A stretch of 64,000 nucleotides of DNA, from contig PHAT01000005.1 in assembly GCA_002840435.1 (NCBI GenBank), positions 858,460 to 922,459 on the forward strand, written 5' to 3'. Numbering within the stretch: position 1 is the first letter of the stretch; every line of letters begins with the position of its first letter. Shown piece after piece: positions 1 through 64,000 of the stretch. The notes beneath the pieces are model-generated. The model was not told the origin of the DNA, did not search any database, and worked only from the letters and a program-made list of their open reading frames with translations. This stretch comes from Deltaproteobacteria bacterium HGW-Deltaproteobacteria-6. Its GTDB lineage: Bacteria > Desulfobacterota > Syntrophia > Syntrophales > Smithellaceae. The translations under genes were made by a program, and so were the position numbers.

Positions 1-2
1 TA

Positions 3-320
3 TATTCTTCGCTTGATGAACTGTCTGACAGGTTACACCAACCTATGCCGGATATCGGCGTAGCGGTTCTCTATGTCGCAAACCGCTCGGAGTTGATGGA
101 GATTATTTACCTCGGAGATTATTTAGACGAACTTAAGGTTGTGCTGGTCCTGCCGGACAGTGATCCGGAGTTTCTTGAGAAAGCGTACATTTTGTGTCCG
201 CGTTTTATTGCGGCGACGGAGAGCGATTTCAAACATTTAGGCAGCGTTCTAAAAAAGATGACGGATCTGTATGGCAAGACGCATTGGACCCAACAAGAAA
301 AGTATTTCATGAAAACATAA
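3..320 (+). CDS. Hypothetical protein, 3' part (cut by window edge)
   Basis: The reading frame is open from the first bases of the window, so the first visible ATG at 45 is probably internal and the gene begins upstream. The visible part (about 105 residues) has an alternating hydrophobic strand pattern ([22 protein letters not shown]) that resembles an alpha/beta receiver-like fold, but no phosphoacceptor signature can be seen, so no function is assigned. It ends 25 bp before a chemoreceptor gene on the same strand and may be co-transcribed with it; a role in the same signalling system is only inferred from position. Confidence 0.55.
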
Positions 321-345
321 ATTCATAGGTAAGGAGGTAGATGAT

Positions 346-2250
346 ATGAAAAAGTCTTTACGTTTTAAAATGATGGCGGGCGGCATTATTGCTGTGTTTG
401 TGCCTTTGCTGGTGGTTGGAGGATTTTCCGCCTACAAGTCGATGAGCGCACTGGAAGAGTCAGCACAGTCGCAATCGATGGAAGTGGCAAAAGGTCTGGC
501 CAACATGGCGAATCTGGTCGTGCAGGAAGAAATGAAAATCGCTGCGCAAATCGCCGTGAATGATTCGGTGATCCAGGCCGCCGTCGCTAATAACCAGGGC
601 AGAAAAGACAGTGCGGAAGCCGCGAAAGCCGCGGCGGAACTGACGGCTTTGATCCGGCAAAGCGGTAATGAATATGAAACAATTTACATTGCCGGAACGG
701 ACGGGAAAATTTTTGCGGATGGTGTCGAAGGCAAATATAAAGGCATTGATGTTTCCGATAGAAATTACATCCAGACGGCAAAATCCGGCAAAGTAAACAG
801 CGGAGCGGTTATGCTATCCAAACTCACCGGCAAACCCGTGCTGATGTCCGGCGCGCCCGTCTATTCGAAATCAAAGGAGTTGATCGGTGTTGTCGGAACT
901 GCCGTCAACGCTGATTTTCTGGTAGATAAAGTGGCCGGCACCAAACTGGGGAAAACCGGCTACGGCTTTGCTGTTGACAAAACCGGTTCGGTCATTGCTC
1001 ATCCGAAAAAAGAGTTCATTCTCGCCCTCAATGCCCTGGAACAGGAGGGGATGAAGGAATTTAGTAAAAAAATGGTTGCCGGAGAAACCGGTTCGGAGCC
1101 TTATACGTTCAAGGGTGTAAAAAAAATGGCCGGATTTGCTCCGGTGCCCCTGGCCGGCTGGGGCATTTGCATCACCCAGGATTATAATGAATTCATGGCG
1201 CCGGCTTATCACCTCATGGGGGTTATTCTGGTTATCGGCATTATTTTCCTGGTGATTGCTGTGGTGAGCGTTTCTTTTTTTGCCCGGGGAATTGCGTTGC
1301 CGATTGGGCATGTTGCCAATGATCTGGGCGACGCCTCCGAACAGGTAGCCGCGGCATCGTCGCAGGTGGCAGCCGCCAGTCAGAGTCTGGCAGAAGGAGC
1401 ATCCGAGCAGGCCTCCGCGCTGGAAGAAACCTCTTCTTCCCTGGAAGAGATGTCCTCCATGACCAAACAAAACGCGGACAACGCCGCTCAGGCGAGGGCG
1501 TTGATGGGCGAAGCCAAGCAGATTGTGGAAAGAGTCGATGGACAGATGAAAAACATGGTAACGGCGATTCAGGAAGTGACCAGATCCAGCGAAGAAACAG
1601 GGAAGATTATCAAGACGATCGATGAGATTGCCTTCCAGACCAACCTGCTGGCGCTGAATGCCGCCGTGGAAGCGGCACGTGCCGGCGAGGCCGGCGCAGG
1701 CTTTGCGGTGGTGGCGGATGAAGTCCGGAATCTGGCCTTGCGGGCGGCGGACGCGGCGAAAAATACATCCAATCTGATTGAGAATACCATCGTGACGGTG
1801 AAGAACAGCCGGGATCTGACTCAGAAGACACAGGATGCCTTCAAGGAAAATATGGAAATTGCCGGTAAGATCAGCCAACTGGTGGATGAGATTGCGGCAG
1901 CGTCTTCCGAGCAGGCTGTGGGCATCGGCCAGATCGGCAAGGCCGTGGCGGAGATGGACAAAGTGGTTCAGCAAACAGCGGCCAATGCTGAAGAATCAGC
2001 CTCCGCTGCGGAGGAGATGAACGCTCAAGCCGAACAAATGAATGGTTATGTGACAAATCTGCTGACAATTGTTGATGGTACCGCCGTCCAGCAGTCTGTT
2101 CACAATGATGACAAGCCGGCTGTGCAAAAACCCGGTAAGCCGATGATTAAAAAAATACTGCATGCCGGATCAGATCTCTTGAAACAAAACAGACCGATTC
2201 GTCCGCAGCCTACAATCGCTATGGCAAAAAGCGGTTTCAAAGATTTTTAA
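346..2250 (+). CDS. Methyl-accepting chemotaxis protein (Cache-type)
   Basis: A 634-residue inner-membrane chemoreceptor. A first membrane segment (about residues 10-30) is followed by a periplasmic Cache-like sensor domain (about 35-285), a second membrane segment (about 290-315) and a long cytoplasmic coiled-coil signalling domain. The receptor tip is clear: [21 protein letters not shown] followed by [12 protein letters not shown]. It should form trimers of dimers that control CheA through CheW, and a CheW gene follows directly. The start is set by an aaggagg site just upstream of the ATG. No CheR/CheB tethering pentapeptide is seen at the C-terminus. Its signalling domain is almost identical to that of the receptor at 3202, including long identical DNA stretches, so the two are recent paralogues. 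The ligand is unknown. Confidence 0.93.
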
Positions 2251-2329
2251 TGAAAGATGCCGAAGCGGGCTGATGGTTGCCCCGCTTCGGCCGGCTAGGG
2301 TTTACGGGCATGATAGGAGGTTGAATACA

Positions 2330-2845
2330 ATGCAAGCATCAGCAATAAAGATAGAAGATGGTTTTTTTGATCAACAGGTCAGCCGGGAAGGAAAGTACCT
2401 GACTTTCGCGCTAGCGGGAGAGGAATACGGTATCGGGATTCTCAAGGTGAAAGAGATTATCGGTCTCATGCCGATTACGCCGGTGCCGCAGACGCCGGAT
2501 CATATCAAGGGCGTGATCAATCTACGCGGCAAGGTGATTCCGGTTGTGGATCTGCGCCTGAAGTTCGGCATGCCGGGTGTAGAATCGACCGAACGGACGT
2601 GTATTATCGTAGTGGAGATTGCCACTCTTGGCAATAAGATTGCGATGGGGATCGTGGTGGATTCCGTGTCGGAAGTGCTCAATATCAAGGCGGCAGAGAT
2701 TGAGGATACGCCAAGCTTTGGAACAAAGCTGGATACAGACTATATCCGCGGCATGGCCAAAGCCGGTCATGGTGTAAAGATCCTTCTGGACATTGATAAG
2801 GTCATGAGCAGCGAGGAAATCAGCCAGTTGGATACGGCCGTCTGA
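2330..2845 (+). CDS. cheW: CheW chemotaxis coupling protein
   Basis: A 171-residue CheW-domain protein that couples chemoreceptors to the CheA kinase. The family pattern is visible: LTFALAGEEYGIGILKVKEII near the N-terminus, PVPQTPDHIKGVINLRGKVIPVVDLR in the middle, and GMAKAGHGVKILLDIDKV near the end. The open frame extends upstream to 2273, but the ATG at 2330 is preferred because it has an aggagg site 9 bp upstream and gives a normal CheW length. It lies 79 bp after the receptor gene on the same strand and is closed by a strong hairpin, so receptor and CheW probably form one unit. No CheA lies in this window; the kinase must be elsewhere. Confidence 0.93.
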   Translation: MQASAIKIEDGFFDQQVSREGKYLTFALAGEEYGIGILKVKEIIGLMPITPVPQTPDHIKGVINLRGKVIPVVDLRLKFGMPGVESTERTCIIVVEIATLGNKIAMGIVVDSVSEVLNIKAAEIEDTPSFGTKLDTDYIRGMAKAGHGVKILLDIDKVMSSEEISQLDTAV

Positions 2846-2846
2846 A

Positions 2847-2894
2847 TATAAACACAGAAAGCAGCGGCATTGGCCGTTGCTTTCTGTGTTTATA
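2847..2894 (+). terminator. Strong hairpin after cheW
   Basis: The arms at 2847-2868 and 2873-2894 pair over 22 bp with one G-T wobble around the loop attg. There is no pure U-run but the following bases are AT-rich. It starts directly after the cheW stop codon and probably ends the receptor-cheW transcript. A shorter relative of the same hairpin follows the second receptor gene. Confidence 0.75.
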
Positions 2895-2922
2895 CGAAAT
2901 TCTTTACATTTCTCAATTTTTC

Positions 2923-2952
2923 TTGACACATGCAAAGTCTTTGTTGTTTAAT
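2923..2952 (+). promoter_or_regulatory. Sigma70-type promoter for the second MCP
   Basis: A perfect TTGACA at 2923-2928 is followed after 18 bp by TTTAAT (2947-2952). It lies just after the cheW terminator and about 250 bp upstream of the receptor start at 3202. That long untranslated leader holds no recognisable gene or riboswitch that I can identify. Confidence 0.5.
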
Positions 2953-3201
2953 GAAACCGTTGATTTGATTCAAAATAACTGAAGCTGAGACTCAACCAAA
3001 CAAAACACAAACTACACCCTGTTCAAACGCACAATGAAACAAGACATGTCGAAAATAATTTTCCGCGTCATCCGCCCGAATAGTGAAATCCGATCCGTTA
3101 TACTTGAAATAAGGATGAAGAATGTGAGAACGATAATTTAATGAGGATCTGATAGAAGACCTTTCGCATATGGCGTTATGATAAAAAAGCAAGGAGGTAG
3201 T

Positions 3202-5025
3202 ATGAAAAATCGGTCTTTGAGTTTTAAAATGATAGCGGGCGGCATTATTACGATGCTGGTGCCGCTTCTGGTCATCGGTATTTTTGCCATTTATAAGTCA
3301 AGCGATGCGCTGGAAGAGTTGTCGCAGTCCCAGTCTGTAGAAGTGGCCAAAGGGCTGGCTCATATGGCCAATCTTGCCTTGCAGGAAGAATTAAAAACGA
3401 TTAACCAACTTGCTGTTCGCGATGTAGTTGTTTCAGCCGCTGAAAAGCGCGACGAGGCCGCAAGTGACAGGGCAACGTCGGAATTGACGAAATTCGTTCA
3501 GAGCGGCGGAGGCATGTATGAGACGATTTCAATTGCCGATCCGGACGGCAAGGTAATTGCCGACGGTGTAAGCGGAAAGCATAAAGGCATCAACTTATCA
3601 GAAAGGGAGTACTTTAAAATTTCAAAAGAAGGCAAAACCACCGTGGGATCTGTTGTAAAATCGAAAGGAACCGGCAACATCGTCATGACGTTCAGCGCTC
3701 CGATCTATTCGGAGTCAAAACAATTATCCGGTGTCATTGTTTCCGTTGTCAATATCAGTTTTCTGGACGAAAAAGTATCCAAAACCAAACTGGGAAAGAC
3801 CGGCTACGGGTTCGTTCTGGATAAAACCGGTTTGTGTATCGCTCATCCGACAAAAGAATTTATCCTTAAAATCAATGCAGCTCAAACGGAAGGGATGAAG
3901 GGATTTGCCGCCCGCATGATTGCGGGCGAGACCGGGACGGAACCTTATACTTTCAAAGGCGTCAAGAAGCTGGCCGGATTTGCTCCGGTGCCTCTGGCGG
4001 GTTGGGGGGTTTGCGTCACACAGGATTACAGCGAATTTATGGCGCCTGCGCGCAGTATTACGATTGTTATTTTACTGATCGGTGTCATTTTCCTGATTGT
4101 TACGGCTCTGGGAATATTTTACTTTGCCCGCACCATTACCACGCCGATCAATAGGATTTCCAATGATCTCGATGACGCCTCGGATCAGGTCGCTTCCGCA
4201 TCGACCCAGGTGGCGGCGGCGAGTCAGAGTCTGGCCGAAGGCGCATCCGAGCAGGCCTCCGCGCTGGAAGAAACCTCTTCTTCCCTGGAAGAGATGTCCT
4301 CCATGACGAAGCAAAACGCGGACAACGCCGCTCAGGCCAAAGCGCTGATGGGCGAGGCCAGGCAGATTGTGGAAAAAGTCGATAGCCAGATGAAAAATAT
4401 GGTGGCTGCGATCCAGGATGTGACCAAGTCCAGCGAAGAGACCGGTAAGATCATTAAAACCATCGATGAGATCGCTTTCCAGACCAACCTGCTGGCGCTG
4501 AATGCCGCCGTGGAAGCGGCCCGGGCGGGCGAGGCCGGTGCAGGCTTTGCGGTGGTGGCGGATGAAGTGAGGAATCTGGCGATGCGGGCGGCGGACGCAG
4601 CCAAAAATACATCCAGTCTCATTGAAAATACGATTGTCACGGTGAAGAACAGCCGGGATCTGACTCAGCAGACGCAGGAAGCTTTTAAAGAAAACATGAA
4701 TATATCGACGAAGGTTGGGCAACTGGTGGATGAAATAGCAGCGGCGTCCAGTGAGCAAGCGCAGGGGATCGGACAAATCGGCAAGGCCGTGGCGGAAATG
4801 GATAAAGTGGTGCAGCAGACGGCTGCCAATGCCGAGGAATCGGCTTCCGCCTCGGAAGAAATGAACGCCCAGGCCTTGCAGATGAAAAATTATGTGGAAA
4901 AGTTGTTGACGATTGTGGAAGGTGGCGCAGGCCCGCAGCTTGTCGCCGATAATGAAGAACCGATAATGCCGAAGCCCGGCAAACCGATGATTAAAAAATA
5001 TTCACCACCGGGTCTAATTTCCTGA
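3202..5025 (+). CDS. Methyl-accepting chemotaxis protein (Cache-type), paralogue
   Basis: A 607-residue chemoreceptor with the same plan as the gene at 346: N-terminal membrane segment, periplasmic Cache-like domain (about 35-270), second membrane segment (about 280-305) and a cytoplasmic signalling domain with the conserved tip [21 protein letters not shown]. The frame opens at 3178, but the ATG at 3202 has an aaggagg site at 3191-3197 and matches the start of the first receptor, so it is preferred. The sensor halves differ more than the signalling halves, suggesting the two receptors sense related but not identical ligands. It has its own upstream promoter and downstream hairpin. Confidence 0.93.
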
Positions 5026-5075
5026 AGCAAGGCATATCGTCTGGTCTGCTTGCGGCAGCCATCTGAATACATAAA

Positions 5076-5105
5076 AAGCAGCAGCGGCACTGGCCGCTGC
5101 TGCTT
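5076..5105 (+). terminator. Hairpin after second MCP
   Basis: A perfect 13-bp stem, 5076-5088 with 5093-5105, around the loop actg. The sequence just before it (ccatctgaata) resembles the 3' end of cheW plus its terminator, as if the unit had been duplicated and cheW lost. It also sits in the convergent gap before nrfA and may serve both strands. Confidence 0.65.
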
Positions 5106-5137
5106 CATCTAGCCTCTAACTCGAAAATAATATCAAA

Positions 5138-6424
5138 TCAGTATGGTGTTCCCGCCGCGCGTCCGGCAGCGGCAATGGCCTGATGCGCCAGATCAATGGA
5201 CTGGCCCAGCGTGCTGAGCGCCTGATCGGGATTATGAAACCCCATGGAGTTTTCCGCCGCGATAAAATCCCAGAGCCACTGCGCATTGCGGACCAGCTCC
5301 CGCGCCGCATCCAACTCTTTCTGATTGATTCTGGGAGCGGGCACGGCGCGCACTTTGGCGATCGCTTCATGCGCGCGGGCAATGGTCTGACCCGCTATTC
5401 TCTGCAGTTGAAAAACGTTGTTTTGCGTTGTCTTGACTCGTTCCAGAAGCCATTGTTCCGACTGCGTGTGACAGGTACGGCAGGAGGCCTGAATATGCTT
5501 CATCGGGCTGGTTACCCAATGCGATGAATATTTGCGGCCGTCTTGCCGCATATACGGCATATGACAATCCGCGCAGGAGACGCCGGATCTGGCGTGAACA
5601 CCGCTTTCGGCCAGTTCGTAATCAGGATGCTGGGCTTTAAGCATTTTGCCCAGCGAGTCGGGATGCTGCCAATCCATGACGAATCCGGACGGGACTTCCT
5701 TGTAATAGGCATACATGTCCTGAGGCTTCAACCCTTTAGCCCACGGGAAAACGACGCGCTTGGTTTCCGGTTCAAAGTAATATTCCGCATGGCACTGCCC
5801 GCAGACATAGCTGCGCATATCCTCGCGCGGCGCCTTGGCAACGTTGATGCCGCGTTTTTCCATGGCTTCAATGAAGGCGGGGTTGATGACCCGCAGCTTC
5901 ATGGTCTGTGGATCGTGGCAATTGGCGCAGACAATAGGATGCTTGATTTTTGGCAGTAATTCAGCAAGGGGGGTCTTCGCATAATTCCATCCCATGTCCT
6001 TGTAGATATCGCGCAGGTTGGCCGTTTTGCAGGTCATGCAGGATCCTGGTGTTGCCGGGCCGATCCGCTTGGTTTCTTTTAAGTCCGTCATTGCGTAAGG
6101 ATGCCCGCGGTCTTCCGAATAATCCTTGCTGAAGGGCATTCCTTTAAAGTTCATGAGGATCTCCGGCTCTTTGATGGATTTCTGATCTTTGACGGAGCCG
6201 CCGAATCCGGTGGGGGAGGGCGCCATTTCTTTGTTTTTTAAATAACTTTGATATTCCAGAGGATAATGCTTTCCCCAGACGGCCGGATCATATTCGGTAT
6301 CCGGTATGGCGGCAAGTTTTATCGCTGCGGCCGGCGGCAGAAGAAACACACGGACCAGAATGACGATCAGCACAATCAGGGCAATGCCCAGCAGAATTTT
6401 TAAGAAACCGTTTTTACTTTTCAA
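5138..6424 (-). CDS. nrfA: Ammonia-forming cytochrome c nitrite reductase, catalytic subunit
   Basis: A 428-residue periplasmic pentahaem enzyme that reduces nitrite to ammonium with six electrons. Five haem sites are visible: C129-M-T-C132-K133, the special CxxCK catalytic haem site that defines NrfA, and CxxCH sites at C166, C208, C284 and C315. An N-terminal membrane anchor or signal (about residues 8-28) exports it. The stretch after the third haem (QCHAEYYFEPETKRVVFPW) matches the catalytic region of NrfA. It overlaps nrfH upstream by 11 bp, so the two are translationally coupled. In a syntrophic anaerobe this could detoxify nitrite or act as an alternative electron sink; which one cannot be told from sequence. 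Confidence 0.96.
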   Translation of the reverse strand: MKSKNGFLKILLGIALIVLIVILVRVFLLPPAAAIKLAAIPDTEYDPAVWGKHYPLEYQSYLKNKEMAPSPTGFGGSVKDQKSIKEPEILMNFKGMPFSKDYSEDRGHPYAMTDLKETKRIGPATPGSCMTCKTANLRDIYKDMGWNYAKTPLAELLPKIKHPIVCANCHDPQTMKLRVINPAFIEAMEKRGINVAKAPREDMRSYVCGQCHAEYYFEPETKRVVFPWAKGLKPQDMYAYYKEVPSGFVMDWQHPDSLGKMLKAQHPDYELAESGVHARSGVSCADCHMPYMRQDGRKYSSHWVTSPMKHIQASCRTCHTQSEQWLLERVKTTQNNVFQLQRIAGQTIARAHEAIAKVRAVPAPRINQKELDAARELVRNAQWLWDFIAAENSMGFHNPDQALSTLGQSIDLAHQAIAAAGRAAGTPY

Positions 6425-6890
6425 TTTTAATTCCTCCTTCGTCCGGCCCTCTGCCGTGAACCAGATAGCGGTGACATTTCAGGCAATCAGCGCCGCCCTG
6501 CGCCATGGGTGTTTCGGCGATGGTTGACGCATGACAGCGGACACAGTTGCCGTTGACAATCCGACGGCCATGGGTGGTGAGATTGATGTCTGCCGGATAA
6601 TCACGCGCCGCTTCATGAATAAGATCGTTCAGTCCGGCGCGGGTTTTATAGGCGACTTTGCCGGCAATATGGGTGTCCGGCAAATGACATTCGGTGCAGG
6701 TAAACTGACGATGATGGGACATGCTCCATTGCTGATGCACGGGTTTCATGCTGTGGCAGGACCCGCAAAATCTTGCGTCGCCGGATTGATAATAAGCCCC
6801 GACGGCTGCAGCCGATAGAATGACCCCGATGATCAGGCCGAACATTAAGTATTTGTAAAAGGATCTTTTGGCGGCGTGCTCAAGAAGCAT
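6414..6890 (-). CDS. nrfH: Cytochrome c nitrite reductase, membrane subunit NrfH
   Basis: A 158-residue NapC/NirT-family tetrahaem quinol dehydrogenase that passes electrons from the quinol pool to NrfA. One N-terminal membrane helix (about residues 14-34) anchors it, followed by four CxxCH haem sites at C42, C65, C116 and C136. The first site has the family form CGSCHSMKP. It is the first gene of the nrfHA unit and ends inside the start of nrfA. No strong ribosome site is seen upstream of the chosen ATG. The arrangement matches the NrfHA complex of delta- and epsilonproteobacteria rather than the NrfABCD type. Confidence 0.95.
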   Translation of the reverse strand: MLLEHAAKRSFYKYLMFGLIIGVILSAAAVGAYYQSGDARFCGSCHSMKPVHQQWSMSHHRQFTCTECHLPDTHIAGKVAYKTRAGLNDLIHEAARDYPADINLTTHGRRIVNGNCVRCHASTIAETPMAQGGADCLKCHRYLVHGRGPDEGGIKIEK

Positions 6891-7019
6891 AACGGCTATA
6901 CCCGAACTGTTTTTCCCATGAGGTTGATGTTTGCTTAATGCCTTGACTGAATGGAGATTTTAAATGCAAACCCAAAACAAGTCAATAGAAATTCAGTGAT
7001 ATGACGGAAGCAAATGATG

Positions 7020-7928
7020 TCATGAATGAAGGATGATGCTTCTCAGCGCTTCTTCAATATCCGGATACTGAAATTGAAATCCGGAATCCAGCAGACGTCG
7101 CGGGATTACGCGCTGGCCTTTGAGCAGAACGGAGCCGAATTCTCCCAGAATGAGTTTAATCATGAAGCCGGGTGCGGGCAGGAAGGCGGGACGATGCAGC
7201 ACCCGGCCGATGGCCTGCCCCAGTTCTTTATTACGGACCGGATGGGGCGAACAGAGGTTGATCGCACCGGATATTTCCCGGTGATGCAATACAAAGCTGA
7301 ACGCTGCGGCGAGGTCCTGTATGTGTACCCAGGAAAACCACTGACGCCCGCCGCCCAGCGGCCCGCCCAGAAAAAATTTAAACAAAGGGATCATCTGGCT
7401 CAGCGCGCCGCCATTTTGACCGAGCACGATACCGAAGCGCGTGATCACCACGCGGGCGCCTTTTTCTTTGGCCCGCAAGGCCTCTTTTTCCCAGTCTTCC
7501 GCGAGCTTTGCCAGAAAATCATTGCCGGCCTGTGCCGATTCGGTAAGTTCTTCATCTTCATGAAACCCGTAATATCCGACAGCGGAGGTGCTGAAAAAAG
7601 TGATGTGTCTTGAATCATCCGGCAGGGCTTCGACCAGATGCCGGGTGGTATCGATGCGGCTGGAAAGGAGAATTTTTTTTTGCTGATCCGTCCAGCGACT
7701 GAAGATGGAAGCCCCGGCCAGATTGATGATGACATCATGATGACGAACGGCTTCCTGCCATTGCCCCTGAAGGTTCGGATTACCGGTCAGATAGGAAATG
7801 CCGGTTGACTGAATTTCCGCACCGGTGAGCGTCTGCGTGAGGATGGTGATATCGTGCCCTTCCAGGATGAGCCGTTTGGCGAGATACGTCCCGACAAAAC
7901 CCGTCCCGCCTGTCATGAAGATTTTCAT
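7020..7928 (-). CDS. TIGR01777-type NAD(P)-dependent epimerase/SDR39U1-like
   Basis: A 302-residue extended short-chain dehydrogenase-like protein. The nucleotide-binding start MKIFMTGGTGFVGTYLAKRL and the following NLAGASIFSRWT are typical of the YfcH/SDR39U1 family, and the C-terminal part (ALRSI near the end) matches its DUF1731 region. Its substrate is not known even in well-studied species. The start is fixed by an aggagg site 5 bp upstream. It is separated by 16 bp from the upstream flavin-binding gene on the same strand, so the two form a small operon, perhaps with linked redox roles. Confidence 0.88.
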   Translation of the reverse strand: MKIFMTGGTGFVGTYLAKRLILEGHDITILTQTLTGAEIQSTGISYLTGNPNLQGQWQEAVRHHDVIINLAGASIFSRWTDQQKKILLSSRIDTTRHLVEALPDDSRHITFFSTSAVGYYGFHEDEELTESAQAGNDFLAKLAEDWEKEALRAKEKGARVVITRFGIVLGQNGGALSQMIPLFKFFLGGPLGGGRQWFSWVHIQDLAAAFSFVLHHREISGAINLCSPHPVRNKELGQAIGRVLHRPAFLPAPGFMIKLILGEFGSVLLKGQRVIPRRLLDSGFQFQYPDIEEALRSIILHS

Positions 7929-7944
7929 AATGTCCTCCTGATCA

Positions 7945-8328
7945 TTATTTTCCTTCGCCGATCAGCGGCAATACCTTGTCCAGGTGAAAATAGATCAGGA
8001 ACTTGGAGCCGCTCTTGTATTTGCCTTCCACTTCGGGATATTTCTTGCGGCGGATTTCTTCAATCAGCGGACTGTCCTTTTCTTCGCGCAACTTGGTGAT
8101 ATAGAGTCGTCGGCCTTCATAATGTCCCGCTTCTTTGAAAATATAGACGGCATGAGGGTTCACCTGCAGATTGGCATGGGTCAGTTTATCGGCGGCAATA
8201 AAAGCGACCGTTTCTTCATCCATAAAGTGCGGTCTTCCGTAAATGGCCGCATCAACCTTGCCGCTTTGATCCGCCGTGGAAAGAACGCCGAATCCGTCGG
8301 CCTTGTCAAAATATTCGCTGAGCTTCAT
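7945..8328 (-). CDS. Pyridoxamine 5'-phosphate oxidase family (FMN-binding split barrel)
   Basis: A 127-residue split-barrel protein of the PNPOx-like family: MKLSEYFDKADGFGVLSTADQSGKVDAAIYGRPHF followed by ETVAFIAADKLTHANLQVNPHAVYIF. Members bind FMN, F420 or haem and often act as small flavoprotein reductases or stress proteins, so the exact role is open. It has a strong aaaggagg site and is the first gene of a two-gene unit with the SDR39U1-like gene. It is too short and divergent to be true PdxH. Confidence 0.82.
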   Translation of the reverse strand: MKLSEYFDKADGFGVLSTADQSGKVDAAIYGRPHFMDEETVAFIAADKLTHANLQVNPHAVYIFKEAGHYEGRRLYITKLREEKDSPLIEEIRRKKYPEVEGKYKSGSKFLIYFHLDKVLPLIGEGK

Positions 8329-8408
8329 ATTTCCTCCTTTGATTTTATAGTGCTTTCGGATAAAGTAAGGCTTCGGTATTGAATTGTAAAGGACCGGGAC
8401 AGTCTATC

Positions 8409-8921
8409 ATGAAGAAATTGGCCATTATGTTTGTTTTGCTGGTTGTGGGTTGTGTCGGAGTGCCGGATGGCGTTAAACCAGTCGATCGTTTCCAGGCTGA
8501 GAGGTACTTGGGGAAGTGGTATGAGATTGCCCGGTTGGATCATTCATTTGAGCGAGGGTTAACCCGTGTCACGGCCGAGTATAGCATGCGTGAGGACGGC
8601 GGTATCCGTGTTCTTAACCGGGGTTATTCGGCCAAAGAAAGCAAATGGAAAGATGCGGAAGGCAGGGCGTATTTTGTAAACCGTTCCGATCAGGGATTTC
8701 TGAAAGTTTCCTTCTTCGGCCCGTTTTACGGGTCCTATGTTATTCTCGAACTGGATCAAAAAAATTACACTTACTCGCTGGTGTGCGGCCCTGACAAATC
8801 CTATCTGTGGATTCTGGCCAGAAGTCCGCGCCTGGCTGAAGGAACGAAGAAGCTTCTGATAGCCCAAGCGGCGGCGCTGGGTTTTGACACGGACAAACTG
8901 ATCTACGTTCAGCACGACTGA
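8409..8921 (+). CDS. blc: Outer-membrane lipocalin (Blc-like lipoprotein)
   Basis: A 170-residue bacterial lipocalin. A lipoprotein signal MKKLAIMFVLLVVGC ends at the lipidated cysteine, then comes the lipocalin signature KPVDRFQAERYLGKWYEIARLDHSFERGL with the invariant GxW, and a second block LDQKNYTYSLVCGPDKSYLWILAR. Blc-type lipocalins bind lysophospholipids or fatty acids at the outer membrane. The frame opens at 8379, but the ATG at 8409 begins the signal peptide directly and is chosen. The downstream flavoprotein gene follows after 16 bp, so the two may be co-transcribed. Confidence 0.92.
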   Translation: MKKLAIMFVLLVVGCVGVPDGVKPVDRFQAERYLGKWYEIARLDHSFERGLTRVTAEYSMREDGGIRVLNRGYSAKESKWKDAEGRAYFVNRSDQGFLKVSFFGPFYGSYVILELDQKNYTYSLVCGPDKSYLWILARSPRLAEGTKKLLIAQAAALGFDTDKLIYVQHD

Positions 8922-8937
8922 TCAAGGGGAAAGCGAT

Positions 8938-9579
8938 ATGACATACAAAATTCTGGGCATTTCCGGCAGTCCGGTTAAAAAAGGCAATGTGGAAACATTT
9001 CTGCACCGGGCGATGGAAGGGCTGCCGGCGAAAAATATTGAATATGACATTGTCCATCTTTCCGGCTTGAAAATTCGGGATTGCCTTCACTGCAATTTCT
9101 GCCTGACCAGACAGACGCCGGGCAAATATTGTGCGATCAAAGACGATGCGCAACCCATTTTTGAGAAAGCGGAGGCTGCGGATATTATCGTACTGGCCAG
9201 CCCCGTGTATTTCATGCGTAGCTCCGCGCGGATGGCGGCGATAATCGACCGGTTCCGCGTTTTTGTCTTCGGCAATCTGACGGCGGGCCGCACGAAAAAC
9301 AAGATCGGTGTGAGCATGGCCGTCTCCTGGCTTCGTCAGGGCGGCATCGAGACAACGCATTTGACGCATATTCTGGCATTCCTGACAATGGAGATGATTC
9401 CGGCCAGCGTTCATAAAGGCGTGAGCCCCCTGGGCGCCTCGGCCTACGCCAGCCCCGGAGGGTCAGGCGACTTCGACCCGCAGGTGACGCTGGGCATCGA
9501 AAACGATGAAGCGGGCCTGCAATCCGCGAGGTTGATTATGAGAAGGGCGCTGGAGCTGGCAAAGCGAATGGCACCGTAA
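8938..9579 (+). CDS. NADPH-dependent FMN reductase / iron-sulfur flavoprotein family
   Basis: A 213-residue flavodoxin-like protein. The N-terminal MTYKILGISGSPVKKGNVETFL is the phosphate-binding loop of the NADPH-dependent FMN reductase fold, and CLHCNFC with a further Cys 10 residues on resembles the compact [4Fe-4S] motif of archaeal and clostridial iron-sulfur flavoproteins. Such proteins move electrons between ferredoxin-type donors and oxidants such as O2 or peroxide in anaerobes. A ribosome site (aagggga) precedes the ATG. The substrate is unknown. Confidence 0.82.
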   Translation: MTYKILGISGSPVKKGNVETFLHRAMEGLPAKNIEYDIVHLSGLKIRDCLHCNFCLTRQTPGKYCAIKDDAQPIFEKAEAADIIVLASPVYFMRSSARMAAIIDRFRVFVFGNLTAGRTKNKIGVSMAVSWLRQGGIETTHLTHILAFLTMEMIPASVHKGVSPLGASAYASPGGSGDFDPQVTLGIENDEAGLQSARLIMRRALELAKRMAP

Positions 9580-9581
9580 AA

Positions 9582-9650
9582 TACCCTGAAGGGCACGCGA
9601 GTCCGTATGCTGTTTATCACCTCGTGTCACCTTCAGGTGATCAGGTGACG
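9582..9650. repeat. Palindromic intergenic repeat, two inverted copies
   Basis: Copy one (9582-9601, minus sense) and copy two (9618-9650, plus sense) face each other across 16 bp. The core is ccttcagg flanked by ctcgygt on one side and a caggtga-type tail on the other. The same 33-34 bp unit recurs at 17646, 48126 and 48246. It follows the flavoprotein stop codon directly and may act as its terminator. Confidence 0.6.
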
Positions 9651-9750
9651 TTGTGGCGTATAAATAGAGATTATGCTGCTTTATTAACATACACAGAAAC
9701 TTTGTGTCTGTCTTTCCCTTCGGCCTCCAGTCTTCAGTCTAACCACCTTT

Positions 9751-9969
9751 TTATGTTTTTTCAAAATGATGATAATTTTTCGGCTGTTCAAAATTGCCTC
9801 CCCAGTGCCAGCCGCGCTTGAGAAATTCCTGCACGATGGGATGTTTGGCGGTGAAGGTGCCTTTATTGTGAGGGCGGTAAGTGGCGCCTTCGAGCGCGAT
9901 GAGGCCTGCCGGATAGATGACCGGATTTTGAACGGGATTGATATCCACGGCGCGTCCGAAGGAGTGCAA
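9751..9969 (-). pseudogene. Truncated duplicate of M15 peptidase C-terminus
   Basis: This 72-codon remnant is the last third of the M15-type peptidase encoded intact at 11420-11971. It keeps the zinc motif HSFGRAVDIN and the terminal WHWGGNF region but has lost the N-terminal two thirds, ending abruptly at 9969 where the intact copy continues. The DNA from 9755 to 9968 matches 11424-11637 with about five mismatches. It has no proper start codon context, only a fortuitous TTG, so a functional product is unlikely. Confidence 0.8.
9755..9968. repeat. 214-bp direct repeat, left copy
   Basis: Nearly identical to 11424-11637 at a constant offset of 1669 bp, with about five substitutions and no gaps. 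The pair encloses the low-GC acyltransferase gene. The left copy holds only the 3' end of the peptidase gene, so it is the derived one. Confidence 0.85.
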
Positions 9970-10013
9970 TCAACACTTTTTATGCCGCCCCACATTTCGT
10001 ATTCAGGATTTTC

Positions 10014-10042
10014 TTGACACGCAATAACGCGCTTACTATACT
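10014..10042 (+). promoter_or_regulatory. Near-consensus sigma70 promoter for the acyltransferase
   Basis: TTGACA (10014-10019), a 17-bp spacer and TATACT (10037-10042), about 32 bp upstream of the acyltransferase ATG. It begins just past the end of the left repeat copy, so the acyltransferase came with, or acquired, its own promoter. Confidence 0.7.
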
Positions 10043-10074
10043 CCATTGCGAAAAAAGAAAGTTCCTATCAATCA

Positions 10075-11202
10075 ATGACTCATCAAGTGAAAATGATGCC
10101 CCTAAAAAGTCTTTTCTTTTCGAAACCCGTTTTTTTAGAAGACATTCTCGGACGGGGAAAAAATAGTTTTGAGCTGATCAGGTTAGTAGCATCTTTATCT
10201 GTAGTATTTGGACATGCTTTTGCGTTGCATCCGTCGAATGGACATGCTGAACCGATTGGAAAACTTATTCAATTCGACTACATTGGAACCGTTGCGGTGT
10301 TTATGTTCTTGTTTGTCAGCGGAATATTTGTCACTGCCAGTTATGACCGATCAAGAAGCCTCCTTAGGTTTGCTATTCTGCGAATCGGTCGGATATGGCC
10401 CGCACTGATTGTTTGTATCCTGATTACTGTATTTATCGTCGGCCCTTTGGTCACTTCTCTTACGATTTCTGAGTACTTCAGCTCACATGAAACATGGAAC
10501 TATTTGTTGACGAATATCAAGTTGATGGAAGTCAGATACAATCTACCCGGCGTATTTGATTACAATTGGTATAATGATTCAGTCAATGGTTCATTGTGGA
10601 TTCTTCCTGTGCTGGTCAGGTGCTACGCTTTGGTAGCGGTTTTAGGCTTGATAGGATGTCTGCGACATTGGAAGTGGGTGACTTTGGCCGTATTAGGCAT
10701 CATCAGCGTTTATTTTTTTTCCCAATTGTATTTTGCAGGGCAAATCACTTATTATATTTTTCAATCATATCTTATGGGGGGACTCACTCCTTTAGGCGTC
10801 AGGTGTTATGCTTTCTTTCTGGCAGGGATGCTTGCTTATAGTTACAGAAAAGTTATTATTCTCGATGCAAGGCTATCGGTATTTTTTTTCGCCCTATGGT
10901 TGTCTGGTATGAATACTGGCTTCAGCTCGACGCTGTTTTATCTCTTTCTTGCATACTCTGTTCTTGTTCTGGCATCGAGTAAGATATCAAAGAGGGTGGT
11001 GCTGCCTGGTGATTATTCCTATGGCATTTATATATATGGCTTCTTGATTCAGCAACTGCTGGCATTTAAGTTGCCTTTGATGACTGCATATGAAAGCCTT
11101 GCCCTATCGTTACCGCTTAGTTGTTCAGCAGGTTTTGTTTCCTGGCATGCAATTGAGAAACCAGTACTTATATCGGCAAAAAAGCTTCGCGAAAAAAAAT
11201 AG
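10075..11202 (+). CDS. Acyltransferase family 3 (OafA-like O-acetylase)
   Basis: A 375-residue integral membrane protein with about ten hydrophobic helices. The start of the acyltransferase-3 domain is visible in NSFELIRLVASLSVVFGHAF, with the conserved R and H, and FLFVSGIFVTASYDRS follows. Such enzymes transfer acyl groups, usually acetyl, to surface sugars such as O-antigen or capsule. Two starts are possible (10075 and 10093); neither has a strong ribosome site. Base composition is clearly lower in GC than all neighbours, it has its own promoter, and it lies between two copies of a peptidase-derived repeat, all signs of recent acquisition. It lies beside a glycosyltransferase gene, which fits surface polysaccharide decoration. 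Confidence 0.9.
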   Translation: MTHQVKMMPLKSLFFSKPVFLEDILGRGKNSFELIRLVASLSVVFGHAFALHPSNGHAEPIGKLIQFDYIGTVAVFMFLFVSGIFVTASYDRSRSLLRFAILRIGRIWPALIVCILITVFIVGPLVTSLTISEYFSSHETWNYLLTNIKLMEVRYNLPGVFDYNWYNDSVNGSLWILPVLVRCYALVAVLGLIGCLRHWKWVTLAVLGIISVYFFSQLYFAGQITYYIFQSYLMGGLTPLGVRCYAFFLAGMLAYSYRKVIILDARLSVFFFALWLSGMNTGFSSTLFYLFLAYSVLVLASSKISKRVVLPGDYSYGIYIYGFLIQQLLAFKLPLMTAYESLALSLPLSCSAGFVSWHAIEKPVLISAKKLREKK

Positions 11203-11419
11203 TAATTCATATATTTTTTTATATGCCGGAGCAAACCTTCTGGTTGCTATGAAATATTCGGCTTCAATCAACGGATGATTGAACCGGCAGGAAAATCACC
11301 GCTTTCAAATCAAAGATGATATCGCGGCGGCAAGGAGGAGGCGACGAGGCGTATTGTATATACGCTGAGGATGCGGCCGACGCAGCCAACAAAGATAGCG
11401 CTTTGAGTTGGAAGCGGTG

Positions 11420-11971
11420 TCACGTTTTTTCGAAATGATGATAATCTTTCGGCTGTTCAAAATTGCCGCCCCAGTGCCAGCCGCGCTTGAGAAATTCCTG
11501 CACGATGGGATGTTTGGCGGTGAAGGTGCCTTTATTGTGAGGGCGGTAAGTGGCGCCTTCGGGCGCGATGAGGTCTGCCGGATAGATGACCGGATTTTGA
11601 ACGGGATTGATATCCACGGCGCGTCCGAAGGAGTGCAGCGACAGTTTGTTGGTGCCGGCGATGACCCGGAAGTTGAAAGCGGATGAATTGTTGTCGGCCA
11701 TCGAATCGCCGTCGTCCCACCGGTAAGCAACAATGGGAATCACTTTCCCGACGGGAAACTTCAGCTGATTGATCAGTTCGAATATTTCATAGATGTCATC
11801 TTCCAGCCGCGCTTCCACAAGGATTTGTCCCTGATGACGCAGGCCATCGAAGGAATAGTAGTTCACGTCAATCATGGATAAGGAATCGATGATCTCCAGC
11901 GGCGCGGTGCTGCCTTCAATGGCTTCGGCAAAACTGATGGCGCTGTCGATAATTATTTCTTCGTTGGGCAT
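11420..11971 (-). CDS. M15-family metallopeptidase (D-Ala-D-Ala carboxypeptidase-like)
   Basis: A 183-residue protein with the zinc-peptidase pattern of the VanY/M15 group: SLHSFGRAVDINP (SxHxxGxAxD) and near the C-terminus GWHWGGNF, giving the His, Asp and His zinc ligands. It has no obvious signal peptide, which is odd for an enzyme that trims peptidoglycan stem peptides. Its start overlaps the end of the upstream glycosyltransferase gene by 19 bp, so the two are translationally coupled. Its 3' third has been copied to 9751-9969. Confidence 0.82.
   Translation of the reverse strand: MPNEEIIIDSAISFAEAIEGSTAPLEIIDSLSMIDVNYYSFDGLRHQGQILVEARLEDDIYEIFELINQLKFPVGKVIPIVAYRWDDGDSMADNNSSAFNFRVIAGTNKLSLHSFGRAVDINPVQNPVIYPADLIAPEGATYRPHNKGTFTAKHPIVQEFLKRGWHWGGNFEQPKDYHHFEKT
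11424..11637. repeat. 214-bp direct repeat, right (parental) copy
   Basis: This is the 3' part of the intact M15 peptidase gene and matches 9755-9968 almost perfectly. The region between the copies is occupied by the acyltransferase. Confidence 0.85.
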
Positions 11972-14382
11972 TTGGTTAAACTCCGTGTTATTTTATCGAG
12001 GGATTCTCCGTCCAGCGAGACTTCCCTGTAAATGTTCCGCACCGTATCGCCATCCAGATTTTTAAAATCCGCAAGCCTCGGCGTAATGATGACACCCGCC
12101 ATATCAATGGCTCCGGGCGAGACAAAAATCCTCTGGCCGCCTTCGGCAAAATACGCGTCGGGGCGATGTTTCCGGCGCAGAAAACTGGTCAACCGCCAGC
12201 GGTTTTTTTCGTATCGGCAAAAAACATTTACCCGCGGTTCATCGCCTGATGAAAGAACCGTTTGGGCGGCTTTTAAAAGGCGCAGGAAGTGTTTTTTTAA
12301 AGCGGCGGCATTGTTCGATTCCATCACAACCACGGTGCGGCCACAACTTTCTCCGGCGGAGACGCAGACGGAATCGTCAATTTTCATTACCGGCAGTTTG
12401 GTCAATTCCGTCAGGAAGGGCAGCGTATCATACGGGATCATCTGAAAATGCAGATGGTCTGGGGCGGATGCTCCGCAGGCCGGGCCATTGTAAAAGACCG
12501 TATAATCCGGCGAGGCATCGGCGGCCAACTGCAAAAAGCAGGTCAGAGCGGAGGTGATATCCTGAGGTTCGTGCGTGAGACTGGCTACCGTAAAGTGGTG
12601 ACCGAAAATCGGCGCGGGGTTGCAGAGGATCAGGTACGTGTCGCGGTACAGGATGCCGTGCTGTTCGCGAGGCCGGTTGACGGCGCAGAGAAAGCAGGGC
12701 CGTTTCCGGATGGATTCCTCATCCAGAGCGGCGCCGCTGCTGACCTGCCGCGCCGGATTGTATTGCAGCGCGATGGAATCGTTGCCGCACGTGAATTCTC
12801 TGGTTCGCACCGCAGCCAGATCGCGGCAGGCCGAGGAAAGTCCGGGCCAGTTTTTCTTTTGCGATTCAAAAAAAATGTGACTCAATGCGGGTAAGGTTGC
12901 CTGCGCCTCCCCGGGAAATTCGGCAAAAATTTTGTTCGTTTCTGTCGGGAACGGTCGCGACCGTTCCTTACAGTTGATTTGCCGCCTTGCCTTGATTTCC
13001 ATCGTTCGCAGACGGTCCTTGTAATCATCGTTGCGGTTCTGTTTCTCAACGGAAAGCCCCGCGTCGGTATTGTCCGACCAGCGGCGGCACAGATAAAGGC
13101 TTTCATAGATCCGGCCGATGCGGTATTCGCGGGATATCCGGAGCGCCACGGCATAGTCTTCGCCATAACTCACATCGGGGAAAGCGAATCGGCGGAGGAC
13201 GGACGTATCGAACGCGCGCGGCGCGCCCATGCCGTTGACTCGCAGTAGATTATTGTGGCCGTTTTTGGGCGTCCACTCCCGGTGATCAATGAGGCCGGGC
13301 GGGATGGGTTTCAGCTTTTCGTCGACCAGCGTATAAGATCCGACAACCATCGCGTATGACCCCCGGCGCAGCTTGTTCACGACTTTTTGCAGGGTGGAGG
13401 GCGAGCTGTAAAGATCGTCGGAATCCAGTTGAACAGCGTAGCGTCCGCAGAGAGGCGAGTGAATCGCTTCATTCCAGCAGCCGCCGATGCCCAGACCGCG
13501 CAGCTTTGGGATGATGTGGTGAACGTGGGGATACCTGGCGGCAAATGCCTTCAAAATGCCGGTGGTGCCGTCGGTCGAATGGTTATCCACAACAATGACA
13601 TTGAACGCGAAATTTGTTTTCTGCGTAAGAGCGCTGTCGAGAGCGTCGGCAATCGTCTTTTTCCGGTTGAGGACGGGGATGACGATGCTGGCCTTCCATT
13701 GGAAATCGTCCGCCTCCCGGCCGGCTGTTTTGGTGCGCGGCGGCAGGTGGGCGTCGATCTGCTTCAGATACGCCGTCGCAATTTTTTCCAGCTTTTTCTG
13801 GCGGACGGCATTTTCCCTGGCGACATAGGCAAATTGCGACTCTGTTGGCCGGCCGGATTTTTTGACCGGTTTTCGCTTTTTGTGAGATACGGTGTATAAG
13901 GCTTCCGGCACATGCAGCAGGGGATGATCGATGGAAATTTTCAGGCGCAAATCATAAAAGGCGTTGTCAGGATCAGAGGGCAACGGGCCGTACTTGTTTA
14001 AAGCCTGTCTGATGGCGGCCGCGTCAAGGATAAAAAAGTGCCCGAAGTCGAAAGTCTCGCGAAGGGATCCCGGCTGATAATCATTCAGAGGATGCGGGGC
14101 AAGCCCCTTCTCTGTTTTTGCCAGGAAGTCCGAATAGATCAGCCCGGCGCGGGTTTTACGGGCAATGGAAAACAGTTTTTTTAAAGACCGCGGTTCACAT
14201 GAAATGTCCGTTGCCGTGTCGGTTACCAGCAGATAATCGGATGGCAGGTTGCTGAAGAACGGCGAAGGCCTCAGTATTTTTCGGAACGTCATGGCCTCTG
14301 CAGGCCAGGTTTCCGCCGCCTGCTTTTCGTCAGCCGCGCCCCAGAGTAAAAAATGTCCCCATTGATAAACCGAAGGTTTCAT
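11953..14382 (-). CDS. Fusion: degenerate GT-like domain, GT2 glycosyltransferase, HIT/GalT-like (DUF4922-type) domain
   Basis: An 809-residue cytoplasmic multidomain protein. Residues 1-200 have a glycosyltransferase-like layout without clear catalytic residues. Residues 230-440 are a standard GT2 domain: ASIVIPVLNRKKTIADAL, VIVVDNHSTDGT and the metal-binding D320-S-D322. Residues 550-809 resemble the HIT/GalT/Ap4A-phosphorylase group: C563 and C566 in a CxxC pair, GHHFTVAS around 594-601 and H643-L-H645-F-Q647, the HxHxQ-type nucleotidyl-transfer signature. The third domain could make or break a nucleotide-sugar bond used by the GT2 domain. It lies downstream of lptE and overlaps the M15 peptidase gene, suggesting an envelope-sugar role. 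The ribosome site is weak. Confidence 0.78.
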   Translation of the reverse strand: MKPSVYQWGHFLLWGAADEKQAAETWPAEAMTFRKILRPSPFFSNLPSDYLLVTDTATDISCEPRSLKKLFSIARKTRAGLIYSDFLAKTEKGLAPHPLNDYQPGSLRETFDFGHFFILDAAAIRQALNKYGPLPSDPDNAFYDLRLKISIDHPLLHVPEALYTVSHKKRKPVKKSGRPTESQFAYVARENAVRQKKLEKIATAYLKQIDAHLPPRTKTAGREADDFQWKASIVIPVLNRKKTIADALDSALTQKTNFAFNVIVVDNHSTDGTTGILKAFAARYPHVHHIIPKLRGLGIGGCWNEAIHSPLCGRYAVQLDSDDLYSSPSTLQKVVNKLRRGSYAMVVGSYTLVDEKLKPIPPGLIDHREWTPKNGHNNLLRVNGMGAPRAFDTSVLRRFAFPDVSYGEDYAVALRISREYRIGRIYESLYLCRRWSDNTDAGLSVEKQNRNDDYKDRLRTMEIKARRQINCKERSRPFPTETNKIFAEFPGEAQATLPALSHIFFESQKKNWPGLSSACRDLAAVRTREFTCGNDSIALQYNPARQVSSGAALDEESIRKRPCFLCAVNRPREQHGILYRDTYLILCNPAPIFGHHFTVASLTHEPQDITSALTCFLQLAADASPDYTVFYNGPACGASAPDHLHFQMIPYDTLPFLTELTKLPVMKIDDSVCVSAGESCGRTVVVMESNNAAALKKHFLRLLKAAQTVLSSGDEPRVNVFCRYEKNRWRLTSFLRRKHRPDAYFAEGGQRIFVSPGAIDMAGVIITPRLADFKNLDGDTVRNIYREVSLDGESLDKITRSLTKCPTKK

Positions 14383-14403
14383 GATGGATACGCCCGGAAG
14401 TGG

Positions 14404-14937
14404 TTAAAAATCAGACATCATCAGATTATAAGCATTTTCCACCGTGTCGAGGGACAGCTTGGTCAGGGCCTGTTTTCTGGCGGGCCGCGGATTATTGACG
14501 TCCTGCACCTTGTAATCGGTTGTCCCGACGACATTTCGTGAATACCAGATGATTTTGCCGCTGTCCTTTTCGCGTAAATCAATCTCCAGGGTGACGGTCA
14601 TTCTTTCTTCCGCGGCCAGGATATTGCTCTGGTAAGAAAGGGCCGCCGTGCTGAGATTGAGAACTTTACCGCTGATGATCGCGTCCGCCTGGTCGATGCT
14701 GGATACGGCTTTAAACCGTTTGCTCTGGATGATCTGATTAATGAACGCCGTCCGCATGAAATTTTCCACTTCCGCCTCCGCCGTTTTGTTGCCGAAAGGC
14801 GCGACATAAACATTTTTCAGGCGTTGATCGATATGTTCACCCTGCGGCGCGAATCCGTAGCCACAGCCGAACAGCAGCAGGCAGGACAGGCTGATGAGCG
14901 AGCGTTTAATCCAAAGAGATCCCGTTTGTTTTTTCAT
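14404..14937 (-). CDS. lptE: LPS-assembly lipoprotein LptE
   Basis: A 177-residue lipoprotein. The signal ends in SLSCLLLFGC, followed by GYGFAPQGEHIDQRLKNVYVAPFGNKTAEAEVENFMRTAFINQI, the typical LptE pattern. LptE plugs the LptD barrel and helps place lipopolysaccharide in the outer leaflet. It starts 3 bp after the leuS stop codon, the leuS-lptE order known from many proteobacteria, so the two share a transcript. The usual holA neighbour is absent; a glycosyltransferase fusion follows instead. Confidence 0.9.
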   Translation of the reverse strand: MKKQTGSLWIKRSLISLSCLLLFGCGYGFAPQGEHIDQRLKNVYVAPFGNKTAEAEVENFMRTAFINQIIQSKRFKAVSSIDQADAIISGKVLNLSTAALSYQSNILAAEERMTVTLEIDLREKDSGKIIWYSRNVVGTTDYKVQDVNNPRPARKQALTKLSLDTVENAYNLMMSDF

Positions 14938-14940
14938 AGG

Positions 14941-17529
14941 TTAATTACCCGACTGTGCGATAACAATGTTGACCAGTTTTTTCGGCACATAAATGACTTT
15001 CACGATTTTCGCTCCCTTAAGCATGGCTGTGATTTTTTCATCCGCCTGCGCGTCGCTCTTTATCTTTTCCGCGTCGCAATCGACGGGCACGGTCATCCGG
15101 CTCCTGAGCTTGCCGTTGATTTGAATGACGATGGTCATTTCTTCATCGCTTGCGATGGCTTGATCATAGTCCGGCCAGGGCGTATCAGCCGCGGCTGCCG
15201 TGTGTCCCAGCATCTGCCAGAGTTCTTCGGTCATATGCGGCACAATGGGCGAAAGCAGCAGCACCGCCGATTCCAGCACTTCACGGATCACGGACAGAGC
15301 GACTTGATCATTTTTTTCCGGACGCTTCACCGCGTACAGGGTGTTGACCAGTTCCATCACCGCGCTGATGGCGGTATTGAAGTGGAAGCGGTCTTCAATA
15401 TCGGTTGTGACTTTGCGGATGGTCTGATGCGTCTTTCTTCTCAGCGCTTTGAGATCGCCTTCGAGCGCGATGTTTCCCTTTGCCGGCGAAACCGCCTTGA
15501 TGTCTTCCAGATATTCATCGAAAATGCGCCACAGGCGGCTGAGGAACCGGAAGGACCCGTCCACGCCCTGTTCGCTCCACTCCAGATCTTTTTCCGGGGG
15601 TGCGGCAAAAAGACAGAAGATGCGGGCCGTGTCCGCGCCGTAGGTCTTGACCAGATAATCCGGATCAATCACGTTTTTGAGGGATTTGGACATTTTTTCC
15701 GTTTTGCCGATGATAACGTCCTGCCCGCAGATATGGCATTTGCCGCCTTCCGCCTGTTCCGGGAACAGATAGCCATGTTCTTTGCACTTCATGGTTTCCT
15801 TGCAGACCATGCCCTGGGTCAGCAGATTGGTAAAGGGTTCATCCACACCGATCACGCCGAAATCGCGCAGCACCTTCGTGTAGAACCGGGAATAAAGCAG
15901 ATGCAGAATGGCGTGCTCGATGCCGCCGATGTATTGATCTACCGGCATCCAGTAATCAAGCGCTTTACGATCGAGTCCGGGCTTGACGTCGTAGTGAGGG
16001 GAGCAATAGCGGTCGAAATACCAGGAGGATTCGACGAAGGTATCCATCGTATCCGTTTCGCGCGCGGCCGGGCCGCCGCACCTGGGGCAGGTCGTATTGA
16101 CAAATTCCGGAAGCGCCGCGAGCGGCGATCCGCCTTCCGGACTGAAGACGACATTTTCCGGGAGGACGACCGGCAGGTCTTCCTCTTTGACGGGAACAAT
16201 CCCGCATTTTTCGCAGGTAATCATGGGAATGGGCGCGCCCCAGTAGCGCTGGCGCGAGATGCCCCAGTCGCGCAGGCGGTATTGTACCGTGCGCCGGCCT
16301 TTTCCCTGTGATTCAAGAAAATCGGCGATGGCATTCATCACCTTGGTGTTTTCCATGCCGTTGAATTGTCCGGAGTTGACCAGGATACCTTCATCCACAT
16401 AAGCTTCGGTCATGGTTGCCGGGTCAAGCGTTTTGTCTTTCGGTGAAATGACGACGATCAACGGCAGGTCGAATTTTTTGGCAAATTCAAAATCGCGCTG
16501 ATCGTGCGTGGGAACGGCCATAACGCAGCCGGTGCCGTAATCGGCTAACACAAAGTTTGCGGCGTAAATGGGCATTTTCCAGCCGGTCAGCGGATTGAGA
16601 CAGTAAGAATCAAGGAACAGGCCTTCCTTTTCATAATACTCGGAGGTCCGCATCAGCTTATCCTGCTTTTTCACTTTTTCCACAAACTGGCGGACATTTC
16701 CCTCGCAGGGTTTGCCCTTGGCCAGTTCCATGACCAGCGGATGCTCGGCGGCCACCAGCATAAAGGTCGCGCCGAAAAGCGTGTCCTGACGGGTGGTGAA
16801 TACTTTAATCGCCCCGGGGCCGTCCGCCATGGGGAAATCCACCTCGCAGCCGTAGCTTTTGCCGATCCAGTTTTTCTGCATGGTCATGACGCGTTCCGGC
16901 CAGCCGGGAAGTTTGTCGCAGTATTCCAGCAGTTCTTCGATATAAGCCGTAATTTTAAAGAACCACTGATCGAGAACTTTTTCCGTTACTTCCGTGCCGC
17001 AACGCCAGCACAGGCCGCCTTCGACCTGTTCGTTGGCCAGCACCGTATCGCACTTGCCGCAGAAATTGACGGTGGAGCGTTTTTTATAGGCCAGGCCTTT
17101 TTCATACATCCAGATGAAGAAGAGCTGTTCCCAACGGTAGTATTTCGGCTCGCAGGTGGCCAGTTCACGGTCCCAGTCGTAGCTGAAACCCATGCGCTTG
17201 AGTTGCTTGCGCATATGATCGATATTTTCGTGGGTCCACTTGGAGGGATGTATTTTGTGTTCGATGGCGGCGTTTTCCGCGGGCATGCCGAAGGCGTCCC
17301 AGCCGATCGGATGCAGGACATTGAACCCTTTCATGTGCTTGTAGCGGGCGACGACATCGCCTATCGTGTAATTACGGACATGGCCGATATGGATTTTGCC
17401 GGACGGGTAGGGAAACATTTCCAGCAAATAGTATTTCTTTTTATCCGGGTCTTCGGTGACTTTAAAGGCTTTTTCTTCTTCCCACTTCTTTTGCCATTTT
17501 TCTTCGATGGCGATCGGTTCGTATTTCAT
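14941..17529 (-). CDS. leuS: Leucyl-tRNA synthetase
   Basis: An 862-residue class Ia synthetase that charges tRNA-Leu. The HIGH motif appears in [21 protein letters not shown] in [15 protein letters not shown], and two CxxC zinc-type clusters are present ([28 protein letters not shown]). The editing domain lies in the middle (about 225-420). The frame opens upstream at 17577, but ATG at 17529 ([18 protein letters not shown]) matches the normal family start and has a gggag site upstream. It heads a unit with lptE. Confidence 0.97.
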
Positions 17530-17632
17530 GGCTATGGTATGCTCCCAACTGATATTAATAGGCGATTTGCTTAACATATTGGAGGGGTGAGTGCAATGGC
17601 TTTATAAAATACGCAGATCGCCTCCTGTTCTA

Positions 17633-17692
17633 ACCTGCCCCGTGTGACCCTGCGCCCCCTTCAGGGGTCAGGTCATCGGATTGTCAGCAGGT
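17633..17692. repeat. Palindromic repeat nested in an inverted repeat
   Basis: A repeat unit at 17646-17678 (core ccccttcagggg, then a tcaggtcatcg-type tail) lies between ACCTGC (17633-17638) and GCAGGT (17687-17692). It is the same family as at 9618 and 48126. The rest of the gap 17578-17862 upstream of leuS holds no gene I can support; it must contain the leuS promoter, which I could not place. Confidence 0.5.
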
Positions 17693-17862
17693 CGGATCAG
17701 CAGGGTATAGGGGATGAAATAAAAGGCCGCTCCCGCATAAAGCAAAGGAACGGCTTGAATTGAAGAACACGCCATTACCCGCTGACAACAGGTGAAACGG
17801 CCCATTCTATTTACTGCCTGAATCGGGTCTCATGCAGTTTTCTTCGGCGCTTCGAAAAGCGG

Positions 17863-20130
17863 TTATCTTGCCCTGGAGACCGGAATATTCAGTTTATTCC
17901 TGACGGCGTATTCGGACGGGAGCAAGACGGGCGTCTGGTCCCGGTTCATCTCCAGAGATGCCGTTTCCGATACGTTTTTCCTGACAAAATCGTAGAGGCC
18001 GCCCAGTTCAACTGTTCCCGCTTTATCTTTGGATGCCTCCCCCCGCATGCCCCGCAGGAGATAGTAGGTGAAGAGGCCGTGTTTGACCTTGTCGTAATCC
18101 GAACTCATCTGGCCGCCGGAAGATGCCGCAAGGACCATAATCTTGCCGCTAGCCAGAACGGGGTTTTCGATGGAAATGCTGACAGGCCTTGTTCCCTCGC
18201 CGGTAATACTCCGGCCTTTTGCACCGGAGAAACAGCTGTCCAGCATGACGACAACTTCCCGGGCGGGCAGTTTGTTGAGCTCGTCATACATCTTCTGCAG
18301 GGGATAAAGTTGAGAGGGATAATCGGGATGCCCTTCATAGGGGACGACGAACGCCTCCCTGCCCTGCGGGCCCGGCGCCCCATGTCCGGCATAATAAACA
18401 AATACGGTGGAATTGGCCGTCACCCGTCTGGGGAGCCAGTCACTGATATTTGCTTCCAGATCGCTCTTGGTGGCTTTGTCGTCCGTCAGAATTTTTATGT
18501 TGGCTCTTGGTATGCCGCCCACGTTTTCCAGATATCTCGCCACAACCTCCGCGTCCCGCACCGCATACTTGACCTCCGGAATCATCTTTTCCCGGTACTT
18601 GCTGATGCCGATGACGATGGCGATGTTGTCTTTTTTCTCATATTCCCTGACCTTCAGCGGGATGTCATCCACGTTGACTTCCGAGATCATTTCCACGGTT
18701 TCCCTGACTTCAACCGACCTCATGGCTACGCGCAATGTTTTCGCCTCGGACGGTGCAAAACCTCCGCCTTCGCTGACCAAGACCCTGAGGCTTGCTGTTT
18801 CCGTGGAGATGCGGCCCGGCATCACCGTTTTAAACACCGCTGTTTTCTTCTCTCCCGCCGCAATGTCCCCGATGAGGCGCTTCCCGCCAAAAAGACTGAC
18901 CAGCAGGGGGTTGCCGGAGAGGGTGACCCCGACGCCTCGCGCGATCCCATCGCCCCTGTTCTCGATGGTGACTCTGATCTCCACTTCTTCGCCGCTTTCC
19001 AGAATACGATTGTTGTTCTGATCCGTAAGCTGTGTCGAAAAAGCAAGAAGAGGCAATTGAGAAATCACCTCCAGCGTTTCCTTTGTCGCGGACTTTCCGG
19101 GTTTCATGGCAATCTTCAGCGTTTTTATCTCGGAAGCCGAAAATCCCCGGCCTTCCCCGACTTCTATTTTGAGGTCGGCGGTTTCCCGTTTCAGATTCAA
19201 AGGAAGAGAAGCCTTGTATTCGACGGCCTTTTTTTCGCCGGGCTGAATATCGCCAATCACTTTCATAGTGCCCAGATAACTGAGCAGACCCTGATGGCCG
19301 GACAGAAGAACCTGAACATCTTTGGCAGTTCCTTCCCCTTTGTTCTCCACTTCCACTTTCAGTGAAACGTTTTCGCCTCCTTCGATCACGCCGTCTCCGG
19401 AGCTTTCCGTGAAACTGACCTGATAAACAAGCGAGGGCTTCGCCGGAGGGGGCTTCCTGTCCGCCGCGACTGCCGTGTCCTGTTGTTCCTTTTTCCCGCG
19501 GGCCAGCTGGTAGCCCTTGCCGCCTCCGACGTTCATCAGGCCGCCTCCGGCGACGGAGAAATTGCCGGCCAGAATTCCCCTGTCGAAATCGATATAATCA
19601 ATCAGCCATTCATGCTTCCAGCCTCCGGCGGCTATCAGCCATGATCCCAGATAGGTACAAACATACTGGACTTCCGTCGCGGACCGGATGGTGATGGTTC
19701 CTTCCGATTCGGCCATGAACACCGGCGTTCCGATCCACGTGGCTTCGGGTTTGGCCTTGAACTTGATTTCCAGGTTTTCGCGGTCCATATAAAGCAGGTC
19801 GGTGAACCTCATTATTTTAGCGACCGCAAGGCCCGGCATCGGACCGCCCTGAACGTACCAGGAAATTCCTTTGGCCAGGGATTCAGGACCCTTTTCCGGG
19901 CGGAATTCATCTGCGGACCCCGTTTCATACAGAAGGATATCACGGTTGAGATTCTCCTTGATGAACCGGGCCATCTTCACGAGCAGGGCCTCCCGGGCCG
20001 CCCTATCTTCTCCCAGCGTTTCACAGCGCTCACCCCGGCACAATTGGACGACCTGCGGCTTTATCGTGGCACAGCCGGAAATCAACGCAATAAGCAGCAC
20101 AAGGGCGACAGGCATGATAATTTTTTTCAT
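17863..20130 (-). CDS. Caspase-family (C14) lipoprotein with CARDB-like repeats
   Basis: A 755-residue exported lipoprotein (signal ends LIALISGC, Cys20). Residues 240-345 and 370-475 are two similar beta-rich modules of the CARDB/NEW3 type (GGENVSLKVEVENKGEG and SGEEVEIRVTIENRGDG). Residues 500-735 form a caspase-like peptidase domain: NIAIVIGISKYRE, catalytic His583 in VYYAGHGAP and Cys633 in VMLDSCFSG, both intact. Bacterial members cleave after Arg or Lys and some act in regulated proteolysis or death pathways, but the substrate here is unknown. It follows a DUF4384-like gene by 7 bp, a pairing that suggests one envelope system. An aggaga site precedes the ATG. Confidence 0.88.
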   Translation of the reverse strand: MKKIIMPVALVLLIALISGCATIKPQVVQLCRGERCETLGEDRAAREALLVKMARFIKENLNRDILLYETGSADEFRPEKGPESLAKGISWYVQGGPMPGLAVAKIMRFTDLLYMDRENLEIKFKAKPEATWIGTPVFMAESEGTITIRSATEVQYVCTYLGSWLIAAGGWKHEWLIDYIDFDRGILAGNFSVAGGGLMNVGGGKGYQLARGKKEQQDTAVAADRKPPPAKPSLVYQVSFTESSGDGVIEGGENVSLKVEVENKGEGTAKDVQVLLSGHQGLLSYLGTMKVIGDIQPGEKKAVEYKASLPLNLKRETADLKIEVGEGRGFSASEIKTLKIAMKPGKSATKETLEVISQLPLLAFSTQLTDQNNNRILESGEEVEIRVTIENRGDGIARGVGVTLSGNPLLVSLFGGKRLIGDIAAGEKKTAVFKTVMPGRISTETASLRVLVSEGGGFAPSEAKTLRVAMRSVEVRETVEMISEVNVDDIPLKVREYEKKDNIAIVIGISKYREKMIPEVKYAVRDAEVVARYLENVGGIPRANIKILTDDKATKSDLEANISDWLPRRVTANSTVFVYYAGHGAPGPQGREAFVVPYEGHPDYPSQLYPLQKMYDELNKLPAREVVVMLDSCFSGAKGRSITGEGTRPVSISIENPVLASGKIMVLAASSGGQMSSDYDKVKHGLFTYYLLRGMRGEASKDKAGTVELGGLYDFVRKNVSETASLEMNRDQTPVLLPSEYAVRNKLNIPVSRAR

Positions 20131-20137
20131 TTCGATC

Positions 20138-21010
20138 TTATCTCCTTACTTCATAACCGATGGTGGCATCCGCCCAGGAAGATTGCTCCAGCAGAGAAAG
20201 TTCTCCCATTAAATCGGAGAGCGTTGCATCGCGGTCTTTCGAGGAAAGAAAATCCTTTTGCTCTTTTGTCGCGATGATCACAATTGTTTCGTAGGCTCTG
20301 GTGAGATTTTTCGGCGTATGGACCCGGAGTTTGAATCCCGAGCTTCTCATGGACTCGTCGGGAAAAATAAAGTCCTGTCCGCCCGATACCTGTTTTAGTT
20401 TTACATAAGGATTGGGCAAAAGCAGGGCAATTCTGCCGTCCTGGCTGACACTGAAGACATTGATATTCAGATCACCTTCGGTCTTTACCCTGATGCGTAT
20501 CTCATCGTTATCCTGAAAGACAGGTGCGGACGAAGAAAAAGGCCGGTCCGCCCTTGAGACTTCGGCTTTGATAATCCGGATGTCCTTTTGTTTTCTCTGC
20601 CGGAGGGGTTTGATGGTGGCTTTAATCCGGCAGACGTAGGCGGCATGGCCTTCTTCGGTCCTGAGTCCTTCAGACAGTATATCCTCTTTAACGATCAATC
20701 CTTTGGAAAAGGCCGATATGAGGTCGCTGATGAGCTCGGAATTGTAAACAACGCTGGAACTTCTGACCATCACCCCCGCAGCCCTTTCCACGGCTATCCG
20801 TCTTGCGTCGTTCAGGGCCAGGGCTTTTGCCTGGGCCGGCGTTGTGTCATCGCCGAGTATCGCCCTTCCTTCAGCAATGACCTCCCGCAAATCTCCGGTA
20901 TCGGTTTCGGCGGAGGTGCAAGGCGCGAATAAAAAGAAGAGTACCGAGCAGACGATTGACGATAGAAGCAGAATGGATGGTTTCCGGACTATCGCAGGGT
21001 TTTGGGCCAT
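20138..21010 (-). CDS. Exported DUF4384-like protein, partner of the caspase lipoprotein
   Basis: A 290-residue secreted protein. A signal-type helix at about residues 12-34 ends near PCTSAET. Residues 40-140 resemble the LPP20/FlgT-like fold (AKALALNDARRIAVERAAGVMVRSSSVV), and residues 165-265 fit DUF4384 (FSVSQDGRIALLLPNPYVKLKQVSGGQDFIFP). The frame opens at 21055, but ATG at 21010 has an aaggag site 10 bp upstream and is preferred. DUF4384 domains often occur with caspase-like peptidases; here they are separate adjacent genes. Function is unknown beyond this association. Confidence 0.75.
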   Translation of the reverse strand: MAQNPAIVRKPSILLLSSIVCSVLFFLFAPCTSAETDTGDLREVIAEGRAILGDDTTPAQAKALALNDARRIAVERAAGVMVRSSSVVYNSELISDLISAFSKGLIVKEDILSEGLRTEEGHAAYVCRIKATIKPLRQRKQKDIRIIKAEVSRADRPFSSSAPVFQDNDEIRIRVKTEGDLNINVFSVSQDGRIALLLPNPYVKLKQVSGGQDFIFPDESMRSSGFKLRVHTPKNLTRAYETIVIIATKEQKDFLSSKDRDATLSDLMGELSLLEQSSWADATIGYEVRR

Positions 21011-21228
21011 GACAAAAACGACTCCTTCTGATTTAAGATCATACCTGAATAACAAGTACCAAATCCGCTGTCATTAGGCAAGTCCTTCGTTATCGCGGCA
21101 GGGCGCGCCGTTGCCGGAGCAGATGCCGCTCCAGGATAGATGCTTGAAATGCCGCATGAATGGTCTGACGGGAAGCTATTCGGAGAAAAGTCTTGCCCAA
21201 TCGCCGCCTTTTGCCGCCGGAAAGCGAA

Positions 21229-22221
21229 TCAGCCGCGCTTTGAGGAAAGGCGGTTCATGCAGCTTTTGGACAGTTCATTTAAAACCGGCAGAGTGCCGGC
21301 GTTGGCGGTGGCGGTTACCAGATTCTTAATGCCGCCCGCCGTGTGCTTGAGAAAATCCGGCTTGTTTTTTTTGAGCCCCAGAAACCCGTAGGCGCCCAGC
21401 GCCTGCATCAGCCTCTGGGCGGCGCCTTCCCAGAAGTAATCGGTAAATTGATCGAGGCTGTAATTCGGTTCCATGATCCGGTAATAAAAGGCAATCAGTT
21501 CATTTTTTTCATTCTGGCTCAGCACCACATAGGGATCGCAGATCAGCGAGCCCAGGTCGTAAAAGAGATTGCCGGGCCTCATGCCCTGAAAATCGATGAA
21601 GACAGGCCGGTCATTTTTAATCATGATATTCTGGGATTGGAAATCGCGGTGGATCAGGCATGGTGAAACTTTTTGAAGGCGGTCGATCAGGGCGTTTGAT
21701 TCTTCCGTCCAGTCGCGCATCATTTGATCGGACAAATCCAGTCCGCAGACCGCTTCAACAAAATTTTCCTTAAAGTAGTTTTGCTCCCACAGATAGAGCG
21801 GTCGGTCGTAACCCCGGGTCAGTTTCAAATCGGCCGGCAGGTCCGTCAGCGCGTGACGATGAAGCCTGTGTATTTCCGACAGCGCGCTCAAGTAATAGTG
21901 ACGCCGTTTATGCCAGGGCAGACTGCGCAGGGAATACAAATCAATTTCGCCCAGGTCTTCCAGCAATAAAAATCGCTGCCGGTGGTCGTAAGCGATGATC
22001 CTGGGGGTCGTGATGCCTATTTCGGTCATGAAGCGGTTGATGGCCGCCCAGTAGGCATTTTCCTCGACATCGGTTCCGTATTCCATGAAAATGAAAGTTG
22101 GACCGTGGGGCAGGCGCACGCGATAAAAGTTGCGGTCGGAGCCTCCCTTTTTGATGGGATCATATTGAAAATCCACAACGCTCAGGTGATCATTTAAAAA
22201 TTTTCGTATTTCTTTGTTCAT
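21229..22221 (-). CDS. amgK: AmgK-like sugar kinase (aminoglycoside phosphotransferase fold)
   Basis: A 330-residue APH-fold kinase with the catalytic motif CLIHRDFQSQNIMI and the metal motif VFIDFQGMRPGNLFYDLGSL. This pattern and the neighbouring nucleotidyltransferase gene match AmgK, the anomeric kinase that makes MurNAc-1-phosphate (and GlcNAc-1-phosphate) during peptidoglycan recycling. The frame opens at 22239; ATG at 22221 is preferred because of an agga site with proper spacing. The assignment rests on family and context, so a different sugar kinase is possible. A repeat element separates it from the murU-like gene. Confidence 0.75.
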   Translation of the reverse strand: MNKEIRKFLNDHLSVVDFQYDPIKKGGSDRNFYRVRLPHGPTFIFMEYGTDVEENAYWAAINRFMTEIGITTPRIIAYDHRQRFLLLEDLGEIDLYSLRSLPWHKRRHYYLSALSEIHRLHRHALTDLPADLKLTRGYDRPLYLWEQNYFKENFVEAVCGLDLSDQMMRDWTEESNALIDRLQKVSPCLIHRDFQSQNIMIKNDRPVFIDFQGMRPGNLFYDLGSLICDPYVVLSQNEKNELIAFYYRIMEPNYSLDQFTDYFWEGAAQRLMQALGAYGFLGLKKNKPDFLKHTAGGIKNLVTATANAGTLPVLNELSKSCMNRLSSKRG

Positions 22222-22255
22222 AGGCTTCCTAATGGACATTTCTATATCAAACAGG

Positions 22256-22342
22256 TCATTTCGAAAAACGGCAGCGCTGAGAAATCCAAGTACTCCGCAA
22301 TGATTATATCAGGACAAGGATTTCTTCCTACGGTCGAAATGA
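22256..22342. repeat. TCATTTCGA-type inverted-repeat element
   Basis: Ends TCATTTCGA (22256-22264) and TCGAAATGA (22334-22342) are perfect inverted repeats; inside are gagaaatcc and ggatttctt. Relatives occur at 48193-48293 and 59641-59719. The element supplies the last codons and the stop of the murU-like gene (stop at 22328). Confidence 0.6.
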
Positions 22343-23062
22343 AAAAGAACTGATTCCCGGCGCATTTAACCTGTTGTATTCTTCAATTGTTCCCAAGTCG
22401 TACCAGAAACCGTCATCAACGACAATTCCTCCGATTGAGCGGGGCTTGTCCCTGATGCTTTCAATCAACGGCAAAACAATCGATTCTATCTTTCCCGCCT
22501 TCAACTGCCGCAGGAAAGTTGTTTCCAAAATATAAATTCCGGCAAAAAGGCAGCTCTGAATTCCCGGATGTTTGAGCAGGTTTCTCATATCGCAGATAAA
22601 GCCCCCGGAGTCAATATTGACATTGAGGAGGGGGCCCCGGCTGCGGAGCACCAGGGTGACTTGAGTCCGGAGTTCAAAATGTCTGTTCACAAGCGGCCCA
22701 AGCGGCAGATTGGTTATGATATCACCATTGTAAACGATGATGCGTTCATCGGACACAATCAGGTCTTCAATATTTTTGATGCCGCCCGCTGTGTCCAGAA
22801 GCACCGGTTCATGGCGAAAGGTGATCGGGATGCCCTGCCAGCTGCCATCCGGAAAAACCTCCTGATATTTTTCGGCGCAGTGGTGCGTGTTGATGATAAA
22901 TCGCTGCACGCCGACGGCGCAGAGATGCTCCATCGCATAAGTAATCATCGGCCTGCCGCCGATGGGCAACAGCGGTTTGGGCATATTTTCGGTAAGCGGC
23001 CGGAGTCTTGTCCCCAGCCCCGCTCCCAGGATGAAGGCGGTTTTAATTATTTTTGACGGCAC
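22328..23062 (-). CDS. murU: MurU-like sugar-1-phosphate nucleotidyltransferase
   Basis: A 244-residue nucleotidyltransferase. The N-terminal signature AFILGAGLGTRLRPLTENMPKPLLPIGG binds the nucleotide, and IVYNGDIITNLPL carries the metal-binding Asp. Paired with an AmgK-like kinase, it fits MurU, which turns MurNAc-1-phosphate into UDP-MurNAc. Mannose-1-phosphate guanylyltransferase is the main alternative. A GTG start at 23062 follows a ggag site. The last codons (SFSFRP) and the stop lie within a dispersed repeat element, so the C-terminus is probably not native to the family. Confidence 0.78.
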   Translation of the reverse strand: MPSKIIKTAFILGAGLGTRLRPLTENMPKPLLPIGGRPMITYAMEHLCAVGVQRFIINTHHCAEKYQEVFPDGSWQGIPITFRHEPVLLDTAGGIKNIEDLIVSDERIIVYNGDIITNLPLGPLVNRHFELRTQVTLVLRSRGPLLNVNIDSGGFICDMRNLLKHPGIQSCLFAGIYILETTFLRQLKAGKIESIVLPLIESIRDKPRSIGGIVVDDGFWYDLGTIEEYNRLNAPGISSFSFRP

Positions 23063-23164
23063 GTTAATTCTTTCTCCCTGCTGCCATGAAGAATGAGCCC
23101 ATTGATGCCTCTGTAAGTTTCTTGGGTCTTGAACTCTGAACTGTGAACCTTATTCCTTCAGTCT

Positions 23165-24460
23165 TCAACCTTCAGCCTTTTTTCCGTAGTCCGGATCGAT
23201 CTTCACCAGCGCCGTAACGATGAAACCGGGGATGGTTGTGAATAAGATCCAGTAGTAGAAATTAATATACCCCAGCTTTTCCTGAATCCAGCCGCTCGAC
23301 ATCGCGGGGAACATCATGCCAAGCGCCATAATGCCGGTGCCGATGGCGTAAAAGACGGTTTTATACTCGCCCTGCGAAACCATGATCATATACATCGTAT
23401 AGGCGGTAAAGCCGAAGCCGTAGCCGAATTGCTCCACTGCCACGGCGGAGCCGATCAGCCACAGGTTTTCCGGCTGCGCGTGCGAGAGATACACGAAAAT
23501 GAGATCCGGGACGTGCATGATGATCACCATCGGCCACAGCCAGAATTTCAAGCCGTTCCGGTAAATGACATAGCCCCCCAGCAGGCCGCCCAGCATCAGC
23601 GCCACAACACCCACGGTGCCATAGATCCAGCCGACCTCGGCGGTGGACAATCCCAGCCCGCCTTTTTCGCGCGCATCCAGCAGGAATGGCGCGACCATCT
23701 TGACCAGTTGCGCTTCGGCAAAGCGGAAAAAAAGAAAAAAACAGATGATGACGATAATATCCCTGCGCCGGAAAAACAGGGTGATGATCCGGAAATATTC
23801 GGCCACAACGCCTTTGCCTTTATCCAAAGGCGCGCTGTGATCGGCTTCGGGGACAGGCAGAACAAAAAAATGATAAAGGCAGAGGGCCAGAAAAACCGCG
23901 GCGATGACCACGAAGGTGATCGACCAGGCGGAGGCGACCGGATACCCGTAATCCTTCAGCGTGCCGGCCAGGATGACGAGCCCGCCTTTGGAAGCGATGG
24001 TGGCCACGCGGTAAAAAACCGTGCGCACGCCGACAAAGGCGGCCTGCTCGGGGGTGGTAAGCCCCAGCATGTAAAAGCCGTCGGCGGCAATGTCATGGGT
24101 GGCGGAAGAAAAGGCCATGATCCAGAGCATCGCCAGGGTATAGCGGATAAAGTCGTCGGCGGGGAGGGTCAGAGCGACGCAGGCCAGAGATCCGCCGATG
24201 GCCAGTTGCATGGCGACAATCCAGAAACGCTTGGTGCGGAAAAGGTCGATAAAAGGGCTCCACAGCGGTTTGATGACCCAGGGCAGATAGAGCCAGCTGG
24301 TATAAAGGGCGATGTCGGTGTTGGAGAGCCCCAGATTTTTATACATCACGACGCTGACGGTCATGACGATCATGTAGGGAATGCCTTCCGCCATATAGAT
24401 GGAAGGCACCCAGAACCAGGGATTGCGCGTTGCGGCTGCTTTTTCGTTTGATGGGGACAT
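23165..24460 (-). CDS. ampG: AmpG-like MFS permease
   Basis: A 431-residue transporter with twelve predicted membrane helices. The start NPWFWVPSIYMAEGIPYMIVMTVSVVMYKNLGLSNTDIALYTSWL is typical of the AmpG/PAT group. AmpG imports anhydro-muropeptides for peptidoglycan recycling, which agrees with the downstream AmgK/MurU pair and the upstream SpoIID-type protein. An aagga site precedes the ATG. The sequence alone cannot exclude another solute. The 3' end touches a cttcag-rich repeat (23151-23178). Confidence 0.8.
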   Translation of the reverse strand: MSPSNEKAAATRNPWFWVPSIYMAEGIPYMIVMTVSVVMYKNLGLSNTDIALYTSWLYLPWVIKPLWSPFIDLFRTKRFWIVAMQLAIGGSLACVALTLPADDFIRYTLAMLWIMAFSSATHDIAADGFYMLGLTTPEQAAFVGVRTVFYRVATIASKGGLVILAGTLKDYGYPVASAWSITFVVIAAVFLALCLYHFFVLPVPEADHSAPLDKGKGVVAEYFRIITLFFRRRDIIVIICFFLFFRFAEAQLVKMVAPFLLDAREKGGLGLSTAEVGWIYGTVGVVALMLGGLLGGYVIYRNGLKFWLWPMVIIMHVPDLIFVYLSHAQPENLWLIGSAVAVEQFGYGFGFTAYTMYMIMVSQGEYKTVFYAIGTGIMALGMMFPAMSSGWIQEKLGYINFYYWILFTTIPGFIVTALVKIDPDYGKKAEG

Positions 24461-24576
24461 TGAATTCCTTTAGGCCGTCGTTCAATAATAACTGTAACAT
24501 TCTAATATCATAACCGGCATAAGGGGCCGTAATGAAACGGGTAGAAATGGAACAGTGATTTTTTAACGGCTCCTAA

Positions 24577-25008
24577 TTATTTTTTGCGCGCTTTTTTCAG
24601 TTCATCATTAATGAACCAGGTTTTGATCTTATAGGTGTCGCAAAGCCATATGGCGTATTTTAATTTATCCCGATCACCGTGTTTTTGATCCGCGATATAA
24701 AAGGCGACAGCCGGCTTTTTACCGGTCTCCTTCGCGTAGTGCAGGGCCTGGCCGATGGCTTCATGAAAATTATCCGGGTTGTCCACTTCAATGGCATAAT
24801 CATCACTCAACAGATCAACCCGGCCGTATTTTACATGGACTTCCATTTGAGCCCTGCCCCGGAAATAGGCTTCATTGAAGGCCCGTTGATAATCTTTTTC
24901 GGTGCGCAGCGCCTGCCTGTGAGACGTGCCGCAGGCGGCAATGAAAAGGACCAGGAGCATGACGAAAATTACGCGGAAGATTATTTTTATGGCCGGCCCG
25001 CTGCTCAA
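24577..25008 (-). CDS. Small lipoprotein in the cell-wall recycling operon
   Basis: A 143-residue protein of unknown function. A TTG start at 25008 is chosen because a gagg site lies 8 bp upstream and the start overlaps the stop of the SpoIID-type gene in a coupled ttga arrangement. A lipoprotein signal follows (IFVMLLVLFIAACG). The mature part contains a PD-(D/E)XK-like or restriction-fold impression (YGRVDLLSDDYAIEVDNPDNFHEAIGQALHYAKETGKKPAVAFYI), with D, E and Q in a suggestive order; nuclease activity in a lipoprotein would be odd, so this stays a hint. Confidence 0.7.
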   Translation of the reverse strand: MSSGPAIKIIFRVIFVMLLVLFIAACGTSHRQALRTEKDYQRAFNEAYFRGRAQMEVHVKYGRVDLLSDDYAIEVDNPDNFHEAIGQALHYAKETGKKPAVAFYIADQKHGDRDKLKYAIWLCDTYKIKTWFINDELKKARKK

Positions 25009-26327
25009 TAAAATTTCCTCAAAATCGCACCGGTAAAGTAGTGCGCCAGAATTTCTTCGGTTTTGTGTCCTTTGGCCGCCATGACCGCCGCGCCGATCTG
25101 GCAAAGACCCACGCCATGCCCCCAGCCTCCGCCATGGAAAATAAAATGCTGAATGCCGCCGTCCGCCGCATGTTCCGATATAACAACAAAGGCGCTGGAG
25201 AACAGATGGCTTTCCGACAGCCAGCGACGGATTTCCAGTTCCTTGCCCACGATGACGCTTTTTTGGGACCCGGTAATTTTCAATTTGTAAATTCTGCCGG
25301 ATGGACCCCGCTCCAGTGGAATGATGTGCCGCAGCTCGCCAAAATCGATGCCCGATTTTTTCTTTAAAATAGCTTCCAGTTCCTGCCGGGTATAGGTGAC
25401 CTGCCAGCGGTAAAAATTCGGCGTCTCCTGATCAAAGGCCGGCAGTATCCTGCCTAACAATGCTTTGTCCGTTGTATTGCAGTAGGCAGGCGGTGTACTG
25501 AAGAGCCAGTCCGCCGCGTCCGTTTCCGATGAAACAGGCGGGTGCGGGCGCCCGCTGTCAGTGATGCTTTGCAGATAGGGAGGGGATTCGTTTTCCCAGG
25601 CGGATGAAAAAACATCCGTCTGGCCGCCGCAGCATTTATAGTAACGCGCATCGCAGATTTCGCCTGCGCTGGTCAGAAAAGTGCCGCGCGTGGCGTCGAT
25701 GGCCCGGGCCACCTGATCAGAGATAATCCGCGTAATGCCCTGATAGCGCTGGCAGTGGTCGTCGGCACAGACGTCGAATTCCTGATGATCATTTACGTCC
25801 TGCCAGACCAGAATTTCATCATCTTTTTTTTCAGGCAGGGTCCGGGGGGATTTCTTTTTGGCCAGCATTGCGATCAGCCAGCTCCTGGCCGTAACGGCCT
25901 GTGCTTTGAGAAATTCCAGGGGGGCCTCGGCGGACATTTCCGACGAGATGACCGAGGCGAGGTATTCTTCCAGCGGGATGATATTGATGAGATGGAAAGT
26001 GGTTTCATTATGCCCGGACAGAAGAAGCGCACCGCGAAATGATTGCTCCTGGACTCTCTGCCAGTGAAAATCGATGCCGATTTTTATATCCAGAACGGTA
26101 AAAAAATTTTTAGCGAACGCATCGGGGGTCAGCAGAAGTTCATGGCGGCGGATGATCTCCAGACCGTTGGAATCAAGGAGAACGACTTGTCCGTCTGCGG
26201 CGCGGGCGGAAAGTCTGCCCGTAACGGCATGGCCGTCCGGCAGAAGAAAAGAACCGGTGAGCTGTAAACGGGCTTCGGGGGCGTATTGCAGCAGAGCCAC
26301 TTTAATTTTTGGTTCGCTATTGATCAT
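25005..26327 (-). CDS. SpoIID/LytB-domain protein
   Basis: A 440-residue SpoIID-type protein. Key regions are EEYLASVISSEMSAEAPLEFLKAQAVTARSW, YYKCCGGQTDVFSSAWEN and the C-terminal FHGGGWGHGVGLCQIGAAVMAAKGHKTEEILAHYF. SpoIID is a lytic transglycosylase that cuts denuded glycan strands; relatives stimulate amidases. No clear signal peptide is visible, so location is uncertain. The frame opens at a TTG at 26363; ATG at 26327 is taken, though its ribosome site is poor. It heads the operon containing the lipoprotein, AmpG-, MurU- and AmgK-like genes. Confidence 0.85.
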   Translation of the reverse strand: MINSEPKIKVALLQYAPEARLQLTGSFLLPDGHAVTGRLSARAADGQVVLLDSNGLEIIRRHELLLTPDAFAKNFFTVLDIKIGIDFHWQRVQEQSFRGALLLSGHNETTFHLINIIPLEEYLASVISSEMSAEAPLEFLKAQAVTARSWLIAMLAKKKSPRTLPEKKDDEILVWQDVNDHQEFDVCADDHCQRYQGITRIISDQVARAIDATRGTFLTSAGEICDARYYKCCGGQTDVFSSAWENESPPYLQSITDSGRPHPPVSSETDAADWLFSTPPAYCNTTDKALLGRILPAFDQETPNFYRWQVTYTRQELEAILKKKSGIDFGELRHIIPLERGPSGRIYKLKITGSQKSVIVGKELEIRRWLSESHLFSSAFVVISEHAADGGIQHFIFHGGGWGHGVGLCQIGAAVMAAKGHKTEEILAHYFTGAILRKFY

Positions 26328-26530
26328 GCCTTCATCCGCGGGGTTATACCGGGTCCTGTACAACCTGGTCTTAAATAGTTATCGGCTTTTTTAGAAGCAA
26401 TGAGATGATAAGTCAAGAAAGTTATCGCTCCTCTCTCATCCCTTCTTGCGAAAAAAGTCTGTCCGCAAACACACCGCCGGTTTTTTTCAGACGATGGGGC
26501 GAAATTATCCGCAATTATTGAACTTATTGC

Positions 26531-26559
26531 TTGAATATTATTAATTTGTCATGTAAAAT
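26531..26559 (+). promoter_or_regulatory. Promoter for the MinD-like gene
   Basis: TTGAAT (26531-26536), 17 bp and TAAAAT (26554-26559), placed 28 bp before the ATG at 26588. Its position supports the shorter start of the ATPase gene. The region 26364-26530 between the divergent SpoIID and MinD-like genes shows nothing else I can name. Confidence 0.5.
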
Positions 26560-26587
26560 GCGCTGCAAAACGATCAGCGGGAGGTTT

Positions 26588-27508
26588 ATGGCGCAGATTT
26601 GGCCTATCGGCGGGGGAAAAGGCGGTTCCGGCAAGAGCTTTTTAACCAGTTCACTGGGACGGTTATCGGCGGGATTGGGCAAGAGAACGCTGGTAATCGA
26701 TCTTGATCTGGGGGCGGCAAACTTGCACACCCTGGTCGGTGTTCCTTCTCCGCAAAAAGGGTTTTCCGATTTTATCCGCAAAAGAATTGTTCAACTGGAA
26801 GATACGGTGGTGGAGACCCCGTTTGAAAACCTTTTTCTCATCAGCGGCGCTCAGGACAATTTCGATATCGCCAATCTGCCTTACGAACAGAAAATCAAAA
26901 CACTCCGGGCTATCACCAGATTGGACTACGACTGCATTCTGCTGGATTTGGGCGCCGGGACGTCTTTCAATACGCTTGACTTTTTTCTGATATCACAGCA
27001 CGGCATTTTTATTACCACGCCGGAGCCGACATCCATTGAAAATGTTTATCGGCTCATTCGTTCCATTTATTTCCGTCAGATTCGATACGGCTTCAGTGTG
27101 GCTGCCTTTAAAGAGCTGGAAGAAGAGGTGCAGGACCAGTTCGGCGATGGCGCCTTCAACAAGCCTGAGTGCATGATCAAAGTCATTGCCCAGACGCATC
27201 CGGAAAAATACGCGCAGCTGCAGGATGAGTTTAATGCGTTTCGGTTCAAGCTCATTATTAATCAGATGCGCAAGCATGACAACGCCGCGTTGGGAATGCA
27301 GATGAGCAGGATGATCGAGAAGCATCTGGGATTGCATATCGAATTCGCCGGAAACGTGGCGTATGATGATCATGTTCATGACGCAATTTGTCAGCGGGTT
27401 CCTTTTCTGGAACGCTATCCCTGCACGAAGACCGCGTGTGACTTGCGTGAAGTGGGTAAACAGGTCGTGCAGAATGCCGGCAAACAATTGATGTTCCAGT
27501 ACATGTAA
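26588..27508 (+). CDS. MinD/ParA-family ATPase
   Basis: A 306-residue deviant-Walker ATPase: GGGKGGSGKSFLTSSLG, switch region VIDLDLGAANLH and CILLDLGAGTSFNTLDFF. Such proteins position cell structures, flagella or chromosomes by ATP-dependent dimerisation on membrane or DNA. No amphipathic MinD tail is obvious. ATG at 26588 with a gggagg site is preferred over the TTG at 26531. The next gene, a J-like/HTH_25 protein, follows after 48 bp and probably works with it. FleN-like flagellar number control is one option but no flagellar genes are nearby. Confidence 0.85.
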   Translation: MAQIWPIGGGKGGSGKSFLTSSLGRLSAGLGKRTLVIDLDLGAANLHTLVGVPSPQKGFSDFIRKRIVQLEDTVVETPFENLFLISGAQDNFDIANLPYEQKIKTLRAITRLDYDCILLDLGAGTSFNTLDFFLISQHGIFITTPEPTSIENVYRLIRSIYFRQIRYGFSVAAFKELEEEVQDQFGDGAFNKPECMIKVIAQTHPEKYAQLQDEFNAFRFKLIINQMRKHDNAALGMQMSRMIEKHLGLHIEFAGNVAYDDHVHDAICQRVPFLERYPCTKTACDLREVGKQVVQNAGKQLMFQYM

Positions 27509-27556
27509 GGAAGACAAGGGGTTTCATCGGAAAAGCAACGCCCATGGAGTTTTCGC

Positions 27557-28234
27557 ATGCAGAAAGGATTTGCCCAATTAAATTATTATGAAATGCTGGA
27601 CATCAAGCCGGAAGCGGTGGCGTTTGAGATACGCCATGCCTATAACGCCGCTCTGCAGATTTACCAGCCCGGCGCCCTCGCGAGCTACTCTTTCTTCCAG
27701 GAAGATGAAAGACGGGATATCCTGTCCCTCATCGAAACAGCCTATCGGACACTGATTAATGACCATACCCGGAAAGATTACGACGATGAATTGATCAGCA
27801 GGGGAGAGCTCAGCGCCAGAAAGGAAGCCCCGCCCGCTCCTAAAAAGCCGGTGAGTATTTTTGATATCAGCCGCAGCCCCGCCGTTAAATCCGTTTTGAT
27901 GAACCATGAGATTTTAAAAAACAAGATCAGTCAAAGTCAGATGATCGGCAGCATTCTAGCCCGGAATGAAATATGCGGTACGGACTTGAAAGCGATCCGC
28001 ACGGAGCTCGGGGTGCTCATTGAACAAATCGCGCAGGAGACGAAAATCCGGAATGATCATCTGAAGAGCATTGAAGAAGATCGTGTGGCGCTCCTGCCGG
28101 CGGCCATTTTTCTCAAAGGGTTTGTGAAGTCCTATCTGAGATGTTTGTGTCTGGAGCCGGTGGAGGAGCTGGCCGCCCGTTATATGGAGACCATCGCCCG
28201 TCTGTCGCAAAATCAAAAAGCGGAAGGTGTTTAG
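27557..28234 (+). CDS. J-domain-like plus RodZ-type HTH protein
   Basis: A 225-residue protein with two parts. Residues 8-80 look like a J domain (NYYEMLDIKPEAVAFEIRHAYNAAL ... IETAYRTLINDHTRKDYDDEL), but the HPD tripeptide that activates Hsp70 is missing, with YQP at its place. Residues 130-215 resemble the HTH_25 domain of RodZ (ELGVLIEQIAQETKIRNDHLKSIEEDR ... FLKGFVKSYLRCL). No membrane helix follows, unlike RodZ. With the MinD-like ATPase it suggests a cell-organisation pair. The start has a ggag site 7 bp upstream. Confidence 0.72.
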   Translation: MQKGFAQLNYYEMLDIKPEAVAFEIRHAYNAALQIYQPGALASYSFFQEDERRDILSLIETAYRTLINDHTRKDYDDELISRGELSARKEAPPAPKKPVSIFDISRSPAVKSVLMNHEILKNKISQSQMIGSILARNEICGTDLKAIRTELGVLIEQIAQETKIRNDHLKSIEEDRVALLPAAIFLKGFVKSYLRCLCLEPVEELAARYMETIARLSQNQKAEGV

Positions 28235-28368
28235 GAAGATTTTTACAACACATGTCCATCACGCCGGCGTCTGCCGCCGAAAGAAAAAAATGCGGGCGCG
28301 GGCGATCTTGTTTTCTTTGGTTTGCTTATTCACACTTTTTGTCAACCTGCAACGCAAAGGAGAGAATA

Positions 28369-29034
28369 ATGGAATCCGATACGATTAAAACTTCTCAAGG
28401 CGATCTGGTCATCAGTTTTCTGGGGCACAGCTCACTGATGATGTCCTGGAACGCCAAAACGATTCATTCCGACCCCGTGTCGAGTGAAGCGGATTACGCA
28501 AAACTGCCCAAGGCGGACATTCTGCTTATCAGCCACGACCACTATGACCATCTGGATTTGAAAGCCGTGAACCATATTAAAACCGCCGCGACAAAAATTG
28601 TCGGCAACCCGGATGTCGGAAAACAAATTCCCGAAACGATCGTCATGAAAAACGGCGATGTTAAAACCGTTGACGGCCTGAAGATAGAAGCCGTGCCCGC
28701 ATACAATATCAGGCATATGGCTGAGCCGGGAAAACCTTTTCATCCGAAAGGCACAGGCAACGGCTACATTGTAAACTTTGCCGGTTTGCGGCTCTATCTT
28801 GCCGGAGATACGGAAAATACGCCGGAGATGAAACAGCTTCAGAATATCGATATTGCTTTTCTGCCGATGAACCTGCCCTATACCATGACGCCGGAAATGG
28901 TGGCCGACGCAGCCTGCGCATTTCAGCCGAAAATTCTGTATCCCTATCATCAGGGTGAAACGGATACATCAAAGCTTGCCGCTCTGCTCAAAGACGAGAA
29001 GGGCATTGAACTGCGCATCCGGAAGATGAAGTAG
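28369..29034 (+). CDS. UPF0173-type metal-dependent hydrolase (beta-lactamase fold)
   Basis: A 221-residue metallo-beta-lactamase-fold protein with the metal motif SHDHYDHLD (HxHxDH), an early LGHSSLMMSW and a late GDTENTPEM. Members of this UlaG-like group hydrolyse phosphoesters, lactones or similar bonds; the substrate here is unknown. The open frame runs back to 28141, but ATG at 28369 with an aaaggag site 6 bp upstream fits the family start. The 331-bp gap to the next gene (29035-29365) shows no gene, repeat or clear promoter. Confidence 0.85.
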   Translation: MESDTIKTSQGDLVISFLGHSSLMMSWNAKTIHSDPVSSEADYAKLPKADILLISHDHYDHLDLKAVNHIKTAATKIVGNPDVGKQIPETIVMKNGDVKTVDGLKIEAVPAYNIRHMAEPGKPFHPKGTGNGYIVNFAGLRLYLAGDTENTPEMKQLQNIDIAFLPMNLPYTMTPEMVADAACAFQPKILYPYHQGETDTSKLAALLKDEKGIELRIRKMK

Positions 29035-29365
29035 GCCGGTTGGGGCTCATGGGCGGGCCTTTGCTTTTTCAGCAGAGTGGTATCCTCAGCATTGCAGCGA
29101 TCATGAATCATTCCAAGCCGTGTGCGCGAGCCTGGTGAATCCATGTGAACAAAACTTAAAGAATCCATTCATCCCGGCGGTATTGTCCGGCATCCCGACA
29201 CAAGAGGCCGGCCGGGTTTTCGACGCTTTAAATTTATGTTGGTGATGAAAGGGCATGGGCCGGAAGCGGTGGAACCATTTGTATCATCATTTAAATTATG
29301 TTAAGCCACTGGCATAGATTACATCAGGCATTTGGACGGATCAGAAAAACCAGAGGACGTAAGTC

Positions 29366-29953
29366 ATGAAACAAATTTGCACCTATACGGATAACATCTG
29401 CCGCAGTTTTGACCGGCCCGGCGCCGGAAACACCGATGCGGTGCTGGAAATAATAGTCCGGCGCGCCGCTCAGCTGGATATCAAAAAAATCATTATTCCG
29501 ACTTATTCTGGAAAAACAGCGCTCCGGGCGTCTAAAGTCCTGGAGCCTGCCCGCATCATTGCCGTGACTACGGCATACGGCTTTGAAAAACCTGATGCTC
29601 AGGCCATGAAGGACGCCATGCGCAGCAAGCTGTTGGCCATGGGGATGCAGGTGGTAACCGGAACGCACGCTTTGGGAGGGGTGGGACGCTCGGTTCGTAA
29701 AAAACTGGGTACCTGGCAGGTCGATGAAATCATTGCCTATACCCTGCGTATTTTCGGTCAGGGAACCAAAGTGGCGATCGAAGCCGCTTTGATGGCGGCG
29801 GATGCCGGGTGCATGCGGACCAGCGAAGATGTCATTTCCACCGGAGGGTCATCTTCCGGAATTGATACGGCGCTGGTTTTGCGGCCGGCCAACGCCAGCT
29901 CCTTTCTTGATGTTAAAGTCCGTGAAGTGATTTGCAAACCGGCGAATTTCTGA
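29366..29953 (+). CDS. Pyruvate kinase C-terminal-domain-like protein
   Basis: A 195-residue stand-alone protein of the pyruvate kinase alpha/beta-domain family (NTDAVLEIIVRRAAQLDIKKIIIPTYSGKTALRAS ... ARIIAVTTAYGFEKPD). In pyruvate kinase this domain binds allosteric effectors; the free-standing form has no catalytic domain, so its role is unknown, perhaps sensing a phosphorylated metabolite. A gagg site lies 9 bp upstream. It is followed after 42 bp by dapF on the same strand. Confidence 0.78.
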   Translation: MKQICTYTDNICRSFDRPGAGNTDAVLEIIVRRAAQLDIKKIIIPTYSGKTALRASKVLEPARIIAVTTAYGFEKPDAQAMKDAMRSKLLAMGMQVVTGTHALGGVGRSVRKKLGTWQVDEIIAYTLRIFGQGTKVAIEAALMAADAGCMRTSEDVISTGGSSSGIDTALVLRPANASSFLDVKVREVICKPANF

Positions 29954-29995
29954 TGAGCCCACTGTAAAATATGGGGAATCCAACAAGGTGAAAAT

Positions 29996-30835
29996 ATGGG
30001 CATGAATAAAACACGTTTCATCAGCTTTTGGAAAATGAGCGGCAGCGGCAACGATTTCATCATTATCGACAACCGTGATCTGTCGCTCGATGTCGGTGAT
30101 CTGCCGGTATTTGCCCGCCGGATTTGCGCGCGCAAAGTTTCCGTCGGCGCCGACGGCCTTTTCCTGATTGAACCCTCGGCATCCGTTGATTTCAAATGGC
30201 GGTTCTTTAATTCCGACGGCTCCATGGGGGAAATGTGCGGCAACGGCGCCCGTTGCGTGGCCCGTTGGGCTTATCAAAACGGTGTTACGGGGGCAAAACT
30301 GTCCTTTGAAACGCTGGCCGGTATTATTGACGCCGAAGTATCGGATGATACGGTTAAAGTTCGACTGACCGATCCGTCGCTTTTACAGCAGAATGTCAGT
30401 CTGTTTCTGCAAGGCGGCCCATGCGGATTGGATCACATCGATACCGGTGTGCCCCATGCCGTTTGCTTTGTGGAATCCGTTGAGGCTTCCGATGTTGTCG
30501 CCACCGGAAGGCAAATCCGCCGGCATGACTATTTCCAGCCCAAAGGGACGAACGCGAATTTTGCCGAAGTATCGGACCCGCACCAGATGAAGGTCAGGAC
30601 TTACGAGCGCGGTGTCGAAGATGAGACGCTGGCCTGCGGCACCGGAGTTGTCGCTTCCGTTCTGGCGGCAGCCGGGCGGAGTCTTGTGGAATCACCGGTG
30701 GACGTGACTGTGCAAAGCGGCGAAATATTACGCGTTTATTTTTCCCGGCGGGACGGTCGTTTTGAAGAGATTTATCTTGAAGGTAAAGTGAAAATAGTCT
30801 ATCAGGGAATGCTTTTTGAAGAAGCGTACAAATAA
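29996..30835 (+). CDS. dapF: Diaminopimelate epimerase
   Basis: A 279-residue epimerase converting LL- to meso-diaminopimelate for lysine and peptidoglycan. The two catalytic cysteines are present: C81 in GEMCGNGARC and C224 in LACGTGVVASV. The N-terminal FWKMSGSGNDFIIIDNR is also typical. It is followed at 25 bp by dapL, so the last steps of the aminotransferase pathway to meso-DAP are in one operon. Confidence 0.96.
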   Translation: MGMNKTRFISFWKMSGSGNDFIIIDNRDLSLDVGDLPVFARRICARKVSVGADGLFLIEPSASVDFKWRFFNSDGSMGEMCGNGARCVARWAYQNGVTGAKLSFETLAGIIDAEVSDDTVKVRLTDPSLLQQNVSLFLQGGPCGLDHIDTGVPHAVCFVESVEASDVVATGRQIRRHDYFQPKGTNANFAEVSDPHQMKVRTYERGVEDETLACGTGVVASVLAAAGRSLVESPVDVTVQSGEILRVYFSRRDGRFEEIYLEGKVKIVYQGMLFEEAYK

Positions 30836-30860
30836 ACCTGATCAGGAAGGGACGATAACT

Positions 30861-32030
30861 GTGCAAACTGCTGATAGATTAAAGAAAATTCCGCCATATC
30901 TTTTTATGGAGCTCCGGAAAAAAATTAATAAAGCCAAGTCCGAGGGCGTGGATGTGATATCGCTCGCGATCGGCGACCCGGTCGAAGCAACACCCGATTC
31001 CATCATTAATGAACTGTGCCGCTCTGCCCGTGATCCGCAAAATCACCGCTATCCCACCGATGAAGAAAAGGGGATGCTGGCCTTCCGCAAGGAGATTGCC
31101 CGCTGGTATGCAGAACGTTACGGCGTCAGCCTCAACCCTGAAAACGAAATTCTGGGCCTGATCGGCTCCAAAGAAGGCTGCCATCACTTTATGCTGGCGC
31201 GTGTCAATCCCGGCGATACGGTTTTGATGACCGATCCCGGCTATCCGGCGTATCGGTCCAGCATTCTGATGGCGGAAGGCGTTCCTTACAATGTTCCCAT
31301 CCTTCCGCAAAATAATTATCTGCCGGTGCTGGAAGACATTCCGACGGATGTGGCTAAGAAAGCCAGCGCGATGTTTTTGAATTACCCGAATAACCCGACG
31401 GGCGCCTGCGCCACCCTGGAATTTTTAAACAAACTGGTAGCCTTTGCCGGCGAGTATAACATTGCCATCTGTTATGATAACCCCTATAGTGAAATTGTTT
31501 TTGCCGGACAGGAACGCATCAGTTTTCTGATGGCGCCGGGGGCAAAAGATGTGGGTGTGGAACTGAATTCTCTTTCCAAACCATTTAATATGTGCGGCTG
31601 GCGGCTGGGGATGGCAGCCGGCAATCCCGAACTGATTGCCGGCATCAGCAAAGTGAAGGAAAATACGGATTCCGGAGTTTTCAACGCGGTTCAGTATGCG
31701 GGCATTCAGGCCTTGCATAACGAAGCGGGCTTTATTGAGGAAATGCTCTCCATCTATGGCCGCAGAAGAGAGCTGGTTTTGAAAACACTCAAGAAAATCG
31801 GCATCGATTTTAATCCGCCGCGCGGTACATTTTATCTGTGGGTGCCGGCGCCCAAGGGCATGACGTCGCTGGAATTCACCAATCGTCTGTTTGATAAAAC
31901 CGCCGTCGTTGTGGCCTCCGGTACGGCATACGGCCAGTACGGCGAAGGATTTATCCGCATCTCGCTCACCGTGCCGGATGACCGGTTGAAAGAAGCGATG
32001 GGGCGAATCGAAAAAGAATTTGTGAAATAA
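30861..32030 (+). CDS. dapL: LL-diaminopimelate aminotransferase
   Basis: A 389-residue fold-type I PLP aminotransferase. The segment NSLSKPFNMCGWRLGMAAGN holds the PLP lysine, and LNYPNNPTGACAT is the substrate/PLP loop. With dapF directly upstream it is best read as DapL, which makes LL-DAP from tetrahydrodipicolinate in one step, bypassing the acyl routes. A GTG start at 30861 is chosen because a gaaggga site lies upstream and the frame further up overlaps dapF. Other class I aminotransferases are possible but less likely. Confidence 0.88.
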   Translation: MQTADRLKKIPPYLFMELRKKINKAKSEGVDVISLAIGDPVEATPDSIINELCRSARDPQNHRYPTDEEKGMLAFRKEIARWYAERYGVSLNPENEILGLIGSKEGCHHFMLARVNPGDTVLMTDPGYPAYRSSILMAEGVPYNVPILPQNNYLPVLEDIPTDVAKKASAMFLNYPNNPTGACATLEFLNKLVAFAGEYNIAICYDNPYSEIVFAGQERISFLMAPGAKDVGVELNSLSKPFNMCGWRLGMAAGNPELIAGISKVKENTDSGVFNAVQYAGIQALHNEAGFIEEMLSIYGRRRELVLKTLKKIGIDFNPPRGTFYLWVPAPKGMTSLEFTNRLFDKTAVVVASGTAYGQYGEGFIRISLTVPDDRLKEAMGRIEKEFVK

Positions 32031-32040
32031 CGCCGGAAAA

Positions 32041-32149
32041 GGTCTGTATGCTGCGTTGCACTGCAGCCTCGGGCGTTGCGGCGTACGAACTGTACGCCTC
32101 ACTTCCTCGGCTTTGCGCGCCTTGCCTCCAGAGCCTTTTGCGACGTTAT
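32041..32149. repeat. GC-rich hairpin repeat after dapL
   Basis: Contains GGCGTAC (32080-32086) and GTACGCC (32092-32098) around a 5-base loop, set within a longer imperfect inverted repeat (ctgcagcctcggg against ctcggctttgcg). It looks like a dispersed intergenic repeat of a kind common in deltaproteobacteria; it may also stop dapL transcription. No second copy lies in this window. Confidence 0.45.
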
Positions 32150-32222
32150 TGAATGAGCTTAAAATGAAACAATGATAGGATGCTACCCTGTTCTGCTTTT
32201 TATGCAAAACGTCGTTATCGTT

Positions 32223-32249
32223 GTCATTCCCGCGCAAGCGGGAATCCAG
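32223..32249. repeat. TCATTCCCGC-type palindrome
   Basis: TCATTCCCGC and GCGGGAATCCA form a perfect hairpin around gcaa. This is a widespread intergenic repeat type. A diverged relative (gtcaccccgg and ctggggtccag) flanks 59522-59587. Confidence 0.55.
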
Positions 32250-32311
32250 TAAATAATAAGTAATAATTATCCTGTGTGTTTATGATTCGGTTAAATAGAA
32301 GGTAATAGAAA

Positions 32312-33343
32312 ATGGAAATAGGTATTGTTGGCCTTCCCCAGAGCGGGAAAAGCACCTTGTTTGAAATCATGACCGGCGTGAAAAGCAGCCAGTCGCACAA
32401 TGAAACGGTTGTGCGCGGCCAGGCGTCCGTACCGGATGAGCGCTTTGACAAACTGGTCGCGATCTACAAACCGGTCAAAGTATCGCCCGCCAAAGTTCCC
32501 TTTGTAGATGTCCATGCCGTAGGCGAGCATCCCTGGGATGCCATCCGGCAGAACTTAAGCGGCACCGACAGTATCCTGCATGTGGTTGATGGTTTTTCTC
32601 TGCCCGATATTTCACTTGCCCTTGATGCTTATCGCAAGCTGGAAGATGAGCTGGTTCTCTCCGATCTTTTGATCATAGAAAAAAAGCTGGAGCGTCTGGC
32701 CAAAACACCCAAAAAGGCCATTTCGCCGCAGGAGACGGCGCAAAACGATCTGCTGCCCAGGTTAAAAGATTGCCTGGAAGCGGGGAAACCGCTGCGCGCG
32801 GCAGGGCTAACGCCCGCGGAAGTATTTATGCTCAGGAGTTTTTCATTCTGGTCCATCAAGCCGGAGCTGGTTGTGGTCAATGTCGGGGAAGATAATCTTT
32901 CATTTGCCGAAACTTTTGCCGCCGAGGCAAAACTCACAGAACCGGTCCTGGGGATCTGCTGCAAGATCGAGGCGGAACTGACCGGGCTGGATGCCGCTGA
33001 TCAAAAAGAATTTCTGTCTTCGATGGGCATTGCGGAGCCGGCGTTTGGCCGGATCATCCGCGCGGCTTTTGCTCTGCTGGGCCGCATGTCATTTTTTACC
33101 GTGGGTGAAGACGAAGTCAAGGCCTGGGTCATTCCGGTCGCGACCAAAGCCCCCAAAGCCGCGGGCGCGATTCACAACGATTTCGAACGGGGTTTTATCA
33201 AAGCCGAAGTCATGTCCTATGACGATTTTATCGCTCACAACGGTTCCGCAGCACAGGTCAAATCCGCCGGTCGTCTGCGCCTGGAAGGAAAGGAATACAT
33301 CGTCCAGGACGGCGACATCATCAATTTCCGCTTCAATGTTTGA
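32312..33343 (+). CDS. YchF-related P-loop protein
   Basis: A 343-residue protein related to the translation-associated ATPase YchF. The P-loop is GLPQSGKSTLFEI and the C-terminal DUF933/TGS-like end is recognisable (GAIHNDFERGFIKAEVMSYDDF ... KEYIVQDGDIINFRFNV). The G3 position reads VDVHAVGEH rather than the DxxG seen in most relatives, and it is about 20 residues shorter than typical YchF, so it is probably a divergent paralogue. A gaagg site precedes the ATG. It stands alone between repeat-rich and regulatory gaps. Confidence 0.82.
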   Translation: MEIGIVGLPQSGKSTLFEIMTGVKSSQSHNETVVRGQASVPDERFDKLVAIYKPVKVSPAKVPFVDVHAVGEHPWDAIRQNLSGTDSILHVVDGFSLPDISLALDAYRKLEDELVLSDLLIIEKKLERLAKTPKKAISPQETAQNDLLPRLKDCLEAGKPLRAAGLTPAEVFMLRSFSFWSIKPELVVVNVGEDNLSFAETFAAEAKLTEPVLGICCKIEAELTGLDAADQKEFLSSMGIAEPAFGRIIRAAFALLGRMSFFTVGEDEVKAWVIPVATKAPKAAGAIHNDFERGFIKAEVMSYDDFIAHNGSAAQVKSAGRLRLEGKEYIVQDGDIINFRFNV

Positions 33344-33520
33344 TATGTCTGGAAGGATAAGCAAACATTACCGCATTAATCCGCAGGGGCAGGTCTGACT
33401 TTCCGGATGAATGCCATCGTATTCATATTCTGATATACACAATACATGTATTCGCCACTTCATTTCTAATGATTGCCTTTTTATCCCCTTATCCGTCTCT
33501 TGGTCGCCGGGAGATTTACA

Positions 33521-33574
33521 ATGACGGATATTTATGCCAATGTAACTCAAATTCCAGAGAAGCTTAAATATTAG
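33521..33574 (+). pseudogene. Possible 5' remnant of a methyltransferase gene
   Basis: A 17-codon reading frame (MTDIYANVTQIPEKLKY, then stop) has a good gggag ribosome site and resembles the first residues of many class I SAM-dependent methyltransferases. The rest of such a gene is absent: the ABC transporter gene starts 55 bp later. It may be a deletion scar or a leader peptide. The remaining part of the gap 33344-33628 shows nothing clear. Confidence 0.3.
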
Positions 33575-33628
33575 ATTAAAACGTACTTATACAGATCTGC
33601 CTCAGGGTCTTTCGAAAGGAGAAGTAGT

Positions 33629-34312
33629 ATGGCTTTAATTGATATGAAAAACATTACCAAAGATTATCATCTCGGGGAAACGGTGGTGCACGCCCTGAGA
33701 GGGGTTGATCTGCAAATTGATGAAAAAGAATTTGTGGCCATCTGGGGGCCGTCCGGGTCCGGCAAGACCACCCTTTTGAATCTGATCGGCGCCATTGATG
33801 AACCAACCACCGGAGAACTGGCTATTGCCGGCAAGGATGTCCGGTCTTTGACGGATAACCAGAAAAGCGCACATCGCAATGAAAAAATCGGGTTTGTCTT
33901 TCAGGGGTTCAATCTGGTTCCGGTTCTTTCCGCGCTGGAAAATGTCATGCTGCCGCTGCAGATCAAGGGCGCATCGGCAGCAGAAGCCAGAAAGCAGGCG
34001 ATAGCTCGCCTGGAGGAAGTGGGCTTAATCGACCTGGTCCATAAGCGTCCGGCAAAAATGTCGGGAGGCCAGCAGCAAAGGGTATCGATCGCGCGGGCGC
34101 TGGTGAACGACCCGTCGCTCGTGATTGCCGATGAACCGACGGCCAATCTGGATTCGGAAACCGCCCATATGATCATCGATCTCATGCGCGAGTTGAACGA
34201 AAAAGACCACACCACTTTTATTTTTTCTACCCATGATCAAAGACTGCTGGACCGCGTCGAACGACTGGTGCGTCTGGAAGATGGCAAGATCGTTAACGGA
34301 GGACAAAACTAA
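33629..34312 (+). CDS. ABC transporter ATP-binding protein (LolD/MacB type)
   Basis: A 227-residue ATPase with Walker A GPSGSGKTT, the Q-loop FQGFNLVPVLSALENV, signature MSGGQQQR and Walker B LVIADEPT. The family drives FtsX-like permeases that extract lipoproteins, export peptides or pull substrates across the envelope. A strong aaaggag site is present. The stop overlaps the ATG of the permease, so the two are coupled. The next genes, a LolA-like carrier and an outer-membrane barrel, suggest movement of a lipid or lipoprotein to the outer membrane. Confidence 0.93.
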   Translation: MALIDMKNITKDYHLGETVVHALRGVDLQIDEKEFVAIWGPSGSGKTTLLNLIGAIDEPTTGELAIAGKDVRSLTDNQKSAHRNEKIGFVFQGFNLVPVLSALENVMLPLQIKGASAAEARKQAIARLEEVGLIDLVHKRPAKMSGGQQQRVSIARALVNDPSLVIADEPTANLDSETAHMIIDLMRELNEKDHTTFIFSTHDQRLLDRVERLVRLEDGKIVNGGQN

Positions 34313-35550
34313 TGATGAAATGGATCAAACTGGCCGTTCGCAATATTTTCAGGAACAAGCGCCGCTCTCTGGTTACGCTGATTGCGATCGCCGTGGGCTT
34401 TGCCTCAATCAGTCTTTATTATGGTTATATGCACGCCGTGTATCAGGGCCTCCGGTTTATGGCCATTCACGCAGAGGGCCTGGGTCATTTGAGGATTAAC
34501 AAGGAAGGATGGAAGGAAAAGGGAAAGAACGATCCGGAAAAATACATGTTCTCCAAAGAGGAAACGCAAAAGATTATCGAAATTGTTACGGCCGAGGAGA
34601 ACGTCAGACTGGCCACACCGCAAATTCAGCTGACCGGTATTGTCACCAATGGAATCACCTCGACTATTTTTATTGCTCAGGGCGTCATTCCTAAAGATGA
34701 GAGGATGATTAAAGGAGCCTGGGCTGAATTTATGCCGGTCAAAGGACAACCCCTGAATGATGAGACACGCTATGGCGTCGAAATAGCGAAAGATTTGAGC
34801 AGGTATCTTAACCTGACTGAGGGCAAGGATGGCGTGGTGATGGCGCCCACTTTAAGCGGACAAATGAACGCTTTGGATATCAAGATTAATGGCGTTTACG
34901 ATACCGGCTCCGATTTCTCTAACGATAAATTCATGCGCTTCAATTATTACTTCGCACAGTCTCTGCTGGACACGCAGGCAGCGGAAAGAATAGTCATCCT
35001 GCTTATGGACTGGCAGGATACCGATCAGATGCGCGCCCTTTTTCTTGCGAAACTGAAAGCGGCCGGCATCAATTGTGAAATCAGAACATGGGAAGATTTA
35101 TCGCTGTACTTTACGAAACAGAAAGCTTTTCTCCGGGTCATGTTTATGTTTCTCTTTTCCATCGTTCTGGTGATTGTGGTCATGACCACGGTGAACACGA
35201 TGGGGATGACCATTCTCGAGAGAACGCGGGAAATCGGGACGCTGAGGGCTCTGGGATTGAAGCGCAGAGGGGTATCTTTTCTGTTTGCCCTGGAAGGAGC
35301 CTTTATAGGATTTTTCGGCAGTATCCTGGGGATTGTCCTGCATACAGGCGTGTGGGCGCTGATCAAAAAGTATCCGCCAAGATATACACCCGCGGGTTTT
35401 TCCATGCCTGTAGACATGAAGGTGGACATGGTGCCGGCCATGCTGCTTATTCTGCTTTTGAGCCTGGTGCTGTTGTCTTTAATCGCGGCAATCATTCCGG
35501 CCAGAGGCGCGGCCAAGCGGAATATTGTCGATTCTTTGGGACATGTTTAA
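34312..35550 (+). CDS. FtsX-family ABC permease (LolC/LolE-like)
   Basis: A 412-residue permease. The N-terminal WIKLAVRNIFRNKRRSLVTLIAIAVGFASI is the conserved FtsX/LolC start with the first helix, followed by a large periplasmic domain (about 45-270) and three C-terminal helices, with TTVNTMGMTILERTREIGTLRALGLKRR between them. It works with the ATPase encoded just upstream. As a single permease type it would act as a homodimer, unlike the LolC/LolE heterodimer. Confidence 0.9.
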   Translation: MMKWIKLAVRNIFRNKRRSLVTLIAIAVGFASISLYYGYMHAVYQGLRFMAIHAEGLGHLRINKEGWKEKGKNDPEKYMFSKEETQKIIEIVTAEENVRLATPQIQLTGIVTNGITSTIFIAQGVIPKDERMIKGAWAEFMPVKGQPLNDETRYGVEIAKDLSRYLNLTEGKDGVVMAPTLSGQMNALDIKINGVYDTGSDFSNDKFMRFNYYFAQSLLDTQAAERIVILLMDWQDTDQMRALFLAKLKAAGINCEIRTWEDLSLYFTKQKAFLRVMFMFLFSIVLVIVVMTTVNTMGMTILERTREIGTLRALGLKRRGVSFLFALEGAFIGFFGSILGIVLHTGVWALIKKYPPRYTPAGFSMPVDMKVDMVPAMLLILLLSLVLLSLIAAIIPARGAAKRNIVDSLGHV

Positions 35551-35570
35551 ATATGAAAAGGAGAAGGATA

Positions 35571-36335
35571 ATGAACAAAAAAAATGAAAAGATTTATCGC
35601 CTCGCACTGGGCGTGATGCTGATATTCTGTCTGTGTATTTCCGCATCAGTGGTTTACGCGGAAATGAGTCCCAAGGAGATGCTCAAAAAGGCGGATGAAG
35701 CCCGCGGCAACGCCGAAGGAATCCAATGGGAAATTGTCATCGATGCCATTGAGGGAGGGCGTGAACAGCATCGGAAACTGCGGGTATACGCCAGAGGTTA
35801 TAATTCCCTGGCCGATACTTTGGCGCCGGCTAATATCAAAGGTCAAAAGCTGTTAATGCAGGACCGCAACATGTGGTTTGCCAAACCGGGGCTTTCCAAG
35901 GCCGTTCCCATCTCTCCGCGGCAAAAGCTGATGGGCGGCGCGGCCAATGGCGATATTGCCTCCACGAACTATTCGGCCGACTACAAAATCACCCACACAA
36001 CGGAAAGTAAAGTAGGCGGCGAGTCCTGCCTCATGATGGATTTGCAGGCGGTGGACAGCCGGGCGACTTATGATCGGATTAAGTACTGGATATCCAAAGA
36101 GCGTATTGTGGGTCTGAAGGCTGAATTTTACACGGTCTCCGGTAAAATGTTTAAAACGGCTGTTTTCGAATATGAAAACAGCATCACCATTAATGATAAA
36201 CCGCGGGAGTTCATTTCTAAGATGACGATTACCAGCGCCGTCATCAAAACGGATGTAACGACGTTGAACTACAGCAAGCCCGTGCTCAAAAAAGTATCGG
36301 ACGCCACTTTCAACCTCAACCTGCTGACGAGATAG
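35571..36335 (+). CDS. Periplasmic LolA-like outer-membrane lipoprotein-sorting protein
   Basis: A 254-residue exported protein of the LolA-like outer membrane lipoprotein-sorting group (PF17131 type). A signal peptide (LALGVMLIFCLCISASVVYAE) is followed by MSPKEMLKKADEARGNAEGIQWE and a half-barrel pattern (LLMQDRNMWFAKPGLSKAVPISPRQKLMGGA). These proteins bind a lipid or acyl chain in the periplasm. The start is set by an aaggagaagg site; the frame upstream belongs to the permease gene region. Its place between permease and barrel fits a carrier that hands substrate across the periplasm. Confidence 0.88.
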   Translation: MNKKNEKIYRLALGVMLIFCLCISASVVYAEMSPKEMLKKADEARGNAEGIQWEIVIDAIEGGREQHRKLRVYARGYNSLADTLAPANIKGQKLLMQDRNMWFAKPGLSKAVPISPRQKLMGGAANGDIASTNYSADYKITHTTESKVGGESCLMMDLQAVDSRATYDRIKYWISKERIVGLKAEFYTVSGKMFKTAVFEYENSITINDKPREFISKMTITSAVIKTDVTTLNYSKPVLKKVSDATFNLNLLTR

Positions 36336-36344
36336 AATGACCTC

Positions 36345-37691
36345 ATGAAGCCACGGTGTATTAAAAAGATTCTTTTGATCATTACTTTCCTGTTCATCGC
36401 CGCCGGGGGATGGCAGCCGCAGGTCGTCAACGCTGACGATGCCAAAGAGGCGCAGCCATCGGTTATCCGGATGATTAAAGACGGTTTTTCCGCGGATTTG
36501 CGGATCATGCCATACGGCATTGTACAGAAACCGGCCACATCGACGCAGAATCCGGATAATAATTTTCTGAATCTTACGCATTACACGGCCAATCTGGAAT
36601 TAAGGCCGGATTTCAAGCTGGATCTGAACTTTCTGGAACTATCGGCTAAACCCCGGGCGAAGCTGGAATTCCGGATATGGGAAGAAGGAAACCGCCGCGG
36701 AGAGACGCAATGGAAAGATGACTGGTATGTCAATGAATGGCTGGTGCGTTTAAAAGCAAGGGAAAATCTTTTTGTGTCCTATGGCCGGGAAAACCTGCAA
36801 TGGGGGCCTTCTTTTCTTTTTTCTCCTTCCAATCCCTTCTTTCGGGATAATGGCCGCAGCAACCCTTACGTGGAAGTTCAGGGCATGGAATTCGGCCGTC
36901 TGGTATTTATCCCCCACAGTTCCTGGACGGTATCCGCCATTGTCAATACGGACGAAGGGCGCAACACGCTTTTGGGAACCGATCCCTTTGAAAAAACGTA
37001 CGCACTCAAAGCCGATTATACGGGCCGGGAAAATTACGCGTCCATCATTATTTCCCAGAAAGATTATAATAAGACATTGGGATTTTTCGGAGGATGGACG
37101 ATCTCCGACGCCGTGCTGATCTATGGCGAAGGAAGCTTCATGAAAGGAAGCAATGCTTTGTATCCCCGGACCGATGGTTCCTCTCTGGGTGCTTCCATGC
37201 AAAAAATCCATCAGAACGACTCCGATATTAAACCGATTATGTTAATCGGCAGTTCCTATACCCTGGAAGCCAATGGCACGTTTTCGCTGGAATACGCTTA
37301 TAACGGCCCCGGCTATAACCGTGACGAAGCCGAAATATACTGCACCCTGAGGCGCAGAGGCGCTGCGGCTTTCAACATGGGCGGGCTGGCCGGATTACTG
37401 GGACAAAGCACACTGGGGCAGACCATCAATCCGGGCCTCAGGTATCTCCGGAAGCATTACGGCATGTTTCAGTATTCTCAAAACAACATCAAAAATAAAA
37501 TCGATTTGACGTTGCGCTGGACACAAAATCTGGATGATGGGTCTGGTCAATTTCTCACACTTGTGTCATATTCTCTGGGCAATCATCTGGAGTTGTTTTC
37601 TTCCGGAATGGTCAGTGCGGGAGGCGGGGATGCGGAATTTCGCAGCACCCTGGATTATCAGTTAATGTTTGGTTTAAAGTATACGCTTTAA
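36345..37691 (+). CDS. Outer-membrane beta-barrel protein of unknown function
   Basis: A 448-residue exported protein with a signal peptide (about residues 7-29) and repeated amphipathic strands rich in aromatic residues (YGRENLQWGPSFLFSPSNPFF, YALKADYTGRENYASIIIS, LFSSGMVSAGGG), ending in LMFGLKYTL with a hydrophobic last residue. This is the usual pattern of an outer-membrane barrel. I do not recognise the family; the segment around YGRENLQWGPS recalls capsule-assembly barrels. It starts 9 bp after the LolA-like gene, so it is part of the same operon and may be the outer-membrane end of the transport path. Confidence 0.75.
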   Translation: MKPRCIKKILLIITFLFIAAGGWQPQVVNADDAKEAQPSVIRMIKDGFSADLRIMPYGIVQKPATSTQNPDNNFLNLTHYTANLELRPDFKLDLNFLELSAKPRAKLEFRIWEEGNRRGETQWKDDWYVNEWLVRLKARENLFVSYGRENLQWGPSFLFSPSNPFFRDNGRSNPYVEVQGMEFGRLVFIPHSSWTVSAIVNTDEGRNTLLGTDPFEKTYALKADYTGRENYASIIISQKDYNKTLGFFGGWTISDAVLIYGEGSFMKGSNALYPRTDGSSLGASMQKIHQNDSDIKPIMLIGSSYTLEANGTFSLEYAYNGPGYNRDEAEIYCTLRRRGAAAFNMGGLAGLLGQSTLGQTINPGLRYLRKHYGMFQYSQNNIKNKIDLTLRWTQNLDDGSGQFLTLVSYSLGNHLELFSSGMVSAGGGDAEFRSTLDYQLMFGLKYTL

Positions 37692-37730
37692 GAATTTACA
37701 AGGCTCTTCAACGTGTAAGGTAATCTTCAT

Positions 37731-38795
37731 ATGGAACAGACAGGGGCCTTTGACGTAGAATTTCATCTCCGCCGTAAAAATATTGTAATGGATTTTTTCT
37801 ATACAATAATCGTCTGTACGGCGATTGCATTTGTCATAGCCTTTTCCAATCCCACATCACACCTGTCCGTCAGTTTTATCATGGCGCAGTCGTTTGGACT
37901 CACCATCTGCTCCCTGATCACGCTTATGCTGCATATATTCAGGCCCCGGCAGTGGCCGACATTAATATTAATTATGTCTGCCGCTACCATCTGCGGCGCT
38001 GTTGTGGGGCTCAACATCGGTTTTTATATTCTGGAGATGATCTTTGCCATCAGTCTGAATTTTCCCATGAAAGATCTGCTGAAAATAATTTTTGTTGCCG
38101 TTGTTTTCAGCGGCGCCGCATCCTATTCTTTCATTTCCAATGCCAGATTGAGACGCCGCAATGAAATGTTCGAACAGGAAAAAAACAGGCGGATGGCTGT
38201 GGAGAAAGAAGCCCTGTCGGCATCTCTCAGAATGCTGCAGGCCCAGATCGAGCCCCATTTTCTTTTCAATACCCTTTCCAATGTCGTCAGTCTGATCGAT
38301 ACACAGCCGGCCAAGGGTAAGTCCATGCTTCTGGATCTAACCAAATACCTGCGAACATCTTTGTCCCGGACTTTACCGGAAAAAACAACGCTGCATCAGG
38401 AAATAGAAATGATCAAAGCTTATCTCAATATACAAAAAATAAGGATGGATGAGCGTTTGAATTTTAGAATTGACGTTCCGGATCATTTACGGCAGCATGC
38501 TTTTCCGCCCATGTTGCTTCAACCGCTGGTGGAAAATGCCGTCAAGCACGGATTGGAACCCAAAGTTGACGGGGGTGATATTCTGATTGCCGCCGTCGAA
38601 GAAAACAATATTCTGAGGATCGAGGTCGTGGATACCGGCATGGGATTTTCTGATTTTAACCAGCCCGGTGTGGGGCTCACCAATGTGCGTGAACGCCTGG
38701 GGCTGCTCTATGGAGAAAAAGGCCGTTTGACGATCGAGGAAAACAAACCGCAGGGCGTCAAAGCTGTCATCGAGGTGCCGACCCATGACGTATAA
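37731..38795 (+). CDS. LytS/YehU-family sensor histidine kinase
   Basis: A 354-residue membrane kinase. About four membrane helices (residues 20-135) are followed by a short coiled coil and the His_kinase domain with the phosphoacceptor in QIEPHFLFNTLSNVVS (His176) and the ATP site LLQPLVENAVKHGLEP and GMGFSDFNQPGVGLTNVRERL. It has no extra sensor domain, so it may sense the membrane or a partner such as the ABC permease upstream. It overlaps the response regulator gene by 11 bp. Confidence 0.92.
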   Translation: MEQTGAFDVEFHLRRKNIVMDFFYTIIVCTAIAFVIAFSNPTSHLSVSFIMAQSFGLTICSLITLMLHIFRPRQWPTLILIMSAATICGAVVGLNIGFYILEMIFAISLNFPMKDLLKIIFVAVVFSGAASYSFISNARLRRRNEMFEQEKNRRMAVEKEALSASLRMLQAQIEPHFLFNTLSNVVSLIDTQPAKGKSMLLDLTKYLRTSLSRTLPEKTTLHQEIEMIKAYLNIQKIRMDERLNFRIDVPDHLRQHAFPPMLLQPLVENAVKHGLEPKVDGGDILIAAVEENNILRIEVVDTGMGFSDFNQPGVGLTNVRERLGLLYGEKGRLTIEENKPQGVKAVIEVPTHDV

Positions 38796-39549
38796 GGCCA
38801 TTATTGCCGATGATGAAAAAGAGTTAAGAGGATACCTCAAAACCATGCTTGCCGAAGCCTGGCCTGAGCTCGCGATTTGCGGTGAAGCGGCCAATGGCCG
38901 GGAAACCCTGGAAATGATCGACGCCTGTCAGCCGCATATTATTTTTCTGGATATCAAGATGCCGGGTCTTTCCGGTCTGGACGTAGCTCAAAAAATCGCT
39001 GATGAATGCCGTATTGTATTTGTAACGGCCTATAATCAGTATGCGGTCGAGGCTTTTGAACACGAAGCGATCGACTATCTGGTCAAGCCGGTGACCAAAA
39101 AACGGCTGATGCAGACCATTTTGCGCTTAAAAAAAGAACTTCAGAATAACGAAGCGCCATCCGCTGGTCTGGCTGCCATGCTGTCACAGGTCATTGCCAG
39201 CTTGCCTAGCCGGAGCGGCGCGGATTTTCTGCGCTGGATCAAAGCGCAGCATAAAGAGGCGGTTCGTTTGATTCCCGTGGAAGAGGTCGATTATTTCCAG
39301 GCCGATGATAAATACACGCTGGTCATAACGGCGGATGGTGAATCGCTGATTAAAAAGAGCATTAAGGAATTAAGTCAGGAACTCGACCCCCACCGGTTCT
39401 GGCAGATCCACCGGTCGACGATTGTTAACGTCTCCAAAATTGAGCATGTCGGCCGTTCACTGACCGGGCGCGGTGTTCTCAAACTGAAAAACAGACCGGA
39501 CCCCCTGACCGTCAGCCGCCAGTATCTGCATCTGTTCAAGCAAATGTAA
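38785..39549 (+). CDS. LytTR-type response regulator
   Basis: A 254-residue regulator. The receiver domain (1-120) has the acidic pair near residue 9-10, the phosphoacceptor Asp56 in IIFLDIKMPG and the conserved Thr and Lys (VTAYN, LVKPV). A LytTR DNA-binding domain fills residues 150-254 (EEVDYFQADDKYTLVITADGESLIKKSIKEL ... FWQIHRSTIVNVSKIEHV). It is coupled to the LytS-type kinase and probably controls the upstream transport operon or surface polymers. No LytTR operator pair was found by eye. Confidence 0.93.
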   Translation: MTYKAIIADDEKELRGYLKTMLAEAWPELAICGEAANGRETLEMIDACQPHIIFLDIKMPGLSGLDVAQKIADECRIVFVTAYNQYAVEAFEHEAIDYLVKPVTKKRLMQTILRLKKELQNNEAPSAGLAAMLSQVIASLPSRSGADFLRWIKAQHKEAVRLIPVEEVDYFQADDKYTLVITADGESLIKKSIKELSQELDPHRFWQIHRSTIVNVSKIEHVGRSLTGRGVLKLKNRPDPLTVSRQYLHLFKQM

Positions 39550-39842
39550 AAATTAATATCCTTTTGATTCATTACAGACCAATAAAAAACGATTGCTCTT
39601 GTCTGAAAACGGTAAGGCAGATATGTATCCTTGGGGATGGCGGGAAGTACCGGCGTCGGAGTTAAGAGATCCTTGGATTTCGTTGTGTTTCAAATTCAAA
39701 GAATTCAACAGATGAGCGGGATTCGCCCGGAAGTCTCCGGGTGCACGTCTTGCGACGGCCAAACCCATACATGATATTTGATTTTGCCGTAGAGGCCTTT
39801 ATTGCCGTTGTGTCGGATGTAATAGTAAAAAAGACGTAAAAC
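39550..39842. other. Gene-free gap next to tRNA-Ser genes
   Basis: This stretch has no gene I can support. Short minus-strand readings look protein-like just beyond the tRNA 3' end (about 39718-39840, e.g. YYYIRHNGNKGLYGKIKYHVWVW) but are broken by stops and frame changes, as if a small gene had decayed. A small hairpin (cccggagactt/aagtctccggg type) is near 39728-39742. Confidence 0.4.
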
Positions 39843-39937
39843 TGGCGGAGAGAGCGGGATTCGAACCCGCGGTACACCTTTAAAGGGCGTACAATCGCTT
39901 AGCAGGCGATCGCTTTCGGCCACTCAGCCATCTCTCC
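39843..39937 (-). tRNA. tRNA-Ser (GCT)
   Basis: A complete class II tRNA with a long variable arm. Acceptor GGAGAGA pairs with TCTCTCC, the discriminator is G, the 3' CCA is encoded, the T-arm reads GCGGGTTCGAATCCCGC and the anticodon loop CTGCTAA gives anticodon GCT (AGC/AGT codons). Its first base directly follows the discriminator base of the upstream tRNA-Ser. Confidence 0.95.
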
Positions 39938-40020
39938 GGGAGGGAGCAGGATTCGAACCCGCGAGACTTTCATCCAACGGTTTTCAAGACCGCCGCCATC
40001 GACCACTCGGCCATCCCTCC
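39938..40020 (-). tRNA. tRNA-Ser (TGA)
   Basis: A class II tRNA: acceptor GGAGGGA pairs with TCCCTCC, the anticodon loop CTTGAAA gives TGA (TCA-family codons), and the T-arm is GCGGGTTCGAATCCTGC. No CCA is encoded: only one base (C, position 39938) separates the acceptor stem from the next tRNA. It lies 31 bp downstream of serS on the same strand. Confidence 0.9.
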
Positions 40021-40051
40021 ATATTATTAAATCATGCTTCGGGAAAATTCC

Positions 40052-41326
40052 TTAAAGAGTAATCCGTTCAAGACCTCTCATATAGGGACGCAAAGCTTCG
40101 GGGACGATGATGCTGCCGTCCGCCTGCTGATAATTTTCCATGACTGCTACAACGGTACGGCCCACAGCCAGTCCCGAGCCGTTCAATGTGTGGACAAATT
40201 CCACCTTGCCGTTGTCCTTGCGGCGGTAGCGAATGGCCGCACGCCTCGCCTGAAAGTCTTCAAAATTGCTGCACGATGAAATTTCCCGATAAGTGTTCTG
40301 TCCGGGCAGCCAGGCTTCCACATCGTACGTTTTGGCCGAAGAAAAACCAAGGTCGGCCGTGCACAGGCATACCGTTCGGAATGGAATTCCCAGTCGCTTG
40401 AGCACTTCTTCCGCATTGGCAGTCAGTTTTTCCAGCTCATCGTAAGACGTTTCCGGTTTGGAAAATTTGACCATTTCCACTTTGTTGAACTGATGCTGAC
40501 GGATCAATCCCCTTGTATCCTTGCCGTAGGAACCGGCTTCCGCCCGGAAACAGGCCGAATAAGCCACAAAATAAATCGGCAATTTCTCTTCTTCCAGGAT
40601 TTCATCCCGGAAAATATTCGTCACCGGAACTTCCGCCGTCGGAATCAGGTAATATTCCATGCCTTCAATTTTGAAAAGATCTTCCTTGAACTTGGGCAGC
40701 TGGCCTGTGCCGGTCATGCTCTCGGCATTGACCATAAAAGGCGTAAATACTTCCGTGTATCCATGATGTCCCGTATGTAAATCCAGCATGAAGTTGGTGA
40801 TCGCCCGCTCCAGTTGAGCGCCCGCTCCACGGTAAAGTGTAAAACGCGCTCCGGTGATTTTAGCGCCTCTGGCGAAATCCAGAATGTTCAGGCTTTCTCC
40901 CAGATCAAAATGCTGTTTAGGTTCAAAATTGAAAACCGGTATTTCACCCCAGGTGCGTACCACCTTATTGTCTTCTGAACCGCTGCCCTGTGGTACGGAT
41001 TCGTGCTGAATATTCGGCACGATCATGACAAAAGCGTTTAACTCTTCTTCTATAACGCGCAGACTTTCGTCATATTCTTTTATCTTGGCCGCAACATCGC
41101 CCATTTTCTCGATGAGCTGGGATGCGTCCTCTTTCTTTTTCTTGAGTTCCCCGACTTGCTTGGAAACGCTGTTACGTTCGTTGCGCAGGGCTTCCACCGC
41201 CTGCAGGGTGTCGCGTCTTTTCGCTTCCAAATCGATAAACCGGCCAAAATCAATCTTCTGACCACGTTCATCCATCTTTTTGAGAACCAAGTCGATATTT
41301 TGCCTTAAGTATTTAATGTCTAACAT
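40052..41326 (-). CDS. serS: Seryl-tRNA synthetase
   Basis: A 424-residue class II synthetase that charges serine on tRNA-Ser and tRNA-Sec. The N-terminal coiled-coil arm (about 25-110) binds the long variable arm of tRNA-Ser. Motif 2 ([31 protein letters not shown]) and motif 3 ([21 protein letters not shown]) are clear. An aaggg site precedes the ATG. Two tRNA-Ser genes follow on the same strand, so enzyme and substrate RNAs may be transcribed together. A candidate promoter lies at 41374-41402. Confidence 0.97.
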
Positions 41327-41373
41327 AATTTACCCTTTAGCCTTTTGCTGATGAACCTTGCCAAAGACGGATT

Positions 41374-41402
41374 TTCCTATCACTTTGACGGGTTGAAGTC
41401 AA
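41374..41402 (-). promoter_or_regulatory. Candidate serS promoter
   Basis: On the minus strand TTGACT (41402-41397), 17 bp and TAGGAA (41379-41374) lie about 48 bp upstream of the serS ATG. The -35 is good, the -10 is weak. Confidence 0.35.
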
Positions 41403-41425
41403 TTGTTTTATCGGCTGGATCAATA

Positions 41426-43012
41426 CTAGGCGCGTCTTAACCGTTTTTGAAGCATATTGATCAGGGCATGAATTTCAGTACTTTTCAACAGGTAGGTGCA
41501 TACAAAGTATGCGCCGGCTCCAACAATTATTGTGCTGACCAGATAGATCAATCTTGCTTTAAACGAGGCGGAGGTGTTCCACGGCATAAAATATTCAATC
41601 AGCCCGATGGCGGCCGCCATCGCGACGGAGGATGCGATAATTTTCAATACGGATGTATAAAAGGCCCGGTCAAGGTAAGGCCCGATTTTTTTTCGGAGGA
41701 CAATGGCCAGAATCAAAACATTAACGGCGGCGGAGATGGAGCCGGCCAGAGCAATGCCATTGTGCTTTAAAGGGTACATCAGGGCCAGACTAAAAATCAC
41801 ATTGACAATCAGGGTGATGACGGCCGCTTTCAGCGGCCACTTGGAATCCTGAAGCGAGTAAAAGGAAGAAACAAAAACGCGCAACACGGAGTAGGCCCAG
41901 AGGCCCAGCGCGTAGCAGAACAGGGCCTGACCGGTATAAGTGGCTGCCTGCGCGTCAAACGCGCCGCGCTGAAATAAGACGGAGATGATCGGCAGGTGAA
42001 GCGCCATCAGGGCTACCATCGACGGAATGGTCAGAAAAAGCATCAGCCGCAGGGAAAAAGAAATGCCTGATTTCAGTTTGTCCATTTCGCCTGCGGCAAC
42101 ATGTTTGGAAAAGCTGGGCAGCGCGGCCGTTCCGATGGCGATGGCAAAAATGCCCAGCGGGAATTCCATGATCCGGTCGGCATAAAAAAGATAGGTGACG
42201 GAGCCGGAAGGCAGCAGGGAGGCCAGAATCGTTCCCACAAAAACATTGATGGTGCCTACGCCCGCGCCGAGTATCGCCGGCAGCATGAGCAGGCCGATTT
42301 GGTGAATACCCGGATGCCGCAGGTTGAAGCGGAATTTGAATTTAACGCCGAATTTCAGCAATACCGGCCACTGCATGGCCAGTTGCAGCACGCCGCCTGC
42401 GAGCACCCCCACGGCCAGCGCCGTGATGGGTTGGGCAAACAAGTCGCGCAGCGTCAGCGCGGCGGTGATCATGGCGATGTTGAGCAGCACCGGCGACAGC
42501 GCCGGCGCGGTAAAATGCCGGAAGGAATTCAAGATGCCCATGCATAAGGCCACCAGAGCGATAAAAAAGATGTAGGGAAACATCAGGCGATTTAAAAAAA
42601 CAGCCAGGGTGAACTGCTCGGGTTTGGCGATAAAGCCGGGCGCGATGAGACCGACAATCAACGGCGACAGGAGAATTCCCGCGACCGATACAATGGCCAG
42701 GATGACGGACAGGATGGTGAAGGCGTTTTCGGCCAGTTCCAGAGCTTCTTCTTTTGTCTTCTTTTGCAGGTATTCGGTAAAAACCGGGACAAAGGAAACA
42801 GTCAGCGAGCCTTCACCCAGCAGGCGCCTGAGCATATTGGGAATGCGAAACGCCACCCAGAAAGCGTCGGTCATCCAGCTGGCGCCGAATAATGCGGCAA
42901 TCACCATGTCCCGGATGACCCCGAAAACGCGGCTGACCATCGTCGCGGCGCCGACAATTCCCGCCGCTTTGGCGACTTTGGCATTTTCTGATTTTTCTGC
43001 CGGGCTGCTCAT
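41426..43012 (-). CDS. murJ: Lipid II flippase MurJ (MviN)
   Basis: A 528-residue polytopic membrane protein with about fourteen helices. The family start AAGIVGAATMVSRVFGVIRDMVIAALFGASWMTDAFWVAFRIPNMLRRLLGEGSLTVSFVPVFTEY is unmistakable, with the conserved Arg residues in the cavity. It moves lipid II across the inner membrane for peptidoglycan synthesis. The gene stands between serS and the DUF167/yggT pair on the minus strand; its ribosome site is weak. Confidence 0.95.
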   Translation of the reverse strand: MSSPAEKSENAKVAKAAGIVGAATMVSRVFGVIRDMVIAALFGASWMTDAFWVAFRIPNMLRRLLGEGSLTVSFVPVFTEYLQKKTKEEALELAENAFTILSVILAIVSVAGILLSPLIVGLIAPGFIAKPEQFTLAVFLNRLMFPYIFFIALVALCMGILNSFRHFTAPALSPVLLNIAMITAALTLRDLFAQPITALAVGVLAGGVLQLAMQWPVLLKFGVKFKFRFNLRHPGIHQIGLLMLPAILGAGVGTINVFVGTILASLLPSGSVTYLFYADRIMEFPLGIFAIAIGTAALPSFSKHVAAGEMDKLKSGISFSLRLMLFLTIPSMVALMALHLPIISVLFQRGAFDAQAATYTGQALFCYALGLWAYSVLRVFVSSFYSLQDSKWPLKAAVITLIVNVIFSLALMYPLKHNGIALAGSISAAVNVLILAIVLRKKIGPYLDRAFYTSVLKIIASSVAMAAAIGLIEYFMPWNTSASFKARLIYLVSTIIVGAGAYFVCTYLLKSTEIHALINMLQKRLRRA

Positions 43013-43064
43013 AGTCTCATTTCAGTTCCCGCGTATTTTGCTGAACCCTGACGCTGATATTTTT

Positions 43065-43382
43065 TTATGATGTCTGATCAATATCCAGTTGATGGATCTT
43101 CCGTTCCAGATCGCTTCTGCTGATGTCGCCGACCAGAATCGTTTTTTTGCGTCCTTTGGCGCCTGCGGATATTTTCATCTGGCTTTTCCGGAGTCCCAGT
43201 TTTTTGGACAAAAGCGCGATGACGGCCTCATTGGCCGCCCCTTCCACCGGCGGCGCGGTGACTTTTACTTTCAGCATGCCCTCCGCAAGGCCTGCAATGC
43301 CGGCCCGTGACGCGTGGGGATTGACATGGATGTCAAAGGACACACCGTTCTTTGTTTCACGAAGCTGGATGGTCTGGGTCAA
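43065..43382 (-). CDS. yggU: DUF167 (YggU) family protein
   Basis: A 105-residue DUF167 protein with the family pattern VSFDIHVNPHASRAGIAGL ... LKVKVTAPPVEGAANEAVIALLSKKLGLRKSQMKISAGAKGRKKTILV. Its biochemical role is unknown. The open frame reaches 43625, but the upstream part overlaps yggT in another frame; a TTG start at 43382 with aggaagg 9 bp upstream gives the normal length. It follows yggT by 14 bp, a conserved pairing near proC. Confidence 0.85.
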   Translation of the reverse strand: MTQTIQLRETKNGVSFDIHVNPHASRAGIAGLAEGMLKVKVTAPPVEGAANEAVIALLSKKLGLRKSQMKISAGAKGRKKTILVGDISRSDLERKIHQLDIDQTS

Positions 43383-43396
43383 AATCAATAGCCTTC

Positions 43397-43699
43397 CTAT
43401 AAGATGCGCGCCATTTGAATCATGGTTTGAACCAGAAAGTACTGTAAAAAGATGATGATCAACAAAACAACCAGCGGCGCAAAATCGATGGGCAGGTTGT
43501 GCCGGGGAATGAGCCGGCGAAGCGGGCGCAGCACCGGTTCCGTCACGCGGTACAAAAAGATGACAATCTTGTTGTAGGGATCGGGATTCACCCAGGAGAT
43601 CAGCGCGCGGGCGACGATGATCCACATATAGACCGTTAGAACGATATCAATAATTTTTGCCAGTGCGATAATAAAGTTACCCGTACCAATTGATAGCAT
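43397..43699 (-). CDS. yggT: YggT-family membrane protein
   Basis: A 100-residue inner-membrane protein with two hydrophobic segments and the YggT signature ARALISWVNPDPYNKIVIFLYRVTEPVLRPLRRLIP. YggT proteins are linked to osmotic tolerance and cell division positioning in various bacteria, but the mechanism is not known. A ggagg site lies 4 bp before the ATG. proC lies about 0.9 kb away on the other strand, with an alpha/beta hydrolase gene inserted between. Confidence 0.88.
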   Translation of the reverse strand: MLSIGTGNFIIALAKIIDIVLTVYMWIIVARALISWVNPDPYNKIVIFLYRVTEPVLRPLRRLIPRHNLPIDFAPLVVLLIIIFLQYFLVQTMIQMARIL

Positions 43700-43720
43700 G
43701 AAACCTCCGCCTTTATTTTC

Positions 43721-44512
43721 TTATTTCACAATCGTCCGCGGCAGCGCCGCGGCGAAATCCTGCAGGGCCTCATTGAACGCCGACGGCTTTTCCATCATGG
43801 CCATGTGCCCCGCGCCTTCGATGATGACCAGCGTGGCTCCGTCAATGCCTGCGGCGATCTGCTCCGAGCAAGCGGGCGGCGTCATTTTATCTTCCGCGCC
43901 GCAGAGGACCAGAACGGGTGCGATGATTTTTTGGAGGTCGCCTGTGAGGTTGAATTTACTGCAGGCCAGCATGTCGCCGGCCACGACATCGACATTGGCC
44001 TCGCCCAGGCTTGCGCGCAGGGCATCGAAAAACTCCGGGCGGTTTTCCCTGGCCAGGGAAAATTTGCACATCATGTCCAGAACAAGCGCAGGCTGCTTGC
44101 GAAACCCGTCCAGCATATCGGGGTTGACCGGCATGGTTAAGCCGCCGCCCGCGGTTACAACACCACTTAAATCCCGCGGATACTTTGCGGCAAATGAAAG
44201 TGCGATCGCGGCCCCCAGCGAATGGCCGATGAGGATGGGGCGGTCCAGTTTTAAAACGTCGAGAATTTCCTTTAACCGGAGGACGTAGGCCGGGATGTCC
44301 TGTTCGCCGACGCCTCCGGACTTTCCATGGCCGGGCAGATTAACCGCGGCGATATTGAATTTTTTATGCAATTTTGAATATTGAGCGGACCAGGCGCTGG
44401 AATTGCCGCCGGAGCCGTGAATGAAAACGAGGCTCTTTTCATGTGTGCCGAAATCCTGTGGATTGATCCAGCAGGCCACGTTATTTTCCTTTACCTTGAA
44501 ATATTTCAACAT
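43721..44512 (-). CDS. Alpha/beta-fold hydrolase
   Basis: A 263-residue alpha/beta hydrolase without signal peptide. The oxyanion region FIHGSGGNSSAW, the nucleophile elbow LIGHSLGAAIALS and the terminal His in IEGAGHMAMMEKP give a complete catalytic triad with the Asp in LVLCGAEDKMTPP. Substrate cannot be predicted; esters or thioesters are possible. A ggaggg site precedes the ATG. Its start is 129 bp from the divergently read proC. Confidence 0.87.
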   Translation of the reverse strand: MLKYFKVKENNVACWINPQDFGTHEKSLVFIHGSGGNSSAWSAQYSKLHKKFNIAAVNLPGHGKSGGVGEQDIPAYVLRLKEILDVLKLDRPILIGHSLGAAIALSFAAKYPRDLSGVVTAGGGLTMPVNPDMLDGFRKQPALVLDMMCKFSLARENRPEFFDALRASLGEANVDVVAGDMLACSKFNLTGDLQKIIAPVLVLCGAEDKMTPPACSEQIAAGIDGATLVIIEGAGHMAMMEKPSAFNEALQDFAAALPRTIVK

Positions 44513-44641
44513 CGGATATCGCCCTCCGTGAAATGACTATCATAAAAGCAAATTTTTATGCAATGGAAGAATGGATTTATATTGACAGGATGCGGGAAAA
44601 AAGTGCATGTATCTGCCATTATCCCGGAGGGCTGAAAGACT

Positions 44642-45460
44642 ATGTTTACAGGCAAAAAAGTAGCTATTATCGGAGGCGGAAAGATGGGCGGTATTCTCGC
44701 CGCGGGAATGATTACCCGCAAAATTATTTCCGCGCAGAATATCACCGTAACGGATATTGACCCTTCGAGGCTCAAAGACTTGCACGCTTCGCTGAAAGTG
44801 CAGGTTACCGCCGACAACAAAAAAGCGGTGAAGGATGCTGATATTATCATCCTGGCCGTCAAACCTCAGAATTTTCCGGAAACCCTGAAGGGAATCCGTC
44901 CGGTCGTGAATAAATCAAAACTGTTTATATCGATTGCCGCGGGTATCACGACGGATTCCATCGAAAAGCTGTTGTCCAAATCCCCGCGTGTTTTGAGAGT
45001 GATGCCCAATGTCGCCGCGATGGCGGGTGAAGGCGCTGCTGCCGTGGCCCGGGGGCATTTTGCTCAAAAAGACGACGCGCAATATGCGCTGGCTATTTTA
45101 AACGCCGTCGGTCTTGCCGTGGAAGTGGATGAAAAACTGATGGACGCCGTGACCGGATTGAGCGGCAGCGGTCCGGCTTATTGTTTTGTCATGATCGAAG
45201 CGCTGGCGGATGCCGGTGTCCAGTTGGGCCTGTCACGGGATCTGGCCGAGAAACTTGCCGCGCAGACGATGCTGGGTTCGGCGCGTCTTTGTCTTACCGG
45301 CAAACAGCATCCCGCGCAGTTGAAAAACATGGTAACGTCGCCCGGAGGCACCACCGCCGCCGGTTTAAAAGTGCTGGAGGAGGGAAAGATTCGCGCGACG
45401 CTGATGGCTGCAGTGGAAGCCGCGGCCAGACGCGCGAAGGAACTGGCCCAGGCAAAATAA
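44642..45460 (+). CDS. proC: Pyrroline-5-carboxylate reductase
   Basis: A 272-residue NAD(P)H-dependent enzyme making proline from pyrroline-5-carboxylate. The Rossmann start KKVAIIGGGKMGGILAAGM, the central VMPNVAAMAGEGAAA and the C-terminal signature VTSPGGTTAAGLKVLEEGKIR are all typical, as is GLSGSGPAYCFVMIEAL. A ggagg site lies 11 bp upstream. It is read away from the yggT/yggU pair. Confidence 0.96.
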   Translation: MFTGKKVAIIGGGKMGGILAAGMITRKIISAQNITVTDIDPSRLKDLHASLKVQVTADNKKAVKDADIIILAVKPQNFPETLKGIRPVVNKSKLFISIAAGITTDSIEKLLSKSPRVLRVMPNVAAMAGEGAAAVARGHFAQKDDAQYALAILNAVGLAVEVDEKLMDAVTGLSGSGPAYCFVMIEALADAGVQLGLSRDLAEKLAAQTMLGSARLCLTGKQHPAQLKNMVTSPGGTTAAGLKVLEEGKIRATLMAAVEAAARRAKELAQAK

Positions 45461-45516
45461 ATCAGTGATCAGCAAAAATAATTTTTTCATAAAAAGTTAA
45501 AGGGGGATCAGAAACG

Positions 45517-47271
45517 ATGTCGGGAAAGAAACGGGTTTCAGTTCGTTGGTATTTTGCGCGGCTTGCCTTGCTTGTTTGTGTCGTGTCCCTGCTTTGTTTG
45601 CCGGGATGCAGCGGTCTTAACAGCGTGCAGGGGCCGGACAAAGCAGTTACCTTAGCGGCTCAAACCACGGAAGGTATCGTGATCGGCGAGGAAAACGCCG
45701 CGACCAATACCTATTCCTGGAAGGCGATTCCCTATGCCCGGCCGCCGGTCGGTGACCTGCGCTGGATGGCGCCCCGGGCGCCGGAAAAACGTTCGGAACC
45801 CCTGAAGGCCGATAAATTCTGCCAGGTCTGCCCGCAGTATATTGATCATGACCACAATCCGGCCACATCCCAGATCGTCACAGGCAGCGAAGACTGCTTA
45901 TATATGAACATCTGGTCGCCCAAAAACGCAAAGGGCAACCTGCCGGTATTTTTCTGGATCCACGGCGGCGGCAACAGCATCCAGTGGCCCCTGTTGTCGG
46001 GGATGGACGGCGGCATCCTGGCCAATCGCGGCAACATGGTGGTCGTCACCGTCAATTACCGGCTCGGTCACATGGGATTCTTCAACCATCCGGCGTTAAA
46101 GACCGGCGATGCCGCGGGTGATTCCGGAAACTTCGCGATTCTGGATTTGATTGCGGCCCTGAAATGGGTGCAGGCCAACATTAATCAATTCGGCGGCGAC
46201 CCCGGCAATGTCACGATTGCCGGCGAATCAGCGGGGGGACAGAATGTCTATTGCCTCTTGTCTTCACCCATGGCCGGCGGGTTATTCCATCGCGCCATTT
46301 CCGAAAGCGGCGTCATCCGTCCTTCCACGCCTGAGCAGGGCGCCGCCCATATCAATCGCATCCTGGCTAAAATCATGGTGCAGGAAGGAAAGGCAGCCGG
46401 TGAAAAAGAGGCCGCGGCCCTGCTTGCCGCCATGCCCGCTAAAGACCTTGCCGCCTATCTGCGATCAAAGAAACCGCAGGATTTTCTGGAAGTCTATCCT
46501 GAAGGCAAAGCTTTCGGCATGATTCAATTTCCGACGGCTTTCGGAGACGGCAAAGTGCTGCCCGTTGACTTCTATGATGCGCTGACGACGGGCCATTACA
46601 ACAAAGTTCCGATGATCATGGGCAGCAACAAAGAAGAAGCCAAACTTTTTATCAGAAACTTTGAGCCGTTTAAGGAGTGGCTGAAGTATTACACCTTGTA
46701 TGAAGAGCCTGATCAGATGGAATTATATGATCTGACCGCCAAACATGGCAGCGACGCCTGGAAAGTAATGGCCGTGGATAATCCCGCCAGAATTATGCGA
46801 AACAACAGCAACCAGCCTCCGATCTTCGCCTACCAATTCTTATGGGGGGCGGACGGCAGAAAGAACAACGTCATTAAACGTCCGTTGAGTATCATGCTGG
46901 GTGCGTGTCATGCGATGGAAATTGATTTTGTTTTTGGGACGGACAATGCGAGTTTGGGAGCGTATGTTTTTAATGACGACAACCGCCCCGGCCGTGTCGC
47001 GCTGTCCAATGCCATGATGGATTACTGGGCGCAGTTTGCCCGGACCGGCGATCCCAACAGGGAAGGTTCCGGTTTAACCACATGGCTGCCCTGGTCCAAT
47101 ATTCAGGGGCTTCCCAAAATGATTCTGCTGGATGCGGATCTGGAAAAGGCCAAAATCATCATGTCCAATAGTGAACTGACCAGAAAATCGGTTCTGGACG
47201 CTTTGAAGGCAGAGCCCAGACAAAAAGAAATTCAACCCGTCTGGGATTTGCTTCCGCACGGATTACATTAG
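45517..47271 (+). CDS. Type B carboxylesterase, exported lipoprotein
   Basis: A 584-residue carboxylesterase. A lipoprotein signal ends LLCLPGC (Cys31). The oxyanion loop FFWIHGGGN, the nucleophile Ser238 in IAGESAGGQN and the His in LGACHAMEIDFVFG identify an active member. It would cleave esters outside the inner membrane, at the periplasm or outer membrane. A gggggatc ribosome site is seen. An SDR gene follows after 42 bp on the same strand, so an ester-derived alcohol could be oxidised next, but this is speculation. Confidence 0.9.
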   Translation: MSGKKRVSVRWYFARLALLVCVVSLLCLPGCSGLNSVQGPDKAVTLAAQTTEGIVIGEENAATNTYSWKAIPYARPPVGDLRWMAPRAPEKRSEPLKADKFCQVCPQYIDHDHNPATSQIVTGSEDCLYMNIWSPKNAKGNLPVFFWIHGGGNSIQWPLLSGMDGGILANRGNMVVVTVNYRLGHMGFFNHPALKTGDAAGDSGNFAILDLIAALKWVQANINQFGGDPGNVTIAGESAGGQNVYCLLSSPMAGGLFHRAISESGVIRPSTPEQGAAHINRILAKIMVQEGKAAGEKEAAALLAAMPAKDLAAYLRSKKPQDFLEVYPEGKAFGMIQFPTAFGDGKVLPVDFYDALTTGHYNKVPMIMGSNKEEAKLFIRNFEPFKEWLKYYTLYEEPDQMELYDLTAKHGSDAWKVMAVDNPARIMRNNSNQPPIFAYQFLWGADGRKNNVIKRPLSIMLGACHAMEIDFVFGTDNASLGAYVFNDDNRPGRVALSNAMMDYWAQFARTGDPNREGSGLTTWLPWSNIQGLPKMILLDADLEKAKIIMSNSELTRKSVLDALKAEPRQKEIQPVWDLLPHGLH

Positions 47272-47313
47272 ATAAAAAGATTATGGAAAATATAGAAAAG
47301 TGGAGGATGTCAT

Positions 47314-48099
47314 ATGGAAGTATCAGGAAAGGTTATTATTGTTACCGGCGCGGCTTCCGGTATTGGTCGGGCATTGTGCCAGAGATTTGCGAAAGAAGGC
47401 GCCAGGGCGATCATCGCGGCGGATGTCAATGAAGCGGGCGCTAAAGCCGTAGCCGATGAGGTTAAGGGTGATGCCGTTGTCTGTGATGTGAGCAAAGAAG
47501 CGGATATTATCCGTCTGGTGAAGTTTGCCGAAGAAAAGTTCGGCGGCGTCGATATCTTCTGCTCCAACGCGGGAATCATTGCCATTGGCGGTTATGAAGT
47601 GGATAATAAAGCCTGGCAGCGCATCTGGGAAATTAACGTGCTGGCCCACGTTTTTGCGGCGCGCGCGGTTATGCCCGGGATGATCAAACGGGGCGGCGGC
47701 GCTTTCCTGATTACAGCCTCCGCGGCCGGACTCTTAAGTCAGATCGGATCGCTCCCTTATTCCGTCACCAAACACGCGGCGGTGGGGCTTGCGGAAAATC
47801 TCTCCATTACGTACGGCGATCAGGGCATCCAGGTGTTTGCCCTGTGCCCGCAGGCTGTGGACACGGAAATGACGCGCGGTGCCGAAGGCGGCGGCGTGGC
47901 AGGAGTGGACGGCCTGATGAAACCCGAACAGTTGGCGGACGCCGTGATGGAGTCCTTTGCGGCCGACGAATTTTTGATTCTGCCGCATAAGGAAGTCAAA
48001 ACTTACATGCAGAGAAAAGCGGCGGATTATACCCGGTGGCTTCAGGGAATGCGCAGGCTGCAGGAGAGATTTATGCAGGGAGCGCCATTAAAAAAATAA
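47314..48099 (+). CDS. Short-chain dehydrogenase/reductase
   Basis: A 261-residue classical SDR: cofactor loop TGAASGIGRALC, NAG in CSNAGIIAIGG, catalytic Ser in ITASAAG and YxxxK as YSVTKHA. The presence of Asp after the second strand (ADVN) favours NAD(H). Substrate unknown. A ggagg site lies 7 bp upstream. Its gene is followed by an unusual nested hairpin. Confidence 0.9.
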   Translation: MEVSGKVIIVTGAASGIGRALCQRFAKEGARAIIAADVNEAGAKAVADEVKGDAVVCDVSKEADIIRLVKFAEEKFGGVDIFCSNAGIIAIGGYEVDNKAWQRIWEINVLAHVFAARAVMPGMIKRGGGAFLITASAAGLLSQIGSLPYSVTKHAAVGLAENLSITYGDQGIQVFALCPQAVDTEMTRGAEGGGVAGVDGLMKPEQLADAVMESFAADEFLILPHKEVKTYMQRKAADYTRWLQGMRRLQERFMQGAPLKK

Positions 48100-48109
48100 T
48101 TTTGCCAAT

Positions 48110-48173
48110 GTAGAGAACGGCTTGTGACCTCGCGTGCCCTTTAGGGTATTAGGTTATCGCGGCCGTTCTCTAC
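48110..48173 (+). terminator. 12-bp hairpin with a repeat unit in its loop
   Basis: GTAGAGAACGGC (48110-48121) and GCCGTTCTCTAC (48162-48173) are perfect inverted repeats just after the SDR stop. The 40-base loop consists of one copy of the palindromic repeat family (48126-48159, core gccctttagggt). It looks like a terminator whose loop received the repeat. Confidence 0.6.
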
Positions 48174-48192
48174 TGTTATGTCAACCAGGCAG

Positions 48193-48293
48193 TGTCATTT
48201 CGACGGCAGGGAGAAATCCAGGATTTCTCAGCCGTCAAAACTCCTTACCCTAATCACCTAAAGGTGACGCGGAGGGTACTCGTCGAAATGACA
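48193..48293. repeat. TGTCATTTCGACG inverted-repeat element
   Basis: Perfect 13-bp ends TGTCATTTCGACG (48193-48205) and CGTCGAAATGACA (48281-48293), with an inner palindrome GAGAAATCCAGGATTTCTC (48211-48229). A minus-sense copy of the 33-bp palindromic repeat (48246-48272) lies inside it, between actcc and ggagg. The element fills the gap before the thioredoxin-like gene. Confidence 0.7.
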
Positions 48294-48342
48294 GAACAAA
48301 CGTGACATCACCCTGCAGTTTTAATCAGAGAGGGAGGCATCT

Positions 48343-48684
48343 ATGGGCGAAAACGAGTCATGCGCATCAGTGGACAACCTTCGTGATCTGGAACAGGCTC
48401 TCAGGGAAAAGGACAGAGTGATCGCCATGGTTTACGCGTCCTGGTGCCCTTTTTGCCGCAGAGTCCTGCCCGTGTTTGAAAAGCAGGCGCGCGAAACCCG
48501 GCAGAATCTGCTTCTGGTCGCCGACGATGAGGAGCATGTCGCCGATTTATACGGCATCGATGTCGTGCCGACGCTGATCCTTTTCGAAAAAGGCCAGGCC
48601 GTCAAGCGCCTGGACGGCAGACCCGGTATTGGCCTGAATGACAAGCAGATTGACAGTTTCATTCAGTCCTGCCTTCCTGTATAA
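48343..48684 (+). CDS. Thioredoxin-family protein with CPFC active site
   Basis: A 113-residue thioredoxin-fold protein without signal peptide. The active site is WCPFCRRVLP, a glutaredoxin-like CPFC in a thioredoxin-like frame, and the cis-Pro loop DVVPTLILFEKGQ is present. It may reduce disulfides in the cytoplasm. A gagggagg site precedes the ATG. The enoyl-CoA hydratase fusion gene follows after 27 bp, so the two may be co-transcribed. Confidence 0.85.
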   Translation: MGENESCASVDNLRDLEQALREKDRVIAMVYASWCPFCRRVLPVFEKQARETRQNLLLVADDEEHVADLYGIDVVPTLILFEKGQAVKRLDGRPGIGLNDKQIDSFIQSCLPV

Positions 48685-48711
48685 AATTGATAAATTCGGA
48701 GTTCAATACGT

Positions 48712-49794
48712 TTGGAAATTGTAGTTAAATACTGCGGCGGTTGTAATTGTCAAATCGACAGATCAAAGATCATCAGGGATATTGAAAGCTCGCTTCAGAC
48801 CGGTTATCACCTTACGACAGACGCTTCCCTTGGATCTTTTGGAGCAGGTTTTCTGATTTGCGGTTGCGGGACGGCCTGCGCGAGGAAGCCCGAACTGAAT
48901 GATTTGACCAAAGATTGGGTTGTTGTTGCCGGCAAAACCGTTAATTCCCGGGAGCTGGCGGAAGAACAGATAGCCGCCGCGGTCGTTCACAAAATAAAAG
49001 AAATAAGAAATGATGGAGGGGAAAATATGGATTTAAAATATTTATTGCTGAGTGTCGACGCGAAGGTAGCGACGGTAACGATCAACCGGCCGGATAAGGG
49101 CAACGCGCTGGCGCCGCAAGTGCTCGATGAGGTTGCGACGGTGTTTACGTCGATTGCCTCGCGCGAAGACGTTAATGTTGTTGTGCTCACCGGCGGCGAG
49201 AAGTATTTTTCCGCCGGGTTTGACCTCAATGAAATCCGCCAGCTGGAGAAAGTTTCCAACGAAGCCTACATTGATTTGTTTCACCGGGCGTACCGGGCCA
49301 TCCTGTTTTGCCCGCAGCCGGTGATCTGCGCCGTTGGCGGCGCGGCCATTGCCGGTGGTTTTGATCTTACCCTGATGTGCGATATCCGTTATGCTTCCGA
49401 GCGCGCCAAGTTCGGCCAGCGCGAAATCGTGCTGTCGCTCACGCCGGTGATGGATCCGCTGTGGCGTATCATCGGATTGGGCCGCGCGAAAGAAGTAGCA
49501 CTCACGGGCCGGATTTACGACGCCCATGAAGCGGAAAAGATGGGTTATGTCAGCCGCGTATTTCCGGAAGGTAAGCTTCTGGAATCCGTGGGAGAAATCG
49601 CCCGCGAGATGGCGACGTACGACCGGGGCTGTCTCAAGGAAACCAAAGCCCTTTCCAATAAAGTGCTCAATGAAGACCTCGACGGCGCGATGCGGATTCA
49701 GGAATGGCTCTTCCGGACCTATATCGGCTCGGAAGACAATCATCAGCGCATTGATGCCCTTCAGGCGAAACTGGCGGCGGCGAGAAAGAAATAG
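48712..49794 (+). CDS. Cys-rich N-terminal unit fused to enoyl-CoA hydratase/isomerase
   Basis: A 360-codon frame. Residues 1-105 are a small unit with paired cysteines (KYCGGCNC and CGCGTAC), of a type usually seen as a separate short protein of unknown function. Residues 106-360 are a crotonase-fold enzyme: VTINRPDKGNALAPQVLDEV, FSAGFDLNEIRQ and GGAAIAGGFDLTLMCDIRYAS. There is no stop between the parts. An internal ATG at 49027 with a strong ggagggg site could give the hydratase alone. The upstream start is a TTG at 48712 with a ggag site. Either both products are made or a stop codon was recently lost. The crotonase part probably hydrates or isomerises an acyl-CoA. Confidence 0.75.
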   Translation: MEIVVKYCGGCNCQIDRSKIIRDIESSLQTGYHLTTDASLGSFGAGFLICGCGTACARKPELNDLTKDWVVVAGKTVNSRELAEEQIAAAVVHKIKEIRNDGGENMDLKYLLLSVDAKVATVTINRPDKGNALAPQVLDEVATVFTSIASREDVNVVVLTGGEKYFSAGFDLNEIRQLEKVSNEAYIDLFHRAYRAILFCPQPVICAVGGAAIAGGFDLTLMCDIRYASERAKFGQREIVLSLTPVMDPLWRIIGLGRAKEVALTGRIYDAHEAEKMGYVSRVFPEGKLLESVGEIAREMATYDRGCLKETKALSNKVLNEDLDGAMRIQEWLFRTYIGSEDNHQRIDALQAKLAAARKK

Positions 49795-49835
49795 AAAAAA
49801 GGCACAAAGGCACAAAGCACTGTTGTGATTTAAAG

Positions 49836-49869
49836 AAGGGCCTTGGCATCGGCAGATGTCAAGGCCCTT
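49836..49869 (+). terminator. Hairpin terminator after enoyl-CoA hydratase
   Basis: A 15-bp stem (49836-49850 with 49855-49869, one wobble) around ggca, followed by tttg. It closes the thioredoxin-hydratase unit. The short run ggcacaaaggcacaaag just before it (about 49801-49817) is repeated in inverse sense near 51060. Confidence 0.7.
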
Positions 49870-49918
49870 TTGAGCATTACCCCTTCTGGTTGGCCTTATG
49901 TCACTTCGCAGGCGCGGC

Positions 49919-50350
49919 TCAGGAAGCGGCGTCACCGGGAGAAGGCTGGCTGGCTGGCGTCTGCCTCCATCTTCCCCATTTACTGTGGCTCATGTAAGGA
50001 ACCATTTTCCCATCCGGCATCAGTTCATTAAACCTATTATGATCCTTCTCGTATATCCTTCCGCACGTCGGACACTTGAACCGGACGCTGCCGTCGGTTT
50101 GAGCCGCGTCGGCAGGCCCTATGTAAAGGTAGTTTCTGGCACGAGATTTTCCGCATCGGCAGACGGGCAGAACCGGCCGCCACGCCGTCAGAACAGGATA
50201 AATCAATATAATGAGAAATAAAGGCAGGGCCGCGATGATGATGCCATCGGTCATGCCACGCAATGCGCCATAGCCGGTTGTCTTTCCGACGATGGCGCCG
50301 ATAATGGCGCAGATGACAAAAGCGATCGGGTATAGATGTTTTATCTTCAT
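49919..50350 (-). CDS. Membrane protein with zinc-ribbon-like tail, unknown
   Basis: A 143-residue protein. Two hydrophobic helices (about residues 5-25 and 35-58) are followed by CRCGKSRARNYLYI and FKCPTCGRIYEK, two CxC/CxxC pairs that could bind one zinc. I do not recognise a family. The frame opens at 50377, but ATG at 50350 starts directly before the first helix. No partner gene is close on the same strand; the next minus-strand gene is a broken one. Confidence 0.55.
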   Translation of the reverse strand: MKIKHLYPIAFVICAIIGAIVGKTTGYGALRGMTDGIIIAALPLFLIILIYPVLTAWRPVLPVCRCGKSRARNYLYIGPADAAQTDGSVRFKCPTCGRIYEKDHNRFNELMPDGKMVPYMSHSKWGRWRQTPASQPSPGDAAS

Positions 50351-50419
50351 TTGTTCTCTAACGAATGATGAGATCATCCGGAGCGCAGTGACCGGCTGGA
50401 TTGATCCAGATATATGATT

Positions 50420-50847
50420 TTATCTAAGCATACTGTCAGGCAGTATCTTATCTGCATCGGTATTAAAAATCATTTTGGGAATGATCCATCCATTTGGTGT
50501 TTTATACGAATCAATAAAAAAGTATAGAGGACATTGCTCATATTGAATGACCGCATATGTACGATTGCTAACAGATGACACCTTGACGGACCTTAATATC
50601 TCATAACCAGTTTCATCTTCCCACACATTGATTCTATCTGAACAATTCCCCCTTTCATGTTTGCCACCACAGTTTTTTCATTTTCTAAAGGGGATCCCTT
50701 GAGCCAAGTGGTAACTGCCATATCCGTTCCAGATGTTTTGTAAGCTGCCAATCCATCTTCAATGATTTTCGGAACATCCTCGGCAAAGCAGTCCAGTGAT
50801 GACAAAATAAGGGCTACGAGAACAATCAACAATTGCTTTTTCATCAA
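50420..50847 (-). pseudogene. Frameshifted small secreted protein
   Basis: Two overlapping minus-strand frames join into one protein of about 138 residues. The first (50847 to 50593) starts with a signal peptide (MKKQLLIVLVALILSSLDCFA) and runs to GGIVQIES; the second (to 50420) continues WEDETGYEILRSVKV to the end. Removing one TG from the gtgtgg run at 50622-50626 restores a single frame. The product is unknown. It could be a true pseudogene, a slippage-controlled gene or a sequencing error. Confidence 0.65.
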
Positions 50848-51252
50848 TTTTCCTCCTTTTTATATCAATTAACATAGATGGCAAGTTTCTTTCGGGATTT
50901 GTTGCAATCCTACTCTTTTTCAGACCGAATGCAAATTAAAATTCACCATAAAATCAAGGACTATGAAATTTTGGTACACAACGGTTCACTCGAAGGACGA
51001 TTGAACCAGCCCAACGCTGAAGGGGCAGAAAATCTTTTGCCCCTACCATTACCTCTTTTCTTTGTGCCTTTGCGTCTCTGTGCCTTCGCGCCTTGCTCGT
51101 TATCCAAGCAAAAACCAGCAGATAGCCTCATTAACTGACCATTCACTATGAATATCGGTAATAAAAACAGAGTCTCACTATGAAATAAAATAATACTTGA
51201 CAGTGGCACTATGGTGATGTAGCTTAATGCCCAAGAGGGAAAAGGTGTCATT
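50848..51252. other. Gene-free region before TetR gene
   Basis: No gene is supported in these 405 bp. It contains a hairpin of the ggggcag-aaaa-tc-ttttgcccc type (51021-51044) and a ctttgtgccttt-rich stretch (51057-51096) that mirrors the one near 49801, both of repeat character. A promoter-like pair sits at 51197-51225. Confidence 0.5.
51197..51225 (+). promoter_or_regulatory. Candidate promoter of the TetR gene
   Basis: TTGACA (51197-51202), 17 bp and TAGCTT (51220-51225), 27 bp before the TetR ATG. The spacer contains cactatggtg, an imperfect palindrome that might bind the regulator itself. Confidence 0.4.
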
Positions 51253-51987
51253 ATGGCAGACCACGCTCGAACAAAAACCCGCAAGGACCGCATCATGGAA
51301 GCGGCGCTGCGTATTTTTGCAGAGAAAAGTTTCCAGGAGGCCACCATCTCTGAAATCAGTAAAGAAGCCGGTGTTTCCGACGCCACCATTTACGAATATT
51401 TCGGCACCAAAGAAGATCTGCTGTTTGCCATCCCCGAAAAAATTTCCAATGATACGTTTGAAGAATCTGAAGCTGTCCTGCCCTATATTAAGGATGTTGA
51501 AGGCCGGATGCGCGCCGTTCTTTTGAGCTATGTCCGGCTTTATGAGAATAATCCTCATTATTCCGCGCTGGTTTTACTTCAACTCATGTCCAACAAACGC
51601 TTCCGGCAAACCGCCGCGCATGAAGCCATCCGGCGTTCCGCGCACCGGCTGCTCGATTGTATTCGCGATGGGATCGCCAACGGAACATTCCGTGCTGATG
51701 CCGACGCATACCTGATTCGTTCCATGCTGATGGGCACCATTGAACACATCTTTATCCACTGGCACATGCAGGGGATGCCCAAACGTGAAAAAAGCATGAT
51801 GGACATGCTCGACCCGTTTATGGAAATCGTCCTCTCCGGGATCCGCGCCAGGAAGCAGGAGCAAGGACTAACCCTGCACCTGAAATTAGAAGATGCCCAG
51901 GCTCTGGGGCAGATTTTTCTCGACCAGGATAAAAGCGCCAAAACTTCAAAAAACAAAAAAGTGACAAAAAGAAATACCAATAACTAA
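51253..51987 (+). CDS. TetR/AcrR-family transcriptional regulator
   Basis: A 244-residue regulator. The N-terminal helix-turn-helix is clear: KDRIMEAALRIFAEKSFQEATISEISKEAGVSDATIYEYFGTKEDLLFAIPEK. The ligand domain (about 65-205) resembles fatty-acid or acyl-CoA responsive members (FadR/PsrA-like), which fits the acyl-CoA genes that follow. A lysine-rich tail ends the protein. The broken AbfD-family gene starts 31 bp downstream on the same strand, so they may share a transcript. Confidence 0.88.
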   Translation: MADHARTKTRKDRIMEAALRIFAEKSFQEATISEISKEAGVSDATIYEYFGTKEDLLFAIPEKISNDTFEESEAVLPYIKDVEGRMRAVLLSYVRLYENNPHYSALVLLQLMSNKRFRQTAAHEAIRRSAHRLLDCIRDGIANGTFRADADAYLIRSMLMGTIEHIFIHWHMQGMPKREKSMMDMLDPFMEIVLSGIRARKQEQGLTLHLKLEDAQALGQIFLDQDKSAKTSKNKKVTKRNTNN

Positions 51988-52018
51988 AGGATGTACAAAG
52001 AACGAAAGGAGTAACACA

Positions 52019-53329
52019 ATGAGAACAAAACAGGATTACATCAAGGGCCTCTCCAAAATGAAACGGAACATTTATTTTGATGGGCAGCTAATTGACCGTG
52101 ACGATGAACTGCAGATGGACTGCCTCAATACCATCGGCACAACTTATGACGAAGCGGCCAAGCCGGAGAACCAGGATCTGTGTACGGCGATCTCCCACCT
52201 CACCGGCGAGAGAATCAACCGCTATACGCACATTCACCAGAGCACGGACGATCTGCACAAAAAGCAGGACATGACCAGAATGCTGTGCCAGAAGGTCGGC
52301 GGCTGCATTCAGCGCTGCATGGGCATTGACGGCACGAACGCCATTTACAATGTTTCCTATGAGCTGCTGCGCCCAGACGGACACCAAGGGCGACCGCATG
52401 CTGCGCCCCGCCGAACAGCCGAATCCCGGTTCCTATGTGCGTATTAAGGAACGGACCAAGGACGGCATTATTGTTGAAGGCTGCAAGGTTCATATTTCCG
52501 AAGCCTCCGTAGCGGACGAAGTCCTGGTGCTGCCTACCCGCGCTCTGCGCAAGGACGATAAGGACTACGCTGTTGCTTTTGCCGTACCGGGCGACTGGGA
52601 CGGGTTAAAGCAGGTTGTCACCGTTCATAATCTGCGTCAGCGCGAGCATTACAAACGCGGTTTCATGCCGGGCGCCACGGACTCCTACATGATCTTCGAC
52701 AACTGTTTCGTGCCCTGGGAAAGAGTCTTCCTGGCCGGCGAACATCAGCACGGCGGCGTTCTGGCTTTACTGTTCGCCCTGTTCCATCGTCATTCCTACT
52801 CCGGCTGCAAACCGGCGATCGGCGACGTGATTCTGGGTTCGGCCGCTCTGGCTGCGGAAGTGAACAACATCCACAAGACCGAGCATGTCCGCGAGAAACT
52901 GGCTGAGATCATCATGACCATTGAGCTGGGTTATGCCGCGGGTTATACCGCGTCCGATCTGGGCAAACCCGAAGTCTATATGCCCGGTTTTGGTTTTGTT
53001 CCTTATGGACCCGGTTCCTACATTCCGCATTCCATTTACTGCAACGTCGGCCGCTGCCTGTCGGGTGAAGCGGTATGGCGCGAAGCGGAAATTCTTTGCG
53101 ATATTTCCGGCGGCGTCACGGCGACCTTCCCGCATTGGGCGATACGCTGTGTTCGGCTACCGGCGGCATTACCAACGTGGGCAACTACCACGGCGGCGGT
53201 TCCCCGATCATGGAGCAGATTGCCATCACGACGCAGTACGACATCGAGTCCCGCAAGAAGCTGGTGAAGTACATTGCCGGCATGAGCGGCGGCGACCGGG
53301 ATGCATTGGCTCCCAAGAAAGCAAAGTAA
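52019..53329 (+). pseudogene. 4-hydroxybutyryl-CoA dehydratase/HpaB-family gene, copy 1 (two frameshifting deletions)
   Basis: The gene begins intact (MRTKQDYIKGLSKMKRNIYFDGQ) with an aaggag site and keeps the cluster motif GGCIQRC. After NVSYE (about 52365) part of the family sequence is missing and the frame changes; the second frame covers TDTKGDRMLRPAEQPNPG through the HRHSYSGC motif to TFPH. At about 53136, 85 bp present in copy 2 (54407-54491) are missing and the frame returns to the first one for the C-terminus (LGDTLCSATGGITNVGNYHGGGSP). As read it cannot give a full enzyme. Both Fe-S/FAD regions survive as sequence. Decay, assembly error and gene conversion with copy 2 are all possible. 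Confidence 0.82.
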
Positions 53330-53342
53330 GTTAAGCAAGAAG

Positions 53343-53368
53343 AAGGGGCCTGAGCATTCAGGCCCCTT
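53343..53368 (+). terminator. Hairpin terminator after AbfD copy 1
   Basis: AAGGGGCCTGA (53343-53353) and TCAGGCCCCTT (53358-53368) pair around gcat, followed by ttatg. Copy 2 has its own ribosome site 20-30 bp further on, so read-through or a promoter between must express it. Confidence 0.75.
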
Positions 53369-53404
53369 TATGTATCAAAATCTTTTAAGAGAAAGGATGG
53401 CGCC

Positions 53405-54685
53405 ATGAGAACAAAGCAGGATTATATTAAAGGCCTCTCCAAAATGAAACGGAACATTTATTTTGATGGGCAGCTAATTGACCGTGACGATGAACTCCAG
53501 ATGGATTGTCTCAATGTGATCGGGACAACCTATGACGAAGCGGCCAAGCCGGAGAACCAGGATCTGTGTACGGCGATCTCCCACCTGACGGGCGAGAGAA
53601 TCAACCGCTATACGCACATTCACCAGAACACGGACGACCTGCATAAGAAACAGGACATGACCAGAATGCTGTGCCAGAAGGTCGGCGGCTGCATTCAGCG
53701 CTGCATGGGCATTGACGGCACGAACGCCATTTACAATGTTTCCTATGAGGGCTGCAAGGTTCATATTTCTGAAGCTTCCGTGGCGGATGAAGTCCTGGTT
53801 GTTCCCACCCGGGCGCTGCGCAAAGAAGATAAGGACTATGCCGTTGCTTTTGCCGTACCGGGAGACTGGGATGGCTTGAAGCAGGTGACGACGATCCACA
53901 ACCTGCGTCCCCGTGAGCATTACAAACGGGGCTTTATGCCGGGTGCGACCGATTCCTACATGATTTTTGAGAATTGTTTTATTCCCTGGGAACGGGTTTT
54001 CCTGGCCGGCGAATATCAGCACGGCGGCGCCTGCGCGCTTTTGTTTGCCCTGTTCCATCGTCATTCCTACTCCGGCTGCAAACCGGCGATCGGCGATGTC
54101 CTGCTGGGAACAGCCGCTCTGGCCGCGGAAGTGAACAACATCCACAAGACTGAACATGTCCGCGAGAAACTGGCGGAACTCATTATGGTCATCGAACTGG
54201 GCTACGCCGCGGGTTATACGGCTTCATCCCTGGGCAAGCCGGAAGTTTATGTTCCCGGCATCGGCTTTGTTCCTTATGGACCCGGTTCCTACATTCCGCA
54301 TTCCATATACTGCAACGTCGGCCGCTGCCTGTCGGGTGAAGCGGTATGGCGCGAAGCGGAAATTCTTTGCGATATTTCCGGCGGCGTCACGGCGACCTTC
54401 CCGCATCCGGCCACCGGCGAAGCGCTTTTGAAATACACGAAGCGTAATCCCAATATGTCGGCTGAAGATCAGGCGCAGTTCTGGCGTTATCTGGGCGACC
54501 ATCTGTGCTCCGCCACCGGCGGCATCATGAATATCGGCAACTACCACGGCGGCGGTTCCCCGATCATGGAGCAGATTGCCATCACGACGCAGTACGACAT
54601 CGAGTCCCGCAAGAAGCTGGTGAAGTACATCGCCGGCATGAGCGGCGGCGACCGTGAAGCACTGGCGCCCAAAACGGCTAAATAG
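53405..54685 (+). CDS. 4-hydroxybutyryl-CoA dehydratase/HpaB-family protein, copy 2 (internal deletion)
   Basis: A 426-residue member of the HpaB/AbfD flavoprotein family. AbfD uses FAD and a [4Fe-4S] cluster to dehydrate 4-hydroxybutyryl-CoA to crotonyl-CoA by radical chemistry. The expected cluster ligands are visible: C-x3-C in GGCIQRC and H-x6-C in FHRHSYSGC. Between NVSYE and GCKVHISEA a block of roughly 70 residues normal for the family is absent; copy 1 still has part of it (TDTKGDRMLRPAEQPNPG). The deletion keeps the frame, so a protein is made, but the lost part is in the N-terminal acyl-CoA dehydrogenase-like domain and activity is doubtful. Usual length is about 490. A strong hairpin follows. 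Confidence 0.85.
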   Translation: MRTKQDYIKGLSKMKRNIYFDGQLIDRDDELQMDCLNVIGTTYDEAAKPENQDLCTAISHLTGERINRYTHIHQNTDDLHKKQDMTRMLCQKVGGCIQRCMGIDGTNAIYNVSYEGCKVHISEASVADEVLVVPTRALRKEDKDYAVAFAVPGDWDGLKQVTTIHNLRPREHYKRGFMPGATDSYMIFENCFIPWERVFLAGEYQHGGACALLFALFHRHSYSGCKPAIGDVLLGTAALAAEVNNIHKTEHVREKLAELIMVIELGYAAGYTASSLGKPEVYVPGIGFVPYGPGSYIPHSIYCNVGRCLSGEAVWREAEILCDISGGVTATFPHPATGEALLKYTKRNPNMSAEDQAQFWRYLGDHLCSATGGIMNIGNYHGGGSPIMEQIAITTQYDIESRKKLVKYIAGMSGGDREALAPKTAK

Positions 54686-54715
54686 AAACAATTTTGTTAG
54701 AATGTTTATCGTGTG

Positions 54716-54752
54716 CCGTTGCCCCGGCTTTAAGTCCGGGGCGACGGTAGTT
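54716..54752 (+). terminator. Terminator after AbfD copy 2
   Basis: CCGTTGCCCCGG (54716-54727) pairs with CCGGGGCGACGG (54736-54747) with one wobble; tagttttt follows. A typical intrinsic terminator. Confidence 0.8.
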
Positions 54753-54787
54753 TTTGATTAAAGAAAACAATATAAGGAGATTTTTCC

Positions 54788-55591
54788 ATGTTCGATCTTT
54801 CTCAATTTTCATTGAAAGGTAAAGTAGCAATAGTAACCGGCGGCAGCCGCGGCATCGGCCAGGCCATCGCCTATGGCTTCGCCAAAGCCGGAGCCAAAGT
54901 GGTTATTACCAGCCGCAAGGCGCAGGATCTGGATGCAACCGCCTGTGAAATGACGGCCATTGGCTGTGAAGTTCTGGTTGTCCCCGCGCATCTGGGTAAG
55001 TTCGAAGAATATCAGCGTGTCGTGGACACGGTTTTGCAGAAATTCGGCCGCATCGATATTCTGGTCAACAATGCCGGAGCCAGCCCCGCCATGGGATCGG
55101 TGCTTGATTCCGATGAACGCCTCTGGGATACCATCATGAACCTCAACCTGAAAGGCGTTTACTTCATGAGCCAGGCTGTAGCCAAAGTCATGAAAAAACA
55201 GGGCGGCGGAAAAATCATCAACGTCGCCTCCATCGACGGCGTTAATCCTGAACCGTTCGTCAGCGTCTATTCCATTTCCAAAGCCGGGGTTCGCCATATT
55301 ACGAAAGCTTTCGCTATGGAATTGGCTCGTGATAACATCCAGGTGAACACGATTTTACCCGGTCCGATCGAAACGAAGATGATGAACTCCCACTGGTTCA
55401 ACCTGACGCCGGAAGAGGCGGCAAAAGAACGCGAAAAATTGTGCGCGCTTCTGCCCACCTGCCGGATCGGCGTACCGGATGAAATTGCCGGAGCGGCCAT
55501 TTACCTGGCTTCCGATGCATCCAGTTATACATCGGGCACCGAGATTGTCATCGACGGCGCACTGCTTTTAAGCACGCACCTGAGCGCGTAG
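54788..55591 (+). CDS. SDR oxidoreductase (3-oxoacyl reductase-like)
   Basis: A 267-residue classical SDR: TGGSRGIGQAIA, NNAGASPAMG, Ser in NVASIDG and YxxxK as YSISKAG, with the C-terminal GTEIVIDGALLLSTHL. It resembles 3-hydroxyacyl/3-oxoacyl dehydrogenases and glucose dehydrogenases of the family; Arg in TSRK after the second strand suggests NADP(H). It lies within the acyl-CoA island, so a hydroxyacyl-CoA substrate is plausible. An aaggaga site precedes the ATG. Confidence 0.9.
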   Translation: MFDLSQFSLKGKVAIVTGGSRGIGQAIAYGFAKAGAKVVITSRKAQDLDATACEMTAIGCEVLVVPAHLGKFEEYQRVVDTVLQKFGRIDILVNNAGASPAMGSVLDSDERLWDTIMNLNLKGVYFMSQAVAKVMKKQGGGKIINVASIDGVNPEPFVSVYSISKAGVRHITKAFAMELARDNIQVNTILPGPIETKMMNSHWFNLTPEEAAKEREKLCALLPTCRIGVPDEIAGAAIYLASDASSYTSGTEIVIDGALLLSTHLSA

Positions 55592-55629
55592 GAAAAGCAA
55601 TCGTTTTTTCTTTCAACTAATTTAAGACG

Positions 55630-55667
55630 CCTCCAGCCGCTGCCCGGACACGGGTGGCGGCCGGAGG
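55630..55667 (+). terminator. Long hairpin after SDR
   Basis: A 17-position stem (55630-55646 with 55651-55667; one mismatch, two wobbles) around gaca. No long U-run follows, so it may be a terminator or a stabilising hairpin. Confidence 0.55.
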
Positions 55668-55781
55668 GCTGTTTCGCCAAGCGGACATCCTCTGTCCGTT
55701 TCTTTTCAGACAAGGAGATCATTTCGTGAAAGCGCTGCAACATTTATTGCCATCGACAGCTAAGACGACCGGTCATATTAT

Positions 55782-56408
55782 ATGAAAATGATCAAGGGAA
55801 ACGCGGATGTAAAAGAAAAGCTGATTGAAGTCGGCATCGGATTGTTTTGTGAACATGGCTATCATGGAACAGGCATTCAGGACATTGTCGATGCCCTGGG
55901 AGTTCCCAAGGGATCCTTCTACAATTATTTCAAAAGTAAAGAAGGTTTTGCCTCGGAAATTGTCAAACACTATGCCGGCCAGATCTCCGCCATGTGGGAC
56001 CGGTTGATTGCCCAAGGGCCGGATAATGACCCCCTTAAAATGTTGCGTAACGTTTTCGAGTTTATGATCCGGAACCAGGATGGCTGCAGCATCAAGACAG
56101 GCTGTCTGATCGGCAATTTGTCCGGGGAATTGGCGGAATCCAGCGCATTATGCAGAGGCGCCATGAAATCGGTTATGGCGGAATGGTGCGACCGTGTGGC
56201 CGGGCTTCTGGAACACGCCCAACTGCAAGGCACCGTACGCCGGGATATTCCGGCAGCGGACCTTGCCCGATTCTGCTGGGACACGTGGGAAGGCGGCCTG
56301 TTGCGCATGAAGATCGAGAATTCGACCGTGCCCATCCGCCGGAGTATTTCCCTTTTACTGGATGTATTTCTGAAACCTCTCCCCGCTGCACCGGGAGCGG
56401 ATCGTTAA
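55782..56408 (+). CDS. TetR/AcrR-family regulator (AcuR-like)
   Basis: A 208-residue regulator with the helix-turn-helix KEKLIEVGIGLFCEHGYHGTGIQDIVDALGVPKGSFYNYFKSKEGFASEIV. The C-terminal part (DGCSIKTGCLIGNLSGELAESSALCRGAM) is the type seen in AcuR/NemR-like regulators that sense acrylate or electrophiles and often control flavin oxidoreductases. An OYE-family gene follows 93 bp downstream, supporting this reading. The ribosome site is weak; ATG at 55788 is also possible. Confidence 0.87.
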   Translation: MKMIKGNADVKEKLIEVGIGLFCEHGYHGTGIQDIVDALGVPKGSFYNYFKSKEGFASEIVKHYAGQISAMWDRLIAQGPDNDPLKMLRNVFEFMIRNQDGCSIKTGCLIGNLSGELAESSALCRGAMKSVMAEWCDRVAGLLEHAQLQGTVRRDIPAADLARFCWDTWEGGLLRMKIENSTVPIRRSISLLLDVFLKPLPAAPGADR

Positions 56409-56501
56409 CGAAATACTTTCTGCGATAAACCGGGTATCGCGTAAAAGCACGGAAACCCTGGAATCTTGTTTATGACAACAATAAAAATTAAAGGAGATAA
56501 C

Positions 56502-58460
56502 ATGAAGACATTGGAACATTTATTGGCACCAATCCGGGTCAGATCGCTGGAAATACCCAACCGGGTGGTCATGCCGCCGATGGGAACGGCACTGGGCAAT
56601 CCTGATTCGACGGTCAGCGATGCAAACCTGGCCTACATCAAACGCCGGGCCCAGGGCGGCGCCGGGCTTATTATCACGGAGATCACGGAAGTGCACCCTT
56701 TAGGGCTTGCTTCACCGCGCTGCATCGGCGTCTGGGACGATAAATTCATTCCCGGCTTGAGCAAACTGGCGGACGTTGTGCATGCCGAAGGCAGTAAAAT
56801 CGCCATGCAGCTTCACCATACCGGCCGTGAAAATTATCTGCTGCAAAAGAAAAAACTGGCGATCGGACCTTCCGCCATCCCGAGCTACATCTTCGGTTTC
56901 ATGGGAGCGCCGCGCGAGATGACGCTTGCCGAAATCGAGGAAACCATTGCCGCTTTCGGCAGTGCGGCCCTCCGGGCGCAGAAGGCGGGATTTGACGCTG
57001 TTGAATTGCACGGCGCCCATGGCTATCTGCTGATGCAGTTTCTTTCGGCCAACAGCAATCAGCGCACGGACCAATACGGAGGCGATTTCCGCGGACGGTC
57101 CCGCTTTATGATCGAATGCCTGAAGGAAGCCCGCAAACAGGTCGGTCCGGATTTTCCCATGTCCATCCGGATTTCCGGCGAGGAGTGCATCAAAAACGGC
57201 TACACCATCTCCGATATGCAAACGATTATTCCTGATCTGGTCAGCGCCGGCGCGGATATCATCAATGTATCCTTCGGCACGCATGGCAGCCCGGCCGTGA
57301 ATATCGATACGCCGAATCCGAGCGCACCGGTTGAATATGAGTCCGGCTTCAAGGCGTTTCTGGCCAGGAAAATTAAAGAAGTCACGAAGGTTCCCGTCAT
57401 TTCCGTCGGACGCTACGTCGATCCCTATGAAATGGATGAAGTGATTGCCCGGGGGGACGCCGACTTTATCGCCGTGGCCCGACAGCATCTGGCTGATCCC
57501 GATTTTCTGAAAAATGCCCGGGAAGGACATCCGGAAGATACCCTGGAATGCCTGGCCTGCAATCAGGGATGTATTGAACGCCTGTCACTCGAGGCGCTGC
57601 CGATTCGCTGTGCCATTAATCCGCAGACGGGTCAGGAACTGCTTTACCCGGCAGGCCCCGCGGCTGTCAGCCGCAATGTGTGGGTCATAGGTGCCGGACC
57701 GGGAGGACTGACCGCGGCATACGAAGCCTCACGCCTGGGGCATCAGGTAACGCTCTTTGAAAAAGAAAAAGCAACAGGCGGAAATGTTCTTTACGCCGCA
57801 AAAGCACCCCACAAAGAGGTGTATGGCCGCTACATTAAAACTCTTACGGCAAAAGTCATCAAGGCGGGTGTGACGATCAAAACGAACACGGAAGTTACCG
57901 AGGCCATGATCGAAGCAGGAAAACCCGATGCCGTCATCCTGGCCATCGGCGCAGGTAAATCCACCTGTCCGGCCGAAGGCATCAATTCGAACGTGGTTTG
58001 TGATGCCTGGCAGATCCTGGATGGCGAAGTTGCGCCCAAGGATCATGTTGTCATTATCGGCGGCGGTCTGGTGGGGATGGAAACGGCTGATTTTCTGCGC
58101 GAGAAGAATGTGAAGGACATCACGGTTGTCGAGATGCTGCCCGCGTCACCGGTTCTGGCCTTGGCGGCGCACGGCTACATGCTGCACAAACGTCTTCAGA
58201 CAGCAGGAATTAAGCTGCTGCTCGGCACAACGGTCAAACAAATCACGGAAGGATCGGTTGTTGTCACCAAAAACGGCGAAGATACGACGCTTGCACCGGT
58301 CAATCAGGTTGTGGTCGCCATCGGCGTCACGCCCAGAAATACGCTCAAAGACATGCTGGCGAAAAGCGGCATCCGGCATTTCATCGTCGGCGATGCCTCG
58401 GCGCCCAGGAGAATTATTGAGGCGACAACGGATGGGGCCAAAGCGGCCTGGGAGATCTAA
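56502..58460 (+). CDS. NADH:flavin oxidoreductase / 2,4-dienoyl-CoA reductase-like enzyme
   Basis: A 652-residue FadH/OYE-type enzyme. Residues 1-340 form the FMN barrel (LFLAPIRVRSLEIPNRVVMPPMG, then HGAHGYLLMQFLSANSNQRTDQYGGDFRGR). A [4Fe-4S] site follows: CLACNQGCIERLSLEALPIRC. The second half is an FAD/NAD(P)H module (VWVIGAGPGGLTAAYEASRLGHQV and VVIIGGGLVGMETADFL). FadH reduces 2,4-dienoyl-CoA; relatives act on aromatic enoyl-CoA or trimethylamine. The frame opens at 56466 but ATG at 56502 has an aaaggag site. The upstream TetR gene probably regulates it. Confidence 0.92.
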   Translation: MKTLEHLLAPIRVRSLEIPNRVVMPPMGTALGNPDSTVSDANLAYIKRRAQGGAGLIITEITEVHPLGLASPRCIGVWDDKFIPGLSKLADVVHAEGSKIAMQLHHTGRENYLLQKKKLAIGPSAIPSYIFGFMGAPREMTLAEIEETIAAFGSAALRAQKAGFDAVELHGAHGYLLMQFLSANSNQRTDQYGGDFRGRSRFMIECLKEARKQVGPDFPMSIRISGEECIKNGYTISDMQTIIPDLVSAGADIINVSFGTHGSPAVNIDTPNPSAPVEYESGFKAFLARKIKEVTKVPVISVGRYVDPYEMDEVIARGDADFIAVARQHLADPDFLKNAREGHPEDTLECLACNQGCIERLSLEALPIRCAINPQTGQELLYPAGPAAVSRNVWVIGAGPGGLTAAYEASRLGHQVTLFEKEKATGGNVLYAAKAPHKEVYGRYIKTLTAKVIKAGVTIKTNTEVTEAMIEAGKPDAVILAIGAGKSTCPAEGINSNVVCDAWQILDGEVAPKDHVVIIGGGLVGMETADFLREKNVKDITVVEMLPASPVLALAAHGYMLHKRLQTAGIKLLLGTTVKQITEGSVVVTKNGEDTTLAPVNQVVVAIGVTPRNTLKDMLAKSGIRHFIVGDASAPRRIIEATTDGAKAAWEI

Positions 58461-58476
58461 AGAAAGGCTGCGTACG

Positions 58477-58583
58477 AGGCTGAAGACCGAGGGCTGAAGG
58501 CTATTTTGAGGGGTGCTTCGCACCCGCTCATTTTATTCTGCAGTCCCATACGTGTTTTTCCTTCAGCCTTCGGTCTTCAGCCT
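58477..58583. repeat. 24-bp inverted repeat enclosing a hairpin
   Basis: Arms 58477-58500 and 58560-58583 match at 23 of 24 positions (aggctgaagaccga core). Between them GGGTGC-ttc-GCACCC (58511-58525) forms a second stem. Related cttcag-rich bits occur at 23151-23178 and 9722-9740. It separates the flavoenzyme from the hydrolase gene and may end transcription. Confidence 0.65.
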
Positions 58584-58609
58584 AAAACCCTCTATGTAAG
58601 GAGATCGAT

Positions 58610-59470
58610 ATGGATTTACGTGAACGCTTTATTGAAACCAATGGAGTCAAACTGCATGTGATGGAAGCGGGGCCTACCGATGGTCCGATGATTTTATTTC
58701 TCCACGGCTTTCCCGAGTTCTGGTACGCCTGGCGCAAACAACTTCAGTACTTTGCCGATAAAGGCTATCTGGTTGTCGCGCCCGATCAGCGCGGCTATAA
58801 CCTCAGTGACAAACCGCAGGGGATTGCCGCCTACAAAATTGATGAACTGGCCAAAGATATTGTCGGCCTCATCGACGCTTACGGCCGCAAACAGATCTTC
58901 CTGGTCGGCCACGACTGGGGCGCGTCTGTTTCCTGGTGGGTCGCGTTGAAATATCCCGACCGCATCAAGAAACTGGTCATCCTGAACGTGCCTCATCCCA
59001 AGGTGATGGCCAAACACGTTTTTACCGATGTAGAGCAGATGAAAAAGAGCTGGTACATTTTCTATTTTCAGATCCCCGGCGCGGTGGATCATCTGGCATC
59101 CGCAAGCAACTATGAATGGGTTGTCGATCTGATCACGACGTCGGCCAATCCGGGGGCCTTTACACCTGCCGAACTCGATGAATACAGAAAAGCCTTCAGG
59201 CAGCCCGGCGCTTTTACGGCGATGGTCAACTGGTATCGGGCGATGGTTCAGACGAAGCAGGAGCCGCTGGCGAGCTTTGACGTGACCATGCCCATGATTT
59301 TAATGTGGGGCGAAGATGATGTCGCCATGCTTCCCCAATTGGCTGACGAGAGCATGCCTTACTGCAAAGAGGGTTGCCTCATCAAATTTCCCGGCGTGAG
59401 CCACTGGATTCAGCACGAACAGGCGGAGAAGATTAATCCGATGATCGCAGATTTTTTTAAGCAGTCCTGA
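58610..59470 (+). CDS. Epoxide-hydrolase-like alpha/beta hydrolase
   Basis: A 286-residue alpha/beta hydrolase of the epoxide hydrolase/haloalkane dehalogenase type: HGFPEFWYAW (oxyanion), nucleophile Asp102 in VGHDWGASVSWW and the His in GVSHWIQHEQ. A cap-domain Tyr pair for epoxide opening is plausible. In an anaerobic acyl-CoA island an epoxide is unexpected, so a halide, lactone or ester may be the true substrate. An aaggaga site precedes the ATG. Confidence 0.87.
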   Translation: MDLRERFIETNGVKLHVMEAGPTDGPMILFLHGFPEFWYAWRKQLQYFADKGYLVVAPDQRGYNLSDKPQGIAAYKIDELAKDIVGLIDAYGRKQIFLVGHDWGASVSWWVALKYPDRIKKLVILNVPHPKVMAKHVFTDVEQMKKSWYIFYFQIPGAVDHLASASNYEWVVDLITTSANPGAFTPAELDEYRKAFRQPGAFTAMVNWYRAMVQTKQEPLASFDVTMPMILMWGEDDVAMLPQLADESMPYCKEGCLIKFPGVSHWIQHEQAEKINPMIADFFKQS

Positions 59471-59518
59471 TTTCATTTTTAAATTTGTTAATATGAAATT
59501 TGACCAGTCTTCAATACA

Positions 59519-59587
59519 ATCGTCACCCCGGTCTTACTGTGCCACCTTCGGTGTGATGACCTTCAGGTTACGAAGGCTGGGGTCCAG
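59519..59587. repeat. Nested palindromes after the hydrolase gene
   Basis: An outer pair of gtcaccccgg type (59522-59531) and ctggggtccag (59577-59587) encloses ccttcg/cgaagg (59545-59550, 59571-59576), which encloses a tgaccttcaggtta core related to the 9618/48126 repeat family. The rest of the gap 59471-59934 carries this, the next element and a terminator, but no gene. Confidence 0.5.
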
Positions 59588-59640
59588 TTTAAATAATTCT
59601 GGATGCCGGCCTTCGAGAATGTGTCACAATTGTAATCATT

Positions 59641-59719
59641 GTCATTCGGAACGTATGTGAGGAATCTTAATGCCTTGAATTTATTAAGAGCAAGATTTCT
59701 CGCTTCGCTTCGAAATGAC
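59641..59719. repeat. TCATTTCGA-family inverted-repeat element
   Basis: Ends gtcattcggaa and cgaaatgac, with inner gaggaatctt and aagatttctc. It is a diverged relative of the elements at 22256 and 48193. Confidence 0.55.
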
Positions 59720-59769
59720 ATGAAAATGAATTACGACACAGTCTCCTTCGCCGGTATGACAACACATAA

Positions 59770-59799
59770 AACAAGGGCGTCCCGAAGGGCGCCCTTGTT
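59770..59799 (-). terminator. Terminator downstream of acyl-CoA synthetase genes
   Basis: AACAAGGGCG (59770-59779) pairs with CGCCCTTGTT (59790-59799). On the minus strand it lies 135 bp beyond the acyl-CoA synthetase stop. It is closely similar in stem and flank (ttgccgtt) to the terminator at 62999. Confidence 0.6.
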
Positions 59800-59934
59800 G
59801 CCGTTAAAAATTTTTCTTCTTCCCGGCGCGATACCATGAATGGCCGTGATCATATAACTTTCCAATAATCTTTATCCGAAACTGTTCCGCAACTCTTTCG
59901 GAATCGAGTTCTTATCGACCGGTGTGCTTTCCGC

Positions 59935-60609
59935 TCAGGGGTGGTTTAAAACAACCAGTGCGTCAACGACAACCGGTTGATCGCCGGATATAATAACAGG
60001 ATTGATGTCGATTTCAGCGATCTCGTTGCAGCGATATCCCAGATCCCCGATCGCCGTAAGCGCCCGGACCAGCGCCTTTCGATCCACAGCCGGCTTCCCG
60101 CGAAAGGCCGCAAGCAATTTGGAAAGGCGAATTTCATCCAGCATTTCTTGGGCATCCCGCTCGGTAATCGGCGCAACGCGGAACGTCACATCCTTGATCG
60201 CTTCCGTAAATATCCCGCCGATGCCGAACATCACACAGGGGCCGAACTGCGGATCGTGGCTCAACCCCAGAACAAATTCACGATCGCCCTGGACCATTTC
60301 GCAGACCAGCACGCCGTCCAGGTCCAAACCCTTGCCGGTAATTTCATCGTAGGCTTTGGCAACTTCTCCGGCGCTGCCCAGTTTGAGCTTCACCAGCCCC
60401 ATTTCCGTCTTGTGCGCCGCCTTGTCCGAGCAACCTTTGAGCACGACCGGATAGCCGATGTTGTTTGCATATTCGACGGCTTCGTCCCTCGAACAGGCAA
60501 GCCTTTCGCGGTTGACGGGAATGCCCGCGGCTGCAATGATCCGCTTGGAGTCATATTCGGAGAGCACTTTCTGTCCCCGTGCCATCGCCTTTTGAATTAT
60601 TTGTTCCAC
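59935..60609 (-). CDS. ADP-forming acyl-CoA synthetase, ATP-grasp (beta) subunit
   Basis: A 224-residue ATP-grasp protein equal to the beta part of ADP-forming acetyl/acyl-CoA synthetase: YPVVLKGCSDKAAHKTEMGLVKLKL, GDREFVLGLSHDPQFGPCVMFGIGGIFTEAIKDVTFRVAP and INPVII. It transfers phosphate between the phosphohistidine of the alpha subunit and ADP, making ATP from an acyl-CoA. A GTG start at 60609 is chosen for its aaggagg site at 7 bp; the upstream frame overlaps the alpha gene. It overlaps that gene by 13 bp, so the subunits are coupled. Confidence 0.9.
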   Translation of the reverse strand: MEQIIQKAMARGQKVLSEYDSKRIIAAAGIPVNRERLACSRDEAVEYANNIGYPVVLKGCSDKAAHKTEMGLVKLKLGSAGEVAKAYDEITGKGLDLDGVLVCEMVQGDREFVLGLSHDPQFGPCVMFGIGGIFTEAIKDVTFRVAPITERDAQEMLDEIRLSKLLAAFRGKPAVDRKALVRALTAIGDLGYRCNEIAEIDINPVIISGDQPVVVDALVVLNHP

Positions 60610-62024
60610 AGAGGTTCCTCCTTTTTTTGCAAATACGAATATTGATGATAAGAGACCACCAGCGCCCGCACCGCGTCTTCGACCTCGCCGAAAAGAGGCA
60701 GCCCCTTTTCCAGCTGCGCTGCGCGCAGCCTGTCCAGGGCGCTGAACGCATACATCGCGGCGGGCTTTTGATACTGTCTGCAAAGCCGGATCAGCGCCTC
60801 CATCACATCGGTGACATAATCGCGCCACATGCTCACCATGTGCAAAATACCGTCGACTTCGCCCGCGCTAAGAAGGATTCTGTAAATTTCCAGATAAACG
60901 TCCGGCGGGGCGGGGCCGATGTCGACCGGATTGCTCGCATTGAAAACACCCGGCAGCTTTTTTAGTCTGGCTTTTGTCTCTTCGGAAAATGGCGCCATGA
61001 CGAGATCGGTTTCCGAGAGCATATCCGCGCCAATGGTGCCGAACGCGCCGGAATTGGTAAAGACGGCGATACGCTTCCCGGGGAGAAGCGGCATTTCGGT
61101 CAGCATCTTCGGCAGAGTGTATAATTCTTCAGGCGTCCGAAGCCGGATCATACCCGCCTGGCGGCAGGCGCCGTCGAAGACGGGATCGTTTTGAGCCATG
61201 CCCGCCGTATGCGATAAAACCGCCGCGCTTCCCGCTTCGCTTTTGCCCGTCTTGTAGACCAGCACCGGTTTTTTGGTCCGCCTTGCCGCCTGCATCAGTT
61301 TCCGTCCGTCTTTAACACTTTCGAGATAAAGTGCGATCACCCGGGTTTTGTCTCCGTCGAAATAGTCGATGAACTCCGCTTCGTCCAGATCCGATTTATT
61401 GCCCAGGGACACCATCTTGTTGATGCCCGAGACATCGTCCAGCAGGCGCTCCACGATCAATCCGCCAATCCCACCGCTCTGGACAATATAAGATACCAGG
61501 CCCTGGTGCTGCACCGCTTTTGGCGCAAGCTCGTTGGCGCCAAACATACAGCAAAACCGGCTGTGGTTGTCGAGAATGCCCAGGCAGTTCGGGCCGATGA
61601 TGCGCATCGAATACGGGCGCGCGGCTTCATCGACTTCACTTTGCAAGCGCTTTCCTTCCGGGCCTGCTTCCGAAAATCCCGAGCTTTCAATGACGATATT
61701 CTGAATCCCTTTTTCACCGCATTTGCGGATCAGTTCCGGCACTATAAAGGCAGGTGTAATGATCACCACCAGGTCGATCGGGTCGGAAATTTCATCCAGC
61801 GACCGGCAACCTTTGGCCCCGAAAACGTCAGCACCCGCGCGGTTGACGGCATACAACCGGCCCCGGTAGCCGACAGCCTCATCACTCAGTATTTTGCAAA
61901 TGGTCGCCCCCAGATTGAAAGCAACATTGGATGCGCCAATGACGGCCACGGAAGCCGGGTTAAAAAATTTGTCCATATCCACCGTATCAACCTGCTTTGC
62001 CGCAACCGCCTGTAATGTTCCCAT
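60597..62024 (-). CDS. ADP-forming acyl-CoA synthetase, CoA-binding (alpha) subunit
   Basis: A 475-residue protein with CoA-binding and ligase domains: FFNPASVAVIGASNVAFNLG, the central IIGPNCLGILD and LSHTAGMAQNDPVFDGACRQAG, which carries the phosphorylated His region. Together with the beta subunit it saves the thioester energy of an acyl-CoA as ATP, a central step in syntrophic acid oxidisers. Start ATG at 62024 has aaaggagg 8 bp upstream; the longer frame to 62087 is rejected. Acetyl-CoA is the default substrate, but the island suggests a larger acyl group could be used. Confidence 0.9.
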   Translation of the reverse strand: MGTLQAVAAKQVDTVDMDKFFNPASVAVIGASNVAFNLGATICKILSDEAVGYRGRLYAVNRAGADVFGAKGCRSLDEISDPIDLVVIITPAFIVPELIRKCGEKGIQNIVIESSGFSEAGPEGKRLQSEVDEAARPYSMRIIGPNCLGILDNHSRFCCMFGANELAPKAVQHQGLVSYIVQSGGIGGLIVERLLDDVSGINKMVSLGNKSDLDEAEFIDYFDGDKTRVIALYLESVKDGRKLMQAARRTKKPVLVYKTGKSEAGSAAVLSHTAGMAQNDPVFDGACRQAGMIRLRTPEELYTLPKMLTEMPLLPGKRIAVFTNSGAFGTIGADMLSETDLVMAPFSEETKARLKKLPGVFNASNPVDIGPAPPDVYLEIYRILLSAGEVDGILHMVSMWRDYVTDVMEALIRLCRQYQKPAAMYAFSALDRLRAAQLEKGLPLFGEVEDAVRALVVSYHQYSYLQKKEEPLWNK

Positions 62025-62093
62025 ATAGAAGACCTCCTTTGGGGTTTTCAAATCAGCCTTTAAGTTGGCTATTGTAATTTCCACCATTACTCA

Positions 62094-62131
62094 AACGCTG
62101 TTTACATATATGAACGGTGTTTATTTTTCAA
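62094..62131 (-). promoter_or_regulatory. Promoter with repeat operator upstream of acyl-CoA synthetase genes
   Basis: Minus-strand TTGAAA (62131-62126), 17 bp, then TATGTA (62108-62103). Two near-identical direct repeats, AACGCTGTTTA (62094-62104) and AACGGTGTTTA (62113-62123), 19 bp apart, overlap the promoter and are candidate TetR binding sites. The regulator gene is next upstream. Confidence 0.4.
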
Positions 62132-62281
62132 GGGGAAATTTGCGGTTATTTTGTAAATTATTAATATTACATATATAATTATGATGTAATTCGGAAAGCA
62201 GGGGCAGGGTTGTTCTAAGCCGGGTCATCTCCCTCTATTGTTCTTTTAAAAAGAGGGAGCTTTTTAGGCGAAGTTTTTATT

Positions 62282-62887
62282 TCAGGGTTTTTTGAAAAGC
62301 AAAGCCAGATGGCGGGCGATTTTCTGGCGGTGCTGCATCACTTGGTCGGCATTTTTCGCCGGATGGTTGCGAAAGGTGGCCACGATACCGGTCATGGAAG
62401 CAAACAGGGTGTGTGAGTGGTCCCGGACATTGCCTTCCACATTCATTTTACGGAAAATGATATCCAGATGATCCAGAAGATTTCTTTCGATCACAGACAG
62501 TTTTTCGAACAGTCCGGGGTCCACGGACCCGGTCAGGAAAAAATTCATCAGCATTCGAAAATACTGATCGCGATGCGTAAAATGTTCAATCCACGCATAG
62601 ACGACCTCTTCCAGTCCGCCGTCGGGGGACGCGTCGATGATGGCAAAGATTTTTTCAAAAATCTGATCGGTCCCCTTCACGAATGTTTCCGCGAACAATG
62701 TCTGCTGATCCGGAAAATGCTGATAAATAATGGCGGGAGAGATCCCGGCGCGTTTGGCGATGGTGCGCATCGAAACTTCGTTAAAAGGCTTCTCGGTAAA
62801 CTCTTTTTCCGCCGCCTCGATAATGATCAATCGCCGGGCCAGTTTTTCCTTTTCCTTTAATTCCGATAAAACGCTTTTGGTTTTCAT
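62282..62887 (-). CDS. TetR/AcrR-family regulator
   Basis: A 201-residue regulator: KLARRLIIIEAAEKEFTEKPFNEVSMRTIAKRAGISPAIIYQHFPDQQTLFAETFVKG is the DNA-binding domain; the rest is a helical ligand domain. A gagg site lies 8 bp upstream. It sits between the third AbfD-family gene and the acyl-CoA synthetase operon, same strand, and is the best candidate to bind the repeats at 62094-62123. Confidence 0.88.
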   Translation of the reverse strand: MKTKSVLSELKEKEKLARRLIIIEAAEKEFTEKPFNEVSMRTIAKRAGISPAIIYQHFPDQQTLFAETFVKGTDQIFEKIFAIIDASPDGGLEEVVYAWIEHFTHRDQYFRMLMNFFLTGSVDPGLFEKLSVIERNLLDHLDIIFRKMNVEGNVRDHSHTLFASMTGIVATFRNHPAKNADQVMQHRQKIARHLALLFKKP

Positions 62888-62998
62888 TCGACCGCCTCGA
62901 TCCCTGTCTCATTTTATGTTAATGATTTTAGCGCTGGAAAATTAACACTGAAAAACCTAACTGTCAAATGCATTGATTGAGATGCAGCGCCATGAATA

Positions 62999-63028
62999 AA
63001 AAAGGGCGTCCCGCAGGACGCCCTTTTT
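62999..63028 (-). terminator. Terminator of AbfD-family gene copy 3
   Basis: AAAAAGGGCGTCC (62999-63011) and GGACGCCCTTTTT (63016-63028) form a perfect 13-bp stem around cgca, with T-runs on both strands. It is 17 bp past the stop codon of the minus-strand gene and very similar to the terminator at 59770. Confidence 0.8.
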
Positions 63029-63045
63029 GCCGTTCATAACTTTCT

Positions 63046-64000
63046 CTATTTTTTCTTCTTCTTTTTCTCAATCAAAGGCATGCCCGCGATTTTGCGAACG
63101 ACGTTTTTGCAGGCATCAATGTCATACTGGCCGTAAATGGCGATCTGTTCCATGATGGGCGATCCGCCGCCGTGCATCGCGCCGTAAGCAATGGCGCCGG
63201 AGCTTGCGGAGTTTGTGTAATCGGCGAAGAGCAGCCAGAATTTGATCTGATCTTCAATGGGGATTTCCTGGTTGCGTTTGACATATTTTTCCAGGAGGCC
63301 CTTGATTTCCGGGTTGAGCAGGTCGGCTTCGTGCGGGAAGGTGGCGGGCATGCCGCCGGCGATCTCGCAGAGGATCTGCTGTTCATGGAAGACCGCTTCG
63401 CCGGTCAGGCAGCGTCCCACATTGGCATAAATGGAATGCGGAATGCAGGCACCCGGGCCGTAAGGCACGAAACCCACGCCGGGCATATAGACTTCCGCTT
63501 TTCCTTTAGCCGAGGCGGTGAAGCCTGCGGCATAGCCCAGTTCCGTGATGGTGATGAGCTCGGCTATTTTTTCGCGTACGTGCGGGGCCTTGTCGACGCC
63601 GTTCATTTCGGCGGCCATCGAGGCAAAACCGATCAGCATGTCGCCTACGGCCGGTTTGCAACCGGAATAGCTGTGGCGATGGAAAAGCGCGAAGAGCAGC
63701 GCGCAGATGCCGCCCTGCTGATATTCGCCGTTTAAGAAGATGCGGTCGTTGGGTACAAAGACATCGTCAAAGATCACATAGGAATCAATGAAGCCCCAGT
63801 CGAATCCGCGTTTGTAATGCTTGCGGTCTTTCATGTTGTGCGGAGAAAGCACCTGTTTGACGCCTTCAGCGTCCGCCGGGATGGCAAAAGAGATGGCATA
63901 GGCGCCTTCATCTTTGGTCAGCGCGCGGGTGGGAACCACCAGGATTTCATCCGCGATGGAGGCAAACGTGATGTGCACTTTGGCGCCGCGAACCACAACG
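63046..64000 (-). CDS. 4-hydroxybutyryl-CoA dehydratase/HpaB-family protein, copy 3 (cut by window edge)
   Basis: The C-terminal 317 residues of a third AbfD-family gene; the frame is open to the last base, so the N-terminus lies beyond the window. It has the H-x6-C motif FHRHSYSGC, GFVPYGPGACIPHSIYANVGRCLTGE and the family end HGGGSPIMEQIAIYGQYD. It is more diverged from copies 1 and 2 than they are from each other and keeps the region deleted from copy 1 near the C-terminus (LLEKYVKRNQEIPIEDQIKFWLLFADY). A lysine run ends the protein. It may be the functional enzyme of the three, though its N-terminal half is not visible. Confidence 0.88.
   Translation of the reverse strand, partial: VVVRGAKVHITFASIADEILVVPTRALTKDEGAYAISFAIPADAEGVKQVLSPHNMKDRKHYKRGFDWGFIDSYVIFDDVFVPNDRIFLNGEYQQGGICALLFALFHRHSYSGCKPAVGDMLIGFASMAAEMNGVDKAPHVREKIAELITITELGYAAGFTASAKGKAEVYMPGVGFVPYGPGACIPHSIYANVGRCLTGEAVFHEQQILCEIAGGMPATFPHEADLLNPEIKGLLEKYVKRNQEIPIEDQIKFWLLFADYTNSASSGAIAYGAMHGGGSPIMEQIAIYGQYDIDACKNVVRKIAGMPLIEKKKKKK

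Follow-up and report, generated by a model that had tools for sequence, protein, structure and literature searches.

Gaps in a tandem pair of AbfD-like genes read as scars of short-read assembly in a Smithellaceae genome

Two neighbouring genes in a Smithellaceae bacterium (assembly GCA_002840435.1, contig PHAT01000005.1) both appear to have lost part of the same region, which raises the question of whether the organism or only its genome sequence lost the pieces. The genes lie in a stretch of 64,000 nucleotides that was analyzed as a whole and is referred to here as the window. A sequence-only reading of the locus had left three options: the genes decayed in parallel, the enzyme is unusual and shortened, or the assembly introduced an artefact where the tandem genes are nearly identical. 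We favor the last at a probability of about 0.95; the gaps would be scars of short-read de Bruijn-graph assembly, and the genome sequence, not the organism, would have lost the pieces. This reading draws on a 99-nt signature in the assembly itself and on the related genomes, and our verdict is that these are ordinary genes with artefactual gaps and not a real biological feature.

The two genes do belong to the AbfD/HpaB family, as had been proposed (Table 1), and copy 2 matches Pfam HpaB and, over two broken stretches, HpaB_N. When a full-length relative was compared with the PDB, AbfD (1u8v) was the best match (293 bits, 483 residues), followed by vinylacetyl-CoA delta-isomerase (6vjr, 243 bits), with the HpaB monooxygenases far behind (104 bits). 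The Fe-S ligand motifs C-x3-C and H-x6-C reported previously are present in both copies; in the numbering of 1u8v, the ligands C99, C103, H292 and C299 are retained, together with Y296 and K300. These proteins differ from 6vjr in having HRHSYSGCK where 6vjr has HRRSYVCK. They differ from 1u8v in that the equivalent of residues ~119-183 is absent from copy 2 as assembled, but this absence is not taken as real because the full-length relatives have the region. Assignment to the HpaB-1 type of 4-hydroxyphenylacetate 3-monooxygenase (TIGR02309) was rejected, with copy 2 scoring 71 bits and the full-length relative 138.6 bits against a curated cut-off of 480.2. Judging from the family, the enzymes are likely to be acyl-CoA dehydratases/isomerases that contain FAD together with a [4Fe-4S] cluster, and both genes most likely encode intact AbfD-like flavoproteins of ~499 aa that belong to the 4-hydroxybutyryl-CoA dehydratase clade.

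A DNA alignment of the pair with 17 full-length homologues, of which 16 come from relatives and the last from the same genome, placed four gaps at two points, with an uncertainty of 1-3 bases in the gap ends. Site A follows NVSYE (52363 in copy 1 and 53749 in copy 2), where ~86 nt are absent from copy 1 and ~201 nt from copy 2. Site B follows TFPH (53135 and 54406, respectively), where the loss is ~103 nt in copy 1 and 18 nt, encoding EKDFAN, in copy 2. The two break points are common to both copies, whereas the positions at which the sequence resumes differ between them. The two frame-changing deletions that had been described in copy 1 are those at sites A and B. Copy 2 is indeed a single ORF of 426 aa; however, the sequence-only reading credited it with one in-frame deletion and overlooked the second, shorter one. 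Likewise, its common start after NVSYE with different ends stands, but TFPH is a second common start, and the alignment that it had called for finds family sequence absent from both copies in four gaps, not three. The two gaps in copy 2 (201 + 18 nt) amount to 73 codons (499 - 426), and 67 residues within HpaB_N are gone, the TDxKGDR stretch among them. As assembled, both copies fall short of a length of ~490-505 residues in which the HpaB_N and HpaB domains are complete, a shortfall that we attribute to assembly.

Table 1. Coordinates of the tandem pair, its neighbors and the 99-nt exact matches (window positions unless contigs are named).
Feature	Position	Strand	Remarks
TetR-family regulator	51253-51987	+	Pfam PF00440; upstream neighbor of the pair, conserved in L056, L059, L072 and L074
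Copy 1 of the AbfD-like pair	52019-53329	+	Two frame-changing gaps, read as assembly gaps; all three blocks keep the family frame open
99-nt exact match in copy 1	52265-52363	+	Matches 53651-53749 of copy 2; 3' end is site A, ~86 nt absent
99-nt exact match in copy 1	53037-53135	+	Matches 54308-54406 of copy 2; 3' end is site B, ~103 nt absent
Copy 2 of the AbfD-like pair	53405-54685	+	426 codons as assembled; two gaps, 73 codons absent
99-nt exact match in copy 2	53651-53749	+	Matches 52265-52363 of copy 1; 3' end is site A, ~201 nt absent
99-nt exact match in copy 2	54308-54406	+	Matches 53037-53135 of copy 1; 3' end is site B, 18 nt absent
Short-chain dehydrogenase (SDR)	54788-55591	+	Pfam PF13561; downstream neighbor of the pair, conserved in L056, L057, L059 and L072
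99-nt contig-end pairs	C1 start/C10 end; C7 end/C11 end; C7 start/C13 start; C5 end/C6 end; C13 end/C3 start		

What had escaped the sequence-only reading is that each common start point closes a stretch of 99 nt in which the copies are identical. Both gap start points coincide exactly with the 3' ends of these perfect matches. Past the shorter tracts that the copies share within the pair (65, 56, 50 and 95 nt), the sequence runs on colinearly. Another tandem pair in the window (9800-9968 and 11469-11637), with exact matches of 93 and 63 nt, is also colinear, with no break seen. Since all of these tracts stay colinear, the breaks would track the assembler's tract length and not similarity as such.

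The length of 99 nt is not peculiar to this locus. We collected every maximal exact repeat of at least 40 nt, on both strands, from 1.69 Mb (41% of the 4.09 Mb assembly). This sample consisted of 800 kb of C5, 400 kb from each of C1 and C2, the two ends of every contig from C1 to C20, and C21-C27. No exact repeat of 100 nt or more occurs in the 1.69 Mb surveyed. The longest repeats there are exactly 99 nt, and there are eight such pairs; from 60 nt upward, each of the remaining lengths was seen at most three times. Five of the eight pairs consist of two contig ends, flush with the ends (Table 1), and sites A and B account for two of the three internal pairs. De Bruijn assemblers leave contig ends that overlap by one fixed length at unresolved repeats, and an overlap of 99 nt corresponds to a vertex of 99, or to k = 100 where the program's contigs overlap by k-1. 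The five contig-end pairs at exactly 99 nt therefore imply that this is the assembler's k-mer overlap, and both sites break at the end of an exact repeat of that length. At both sites, two sequences have their last 99 bases in common, the same arrangement as at the C7/C11 and C5/C6 ends. The option of an assembly artefact is strongly supported by this signature, which the contig ends of the same assembly bear as well.

We suggest the following sequence of events. Exact repeats at least as long as the assembler's k-mer overlap (99 nt) would occur in the tandem copies, and a sequence entering such a repeat would stop after exactly 99 common bases, as the contig ends of the same assembly do. The pieces would then have been joined over the unresolved repeat, with neither Ns nor bases between them, perhaps by gap filling or scaffold merging. 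The breaks resemble other scars of k-mer-unresolved repeats in that they fall at the end of an overlap-length tract common to near-identical copies, and in that the same length recurs at other contig ends; they differ in having been joined silently, which mimics gene deletions. The missing Ns count against this explanation, as does the fact that both gaps in copy 2 are in frame, for which the chance is ~1 in 9. Furthermore, the 3' resumption points are at different positions in the two copies and no matching 99-nt tract flanks them, so a dropped-repeat model in its simple form fails to predict every coordinate. The simplest version, in which the interior of the repeat is dropped and both copies resume at the repeat end, is rejected in detail because the resumption points differ.

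The related genomes point in the same direction. Near relatives all have full-length genes (86-93% protein identity). Three of them (L056, L059 and L072) have the tandem pair between the TetR and SDR genes with both copies at 499-506 aa; in a fourth (L074), copy 1 has its full length and the contig stops within copy 2. The complete length (~490-505 aa, HpaB_N plus HpaB) is found in all of the full-length syntenic relatives. A search for the same deletions in related genomes, as had been proposed, found none of the four gaps in any relative compared. At 77 of the 79 loci from named genomes, the site-A segment (TDxKGDR motif) is present in one ORF with both ligand motifs; the two exceptions are L120, which is cut, and L104, a 525-aa ORF that does not fit the motif used. 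In two relatives, contigs break inside the tandem pair (G005:C58 ends in the second copy and G011:C59 begins in the first), which implies that the pair also splits other assemblies. When the missing segments were sought elsewhere in this assembly with a relative's full gene, only known paralogues were recovered (the closest at 77% identity) from the contigs covered, which excluded C28-C53, and these could hold the segments. The organism itself most likely carries, like its relatives, two full-length (~499 aa) genes in tandem for putative AbfD-like flavin/[4Fe-4S] acyl-CoA dehydratases/isomerases.

Every remaining part of both copies is under purifying selection. Comparison of copy 1 with copy 2 gives dN/dS values of 0.04, 0.08 and 0.11 for the three common blocks, throughout which both copies keep the family frame open. 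From site A to the next common block, the family frame of copy 1 gives AQTDTKGDRMLRPAEQPNPGSYVRIKERTKDGIIVE, which resembles the relatives. Beyond the joins, no stops, indels or other signs of decay were found in the remaining parts of either copy. These results bear directly on real parallel decay, by which both copies would be pseudogenes and each would have suffered its own deletions at two shared hot spots, perhaps promoted by gene conversion between them. Copy 1 is frameshifted as written and the tracts shared by the copies are long enough for recombination; however, decay would have to place four deletions at only two start points, each at the end of a 99-nt match, and this in an assembly where 99 nt is also the exact overlap between contig ends. 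It would also have to do so with no further stops or indels, with no block exceeding a dN/dS of 0.11, with gaps that no relative shares and with the second gap of copy 2 at copy 1's point, and so we regard it as very improbable. Least probable of all is a real, working, shortened copy 2 of new arrangement beside a decaying twin, that is, a genuine AbfD-like enzyme of 426 aa that lost 73 residues and is still selected; copy 2 does have one open frame, its Fe-S ligand residues and purifying selection relative to copy 1, but its gaps, the second one at copy 1's point, lie at the assembly signature, no relative has them, and the 67 HpaB_N residues gone include the TDxKGDR stretch kept at nearly all homologous loci.

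Reading the gaps as assembly scars clears away two false features, a pseudogene pair and a shortened enzyme. It also offers an inexpensive check that requires no reads: the assembler's k shows as a spike in exact-repeat length at contig ends, and an internal break can then be marked as a likely scar wherever the tract beside it has exactly this length.

Several other repeats and paralogues were observed. Contig C1 (G000:C1:118163-118532) has a gap of 38 Ns (118262-118299) with the same 51-nt sequence on either side, which implies that the assembly was scaffolded. The window contains a 65-nt exact direct repeat (1399-1463 and 4243-4307), 2.8 kb apart. A further AbfD-like paralogue, a 507-aa open frame ~60% identical to copy 2, lies on the minus strand at 63076-64000 and continues past the window end. 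The third internal 99-nt pair (C5:731760-731858 and 733552-733650, within 11541-11858 and 13332-13650 of L157, G000:C5:720001-740000) is shared by an RluA-like pseudouridine synthase gene and a second copy of the 3' end of this gene that is partial and frameshifted. This may again be an assembly scar, or else a genuine duplication of part of the gene.
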